The notes under the pieces were generated by a model. The model saw nothing but the letters and a program-made list of their open reading frames with translations, did no database searches and was not told where the DNA came from. Shown here piece after piece: positions 1-21,223 of a stretch of DNA of 21,223 nt (its first letter is position 1; every line of letters starts with the position of its first letter). The stretch is from Syntrophomonadaceae bacterium. Its GTDB lineage: Bacteria; Bacillota_D; Dethiobacteria; DTU022. The stretch is from contig PWUG01000251.1 in assembly GCA_003562605.1 (NCBI GenBank), positions 1-21,223 of the forward strand. Reading direction: 5' to 3'. Both the position numbers and the translations under genes were made by a program.

Positions 1-236
1 GTTTCAAGGGGTATGCCGGCTTTTATCGCTGCCATACGGGCAATATTGGCTTCATCATATCTCATGATACAGTTTCCCAGGATTACTTCGTCGATTTGTT
101 CGGGCTTCAGTTCTGATCTTTTTACAACTTCCTTGATTACAGCTGCTGCCAGTTCATTAGGGAGAACATCCTTGAAAGCACCTCCAAAATCACCGATAGG
201 CGTACGTGCTGCAGCAGTAATAACAATATTTACCAT
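1..236 (-). CDS. Thiolase (acetyl-CoA acetyltransferase family), N-terminal part only
   Basis: The first 78 residues of a thiolase; the rest lies beyond the left edge. The protein starts MVNIVITAAARTPIGDFGGA, the standard opening of biosynthetic and degradative thiolases (ARTPIG, then a Gly-rich turn). It continues with the usual helix (ELAAAVIKEVVKRSEL) and the IDEVILGNCI strand that precedes the active-site loop. The nucleophilic cysteine would lie further on and is not in the window. The ATG at 236-234 is preceded by AGGAGG at about 244-250. A sigma-54-type promoter lies about 60 bases upstream. Members condense or cleave acetoacetyl-CoA or longer 3-ketoacyl-CoA in the cytoplasm; chain-length preference cannot be judged from this fragment. 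Unlike the two thiolase-like proteins at 9377-11700, this one has the classical N-terminal signature. Confidence 0.87.
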   Translation of the reverse strand, partial: MVNIVITAAARTPIGDFGGAFKDVLPNELAAAVIKEVVKRSELKPEQIDEVILGNCIMRYDEANIARMAAIKAGIPLE

Positions 237-293
237 AAGCCCCTAACCTCCTAATCATCTTTTCTTTTTTGTGAGAACTATATCAGTTAGTTT

Positions 294-309
294 AGCAATA
301 ACCATGCCA
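294..309 (-). promoter_or_regulatory. Sigma-54 (-24/-12) promoter for the thiolase gene
   Basis: Read on the minus strand the site is TGGCATGGTTATTGCT. It matches the TGGCAyr-N4-TTGCw consensus, with exactly 10 bases between the GG (308-307) and the GC (296-295). Transcription would start near 283, leaving a leader of about 47 bases before the thiolase ATG at 236. Sigma-54 promoters need an enhancer-binding activator, which is not encoded in this window. This is a consensus match read by eye. The rest of the 237-632 gene-free stretch is AT-rich and holds only the weak plus-strand signals described for 352-382. Confidence 0.55.
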
Positions 310-351
310 ATTTAAATATCTAATTACTATTAAGGAAAAGAACAACAAAAG

Positions 352-382
352 TTGACGTAAAATAAAGGAATTTTTCTATAAT
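352..382 (+). promoter_or_regulatory. Candidate sigma-A promoter for the acyl-CoA ligase at 633
   Basis: TTGACG (352-357) and TATAAT (377-382) are separated by 19 bases, slightly longer than ideal. It would give a long leader of about 240 bases before the ligase ATG. That leader contains a possible 11-residue peptide (508-543, MNLIAEVTTYC) behind a GAAGGGGG ribosome site, and a strong AAGGAGGTG at 579-587. A weaker sigma-54-like alternative (GG-N10-GT) lies at 429-443. None is decisive. Confidence 0.33.
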
Positions 383-632
383 TACCGAAGAAATATACTA
401 CTGTCGAACAATGGACAATATTTTGATTTGGTATAAATATTGTGGTAGTTAAAGTATCATTTTTGAGGCCATACCTTCAATTAAAATTCGTTAGAAGGGG
501 GTGATAGATGAATTTGATTGCAGAAGTGACCACATATTGTTAAAAGCATTATTTTGATACCCCTAAAATATAATTTACAAGGAGGTGTTATCCCGGTTTT
601 CTAATTTCCATAAAACTGGACCGGGGAACATT

Positions 633-2246
633 ATGATGATGCAGACACCACTATTAATCAAGACCATGCTGGACAGAGCCCAGATGTTATTCTCAAAAAA
701 AGAAATAGTTTCTTGCGGGCTGGATAAAACCACCCGGTACACCTACGGCGATTTATTTCCAAGAGTTTGTAAGCTGGCAAATGTGCTAGAATCACTGGGA
801 GCAGAACGGGGAGATAAAATCGGCACTTTTGCCTGGAATAACCACCGACACTTGGAACTCTATTTTGCCATTACCTGTAGCGGAATGGTTCTACACACGC
901 TAAACTTACGCCTTTTCCCTGAACACCTTATCCATGTAATTAATCACGCCGAAGATAAAATCATTTTTATTGATGAAGATCTGGTGCCAGTTCTGGAAAA
1001 GGTGGCCGATCAGCTAACTACAGTGGAAAAATACGTTGTCCTTTCAGATAAAGAAAAACTCCCAGAGACAAATCTCTCTCCCATTTTCCATTATGAAAAA
1101 CTTCTGCAAGAGGCGCAGGACATATTTCGCTTTCCTGGAGATTTGGACGAAAATGCTCCTGCAGCCATGTGCTATACCACGGCCACAACGGGCCTTCCCA
1201 AAGGTGTAACCTACACCCAACGCTCCATATTTATTCACAGCCTTATGATTGCACTTCCAGATGTTTTGAGCTTTTCCGAGCGCGATGTGATTCTTCCTGT
1301 TGTTCCCATGTTCCATGTCATGGCTTGGGGCATTCCTTTTGCGGCAACATGGCTAGGTTCTAAACTGGTTCTACCAGGCAAGGTTTTAACACCAGAAGTA
1401 ATTTGCAAACTCTTTGAACAGGAAAAGGTTACTATCTCTGCAGGGGTGCCTACCATATGGATGGGCATTTTCCAGCATCTTGAGGGCGGTGCCAAGTACG
1501 ACTTTAGCAATTTACGCTATATCATAAACGGTGGGTCTGCAATATCCAAAACTCTGATTGAAGCCTTTGAGAAAAAGCACGGCATTAACATCCTGCACGC
1601 TTACGGGATGACCGAAACATCCCCTGTAGTATTATGCTCACAACTGAAGAGTTATATGGACGACTGGGATGAAAGCCACAAATACGCACTTAGGGCTAAG
1701 CAGGGACTTCTGGTGCCCGGCCTGGACATGAAAATAGTAAAAGATACGGGCGAGCAAGTAAATTGGGATGGAAAAGAAATGGGAGAACTTTGTGTAAAAG
1801 GTCCCTGGATTGCCGGCGCTTATTATGAAGAACCGGAAAGAAGTGCAGAAAACATCAAAGAAGGCTGGCTCCATACGAACGACATGGTGACCATTGACCA
1901 AGAGGGATATGTGTTAATCCAGGACCGGGCAAAGGATTTGATCAAAAGCGGTGGGGAGTGGATTTCTTCAGTCGATCTAGAGAACACCATCATGGGTCAT
2001 CCTGCAGTTGCCGAGGCCGCCGTGATCGCGATCCCTGATGAGAAATGGGTAGAAAGACCCATGGCCTGCGTGGTGCTTAAACAATCAGAAGAAGGCAAAT
2101 TGAAAGGCGAGGATATAATGGAATATCTAGAAGATAAAGTAGCCAAGTGGTGGTTGCCGGACAAAATAATTTTTCTAAATGAACTACCAAAAACCAGCGT
2201 AGGCAAGTTTAATAAAAAAGCGCTTCGAGAACAATATTCCGATTGA
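633..2246 (+). CDS. Fatty-acyl-CoA ligase (AMP-forming, medium/long-chain FadD/AlkK-like)
   Basis: It activates a carboxylic acid with ATP and CoA to acyl-CoA, AMP and PPi. The 537-residue length is normal for the ANL superfamily. From the ATG at 633, the P-loop YTTATTGLPKGVTY lies at about 182-194; then come YGMTETSP and GWLHTND (the usual Gly of HTGD is Asn). The hinge is DRAKDLIKSGGEWISS and the C-terminal lysine sits in TSVGKFNKK. The GGEWISS element is typical of AlkK-like medium-chain ligases, so a saturated or aryl-alkyl acid is a reasonable guess. The frame is open from a GTG at 585, but that codon lies inside the AAGGAGGTG ribosome site and the extra residues look non-conserved. I chose ATG 633, which has GGGG six to nine bases upstream; ATG 636 and 639 are equally possible. 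An 8-bp hairpin (593-600 with 612-619) sits between the strong ribosome site and this ATG. Confidence 0.9.
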   Translation: MMMQTPLLIKTMLDRAQMLFSKKEIVSCGLDKTTRYTYGDLFPRVCKLANVLESLGAERGDKIGTFAWNNHRHLELYFAITCSGMVLHTLNLRLFPEHLIHVINHAEDKIIFIDEDLVPVLEKVADQLTTVEKYVVLSDKEKLPETNLSPIFHYEKLLQEAQDIFRFPGDLDENAPAAMCYTTATTGLPKGVTYTQRSIFIHSLMIALPDVLSFSERDVILPVVPMFHVMAWGIPFAATWLGSKLVLPGKVLTPEVICKLFEQEKVTISAGVPTIWMGIFQHLEGGAKYDFSNLRYIINGGSAISKTLIEAFEKKHGINILHAYGMTETSPVVLCSQLKSYMDDWDESHKYALRAKQGLLVPGLDMKIVKDTGEQVNWDGKEMGELCVKGPWIAGAYYEEPERSAENIKEGWLHTNDMVTIDQEGYVLIQDRAKDLIKSGGEWISSVDLENTIMGHPAVAEAAVIAIPDEKWVERPMACVVLKQSEEGKLKGEDIMEYLEDKVAKWWLPDKIIFLNELPKTSVGKFNKKALREQYSD

Positions 2247-2385
2247 GATGTTGTCATCCCTTGGTTCTAAATAGAATAATGATTGAGCATCTTTATGGGG
2301 TGCATCCGCTGATTTCCGTTATATTTTCATACCTTACGGGAAAGAGTAAAAGATGTACCCTTTTGTATTTACTCAACAGGGAAAA

Positions 2386-2415
2386 GCCGCCTGCCCGCCG
2401 CAAAAGGCAGGCGGC
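2386..2415 (-). terminator. Hairpin terminator downstream of the minus-strand acyl-CoA synthetase
   Basis: A perfect 10-bp GC-rich stem, GCCGCCTGCC (2386-2395) with GGCAGGCGGC (2406-2415), has a 10-base loop. On the minus strand it is followed by TTTTCCC, a short U tract. It lies 100 bases past the stop of the gene at 2516-4057, behind a first hairpin at 2433-2491. On the plus strand there is no U tract, so it most likely stops minus-strand transcription. Confidence 0.5.
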
Positions 2416-2432
2416 ACCATAAAGCTAAACTA

Positions 2433-2491
2433 AAAAGACCTGCTCCCGGAAACCATCGAAAACCGCCTGTCTCCTGAACAGCAGATCTTTT
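2433..2491. terminator. Long-loop hairpin between convergent ligase genes, likely terminator on either strand
   Basis: AAAAGACCTGCT (2433-2444) pairs with AGCAGATCTTTT (2480-2491). On the minus strand this gives 12 bp with one G-U pair, followed by TTTTTAG. On the plus strand one C-A mismatch remains and TTTTCTC follows. The loop is 35 bases, so folding is less certain than for a compact terminator. Position between the ends of two convergent genes supports a bidirectional stop. Confidence 0.45.
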
Positions 2492-2515
2492 CTCAATATC
2501 TATTTCACCCGGGAT

Positions 2516-4057
2516 TTACTCTTTTTTTTTGCCTCTTAACTTCCATTTCAAGACTTTTCCTGCTGTATTTCTTGGAAGTTCTTTAATAAATTCAATATGA
2601 CGAGGTTGCTTAAAATCGGCTAAACTTTTCTTGCAAAAATCTTTTATTTCATTAGCAGTAATCTCTTGATTTTCTTTTAATACGATAAACGCTTTTACAT
2701 CTTCTCCGAGCTTTTCGTGGGGGACTCCAATCACGGCAGCATCTTGTATTGAGGGGTGTGCATACAAAACGCTTTCTATTTCAGCAGGGTAAACATTATA
2801 GCCCCCACGTACTATCATATCTTTTTTTCTATCCATCAGCCAAATAAAACCATCTTCATCTAACCTGCCTATATCACCGGTATGCAACCAACCATTTTTC
2901 AAAGAGTTTTTGGTTTCCTCAGGGTTATTATAATATTCTTTGATTATTGTATTTCCCCTCAACAAACACTCGCCAATTTCTCCAGGTTTTACAGGATTTT
3001 GATTTTCATCAGCAATAATCATTTCCATTCCCAGTATGGATTTACCCCAACCAACTGATCCCTGTTTTTCGTAAACATATTCATCCGCTAAGCATATACC
3101 CCCAGGGCCTCCTTCACTTAAACCGTATACGTTACACATTTCCACCCCTGGAAATGCTTCTTTTGCAGCCTTCAATAGTGGAAAAGGCAGCGGCCCTCCC
3201 CCACACAATAAATATTTTAATGATTTAACATCATAACTCTTCAAGTTTTCTAAGTTAAGGATAAAGTTTAACATGGCCGGAACACAAAAATATAGATTTA
3301 TCCTTTTGTTTTGAATAGTTTCCAATGTTTTTTGAGGGTCGAAGTAAGGATTAATAACCATGGTTTGTCCTGCAGCGATTGATGCTAAAACAGAAAATTG
3401 AGCGCCGCCGCTGCTGAAAAAAGGGTAGTCAGATGTATATACAAATGTGTGCCGAAAATCCATGGTCATGTGAATAGCTAATGCAACATTCTTTGTGTTA
3501 AAATGCTGCAACACGGCTCCTTTTGGCTTCCCTGTGGTTCCAGACGTATATAAAATCATTTCTTCATCAAATTCTGTTACTTTTACATTTGGAATCTCGT
3601 TAAAACTAGATTCAATTAAGCTGGTAACACTGATCTTATCTTCCGGGATATCCTGGCCATTAACTATAATGTATTCCTTTCTTTCCTTTGCAAACTTTGT
3701 TTCATTGAGGACTGGTAGAAAGTTCTGATCAACAAAGATGGCTTTTACACCTGAATTATCAAGTATATAATCAATTTCTTGAGCAGTCAATCGATAATTA
3801 ATCGGTACATTTATTCCCCCTGCTGTAGAAATTCCATAACGTGCGATTACCCAGTTGGTCGAGTTAAACCCTAATAATGCAACCCGGTCTCCTTTTTCTA
3901 TTCCCAATTTTATTAATCCATTTGCAAATCTATTTGCTGCATCTTCAAGCTGTAAAAATGTGGTTTCTTTTCCTCCATCGCCTTGATCAATAAGCGCAAC
4001 TTTGTTTTGATACATTTCAGAACTACGCTGCAAAATATCTTGGACCCTCAAAATCAT
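2516..4057 (-). CDS. Long-chain-type acyl-CoA synthetase (AMP-forming), under the twin operator
   Basis: A 513-residue ANL-superfamily ligase making acyl-CoA from a free acid. Visible in order: an N-terminal domain opening MILRVQDILQRSSEMYQ; the P-loop LYTSGTTGKPKGAVL near 168-182; VYGLSEGGPGG; GWLHTGDIGRLDEDG; hinge DRKKDMIVRGGYNVYPAEIE; and the catalytic lysine in NTAGKVLKWKLR near the end. The RGGYNVYPAEIE hinge is typical of long-chain and broad acyl-CoA synthetases. The ATG at 4057 has AGGAGG at about 4065-4070. Its promoter (4170-4198) carries the same 20-bp operator as the mutase operon, so this enzyme probably supplies the CoA ester for that operon and responds to the same TetR regulator at 4478. 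Substrate identity cannot be read from the sequence. Confidence 0.92.
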   Translation of the reverse strand: MILRVQDILQRSSEMYQNKVALIDQGDGGKETTFLQLEDAANRFANGLIKLGIEKGDRVALLGFNSTNWVIARYGISTAGGINVPINYRLTAQEIDYILDNSGVKAIFVDQNFLPVLNETKFAKERKEYIIVNGQDIPEDKISVTSLIESSFNEIPNVKVTEFDEEMILYTSGTTGKPKGAVLQHFNTKNVALAIHMTMDFRHTFVYTSDYPFFSSGGAQFSVLASIAAGQTMVINPYFDPQKTLETIQNKRINLYFCVPAMLNFILNLENLKSYDVKSLKYLLCGGGPLPFPLLKAAKEAFPGVEMCNVYGLSEGGPGGICLADEYVYEKQGSVGWGKSILGMEMIIADENQNPVKPGEIGECLLRGNTIIKEYYNNPEETKNSLKNGWLHTGDIGRLDEDGFIWLMDRKKDMIVRGGYNVYPAEIESVLYAHPSIQDAAVIGVPHEKLGEDVKAFIVLKENQEITANEIKDFCKKSLADFKQPRHIEFIKELPRNTAGKVLKWKLRGKKKE

Positions 4058-4150
4058 CAGTTTTTCCTCCTTAGTCTTAGTTTAATATGTAGTAAGCTGG
4101 AAAAGCATACTTGAATTTCCTGGTAATTTATTATGAACATCGCCTGATTG

Positions 4151-4170
4151 TGATGATGACGTCATTGTCA
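4151..4170. promoter_or_regulatory. TetR-type operator, copy 1 (synthetase promoter)
   Basis: TGATGATGACGTCATTGTCA is an imperfect palindrome of the form TGANNATGACGTCATNNTCA with a perfect 10-bp core. It is the exact reverse complement of the operator at 5300-5319. Its last base overlaps the -10 box of the minus-strand promoter and it covers the start point, the classical position for repression. It resembles in style the FadR boxes of Bacillus (paired TGA and ATGA half-sites), also bound by a TetR-family acyl-CoA-responsive repressor. Confidence 0.77.
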
Positions 4171-4198
4171 TTATATTTCATTAATACTTCAATGTCAA
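4170..4198 (-). promoter_or_regulatory. Sigma-A promoter of the acyl-CoA synthetase gene
   Basis: On the minus strand TTGACA (4198-4193), a 17-base spacer and TATAAT (4175-4170): a full consensus match. The start point would be near 4163, inside the operator at 4151-4170, with a leader of about 105 bases before the ATG at 4057. Such a strong promoter fits a gene that is mostly held off by a repressor. Confidence 0.8.
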
Positions 4199-4324
4199 GG
4201 TATTTTTATTTTAAAAATAATTATATATTAAAATAGATTGAATAGTGTAGCGCAAGGACAAAGCTTTCGCAAATCAAAGATATTAAATTGTCTTTCATTC
4301 AGGGTAGCCGGTCATCACTTTAGC

Positions 4325-4353
4325 TTGACAATAGATAATTTTGGATATAGCAT
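4325..4353 (+). promoter_or_regulatory. Probable promoter of the TetR regulator gene
   Basis: TTGACA (4325-4330), a 17-base spacer and TAGCAT (4348-4353; 4 of 6 matches). The leader to the ATG at 4478 would be about 118 bases. No copy of the 20-bp operator overlaps it, although the synthetase operator lies about 155 bases upstream. Together with the divergent promoter and operator this accounts for the useful signals in the 420-base gap 4058-4477. Confidence 0.45.
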
Positions 4354-4477
4354 AAAAATACATCCGGCAGATAAAAGTGCCTATAAAGCAAAACTGCTAA
4401 GGACGCGTTTTCATAGTTGTTTCACCTTTGTAAAAATATGAGTACAACTTTTAATCGGCCTTAAAGGGGAGAATTGT

Positions 4478-5065
4478 ATGGCACAAACTACAAAAGAAAA
4501 ACTATTAACCGCCGCCAGGAAAACCTTTCACGACAAAGGATTTCATAATAGCACTGTTGAGGACATCATTTATGAAGCTGGATTGGCAAGAGGTACTTTT
4601 TATATTTATTTTAAAAATAAGGAGGATATTTTTGAGCATCTACTTAAGCAGGTTGTTGAAGAAATGTCTGAACATGCTTCTTCTAGATATGATCAAGTGA
4701 GCACATATGAAAAAATATTGCAAGCAAATGAGAGCTATTTAAAACTTTACTTAAATAACCGCGATATTTTAGCAACATTCCACGAATTATCAACAACAAA
4801 CGAGCGTTTCAGGGAGCTATTAAAAGATATTTTTTATAGATTTTCTCAAAGAATTGAAGGAAGAATAACCAAAGATGCCAAGAATAATAAGTGTAGAGAG
4901 AACATCGACCCACCAATTACCAGCTATGCTTTAATGGTTATGATTCATTGGTTTGCTTATATGTGGTTTTTCTTGGAAGCACCTTTTGAAGGACAACCAT
5001 ACGATTTTGATAAGGTTGTAAAAGAATTAACCACTATTTGGTATAATGCTATTTATGTTAAGTAG
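4478..5065 (+). CDS. TetR/AcrR-family transcriptional regulator
   Basis: A 195-residue one-component regulator. Residues 1-55 form the TetR DNA-binding domain: KEKLLTAARKTFHDKGFHNS, TVEDIIYEAG and the recognition helix end ARGTFYIYFKNKEDIFEHLL, the family signature. The remaining all-helical part, rich in aromatic residues (HWFAYMWFF), is the ligand pocket and dimer region. The ATG follows AAAGGGGAG with good spacing. The gene sits between two outward-facing promoters that carry identical 20-bp palindromes, so it most likely represses both the synthetase at 2516-4057 and the mutase operon from 5392. Release by an acyl-CoA intermediate, as for Bacillus FadR, is an inference. A terminator at 5138-5181 separates it from the mutase operon. 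Confidence 0.92.
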   Translation: MAQTTKEKLLTAARKTFHDKGFHNSTVEDIIYEAGLARGTFYIYFKNKEDIFEHLLKQVVEEMSEHASSRYDQVSTYEKILQANESYLKLYLNNRDILATFHELSTTNERFRELLKDIFYRFSQRIEGRITKDAKNNKCRENIDPPITSYALMVMIHWFAYMWFFLEAPFEGQPYDFDKVVKELTTIWYNAIYVK

Positions 5066-5137
5066 AGAAAAGCTTTTTAAAAAATATTACTGACATTGAC
5101 TTTTATATATTGACTTCTATAAACAAAGTTTAAGCAT

Positions 5138-5181
5138 TTATGCTACTTGCGGCTAAGAACTAAAGGTAGCATAATTTTTTT
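5138..5181 (+). terminator. Rho-independent terminator of the TetR gene
   Basis: TTATGCTAC (5138-5146) pairs with GTAGCATAA (5166-5174), followed directly by seven T (5175-5181). It lies 73 bases past the TetR stop and about 90 bases before the mutase promoter, insulating that operon. The remainder of the 5066-5391 gap holds the promoter, operator and leader of the mutase operon. Confidence 0.75.
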
Positions 5182-5271
5182 CTGCCTTTAGCTCCTCACC
5201 ACGATAATTCAACTAAATAAATTGACTCCACAAAGCTACTTCATAAGTTAGCACTACTTAATAATTTAGTC

Positions 5272-5300
5272 TTGACAAACATAAAGAATTCTAATAAAAT
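5272..5300 (+). promoter_or_regulatory. Sigma-A promoter of the mutase operon
   Basis: TTGACA (5272-5277), a 17-base spacer and TAAAAT (5295-5300), 11 of 12 consensus bases. The start point would be near 5307, within the operator. The leader to the mutase ATG is about 85 bases and ends with GAGGAGGT. Spacing of -35, -10 and operator is identical to that at the synthetase promoter. Confidence 0.8.
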
Positions 5301-5319
5301 GACAATGACGTCATCATCA
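5300..5319. promoter_or_regulatory. TetR-type operator, copy 2 (mutase operon promoter)
   Basis: TGACAATGACGTCATCATCA, identical over all 20 bases to the minus-strand reading of 4151-4170, and placed identically relative to its promoter (it shares the last -10 base). The flanking promoter sequences differ between the two copies, so conservation of this block points to a protein-binding site. Confidence 0.77.
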
Positions 5320-5391
5320 TATTGTTGATGCATATTAACTCAGGAGAATACTGTATAACGGTTTTAAATCCAAATATGAGGAGGTATCAAA

Positions 5392-7071
5392 ATGTTTAAA
5401 GAGGATGTATTACAGGAAATAAAACAAGTTCAGGAAAGGTATAAAGAAGAGTTAGATGCAATTTTGGACAAAGCAGGTACAGAGAAAAAACATAAAACCA
5501 TGTCAGGTTTACTAGCTAAGCCCCTATATACGCCTGCTGATATTGCTGATATTAGTTATTTAGATGATATTTCTTTTCCAGGGCACTATCCCTTCACTCG
5601 CAATGCTTTTGCTGCAGGATTTCTTAGCCGTAGCCCAAGTATTAGGCAAGTGGCGGGTTTTGGAACTGCTGAAGAAACCAACAAGAGGTGGAAGTATCTA
5701 ATTCAACATGGCGCCACTGCTCTTTCCTTTGTAAGAGATGACGGTGGTGGCTGTCGTGCTGACAGCAATGATGAGAGGGTTAAAGGGTTGGTTGGTCACG
5801 GTGGTGTGGCTTTGGAAACGTTATATGATTATGAAACCCTCTTCGACGGCATTGATATACTTAAATACTCTGTTCACATGATCGCTTGTTCAGCCTTTAC
5901 CCTGGCGGCTTTTCTTATTATTGCTGAAAAAAGGGGAATTGACTTTCAAGAACTGAGAGGAAGCATGTCAAATTTTATGAGACCTGAACCTGAATGTATT
6001 GATATTATGGAGTATTGCGCCAGGCATGTCCCACAGTTTAACGCCGGTTATTTAGATATGCGTAATGTACGGGAAGGAGGTTGTACCGCCACTCAGGAAA
6101 TTGCTTTTGGTGTTGCAATTGCCATGGCAGGAGCAGATGCTTTAATAGATAGGGGCCTGGAAATTGATGATTTTTTGCACAGGATAACCTGGTTTGTCAA
6201 TGCAGGTCCAGAATTTTTTGAAGAAGTTGCAAAGTTTCGTGCCCTTAGACGAGTTTGGGCCAGGGTTTTTCGAGAACAGTACGGAGCCAAAGATGAAAAA
6301 AGCTTGATGGCAAGAATGCACTGTCAAACTTATGCTCCAACTCTTACGAAAGAAGAACCTTTTAATAATATTATCAGAAGCACGATTTATGCGCTATCTG
6401 CATTTATGGGGGGGATTCAATCACTGCATGTGAATTCCTTTGACGAAGCCCTTGCTATACCCACAGAATTTTCATCTTTATTATCGGTTAGAACGCAGCA
6501 AATCATAGACATTGAAACAGGTATTTCAAAAACTGTAGATCCAATGGGCGGTTCTTATTATATTGAATGGCTTACGAATGAACTTGAAAAAGAAGTTTGG
6601 GATCTTCTGAACGTTATCAAATCTAAAGGAGGGGGCACTGAAGCATGGGAATGGATGTGTGGCGAAGTAAGGAGCGCGGCAATAAAAAATCAAAATGAAT
6701 TTGATAGAGGAGAAAGGAAATTAGTTGGCGTTCACATACACGCTCCAAAAAATGATATTCAAGCAAAAGCATTAAATGTGCTGCAGGAAAATGCAGATTT
6801 CGAAGGCATCTTTGAGTATGATCCGACAATTATCGAAAAACAAATTGGAAGATTGAATAAAGTGCTGAAAGAGCGTGATGAAAAAAAACTAGAACACTCA
6901 AAGAAAAACCTTCTTAATAGCATGAAGGAAAGGAAAAATATGATTCCTTTTTTAGTTGAAGCAGTTAGAAATGGTTTGACCCATGGTGAATTTGCACGCT
7001 TGAAGGCTGAAGCTTACTCTCAAAATCCTCATGGTCCTTACGAATGCAACCCACCAATGGTACTTGCTTAA
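5392..7071 (+). CDS. B12-dependent acyl-CoA mutase, large (substrate-binding) subunit, divergent active site
   Basis: A 559-residue relative of the methylmalonyl-, isobutyryl- and 2-hydroxyisobutyryl-CoA mutase large subunits, TIM-barrel enzymes that rearrange acyl-CoA carbon skeletons by radical chemistry with adenosylcobalamin. Family hallmarks: YPFTRN (66-71), RQVAGFGTAEETNKR, EVAKFRALRRVWARV (278-292), NNIIR, GGIQSLHVNSFDEALAIPTE, RTQQIIDIETG and VDPMGGSYYIE (382-392). By eye, several substrate-pocket positions differ. The usual Tyr of TMY is Phe77 (also Phe in isobutyryl-CoA mutase). The SGYHIREAG strand, whose Tyr-His contact the substrate, reads DMRNVREGG (Arg224-Asn225). The QNDILKE segment carrying the substrate arginine is about 12-15 residues shorter. 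The segment near 113-127 is rewritten as FVRDDGGGCRADSND. It is probably a real mutase with an unknown substrate, not methylmalonyl-CoA. It is first in the TetR-controlled operon, 61 bases before its B12 subunit. Confidence 0.88.
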   Translation: MFKEDVLQEIKQVQERYKEELDAILDKAGTEKKHKTMSGLLAKPLYTPADIADISYLDDISFPGHYPFTRNAFAAGFLSRSPSIRQVAGFGTAEETNKRWKYLIQHGATALSFVRDDGGGCRADSNDERVKGLVGHGGVALETLYDYETLFDGIDILKYSVHMIACSAFTLAAFLIIAEKRGIDFQELRGSMSNFMRPEPECIDIMEYCARHVPQFNAGYLDMRNVREGGCTATQEIAFGVAIAMAGADALIDRGLEIDDFLHRITWFVNAGPEFFEEVAKFRALRRVWARVFREQYGAKDEKSLMARMHCQTYAPTLTKEEPFNNIIRSTIYALSAFMGGIQSLHVNSFDEALAIPTEFSSLLSVRTQQIIDIETGISKTVDPMGGSYYIEWLTNELEKEVWDLLNVIKSKGGGTEAWEWMCGEVRSAAIKNQNEFDRGERKLVGVHIHAPKNDIQAKALNVLQENADFEGIFEYDPTIIEKQIGRLNKVLKERDEKKLEHSKKNLLNSMKERKNMIPFLVEAVRNGLTHGEFARLKAEAYSQNPHGPYECNPPMVLA

Positions 7072-7082
7072 AATAAGAAAAA

Positions 7083-7102
7083 CAGCCTCGATTTAGAGGC
7101 TG
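7083..7102 (+). other. Intercistronic hairpin between the mutase subunit genes
   Basis: CAGCCTC (7083-7089) and GAGGCTG (7096-7102) form a perfect 7-bp stem with a 6-base loop, 11 bases after the large-subunit stop. No T run follows, so it is not a classical terminator. It may protect the upstream mRNA 3' end or tune the ratio of large to small subunit. Confidence 0.5.
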
Positions 7103-7132
7103 CAGAACAAAATGTCGGGAGGATAATTTGTT

Positions 7133-7549
7133 ATGGTCGAGGAGAGAAAAGTAAAATTTTTATTAAGCAGGGGAGATTTTTATCATCAAAGAGGCTACTG
7201 GGTTATAGCCAACCTTCTTAGAGATGCCGGACTTGAAGTAATTCTGGGAGGCATTCAAACAATTGAAGAAATCGTAGAATCTGCAATTCAGGAAGACGTA
7301 AGTGTCATTGGGTATCGTATTATGGACGGGTCCCCAAAAGTAATACTACCTAAGCTTCTGGCCAAGATGGAAGAAAGAGGCATAGGTAACGTACCCGTTG
7401 TTGTTGGCGGTATTATTCCCAGAAAAGATGAAGAGATCATTAAAGAATTGGGCGTAAAAGAAGTCTTTCATCCCTTTACTCCCCAGGATGTTATTGTAGA
7501 GCGCTGCAAGACAATAGGAAATGAATACTTAAAGGTTTCTAAAGGATAG
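7133..7549 (+). CDS. B12-binding small subunit of the acyl-CoA mutase
   Basis: 138 residues, the usual size of the separate cobalamin-binding (Rossmann-like) subunit. It has the DAGLEVILGGIQTIEEIVESAIQEDVSVIG block and VVVGGIIPRKDEE (about 89-101), so the fold is clear. The lower-ligand histidine is kept (His18, with Gly21 in HQRG). But the normal DxHxxG motif reads GDFYHQRG: the position two before His is Phe and the only Asp is three before. The SxL motif (LSILSG in relatives) reads YRIMDG, with Arg at the Ser position. The ATG at 7133 has GGGAGG nine bases upstream. It follows the large subunit in the same operon and presumably forms the holoenzyme with it. Base-off/His-on binding is expected from His18, but the Asp-His-base network must be different. 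Confidence 0.88.
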   Translation: MVEERKVKFLLSRGDFYHQRGYWVIANLLRDAGLEVILGGIQTIEEIVESAIQEDVSVIGYRIMDGSPKVILPKLLAKMEERGIGNVPVVVGGIIPRKDEEIIKELGVKEVFHPFTPQDVIVERCKTIGNEYLKVSKG

Positions 7550-7610
7550 GAAAACAACCAGGCCGAATCATATGGAAGTGATCATATTTTAGAAAGAAGG
7601 TGAATGAAAA

Positions 7611-8762
7611 ATGTCGTATCTATTTCAGGAAGAACATGATCTTATCAGAAAATCTATCAGGGGGTTTCTGAATAAAGAATTTTTCCCAAACATAGAACAG
7701 TGGGAGTTATTAGGAGAGCTTCCCCAAAAATACTTTCAAATGTATGCGGAAATGGGTTATTTTGGATTGAAATATCCTGAAGAATATGGTGGAACTGGTC
7801 CTGACCTGGTTGCTGAAACCGTGCTGATAGAAGAGGTCTCTCGTTTGGGTTCGGGAGGACTGGTTGGCTCTTTGGGCTCCCATTCACAATTAGCTTTGCC
7901 GCATATTTTTAATAACGGCACCGAGGAGCAAAAACAAGAATACCTGGTGCCAGGTATCCAAGGGGTAAAAAGGGGTGCCCTTGCCATTACTGAGCCAAAC
8001 GCTGGATCAGATGTAGCATCCATCGAAACAACGGCAGTTAGGGATGGCAACTACTATGTAGTAAACGGTACCAAAACTTTTATTACTGGAGGTCCCAGTG
8101 CTGATTTTATTGTTTTAGCTGTTAAAACTAATAAAACATTAAAGCATCGCGGTATTAGTCTTATTATTGTTGATAAGGGCATGGAAGGTTTTACTGTGAG
8201 CAAAAAACTGGATAAACTTGGATGGCGTTGTTCAGATACCGGAGAGCTATCTTTTATGGATTGTGCTATTCCAGCAAATAATCTCATAGGAGAAGAAAAT
8301 CAAGGTTTCTTTTATATTATGCAGGGTTTTGAATGGGAGCGTTATATTTTAGCTTTATCTTCTGTAATTATGGCTGAAGTAGCTTATGAGCAGTCTCTTA
8401 AATATGTTAAAGAGAGAGTCCAATTTGGACAACTCATTGGTAAGTTTCAAGTCATACAGCATTACTTGGCCGATATGGCAACTAATATTGAAGCAGCAAA
8501 GCGTTTGAATTATTTTGTGTTGGAATGCATGCTTAATGGTGTTGAATGTCGAAAGGAAGCCGCAATGTCTAAACTTTTCGCAGGAGAAATGGCAAAAGCA
8601 GTTGTGGATAAAGCATTACAAATTCATGGTGGTTACGGATATATGATGGAATATCCGGTACAGCGATGGTGGAGAGATGAAAGATTAAGTACGATTGGGG
8701 GCGGTACCTCAGAAATAATGAAAGAAATTATTTCCAGCCAAATTGGTCTTAAAAATATTTAA
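7611..8762 (+). CDS. Acyl-CoA dehydrogenase, isovaleryl/long-chain type base position
   Basis: A 383-residue FAD enzyme making a 2-enoyl-CoA from an acyl-CoA and passing electrons to ETF. Visible parts: N-terminal helical domain; FAD/substrate loop ALAITEPNAGSDVASIETTA (about 123-142); VNGTKTFITGG; VQFGQLIGKFQVIQHYLADM; and LQIHGGYGYMMEYPVQRWWRD. The catalytic base appears to be Glu243 in FEWERYILAL, the position used by isovaleryl-CoA and long-chain dehydrogenases. The short-chain base position near the C-terminus is Gly (IGGGTSEIM). This placement suits branched acyl-CoA substrates, consistent with the mutase next door. The ATG at 7611 follows AGAAGGTGA, 61 bases after the B12 subunit. The stop TAA at 8760-8762 overlaps an unlikely ATG for the next frame. 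Confidence 0.93.
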   Translation: MSYLFQEEHDLIRKSIRGFLNKEFFPNIEQWELLGELPQKYFQMYAEMGYFGLKYPEEYGGTGPDLVAETVLIEEVSRLGSGGLVGSLGSHSQLALPHIFNNGTEEQKQEYLVPGIQGVKRGALAITEPNAGSDVASIETTAVRDGNYYVVNGTKTFITGGPSADFIVLAVKTNKTLKHRGISLIIVDKGMEGFTVSKKLDKLGWRCSDTGELSFMDCAIPANNLIGEENQGFFYIMQGFEWERYILALSSVIMAEVAYEQSLKYVKERVQFGQLIGKFQVIQHYLADMATNIEAAKRLNYFVLECMLNGVECRKEAAMSKLFAGEMAKAVVDKALQIHGGYGYMMEYPVQRWWRDERLSTIGGGTSEIMKEIISSQIGLKNI

Positions 8763-8878
8763 TGCGAGATGGGGTTTCCGCATCCAAGTATCAGCTCCGG
8801 ATGCTCTTCAAGTGTTTGCACCCCAGTTGTGACTTGCAAGAGCCGATATCGATAATAATACTACTTATTAAGGAGGGC

Positions 8879-9352
8879 ATGTCTTTGAGTTTAGAAAAAT
8901 ACTCGGAAGCTATTATTTACGAGGGACGTATTCGGATGCCATACAACTGGTCTGTAGGTAAGACGGGCAGTTATTTTTTTCACGAGTTGCGCTACAACAC
9001 CCGAATTTGGGGTACTAAGTGCGAAAAATGCACTGTGGTTTTTATGCCCCCGCGAAAAAGCTGTCCTCGCTGCTTGGAGCCCCGCACAACATGGATTCAG
9101 CTTTCCCCAGAGGGGACCCTGATTACCCACACGGTGATACGCTACCCGGTAGAGGCTATCCACCCGGTAGAGGTTCCCTATGCCTGCGGGGTGATCTTGT
9201 TGGATGGAGCTGATACTGGATTTGTGCACCTCTTAGGAGAGGTAATTTTTGATGAAATCAGAGAAGGTATGCGCGTTGAAGCTGTTTTTAGAGAAAAAGA
9301 AAAACGTCAGGGGAATATCCTAGACATCAACTACTTTAGACCTGCAAAGTAA
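8879..9352 (+). CDS. DUF35-type zinc ribbon / OB-fold acyl-CoA-associated protein (copy 1)
   Basis: 157 residues. DUF35 proteins bind thiolase-superfamily enzymes as partner subunits and contact the CoA part of the substrate; examples are BbsA with BbsB in toluene breakdown, ChsH2 with Ltp2 in steroid side-chain aldol cleavage, and the archaeal thiolase/HMG-CoA synthase complex. Here the N-terminal region YNWSVGKTGSYFFHEL precedes a rubredoxin-like knuckle CEKCTVVFMPPRKSCPRC (zinc ligands Cys48, 51, 62, 65). An OB-fold half follows (GTLITHTVIRYPV, VPYACGVILLDGADTGFVHL, RVEAVFREKEKRQG). The frame is open back to an ATG at 8762 overlapping the previous stop, but AAGGAGG at 8870-8876 and alignment with copy 2 favour ATG 8879; TTG 8885 would have better spacing. 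It lies 24 bases before the first thiolase-like gene, its likely partner. Confidence 0.9.
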   Translation: MSLSLEKYSEAIIYEGRIRMPYNWSVGKTGSYFFHELRYNTRIWGTKCEKCTVVFMPPRKSCPRCLEPRTTWIQLSPEGTLITHTVIRYPVEAIHPVEVPYACGVILLDGADTGFVHLLGEVIFDEIREGMRVEAVFREKEKRQGNILDINYFRPAK

Positions 9353-9376
9353 TAATTAATTCAAGGAGGTGCAAAG

Positions 9377-10525
9377 ATGCTTGATGTAGCAATTATTGGC
9401 TTGGGACAGACCTCTTACGAGGCTGAAAAGAAACACGAAAACTTTTCTGAAATGGTTTACGAAGCGGTGAACCTTGCTTTAGAGGATGCCGGAATGAACA
9501 TAAACGATATTGATAATGTAGTCTCTGTTTCTAACGATTTTTTTGATGGGAGAACCATATCCTGCATGGCCGTTATGGATGCCAGTGGGGCGTCCTATAA
9601 AGACGGAAAAAATGTTTCCACAGTGGAGGGCGATGGAACCTTTGGTGCTTTTTATGGATTGATGCGCATTTTAGCAGGGGTCTATAAAACAACCCTGGTA
9701 GTGGTTCATAGTAAAGGCTCTGAAGCCAATCAGTCCCTGATTTATAACTCCATGTTTGACTACATTTATACCAAGCAAATTGGGCTTGACCACATCAGTT
9801 CTGCTGCCCTACAGGCCAGGCGATATATGAACCGATACGGACTCTGCGAGGAAGACTTCGCCAGGGTCGCTGTAAAAAACTTGAGCAATGCTCAAAATAA
9901 TCCAAATGCACATCGCAAGGGTAGTTACACGGTAGAGGATGTTATGTTATCCAAGATGCTTGCTGACCCTATTAAGGAACTGGATACGGCACCTGTTTCA
10001 GACGGTGCGGCTGCCATAATTATAGGCCACAAATTTGTTGCCGAAAAACTTGGGAAAAAGCCTGTTTGGGTAAAAGGCGTGGCACACTGCTGTGACGCCT
10101 TCCAACTTGGAGACCGTGACCTTTCTGATGCCAATGCCCTGACGGATGCTTCTCAAAGGGCCTTTGACATGGCCGGAATTGAAAAGCCCTTTAAGGAAAT
10201 TGATGTTGTTGAACTTTACGACCAGTTTTCTTTTCAAGAACTGCTTTTTTTAGAGGCTATGGGATTTTGCCAGCGAGGCGAGGCCAAAACCCTGCTTCAA
10301 GAGGGAGTAACATCCATGTCCGGCGCGCTGCCGGTGAACCCTTCAGGCGGCTGTCTTGGCGCACACCCGGTACTGGTTGCCGGCATGGCCCGTCTTATCG
10401 AGGCTGTCCTGCAGGTGCGGGGAGAAGCCGGGCAGCGCCAGGTTCCCGGGGTGAAAAACGCATTAGCGCATGGAGTAAATGGTCCTTGCGGCCAATCCCA
10501 CTGTGTTTTTATTGTTGGGGAATAA
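9377..10525 (+). CDS. Thiolase-like protein of the SCP2/lipid-transfer type lacking the nucleophilic Cys (copy 1)
   Basis: A 382-residue member of the thiolase superfamily (SCPx/Ltp branch): MLDVAIIGLGQT, EAVNLALEDAGMNINDID, QARRYMNRYGLCEEDFARVA, DTAPVSDGAAAIII, EIDVVELYDQFSFQELLFLEAMG and NPSGGCLGAHP. In true thiolases the loop near residue 84 holds the acyl-accepting cysteine (ACASGG). Here it reads VEGDGTFG and there is no Cys anywhere between residues 64 and 155. The HDAF histidine of SCP2-type thiolases is Tyr281 (LYDQF). Cys371 and Cys376 remain near the C-terminus. A tyrosine-rich, Cys-less site is known from Ltp2-type retro-aldolases working with DUF35 partners, so aldol cleavage is a serious alternative to thiolysis. 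AAGGAGGT lies 6 bases before the ATG. The paralogue follows 20 bases later. Confidence 0.9.
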   Translation: MLDVAIIGLGQTSYEAEKKHENFSEMVYEAVNLALEDAGMNINDIDNVVSVSNDFFDGRTISCMAVMDASGASYKDGKNVSTVEGDGTFGAFYGLMRILAGVYKTTLVVVHSKGSEANQSLIYNSMFDYIYTKQIGLDHISSAALQARRYMNRYGLCEEDFARVAVKNLSNAQNNPNAHRKGSYTVEDVMLSKMLADPIKELDTAPVSDGAAAIIIGHKFVAEKLGKKPVWVKGVAHCCDAFQLGDRDLSDANALTDASQRAFDMAGIEKPFKEIDVVELYDQFSFQELLFLEAMGFCQRGEAKTLLQEGVTSMSGALPVNPSGGCLGAHPVLVAGMARLIEAVLQVRGEAGQRQVPGVKNALAHGVNGPCGQSHCVFIVGE

Positions 10526-10545
10526 GAGAAAGGAGGCAATGAACT

Positions 10546-11700
10546 ATGGCACAGCGCGTTGCAGTTATTGGCTTTGGACAGACCTATCACCGAAGCCGCA
10601 GGGAGGACGTCAATGGAGTAGAGCTTATAAACGAAGCGGTGCAAGCCGCCCTGGAAGATTCCGGGCTGAACATAAAAGATATTGATGCTATCATTATCGG
10701 CAACATGGACCATTTTGAAAGTGTGAATTATGTTGATACCTGGAGTGTGGATGGTACCGGGGGGTTCATGAAACCGGTGATGAAGCTTACTACCGGCGGA
10801 ACCACGGGAAGTACAATTGGTATCGGCGGTTATTTTACCGCTGCATCCGGTCTTTTCGACGTGGTGGCCGTGGTCGGCTGGGAAAAAAACTCCGAATCGG
10901 ATACCACAGGGGCCATCATCACCTGCAGTGATCCCATATTTGAACGTTTCTGCTGGGCAGGCGCCTTGCCCGCACTGGCCGTGGAAGCTTCTGTCTACAT
11001 GAAAAAGTACGGTATTACAGAAAAAGATGCTGCCCGGGTAGCAGTAAGAGATAGGCGTCATGCTATGAATAATCCCTATGCCCACCTGCGCAAGGAAGTA
11101 TCTATCGAGGAAGTGTTAGATTCACCCATGTTATCTTACCCGGTAAAACTACTGGACATCTGTCCCCGTACTGATGGAGCCGCCTGCGTCATCTTTGCTG
11201 GAGAACGTAAAGCCAGGAAGCTATCACCAAATCCCGCCTGGGTATGGGGTACTTCCATTAGGCACAGCTATTCCTCTTTTGGGGATATTGATTACGAAAC
11301 CATGCCAACCATGGAAGCTGCTTGTAAGGAGATCTACAGCAGTTTCGGCATAAATGAACCTTTGAAGGAACTTGACGTTGTGGAGCTTTACCAACCTTAT
11401 ACATTTGCAGGACTTAAGTGGATCGAATCTATGGGTATCTGCTCGCCGGGAGAAGCTCCACAACTGGTCTGGGACGGGGAGACAGATATGGGTGGAGAAC
11501 TGCCCTTTAACCCGTCTGGTGGAGTTCTCGCTACCAATTGCATTGGGGCTACCGGCCTTTTACGGATAGGAGAAGCGGCGCTGCAGATCCAGGGTAGGGC
11601 TGGTGATATGCAGGTAGAAGGTGCTGAACGGGCCATGACCACCGGATTCGGTGGGGCTTTCTGGTCAGATATCATGTTGTTAGGAAAAAACCCTTGGTAG
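10546..11700 (+). CDS. Thiolase-like protein of the SCP2/lipid-transfer type lacking the nucleophilic Cys (copy 2)
   Basis: A 384-residue paralogue of the preceding protein, sharing its opening (VAVIGFGQT), VYMKKYGITEKDAARVAVRD, ELDVVELYQPYTFAGLKWIESMG and FNPSGGVLATN. The nucleophile loop is TTGGTTGSTIG (about 82-92): Gly or Thr where Cys is expected, and no Cys between residues 1 and 126. The SCP2 histidine is again Tyr (Tyr282). The C-terminal loop GFGGAFWSDIM also lacks the second catalytic cysteine that copy 1 may keep. The two copies differ clearly, so a heterodimer or two successive steps are both possible. AAAGGAGG stands at 10529-10536; an out-of-frame ATG at 10539 is ignored. It is followed 18 bases later by DUF35 copy 2, giving the order DUF35, thiolase, thiolase, DUF35. 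Confidence 0.9.
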   Translation: MAQRVAVIGFGQTYHRSRREDVNGVELINEAVQAALEDSGLNIKDIDAIIIGNMDHFESVNYVDTWSVDGTGGFMKPVMKLTTGGTTGSTIGIGGYFTAASGLFDVVAVVGWEKNSESDTTGAIITCSDPIFERFCWAGALPALAVEASVYMKKYGITEKDAARVAVRDRRHAMNNPYAHLRKEVSIEEVLDSPMLSYPVKLLDICPRTDGAACVIFAGERKARKLSPNPAWVWGTSIRHSYSSFGDIDYETMPTMEAACKEIYSSFGINEPLKELDVVELYQPYTFAGLKWIESMGICSPGEAPQLVWDGETDMGGELPFNPSGGVLATNCIGATGLLRIGEAALQIQGRAGDMQVEGAERAMTTGFGGAFWSDIMLLGKNPW

Positions 11701-11718
11701 AAAAGGAGGAAAGAACTA

Positions 11719-12189
11719 ATGACGAAATTTGAACTGTTAAGCTATAAGCAAACGCTAGAAATTCCCTATAAATGGTCTGTGGGATACATGGGAAGCAAGT
11801 TCCTGGTTGGCATCCGGGATGAGGGAAAATTCTTCGGTCACAAATGCTCTTCCTGTGGAAATGTTTATATTCCCCCGCGCGTGGTTTGTGGTCCGTGCTT
11901 TGTTCAACCCGACCGGTGGGTGGAGCTGCAAGATACTGGAACCTTAACGGGTTATTCTGTTATAAACTACCCCTTTATTGATCCGGAAACAGGGGAATGG
12001 CGCCCAGTGCCCTATACCTATGGATACATTAAACTGGATGGCGGAGCGACCAGTCAACTAGGGCACTTCATTAATGAAGTGGATTCAGCTAAGCTTTATG
12101 CTGGCTTACGAGTTCAGGCTGTTTTTAGGGATAAAAGCGAACGTATCGGCAGCCTGAAACATGATGTAATTCACTTTAAGATTATTTAG
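11719..12189 (+). CDS. DUF35-type zinc ribbon / OB-fold protein (copy 2)
   Basis: 156 residues and clearly paralogous to copy 1: IPYKWSVGYMGSKF matches MPYNWSVGKTGSYF. The knuckle CSSCGNVYIPPRVVCGPC supplies Cys43, 46, 57 and 60. The OB-fold half follows (GTLTGYSVINYPFIDPETG, VPYTYGYIKLDGGATSQLGH, RVQAVFRDKSERIGSLKHDV). Presumed role: CoA-binding partner subunit of the adjacent thiolase-like protein. ATG 11719 follows AAAAGGAGG. The shared N-terminal PYxWSVGxxGSxF element, placed before the zinc ribbon, is a notable feature of both copies and may be the partner-binding segment. Confidence 0.9.
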   Translation: MTKFELLSYKQTLEIPYKWSVGYMGSKFLVGIRDEGKFFGHKCSSCGNVYIPPRVVCGPCFVQPDRWVELQDTGTLTGYSVINYPFIDPETGEWRPVPYTYGYIKLDGGATSQLGHFINEVDSAKLYAGLRVQAVFRDKSERIGSLKHDVIHFKII

Positions 12190-12387
12190 CACTACAACCT
12201 TTTCAGGTAAATAAGATTAAAAAAGCATTTTTTTGATGAACAAAAACAGAAGAAAAGTTCCAAGTTTTGAGTATCCCAAAAAGCTGATTTCACATCAAAT
12301 TGAGGAATATAACTATTCTGATGATGCTGTAAAGAGCTGAAATAGAATCCATGGATTGGTTTGAATATTACCTGAGGAGGAATCCAG

Positions 12388-13311
12388 ATGAATAACAAAG
12401 TCATTATCACCGCTGCCATTACTGGCGCCATCCATGTTCCCACCATGTCCCCATATCTACCGATTACCCCTGAGCAAATCATTGACGAAGCTGTTAAGGC
12501 ACACGATGCGGGGGCCGCAGTGGTACACATCCACGCCAGGAACCCCAAAGACGGGAGACCTTCAGCGGATCTAGAGCTGTATCGGATAATTCTGGAAGGC
12601 ATCAAAAAACGATGTGATGTTGTGGTCTGCGTTACCACAGGGGGTGGGGCAGGTATGAGCCTGGAAGAGCGCATCGCTGCTGTGAGGGAATTCAAGCCAG
12701 AACTGGCTTCTTTTAACATGGGTTCGATTAATTTTGCGCTGTATCCTATTGCCCAGAAGATCGAAAAGTTCAACTATCCCTGGGAGAAAGAATACCTTGA
12801 GTTTACAGAGGATTTTGCTTTCAACAACACGTTTAAGGCATTGAAATATTTCTGTCAAACCATGAACGAAAACGGAACATTGCCTGAGTTGGAAGTATAC
12901 GATGTGGGCATGATCAACAATACCGCTCAGCTTATCAATGAAGGCATTTTGAAGACACCCGTTTATATCCAATTTGTTATGGGCATCCTTGGAGGTATTC
13001 CTGCGGGTGTGGACAACTTATTGTTTATGCACAATACGGCCAGGCAGTTGCTCCCCGCCTTTCATTGGTCTGTTTGTGCAGCAGGACGCAACCAGTTTCC
13101 CATGGGAACTACGGGAATGGTGCTGGGAGGCAATATGCGGGTAGGGTTGGAAGACAGTGTATACATCAGCCGGGGAACACTGGCTAAGAGCAATGCTGAG
13201 CAGGTAGCCAAGGCCTCCCGAATTGCCAAAGAGTTGGGCCTTGAAGCAGCAGCACCCGATGACGCTCGCAAGGTTTTGGGATTAAAAGGTTTGGATAAGG
13301 TGAATTATTAA
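12388..13311 (+). CDS. Beta-keto acid cleavage enzyme (BKACE, DUF849 family)
   Basis: 307 residues. Family members (Kce and relatives) use zinc to transfer an acetyl unit: a beta-keto acid plus acetyl-CoA gives acetoacetate plus a new acyl-CoA. Zinc ligands are visible as His47 and His49 (VVHIHAR) and Glu255 in RVGLEDS, with Arg251 and Asp256 in the spacing known for Kce (Arg226, Glu230, Asp231). The opening ITAAITGAIHVPTMSPYLPITP and PELEVYDVGM are also typical. The keto-acid substrate cannot be assigned. Start ATG 12388 has GAGGAGG eight bases upstream. It lies 198 bases after DUF35 copy 2. That gap holds only AT-rich sequence, including an A6-GCA-T7 run at 12219-12234 too weak to call a terminator, and I see no promoter, so it is probably the last gene of the operon. 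Confidence 0.92.
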   Translation: MNNKVIITAAITGAIHVPTMSPYLPITPEQIIDEAVKAHDAGAAVVHIHARNPKDGRPSADLELYRIILEGIKKRCDVVVCVTTGGGAGMSLEERIAAVREFKPELASFNMGSINFALYPIAQKIEKFNYPWEKEYLEFTEDFAFNNTFKALKYFCQTMNENGTLPELEVYDVGMINNTAQLINEGILKTPVYIQFVMGILGGIPAGVDNLLFMHNTARQLLPAFHWSVCAAGRNQFPMGTTGMVLGGNMRVGLEDSVYISRGTLAKSNAEQVAKASRIAKELGLEAAAPDDARKVLGLKGLDKVNY

Positions 13312-13441
13312 TTTGGACAACCCGGCATAAGTTTGAGAACACTCCGATTTGCCTGCACTCACTTCCTAACCGGGGAGTTTGTAAATTTCGTCTGGGGACA
13401 TTGTGGTGCTGTAGCCAAACGCACTTGGCCAACGAAGGTCA

Positions 13442-13482
13442 TCGTGCCAGGCGACCGAAAGGTCATCGGTTGCCTGGCACGA
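13442..13482. repeat. Strong GC-rich inverted repeat between convergent genes
   Basis: TCGTGCCAGGC (13442-13452) pairs with GCCTGGCACGA (13472-13482), continued inward by one G-T pair, ACC/GGT and G/C: 16 bp with a 9-base loop. It lies between the end of the BKACE gene and the end of the cobalamin adenosyltransferase gene, so it could stop both transcripts, but no T run flanks it. The short block GGTCATCG also occurs twice, near 13437 and 13461. The surrounding 235 bases are more GC-rich than the neighbouring gaps and carry no convincing gene; a dispersed repeat element is possible. Confidence 0.6.
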
Positions 13483-13546
13483 CCAGGACGGGAGTTCAGC
13501 CGGGAAGTCTACCTGATGACCCCGAGAGAACTTAACGCGTACCACA

Positions 13547-14071
13547 CTAAAATTCGATGCCTTTTCTTGCCGGGATTCCTTTATCAAAATGGTGTTTTAT
13601 GTCTTTTACTTCGCTCACCATGTCAGCAAGTTCGATTATTTCTAACGGTGCGTTGCGACCGGTCAAAACGACATTTACTTCAGAATGTTTATTTTCCAAA
13701 AGATCTAAAACGTCCTTTAAAGGTACCAGGTTAAAATCCACCACATTATTCATTTCATCCAGAACAACCAGATCATACGTGCCGCTTGTCAAGGCTTCCT
13801 TTGCTTTCCGAAATCCTTTACGCGCAAGTTCAATATCTTCTTTGTCCGGGTTGTCTTTGTCCACAAATTTTTCTCTTCCCGCTTTTATTACTTCAAAGCC
13901 AGGCAGGAAAGCAGCTGCTTTTGCCTCTCCGTATTTCCATCCTTTCATAAAGTTAATTATTAATACTTTTTCACCATGTCCTGCAGCACGAAAAGCTAAT
14001 CCTAAGGCAGCAGTGGTTTTGCCTTTTCCGTTTCCAGTATATACCATAATGAGCCCGTTTTTGTTTTTCAT
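13547..14071 (-). CDS. cobO: Corrinoid adenosyltransferase, CobA/CobO/BtuR type
   Basis: 174 residues. It transfers the adenosyl group of ATP to cob(I)alamin or cobyrinic acid diamide, making the coenzyme form used by B12 mutases. Family marks: P-loop VYTGNGKGKTTAALGLAFRA (about 9-28), GEAKAA, Walker-B-like YDLVVLDEMNN, TGRNAP and the C-terminal PARKGIEF. The frame runs back to a GTG at 14083, but AAGGAG lies directly beside that codon, so the ATG at 14071, eleven bases from the ribosome site, is preferred. It is 113 bases downstream of the acyl-CoA ligase on the same strand and convergent with the mutase operon. Its location suggests local supply of adenosylcobalamin for the mutase at 5392-7549, or repair of corrinoid for the methyltransferase cluster. 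Confidence 0.92.
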   Translation of the reverse strand: MKNKNGLIMVYTGNGKGKTTAALGLAFRAAGHGEKVLIINFMKGWKYGEAKAAAFLPGFEVIKAGREKFVDKDNPDKEDIELARKGFRKAKEALTSGTYDLVVLDEMNNVVDFNLVPLKDVLDLLENKHSEVNVVLTGRNAPLEIIELADMVSEVKDIKHHFDKGIPARKGIEF

Positions 14072-14184
14072 TATTATGACCACTCCTTGTTGTATTACAA
14101 AATGCCCTGTACCGAAGAACCCAAGTGAAGCGATGAAAGCTGTCCCCTGCTTCGCACTAAAAGCAGAATATCTAACTAAAAAGA

Positions 14185-15837
14185 CTAGGCGGAAAAATGA
14201 TTTTCATGCTGCTTTCGGAGGTCCCTCTTTAAGATTTTACCGCTGGGAGTTTTAGGCAATCCTTCCATGAAAACAAATCCTTTGGGCACTTTAAAAGGAG
14301 CCAGGTTTTTCTTGAATAACTCCATCAGTTCCTCTGCTTCTATCTTTTCTCCTTCTTTAGGAACGACAATGGCTGTAACGGCTTCTATCCATTTGTCGTG
14401 GGGCAATCCAACAACGGCAACTTCCGACACCCGGGGATCCTGGTAGATTACTTCTTCTACCTCTCTCGTTGCCACGTTTTCACCGCCACTTTTCACCATG
14501 TCTTTCTTGCGGTCTACCACCGAAACAAAGTTGTCTTCATCAAGTATGCCTATATCGCCGCTGTGGAACCAGCCGAAGGCAAAAGCATCTTCTGTTTTTT
14601 CGGGTTCCTTGAAATACATAAGCAGGGCATGAGGCCCCTTGCCGCAGATTTCTCCGGGAGCTCCCGGGGCATTCACAATATTCCCTTCGTCATCCATCAG
14701 GCATGTTTCCATATTCAGGCCACCCTGGCCGGCTGAGCCCTGCTTGGTCATCTGGTATTCAGGCTTTAAGATGGTGTGATAGGGGCTAAGCTCTGTTTGA
14801 CCGTAGTAGTTGTAAAAGCTCTGGCAACTGGGCAGCCTTTGGAGCAGTTCTTTTAAAACCTCCACGGGCATAATGGACGCGCCGTAAAAGCCTTTTTGCA
14901 CTGAACTCAAATCATGTTTTTCAAAGTCCGGGTGTCGCAATAGCGCAATCCAGACCGTGGGAGGGGCAAAGAACATCGTTATCTTGTATTTTTCAATGGC
15001 TTCCATGATACCCTTTGGATCAGCCTGTAACAACAATACATTAGTAGCTCCCACCCAGAAGCAGGGAGTTAGAAGAACATCTCTTTGGGCACAGTGGAAT
15101 ATGGGTAAAGCATTCAGATTAATATCTTCAGGCCTGTAGTCTCCGTCGACAATGCTGCCCATATATTCCGACAATAATGACTGGTTGCTCAGGATGACAC
15201 CCTTGGGAAGTGTTTCCGTACCGCTGGTATAGGTCATCTGCACGGGATCTTCTATATACAGATCAAGGTCTGGCTCTGTAGACGGGTATTTTTTATACCA
15301 GTCATCAAAAGGCAGGAACCTCTCCGGCGCCGGCTCACCGGCTCCCTGGTTGGACCAGATAAGGGTTTTTACTCCGGGCATCTCATCAAGGACATCTTTA
15401 ACCAAGTCGTAGAGCGCATCTTCCACGATAAAAACCTTACTCTCTGAATGGTTGATGCAGTAGCTGATGTCCTTCCCTCTCAGCAGATAGTTGATGGCCA
15501 GGTAGATGCCCCCGGCCTTAGCTGTACCCAGCCAGGTGATAACATGATGGGCGGTGTTGTGTGCCAGGATGGCAACGCGATCGTAGCGTTTAATTCCTAA
15601 ATCTAACAGGGCATTGGCAAAACGATTGCACTCACTTTCCAGCTCCGTATACGTGTAGGTAAGATCATTAAAAATTAGGGCTTTTTTGTCCGGGTAACGG
15701 TAAGCGCTGCGTTTGAGCAAATCTGCAATGACCCACCGGGTAATTTTGTTGTAACGTTTCCTCAAAAACCGGACACTTTCTTCGTTAACCACAGAATAAT
15801 ACTTTTTCTCCTCTTCAGTGAGATGATGTAACGTCAT
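14185..15837 (-). CDS. Acyl-CoA ligase (AMP-forming), third of the window
   Basis: 550 residues of the ANL superfamily. Visible: an N-terminal extension of about 35 residues before WVIADLLKRSAYRYPDKKAL; P-loop MTYTSGTETLPKGVILSN (about 215-232), where the usual TTG is TET; YYGQTELSP; GWFHSGDIGILDED; hinge DRKKDMVKSGGENVATREVE; and catalytic lysine in TPSGKILKRDLR. The SGGENVATREVE hinge is common in FadD-like ligases for aromatic or branched acids, but this is weak evidence for substrate. ATG 15837 follows AAAGGGGG. The protein is clearly different from the ligases at 633 and 2516, so the region can activate at least three acids or forms. The 133-base gap to the upstream M24 gene has no convincing promoter, so co-transcription is possible. 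Confidence 0.92.
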   Translation of the reverse strand: MTLHHLTEEEKKYYSVVNEESVRFLRKRYNKITRWVIADLLKRSAYRYPDKKALIFNDLTYTYTELESECNRFANALLDLGIKRYDRVAILAHNTAHHVITWLGTAKAGGIYLAINYLLRGKDISYCINHSESKVFIVEDALYDLVKDVLDEMPGVKTLIWSNQGAGEPAPERFLPFDDWYKKYPSTEPDLDLYIEDPVQMTYTSGTETLPKGVILSNQSLLSEYMGSIVDGDYRPEDINLNALPIFHCAQRDVLLTPCFWVGATNVLLLQADPKGIMEAIEKYKITMFFAPPTVWIALLRHPDFEKHDLSSVQKGFYGASIMPVEVLKELLQRLPSCQSFYNYYGQTELSPYHTILKPEYQMTKQGSAGQGGLNMETCLMDDEGNIVNAPGAPGEICGKGPHALLMYFKEPEKTEDAFAFGWFHSGDIGILDEDNFVSVVDRKKDMVKSGGENVATREVEEVIYQDPRVSEVAVVGLPHDKWIEAVTAIVVPKEGEKIEAEELMELFKKNLAPFKVPKGFVFMEGLPKTPSGKILKRDLRKQHENHFSA

Positions 15838-15970
15838 AATAATCCCCCTTTATTATTTAATTCACAATACACTACAGCCGGGCCGAAAGGTTATTTTCCT
15901 TGCTCTTGCAGAATCTTCTGTAAAAATAGACTCTAACTCGGGATTTATAGCCCGTAACTTATCCGGAAAA

Positions 15971-17143
15971 TTACTCCGGCAATTCACAAAGTTCCATAGG
16001 TTCAACAGTTAAAATCTCAAAACCATTTTTTTTAATTAAAAGCATTTCTTCTATTTTGCACGTTCCTATAGACGGATCAAAAGCATGCATTTCCAGTGCA
16101 ATGATACAGTTTTCTTGTAAAACGCTTTTGTCTCTGCTGGTTAGCATTGGCGGTTCGTTAAGCTCCAATCCAATCCCATGGCCCATAATACCTGCATGAA
16201 TATCACCACAGTTAAGGAAGTAATTTTCAAAGGAGCGCTTTTGTGCGTAAGACATCACATTATTGTAAATATCCTGGCAGCATGCGCCTTCTTTTATGAT
16301 GGAAAGAGCAAATGAATACGTTTCATGTAGTTTATAAAAAAAATCTTTAATTTTTGTTGGAGCTTTTCCGACAACAAACGTTCTGGTTTGATCAGCATGA
16401 TAGCCCTTATAGCAAACGGGAATATCAATAACAATGATGTCACCTTTTGTAATCCTTTTCAGGGAAGGTCCGGCGGGGACAGCAGCACTCAATCCTATAC
16501 CCGTTACAGAGTTGGCAATACCGCTAAAAAGGGTGAGATTCTCGCCAGAGGAGATCGGGCCTCTACTCATAAAAAAATCATATTTCCTTATAAAGAAAAT
16601 TCCCTCATGCCCGTGTAACCGATGCTCGTTTTCAACAATGGCCGAAAGCTGAAGTTCTGATAAACCATCAAGATCCAAGTTTTTAATGACTTGGTGCCCG
16701 GCGGAGACTATTCTTGCAGCTTCTCTTGTGTATTCTATTTCCTGCGGTTCCTTAATCATTCTTTGTAGCAGGATTAAGTCCGATATATCGACAATCTTAA
16801 CATTTTCAAGTGCATCTAGAATACGTTGGTACATGTTAGCAGGCATTACATCCATTCCAAGCCCAAAAGATGACCAGTTTTTACTTTTATCACGTAACAG
16901 CCGGAGCAATTGCTGAAAGCCATCTAACTGTAGTATATTATCATCATGTAAGCAGGACTGCTCTTTGGCAAAGTCAATATTTCGCTTGACAAATAAATCT
17001 GTGCTTTCAGGTGTGATTAATAAAAACCCGGGCTGAGAAGTACCTGTATAATAAAAAATATCCCTGGAGTAAACCAGCAAACAGGCATCAATGTTACTAT
17101 CTATCAGGTTCTCCTGGAATTTTTCCAGTCTTTGTGTGTTCAT
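15971..17143 (-). CDS. M24-family metallopeptidase (Xaa-Pro aminopeptidase/dipeptidase-like)
   Basis: 390 residues with the two-domain creatinase/prolidase architecture: an N-terminal creatinase-like domain (YSRDIFYYTGTSQPGFLLI) and a C-terminal pita-bread domain. All five metal ligands appear present: Asp240 and Asp251 (VIDIPVCYKGYHADQTRTF), His322 (MGHGIGLELNEPP), Glu351 (ALEMHAF) and Glu365 (CKIEEMLLI). Creatinase itself lacks the metal site, so a metal-dependent hydrolase such as a Xaa-Pro peptidase is more likely than creatinase. Many bacterial relatives beside catabolic clusters act on unknown amide or peptide substrates. It lies between the methyltransferase/selenoprotein cluster and the third ligase. 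AAAAGGA is about 13 bases before the ATG, a little far. Confidence 0.87.
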   Translation of the reverse strand: MNTQRLEKFQENLIDSNIDACLLVYSRDIFYYTGTSQPGFLLITPESTDLFVKRNIDFAKEQSCLHDDNILQLDGFQQLLRLLRDKSKNWSSFGLGMDVMPANMYQRILDALENVKIVDISDLILLQRMIKEPQEIEYTREAARIVSAGHQVIKNLDLDGLSELQLSAIVENEHRLHGHEGIFFIRKYDFFMSRGPISSGENLTLFSGIANSVTGIGLSAAVPAGPSLKRITKGDIIVIDIPVCYKGYHADQTRTFVVGKAPTKIKDFFYKLHETYSFALSIIKEGACCQDIYNNVMSYAQKRSFENYFLNCGDIHAGIMGHGIGLELNEPPMLTSRDKSVLQENCIIALEMHAFDPSIGTCKIEEMLLIKKNGFEILTVEPMELCELPE

Positions 17144-17177
17144 TAAGTAAACAATCCTTTTCTAAATATTCACGTAA

Positions 17178-17207
17178 ATAATATCTTATAATTCGACCTC
17201 TAGTCAA
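17178..17207 (-). promoter_or_regulatory. Candidate promoter of the M24 peptidase gene
   Basis: On the minus strand TTGACT (17207-17202) and TATTAT (17183-17178) are 18 bases apart, 35 bases before the ATG at 17143. A second TTGACA at 17231-17226 has no matching -10 box. This is a by-eye match in AT-rich DNA. Confidence 0.35.
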
Positions 17208-17253
17208 TGGCAAAACCCAGATATTTGTCAAAAATACACAATATTCAATACAT

Positions 17254-17298
17254 AAACAATACCACGCTCCTACTTAGAGGCGTGGAACTATATTGTTT
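17254..17298. terminator. Long hairpin after the ATC-hydrolase-like gene, terminator or IS-end relic
   Basis: Outer arms AAACAATA (17254-17261) and TATTGTTT (17291-17298) enclose CCACGC (17262-17267) and GCGTGG (17280-17285), with a one-sided bulge (17286-17290) and a 12-base loop. It lies about 100 bases past the stop of the gene at 17400. On the minus strand it ends in TATTGTTTATG, a modest U-rich tail. The style CCACGC...TTAGAGGCGTGG also recalls the hairpin ends of IS200/IS605 elements, but no transposase gene or remnant is present here. Confidence 0.42.
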
Positions 17299-17399
17299 TA
17301 CGTTTAGCAGAATGTTACTACAGCTTCATTTAATGAATAAACGGGCTGTGTTCCCTTAACCTAAGTGATGAAGCAAAACACGCCGCCCTAGTGCAAATG

Positions 17400-17897
17400 T
17401 TACTCTATTTCAAAAATAAACTCACAATAAGGATCTCCAGCTGTCATTAACTTTTCCACTTTTATTTTTATATCGGGATTGACAATTTTAGCTGCCTCTA
17501 CCTCCATAGTACCGAGGGCTCTGCAGAAACTCGGGGGGACATCGAGCTTGGGAAACCACAAACACGGAGGGTAAAGCCTGTAATAGACCTTGTTGGGCGA
17601 TTCTTTAACCAGTTCAACTTTATAACCAATGATATCACCGGTGGCTAGTTTAAAATAGCTAGCCAGAGCCCATGGGTCTTTTCCTTGAATATTGAATTTT
17701 TCCATGCCTTCAACTACGAATTTTCTGGCATTATCTGCCATGAACTCCGAAAGGATCGCGCAGCTTTTCTCCTCGCCTAAAGTTTTATGCATTGTTTTGA
17801 CCAAGTTTTCAAAGTAGCTCCATCCCGTTCTATTGGATGCCTTTAGTTTTCTTATTTCCGTCCACTTTTCTTCATTGAGCTTAGGTTGTTCTTGCAT
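17400..17897 (-). CDS. L-2-amino-thiazoline-4-carboxylic acid (ATC) hydrolase-like protein
   Basis: 165 residues, cytoplasmic, no signal or membrane segment. The last third looks like the ATC-hydrolase family, in which a cysteine region and an NP motif precede a GDxxCxF ending: here PPSFCRALGTMEV, VNPDIKIKVEKLM and AGDPYCEFIFEIE. The founding enzyme opens the thiazoline ring on the way to L-cysteine, but most members sit in other contexts and their substrates are unknown. GGAGG at 17908-17912 supports ATG 17897. The gene begins 24 bases after the selenoprotein stop and is the last of the corrinoid / methyltransferase / selenoprotein cluster, so a role on the same, possibly sulfur- or nitrogen-containing substrate can be proposed. 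Family assignment is from memory and moderate. Confidence 0.6.
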   Translation of the reverse strand: MQEQPKLNEEKWTEIRKLKASNRTGWSYFENLVKTMHKTLGEEKSCAILSEFMADNARKFVVEGMEKFNIQGKDPWALASYFKLATGDIIGYKVELVKESPNKVYYRLYPPCLWFPKLDVPPSFCRALGTMEVEAAKIVNPDIKIKVEKLMTAGDPYCEFIFEIE

Positions 17898-17921
17898 GAG
17901 AATGAAACCTCCAATTCCTAT

Positions 17922-18773
17922 TCATTTTTTGGGCAGCCAATCCTCCATGGTACCTCCTTCTTCCTTAATCATTTCCTGGACATCTTTCTGGTAACTTTCC
18001 CAACTGAACGTTTTTCCCCATTGGTAAGGAAGATCTACCACAATACCGGGAGTTGCAGCTCTTACCAGGGTATCCAGGGCATCTTTTAAGATATTCATCT
18101 GCAGGTGAATATCACCAGGCCTTCCACATTGATGTCCCAGGGGAAAATCAACAAATACAGATCTCGGCGGTCTGACTTGGGCCATCATATCCCTACAAGA
18201 GCCTATTAATACAGTGGGGATGCCTCTTTCTTCAATAGTTCGGGCTATCAGTCCAACTGACTGATGATCGAGGGGTCACGCAGCTACCAGGAGTAATGCA
18301 TCTGATTCCTGTTCTTTCAGAACCTCCAGTATCTTGGGGACGGTTTCTTCTTGTAGAGCCGTACGTTTATACAGCCTGCCCATTCCAAGTGTAATGGCAA
18401 GCGGTGCCATTTTCCCAATGCTGCCATCCTGCTCCAACTCCCAAAGCCGTTCTATGGGAAAAACACAATTCATATCTTTCAAGGCATCCCTGTGGTCAAA
18501 ATAATTATGATGCAGTTTAAGTTTTTCCTGGGGAGTGTCTTTCGGAATCTTGCGGAAACTCAAGTCATTAACGGCCCAGGGTTCAAAAGGCTCCTGGTTG
18601 TCCAGCGAGATTCCAGCCGAGCTAAGCAAGGCAATGCAGCTTTGTTTGAGAGGCTTATCAAATGGCGCCCACGGGCTTGAATCAAATACTGACCACTTAT
18701 AGGGCGGAAACCCGCTCTCTTGATACATCTTATTTAGTTTCTCAACATAACTGATCCGCGACAAAGCAATCAT
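17922..18773 (-). CDS. GrdB-like selenoprotein (glycine/sarcosine/betaine reductase B family) with in-frame UGA = Sec166
   Basis: 283 residues if the TGA at 18278-18276 is read as selenocysteine. Before it: YKWSVFDSSPWAPFDKPLKQ, HHNYFDHRDALKDMNCVFPI, ERLWELEQDGSIGKMAP and ESDALLLVAA. After it in the same frame: U-PLDHQSVGLIARTIEERG, PTVLIGSCRD, PPRSVFVDFPLGHQCGRPGD. Both halves match the GrdB/D-proline-reductase-related family, whose non-selenium members, as I recall them, have Cys at this point. TGA is a normal stop elsewhere here (gene ending at 2246), so recoding is local, and a stem-loop suited as SECIS lies at 18247-18265. GrdB-type Sec attacks a carbon next to an amine and cleaves C-N bonds reductively; this protein's substrate is unknown. 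ATG 18773 touches AAAGGA; TTG 18764 would have ideal spacing. It sits 28 bases after the UroD-like methyltransferase. A frameshift-free pseudogene is the alternative, but is unlikely. Confidence 0.85.
18247..18265 (-). promoter_or_regulatory. Bacterial SECIS stem-loop for the selenoprotein
   Basis: On the minus strand ATCAGTC (18265-18259), loop AGTTG (18258-18254) and GACTGAT (18253-18247): a perfect 7-bp stem. The loop starts 17 bases after the UGA codon and has G at its second position. This fits the bacterial SECIS rules (apical loop about 16-37 bases from UGA, a G among the first two loop bases). A lower TCG/CGA pairing across an internal loop may lengthen it. It would be bound by SelB, encoded elsewhere. 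Confidence 0.75.
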
Positions 18774-18801
18774 TCCTTTCGATTTATTTTTTTTCTCCAG
18801 A

Positions 18802-19845
18802 CTATGAACGATAGCGACCGTATTCTCGGGCGTACTGTAAAGTATGGACGACGTTTTCTTCTGTGCCGGGCACAGCACACCCTGAAGAGAGAATATAACC
18901 GCTTTTTTCTGCAGCGGTATCGATGCAATACCGGACCTGCTCCTCAAGCTGTTCTTTGGTGCCTTTTAGGAAGAGCTCTGTGGGGATGTTGCCTATTACT
19001 ACTGTCCGTCCCTGGTTTATTTCTACCATTTTTTCCAAAGAAGAGGGCCCATCGATACTGATCCCGTCCACCTCTGTCGCAATCAAATCTTCCATAATAT
19101 CATCAATTTTTCCACAAACATGCAGACAAATTTTAGCACCCGTGTTTTCTTTTAAAAACTGGATGGCTTCTATTAGGTAAGGTTTTGACCACTCATTAAA
19201 CATCTTAGGAGAAATAACGCTGCAGCCCGATGATGGATCGCCTAGAGTTATCATGCCTACACCTTCTCGAGCAATATTTAATCCAACCGTTTTTGTATAC
19301 TCCGTAGCAAATCTTAGCAAATCATGGACAAACTGTGGATCATCTTTAGTATCATAAATTAAACCGACTTCTCCCCTTAAATATGTTGCAACTGTCCAGG
19401 GGCCCGTAATTACAACATCAAGCATTGTATCAGCAGCTTGATTAACAACTTTTTTACTGGCCTCAACATAATAGGGCAGGCGTTGACCCTGCATTAAATC
19501 GGCCATTTTAAACCTATTGAAAAGAGATTTGTCCTCCAATAGTGATTTGCCTTTGCGTGTTAAATCAATTATTTCCTTAAAACTGATCCCGAGGCCTTCT
19601 CCAGCAAACTCAGCAGCCATTATGATGTCAAAGGCTGCAATTGTTATGGTATCAGAAGGCACCCTTTTCTGCACCCACAAAACATACTCAGCGTACTTAT
19701 CCCCCTGAGTACGCACCTCTTTTCTCGTTACACCGGGCATTTCTCCTCCTTCACCGACAGCATACCATACGCGTGAAGGAACCCTGTCTGTAAATTCCCT
19801 GTTAAAAGCTGCTTCAACATGATGTTTGCTGCTGTAGGCTTTCAT
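18802..19845 (-). CDS. UroD-family methyltransferase (MtaA/MtbA/vanillate-demethylase-like), zinc-dependent
   Basis: 347 residues with the uroporphyrinogen decarboxylase fold used by corrinoid-linked methyltransferases. The zinc triad of that branch is visible: His242 and Cys244 (ICLHVCGKIDDI) and Cys323 (LSSGCAVPGTEE). True UroD enzymes lack it and start differently. Such enzymes move a methyl group between a corrinoid protein and a thiol or a methylated substrate (MtaA and MtbA to coenzyme M; MtvB-type from aryl methyl ethers). The corrinoid protein gene lies 34 bases upstream in the same direction, so they are likely partners. AAGGAGGT precedes ATG 19845. The gene downstream is the selenoprotein, an unusual neighbour. 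Which methyl donor or acceptor is used cannot be decided here. Confidence 0.88.
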   Translation of the reverse strand: MKAYSSKHHVEAAFNREFTDRVPSRVWYAVGEGGEMPGVTRKEVRTQGDKYAEYVLWVQKRVPSDTITIAAFDIIMAAEFAGEGLGISFKEIIDLTRKGKSLLEDKSLFNRFKMADLMQGQRLPYYVEASKKVVNQAADTMLDVVITGPWTVATYLRGEVGLIYDTKDDPQFVHDLLRFATEYTKTVGLNIAREGVGMITLGDPSSGCSVISPKMFNEWSKPYLIEAIQFLKENTGAKICLHVCGKIDDIMEDLIATEVDGISIDGPSSLEKMVEINQGRTVVIGNIPTELFLKGTKEQLEEQVRYCIDTAAEKSGYILSSGCAVPGTEENVVHTLQYAREYGRYRS

Positions 19846-19879
19846 AATGCGCAGACCTCCTTGAAATAGAGTTATCGAT

Positions 19880-20515
19880 TTATCTTAATCCGAGCAATTC
19901 TCTAGCCTTTCCAACAGCCGATGCAGCATCCGGCGCATAACCGTCTGCCCCGATCTCATCAGCATATTTCTGGGTGACAATAGCTCCTCCTACCATGATC
20001 TTAATCTGACTTCTCAATCCTTCTGCTTCAATTGTCCGCACCGTCTCTTCCAGGTGAATTATGGTGCTTCCTAGCAGTGCAGACATCCCCAGCAACAAGG
20101 GTTTATGCTTTTTTATGGCCTCAACAAATTTTTCAGGTGAAATATCAATACCAAGGTCAATAACTTCAAAACCAGAACCTTTGAACATGATGCCAACCAG
20201 ATTTTTTCCAATATCATGGACATCATTTTTCACAGTGCCTATTATTATCTTTCCTTTAGGGCTTACATTACTTGCTACCATAAGGGGTTCTAAGATATCC
20301 ATGCCAATTCGCATCGACCTGGCAGCAAAGAGCATTTCCGGCAAAAAAATTTCTCCTCTTTGGAACATCTCGCCAATATCTGTTATACCTGCGATTAAGG
20401 ATCTGTTCAAAATATCTTCAACATTGTATCCCTCTTCCAGTGCCTGGTGAATCAGTTCGCTTACCTTTTCACCATCCCCCTCCATAAGATATTCTTTTAT
20501 TCCATTTAGCAGCAT
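19880..20515 (-). CDS. Methyltransferase corrinoid protein (MtbC/MtaC-like)
   Basis: 211 residues. A four-helix cap (residues 1-85, with LIAGITDIGEMFQRGEIFLP and MLFAARSMRIGMDIL) is followed by a Rossmann-like cobalamin domain with an intact DxHxxG motif (Asp98, His100, Gly103 in NDVHDIGKN), SxL (Ser145, Leu147) and the Gly pair (VGGAIV). It carries the methyl group between two methyltransferases in the cytoplasm. The frame is open back to 20569, but the inverted repeat at 20556-20616 runs into that extension. ATG 20515, next to GGGGGGAAGG, gives the normal family length, so I prefer it. First gene of the cluster with the UroD-like methyltransferase and the selenoprotein. No substrate-specific methyltransferase of the MttB or MtaB type is in the window. 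Confidence 0.9.
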   Translation of the reverse strand: MLLNGIKEYLMEGDGEKVSELIHQALEEGYNVEDILNRSLIAGITDIGEMFQRGEIFLPEMLFAARSMRIGMDILEPLMVASNVSPKGKIIIGTVKNDVHDIGKNLVGIMFKGSGFEVIDLGIDISPEKFVEAIKKHKPLLLGMSALLGSTIIHLEETVRTIEAEGLRSQIKIMVGGAIVTQKYADEIGADGYAPDAASAVGKARELLGLR

Positions 20516-20555
20516 ACCCTTCCCCCCATATGTGTTTTCATTAACAATTATAAAT

Positions 20556-20616
20556 AACATGACCTGCACTTCGAAAAGTACCGAAAAAACTGCCGAAGAA
20601 AGTGCAAGGTCATGTT
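20556..20616. repeat. 16-bp inverted repeat in the leader of the corrinoid/selenoprotein cluster
   Basis: AACATGACCT (20556-20565) pairs with AGGTCATGTT (20607-20616), and GCACTT (20566-20571) with AAGTGC (20600-20605), with one unpaired A at 20606. The 28-base loop contains further CGAA/CCGAA repeats. It begins 41 bases upstream of the corrinoid protein ATG, so it should be in the mRNA leader or overlap the promoter. It could be an operator, an attenuator or an RNA switch. No cobalamin-riboswitch B12 box is visible, no clear sigma-A promoter was found in 20516-20780, and no T run follows on the minus strand. Confidence 0.6.
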
Positions 20617-20780
20617 CCTTGTTAATAATTAAAATAATTTACTATGCTATATTTGGGCTAAGCTTGGCAGAGAATATTAAATAAATAATTGTCGTTCAGA
20701 TTTAGTATTTATCTTAGCTGGCCTAACCACTCAATTTGCATTCCTCTACCTGTTTAAGTGAAAATACCCTGGGGGGTTCA

Positions 20781-21223
20781 TTATTTTAACAAGCTGCGGG
20801 CTATCACTATTCTTTGGATTTGGTTGGTTCCCTCCACGATTTGCAGTAATTTAGCTTCTCTCATTCTTCTTTCCATAGGGTATTCTTTCATATAGCCATA
20901 GCCTCCAAGTATTTGTAAAGCATCAACGGTTACACTTACTGCTACATCTGTAGCAAAACACTTTGACATGGCTCCAAGCATGGACAATTGAGGATCGTTG
21001 TTGTCTATAGCAGAAGCTGCCTTATAAACTAATTGCCTGGCTGCTTCTATTTGCATGCCCATATCCGCCATCATAAACTGCAGACCTTGAAACTTGCATA
21101 TTGGTTGACCAAACTGTACCCTTTTCTTACTGTAGCTTAAGGCATAATCCAACGCTCCTTGTGCAGTTCCTACCCCAACAGCGCCGACTAAGGGGCGAGT
21201 GCGGTCCAGGGTCTGCATGGCGA
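20781..21223 (-). CDS. Acyl-CoA dehydrogenase (short-chain/butyryl-CoA type), C-terminal part
   Basis: The last 147 or so residues of an acyl-CoA dehydrogenase; the start lies beyond the right edge. Seen: LDRTRPLVGAVGVGTAQGAL, YSKKRVQFGQPICKFQGLQF, ADMGMQIEAARQLVY, LQILGGYGYMKEYPMERRMR and the ending LLQIVEGTNQIQRIVIARS. The Glu of VEGTNQIQR is the catalytic base in the short- and medium-chain position, and the other possible position (TLDRTRP) has no Glu. It therefore differs in class from the dehydrogenase at 7611-8762. It oxidises a short acyl-CoA with transfer of electrons to ETF. A 211-base gap and the inverted repeat separate it from the corrinoid cluster, so common transcription is uncertain. 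Confidence 0.92.
   Translation of the reverse strand, partial: AMQTLDRTRPLVGAVGVGTAQGALDYALSYSKKRVQFGQPICKFQGLQFMMADMGMQIEAARQLVYKAASAIDNNDPQLSMLGAMSKCFATDVAVSVTVDALQILGGYGYMKEYPMERRMREAKLLQIVEGTNQIQRIVIARSLLK

What the first reader, a model, noticed from the sequence alone, without database searches (positions are those of the whole stretch)
17922..18773. A split gene is one selenoprotein: in-frame UGA with SECIS-like hairpin
Two reading-frame pieces on the minus strand are in the same frame, separated only by TGA at 18278-18276, with family-like sequence continuing without a break. A perfect 7-bp stem with a 5-base AGTTG loop begins 10 bases after the UGA. Automatic annotation would report two fragments or a pseudogene. 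The Sec sits in a U-PLDH-QSVG context, which appears to replace a conserved Cys of non-selenium GrdB-related proteins.
Basis: partly seen in the sequence, partly recalled or inferred. Interest (0 to 1): 0.85.

Follow-up and report, generated by a model that had tools for sequence, protein, structure and literature searches.

The report
Selenium-containing enzyme hidden by stop codon
A gene that looks broken by a stop codon is almost certainly one intact gene for a selenium-containing protein of the proline/glycine reductase family, from a side branch in which the usual partner cysteine is replaced by aspartate.

Summary
Observation and reading both hold. TGA 18278-18276 (-) lies in frame inside one PrdB/GRDB-family gene. 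Of 108 matches reported from 395 genomes of one phylum, 107 have TGA at that place and one GGA; 15 of 16 full-length non-Sec homologues have Cys there, one Trp. The hairpin is a real bacterial SECIS: its pairs form in 570 of 609 cells against 406±9 in synonymous-codon shuffles, with 28 inferred double, pairing-keeping changes. In seven genomes with close relatives, tRNA-Sec passes the cut-off in 7 (one barely) and SelB in 6. The window's own genome is not held, so its sel genes are untested. The start is probably TTG 18764: 280 aa, Sec163. PrdB selenoproteins are known, with motif UxxC (PMC1088965, PMC2398784, passages). This one belongs to a clade with UPLDHQ (UxxD), a cysteine next to the following strand that none of 99 UxxC sequences has, no PrdA/GrdE-type gene found in 7 relative genomes, and CoA-ester or methyl-transfer neighbours. 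Its function is inference. New variant of a known kind; moderate interest.

The parts
17922..18764 (-). Selenoprotein gene (PrdB/GrdB family, UPLDHQ clade), 280 aa, probable start TTG 18764, stop TGA 17924-17922
   Evidence: start by alignment with relatives and ribosome-binding site
   Evidence: TGA at the aligned place in 106 of 107 sequences incl. the window and 2 of 2 further; Cys there in 15 of 16 full-length non-Sec homologues
18247..18265 (-). bacterial SECIS hairpin: 7-bp stem, 5-nt loop AGUUG with G at loop position 2, loop 17 nt after the UGA
   Evidence: fits the bSECIS constraints quoted in PMC13188914 (passages)
18774..18779 (-). probable ribosome-binding site AAAGGA, 9 nt before TTG 18764
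   Evidence: sequence
18802..19845 (-). URO-D superfamily protein (PF01208; below the cut-offs of the MtaA/CmuA-type methyltransferase models), gene directly upstream, 37-nt gap
   Evidence: a URO-D gene, 31% identical, also lies two genes upstream of the relative in L126
19880..20515 (-). corrinoid (B12-binding) protein, nearest to MtgC/MtbC models but below their cut-offs; start probably ATG 20515
   Evidence: start read from the sequence (GGAGGAAAAGGA before ATG)
17400..17897 (-). gene directly downstream (24-nt gap), weak resemblance to ATC_hydrolase / MetOD1, below the Pfam cut-offs

Best explanation
One intact selenoprotein gene. At UGA 18278, SelB with Sec-tRNA(Sec), recruited by the hairpin 17 nt downstream, inserts selenocysteine, and translation goes on to the TGA at 17924. 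The product is a one-domain PrdB/GrdB-beta-like protein with Sec at the start of a helix that follows a beta strand. The confidence given is for this much. Inferred only (about 0.3): the selenolate acts as nucleophile or reductant in a CoA-ester or corrinoid methyl-transfer pathway without a pyruvoyl alpha subunit; as the UxxC cysteine is replaced by Asp, the resolving thiol may come from Cys190 or Cys213 (numbered from TTG 18764) or from a partner.
For: In-frame TGA in 106 of 107 and 2 of 2. Cys at the same place in 15 of 16 full-length non-Sec homologues. 104 of 104 short proteins among the best 120 hits end one codon before it. Hairpin: 570 of 609 paired cells against a synonymous null of 406±9, maximum 438 in 1000; arms slid by 1-4 bases 105-358 of 609; 28 double changes that keep pairing; G at loop position 2 in 87 of 87. 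Purifying selection on both halves. tRNA-Sec over cut-off 7 of 7 and SelB 6 of 7 relative genomes. PF09338 alpha subunit in 0 of 7 relative genomes, while the same search finds it on a prdA plasmid.
Against: The window's own genome is not held, so its sel genes are untested. One relative has Gly (GGA) with the hairpin intact and one homologue has Trp. G011 has no SelB over the cut-off. G002's tRNA-Sec passes by 0.2 bit, and this model rings over its cut-off in 5 of 14 control genomes against 2 for SelB, so the tRNA cut-off is not strict. On the tree 18 changes break a pair, and the outermost pair holds in only 68 of 87 rows. The extra cysteines follow the clade (Cys-form P0004 and P0007 have 193 and 216 too; 13 of 15 Cys forms have 103), so they do not prove a catalytic role; no distance was measured. 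Neighbouring genes differ between relatives.
Confidence: 0.95

Rival explanations
1. A pseudogene: a nonsense mutation or sequencing error split the gene.
For: An open frame broken by one stop; the hairpin of the window alone is only mildly unusual.
Against: Same TGA in 107 of 108 phylum matches; purifying selection after the TGA; covarying hairpin.
Confidence: 0.01
2. UGA is read as tryptophan (a code-4/25 organism), or passed by plain read-through.
For: One homologue, P0002, has Trp at the place.
Against: The gene itself ends with TGA, as several relatives do; Cys, not Trp, stands there in 15 of 16 full-length homologues; a SECIS is conserved and relatives have SelB and tRNA-Sec.
Confidence: 0.01
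3. It is the PrdB subunit of a working D-proline reductase.
For: Best family is TIGR04483 PrdB, E 4.7e-47; Terrisporobacter PrdB beside prdA has its TGA at the same place.
Against: 160 bits against a cut-off of 300; motif UPLD instead of UxxC; PF09338 in none of 13 window proteins scanned against Pfam and in 0 of 7 relative genomes, while the same search finds prdA in a control plasmid. Completeness of those genomes is not told.
Confidence: 0.04
4. The selenoprotein serves selenium or methyl-thiol housekeeping beside corrinoid methyltransferases, as proposed for type I mlp clusters, rather than a carbon-substrate pathway.
For: A corrinoid protein and a URO-D protein lie directly upstream; mlp clusters are tied to selenium use (PMC10418091, passages).
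Against: Of ten chosen neighbours of relatives scanned, one is URO-D and none a corrinoid protein; others are acyl-CoA dehydrogenases, enoyl-CoA hydratases, O-methyltransferases, an amidase-family protein, an esterase and a DUF1847 protein.
Confidence: 0.15

Closest known systems
PrdB, D-proline reductase selenoprotein subunit (TIGR04483)
   Same: Same domain; TGA at the same place in Terrisporobacter PrdB
   Different: UPLDHQ instead of UxxC (Terrisporobacter UGTCHR); below PrdB's curated cut-off; no PF09338 partner found; extra Cys193/216; 280 against 241 residues
PrdB selenoproteins of marine metagenomes (Sargasso Sea and GOS surveys, PMC1088965, PMC2398784)
   Same: In-frame UGA, Cys homologues, found outside clostridia
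   Different: Listed there with motif UxxC (passages); the UxxD form is not named in the passages I saw
GrdB / GrdF / GrdH, selenoprotein B of glycine, sarcosine and betaine reductases (PF07355)
   Same: C-terminal part of the same domain family (PF07355 over its cut-off)
   Different: Match covers only profile positions 204-346 of 347; no UxxCxxC; 40.8 bits or less against the subfamily models

Membership tests
Bacterial selenoprotein gene | in-frame UGA at a place where homologues have Cys | tested here: met
Bacterial selenoprotein gene | bSECIS: small loop with G at position 1-2, loop 16-37 nt after the UGA | tested here: met
   5-nt loop, G at position 2, 17 nt; constraints from PMC13188914 (passages)
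Bacterial selenoprotein gene | sel machinery in the source genome | not testable with these tools
   no genome held; relatives: tRNA-Sec 7 of 7 (one borderline), SelB 6 of 7
PF07355 GRDB family | score over the gathering cut-off | tested here: met
   30.8 bits against 22
PrdB equivalog (TIGR04483) | score over the curated cut-off of 300 bits | tested here: not met
   160.4 bits
PrdB equivalog (TIGR04483) | UxxC redox motif | tested here: not met
   UPLD; of 107 rows, 99 have the second Cys (one of these has Gly for Sec) and 8, incl. the window, have Asp
PrdB equivalog (TIGR04483) | PrdA/alpha partner (PF09338) in the genome | tested here: inconclusive
   0 of 7 relative genomes, control plasmid positive; source genome not held, completeness of the seven not told
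D-proline reductase | proline reduction activity | not testable with these tools
   needs an enzyme assay

The most novel reading that the evidence does not exclude
The UPLDHQ clade is a separate selenoenzyme type: a one-subunit GrdB-beta-like protein without pyruvoyl partner, whose selenolate works on a CoA- or corrinoid-linked substrate, with the resolving thiol moved from the UxxC position to the end of the next beta strand (Cys190) or beyond (Cys213).
Probability: 0.3. Interest if true: 0.65.

Novelty: new variant of a known kind. Interest (0 to 1): 0.42.

Why it matters
Among the best 120 of 421 hits in a large protein collection, 104 are only the front part that ends one codon before the active residue; of the few that carry a name some are called hypothetical and many PrdB. 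Read through, they give a defined clade with strong SECIS covariation and a changed active-site motif, which makes it testable what GrdB-type selenium chemistry does outside amino-acid fermentation.

Tried and rejected

Considered and dropped: the extra cysteines as proof of a moved resolving thiol, because they follow the clade.

Full report
What is there. On the minus strand, TGA 18278-18276 separates two open stretches in one frame. Joined, they match PrdB (TIGR04483, 160 bits, E 4.7e-47, curated cut-off 300) and PF07355 GRDB (30.8 bits, cut-off 22). Relatives begin at the place of TTG 18764, and AAAGGA lies 9 nt before that TTG, so I take 280 residues with Sec163.

Is the TGA meaningful? 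A search of 395 genomes, drawn from the phylum of G001 (the Desulfobacterales genome behind L001), reported 108 matches in 84 genomes; at most six candidates a genome were scored. I read the codon aligned with the window's TGA in the window and 106 of these matches: 106 of 107 have TGA, one (L046) has GGA. The two remaining matches also have TGA. All 16 full-length proteins among the best 120 of 421 hits were aligned: 15 have Cys there and one Trp. The other 104, one of them the window's own, end one codon before it. Both halves are under purifying selection: over 11 pairs pN/pS is 0.20-0.25 before and 0.22-0.38 after the TGA, with synonymous differences high (pS 0.58-0.93).

Is the hairpin meaningful? 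In the window alone only mildly: 1305 of 20000 synonymous reshufflings keep all seven pairs. Over 87 sequences distinct in this stretch (of 106 with TGA) the seven pairs are formed in 570 of 609 cells; synonymous shuffles give 406±9, at most 438 in 1000; sliding one arm by 1-4 bases gives 105-358. On a protein tree, parsimony counts 28 changes on both sides that keep a pair (wobble pairs allowed), 14 of them between the third base of the His/Asn codon and the first base of the Ile/Val codon and 9 between the Ser/Thr/Ala first base and the Gly third base; 18 changes break a pair. The second loop base is G in 87 of 87. The bacterial SECIS model asks for a G in the first two loop bases and a loop 16-37 nt after the UGA (PMC13188914, passages); here it is 17 nt.

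Machinery. The window's genome is not held and the window has no tRNA. Of seven genomes with close relatives (G001, G002, G003, G011, G084, G123, G388), six have SelB over the cut-off, G011 not. tRNA-Sec passes its cut-off of 47 bits in all seven: 72.6-78.5 bits in six, 47.2 in G002. The tRNA model also passes in 5 of 14 control genomes and the SelB model in 2, so the G002 tRNA is doubtful; both are clear in five of the seven.

What kind of selenoprotein. PrdB selenoproteins are known from clostridia and from marine surveys, listed with motif UxxC (PMC1088965, PMC2398784, PMC13188914, passages). Terrisporobacter PrdB, next to prdA, has its TGA at the same place, as UGTCHR. Of 107 rows, 99 have that second Cys (one of them with Gly for Sec); the window and seven others have UPLDHQ, and adds an eighth relative. 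With 15 Cys-form and one Trp-form homologue these make one clade of 25 without intruders (local support 0.83); the Sec members group with P0002, P0004 and P0007 at 0.999. Of the 15 Cys forms 13, 2 and 3 have them, so Cys193 and Cys216 mark the inner branch. In the AlphaFold model (pLDDT 92.5) Sec163 stands between strand 156-160 and helix 164-179, and Cys190 (=193) between strand 184-188 and helix 191-197; successive strand ends could lie close together, but this was not measured. PF09338, the alpha-subunit family, is found in 0 of the seven relative genomes, and the same search finds it at prdA on a Terrisporobacter plasmid.

Surroundings. In the window the gene follows a B12-binding corrinoid protein and a URO-D protein (gaps 34 and 37 nt) and precedes a small gene (24 nt) with weak likeness to ATC_hydrolase; an M24 peptidase, a CoA ligase and a corrinoid adenosyltransferase follow on the same strand with gaps of 101-256 nt. 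I scanned ten chosen neighbours of relatives. Beside L126's gene, upstream an enoyl-CoA hydratase and a URO-D gene (31% identical to the window's), downstream an amidase-family gene; acyl-CoA dehydrogenases near L129 and L130 (in L001 recognised by eye only); an O-methyltransferase directly downstream in L128 and L131, with an enoyl-CoA hydratase 2.3 kb away in L128; an esterase in L129; DUF1847 in L002. L127's neighbours were not scanned. This suggests CoA-ester and one-carbon catabolism, but no neighbour is constant.

Verdict. Shown by comparison: conserved in-frame UGA, Cys at the same place, a covarying SECIS, purifying selection. Inferred: Sec insertion in this organism, a redox or nucleophilic role, a moved resolving thiol. 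Known kind, new variant.

Noticed in passing
L046 (genome G360): The Sec codon is GGA (Gly) while the hairpin is intact and the genome has SelB and tRNA-Sec; a recent loss of Sec or a sequencing error.
   Followed up: partly
P0002: Full-length homologue (63% identical) with Trp at the Sec place; TGG, or TGA read as Trp by a gene caller, not told apart.
   Followed up: no
L125 529-1368 (+) and 3971-4711 (-): One contig of G084 holds two Sec copies 2.6 kb apart, one UPLD and one UPLC, perhaps a link between the motifs.
   Followed up: partly
window 19880-20569 (-): The listed GTG start of the corrinoid gene is unlikely; ATG 20515 has a strong ribosome-binding site GGAGGAAAAGGA.
   Followed up: partly
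window 12388-13311 (+): BKACE protein scores just over the cut-off for 3,5-dioxohexanoate:acetyl-CoA acetone transferase (433 against 430 bits).
   Followed up: no
window 5392-7549 (+): Methylmalonyl-CoA-mutase-type large subunit and a separate B12-binding subunit; with the corrinoid protein and BtuR the window is rich in B12 chemistry.
   Followed up: no
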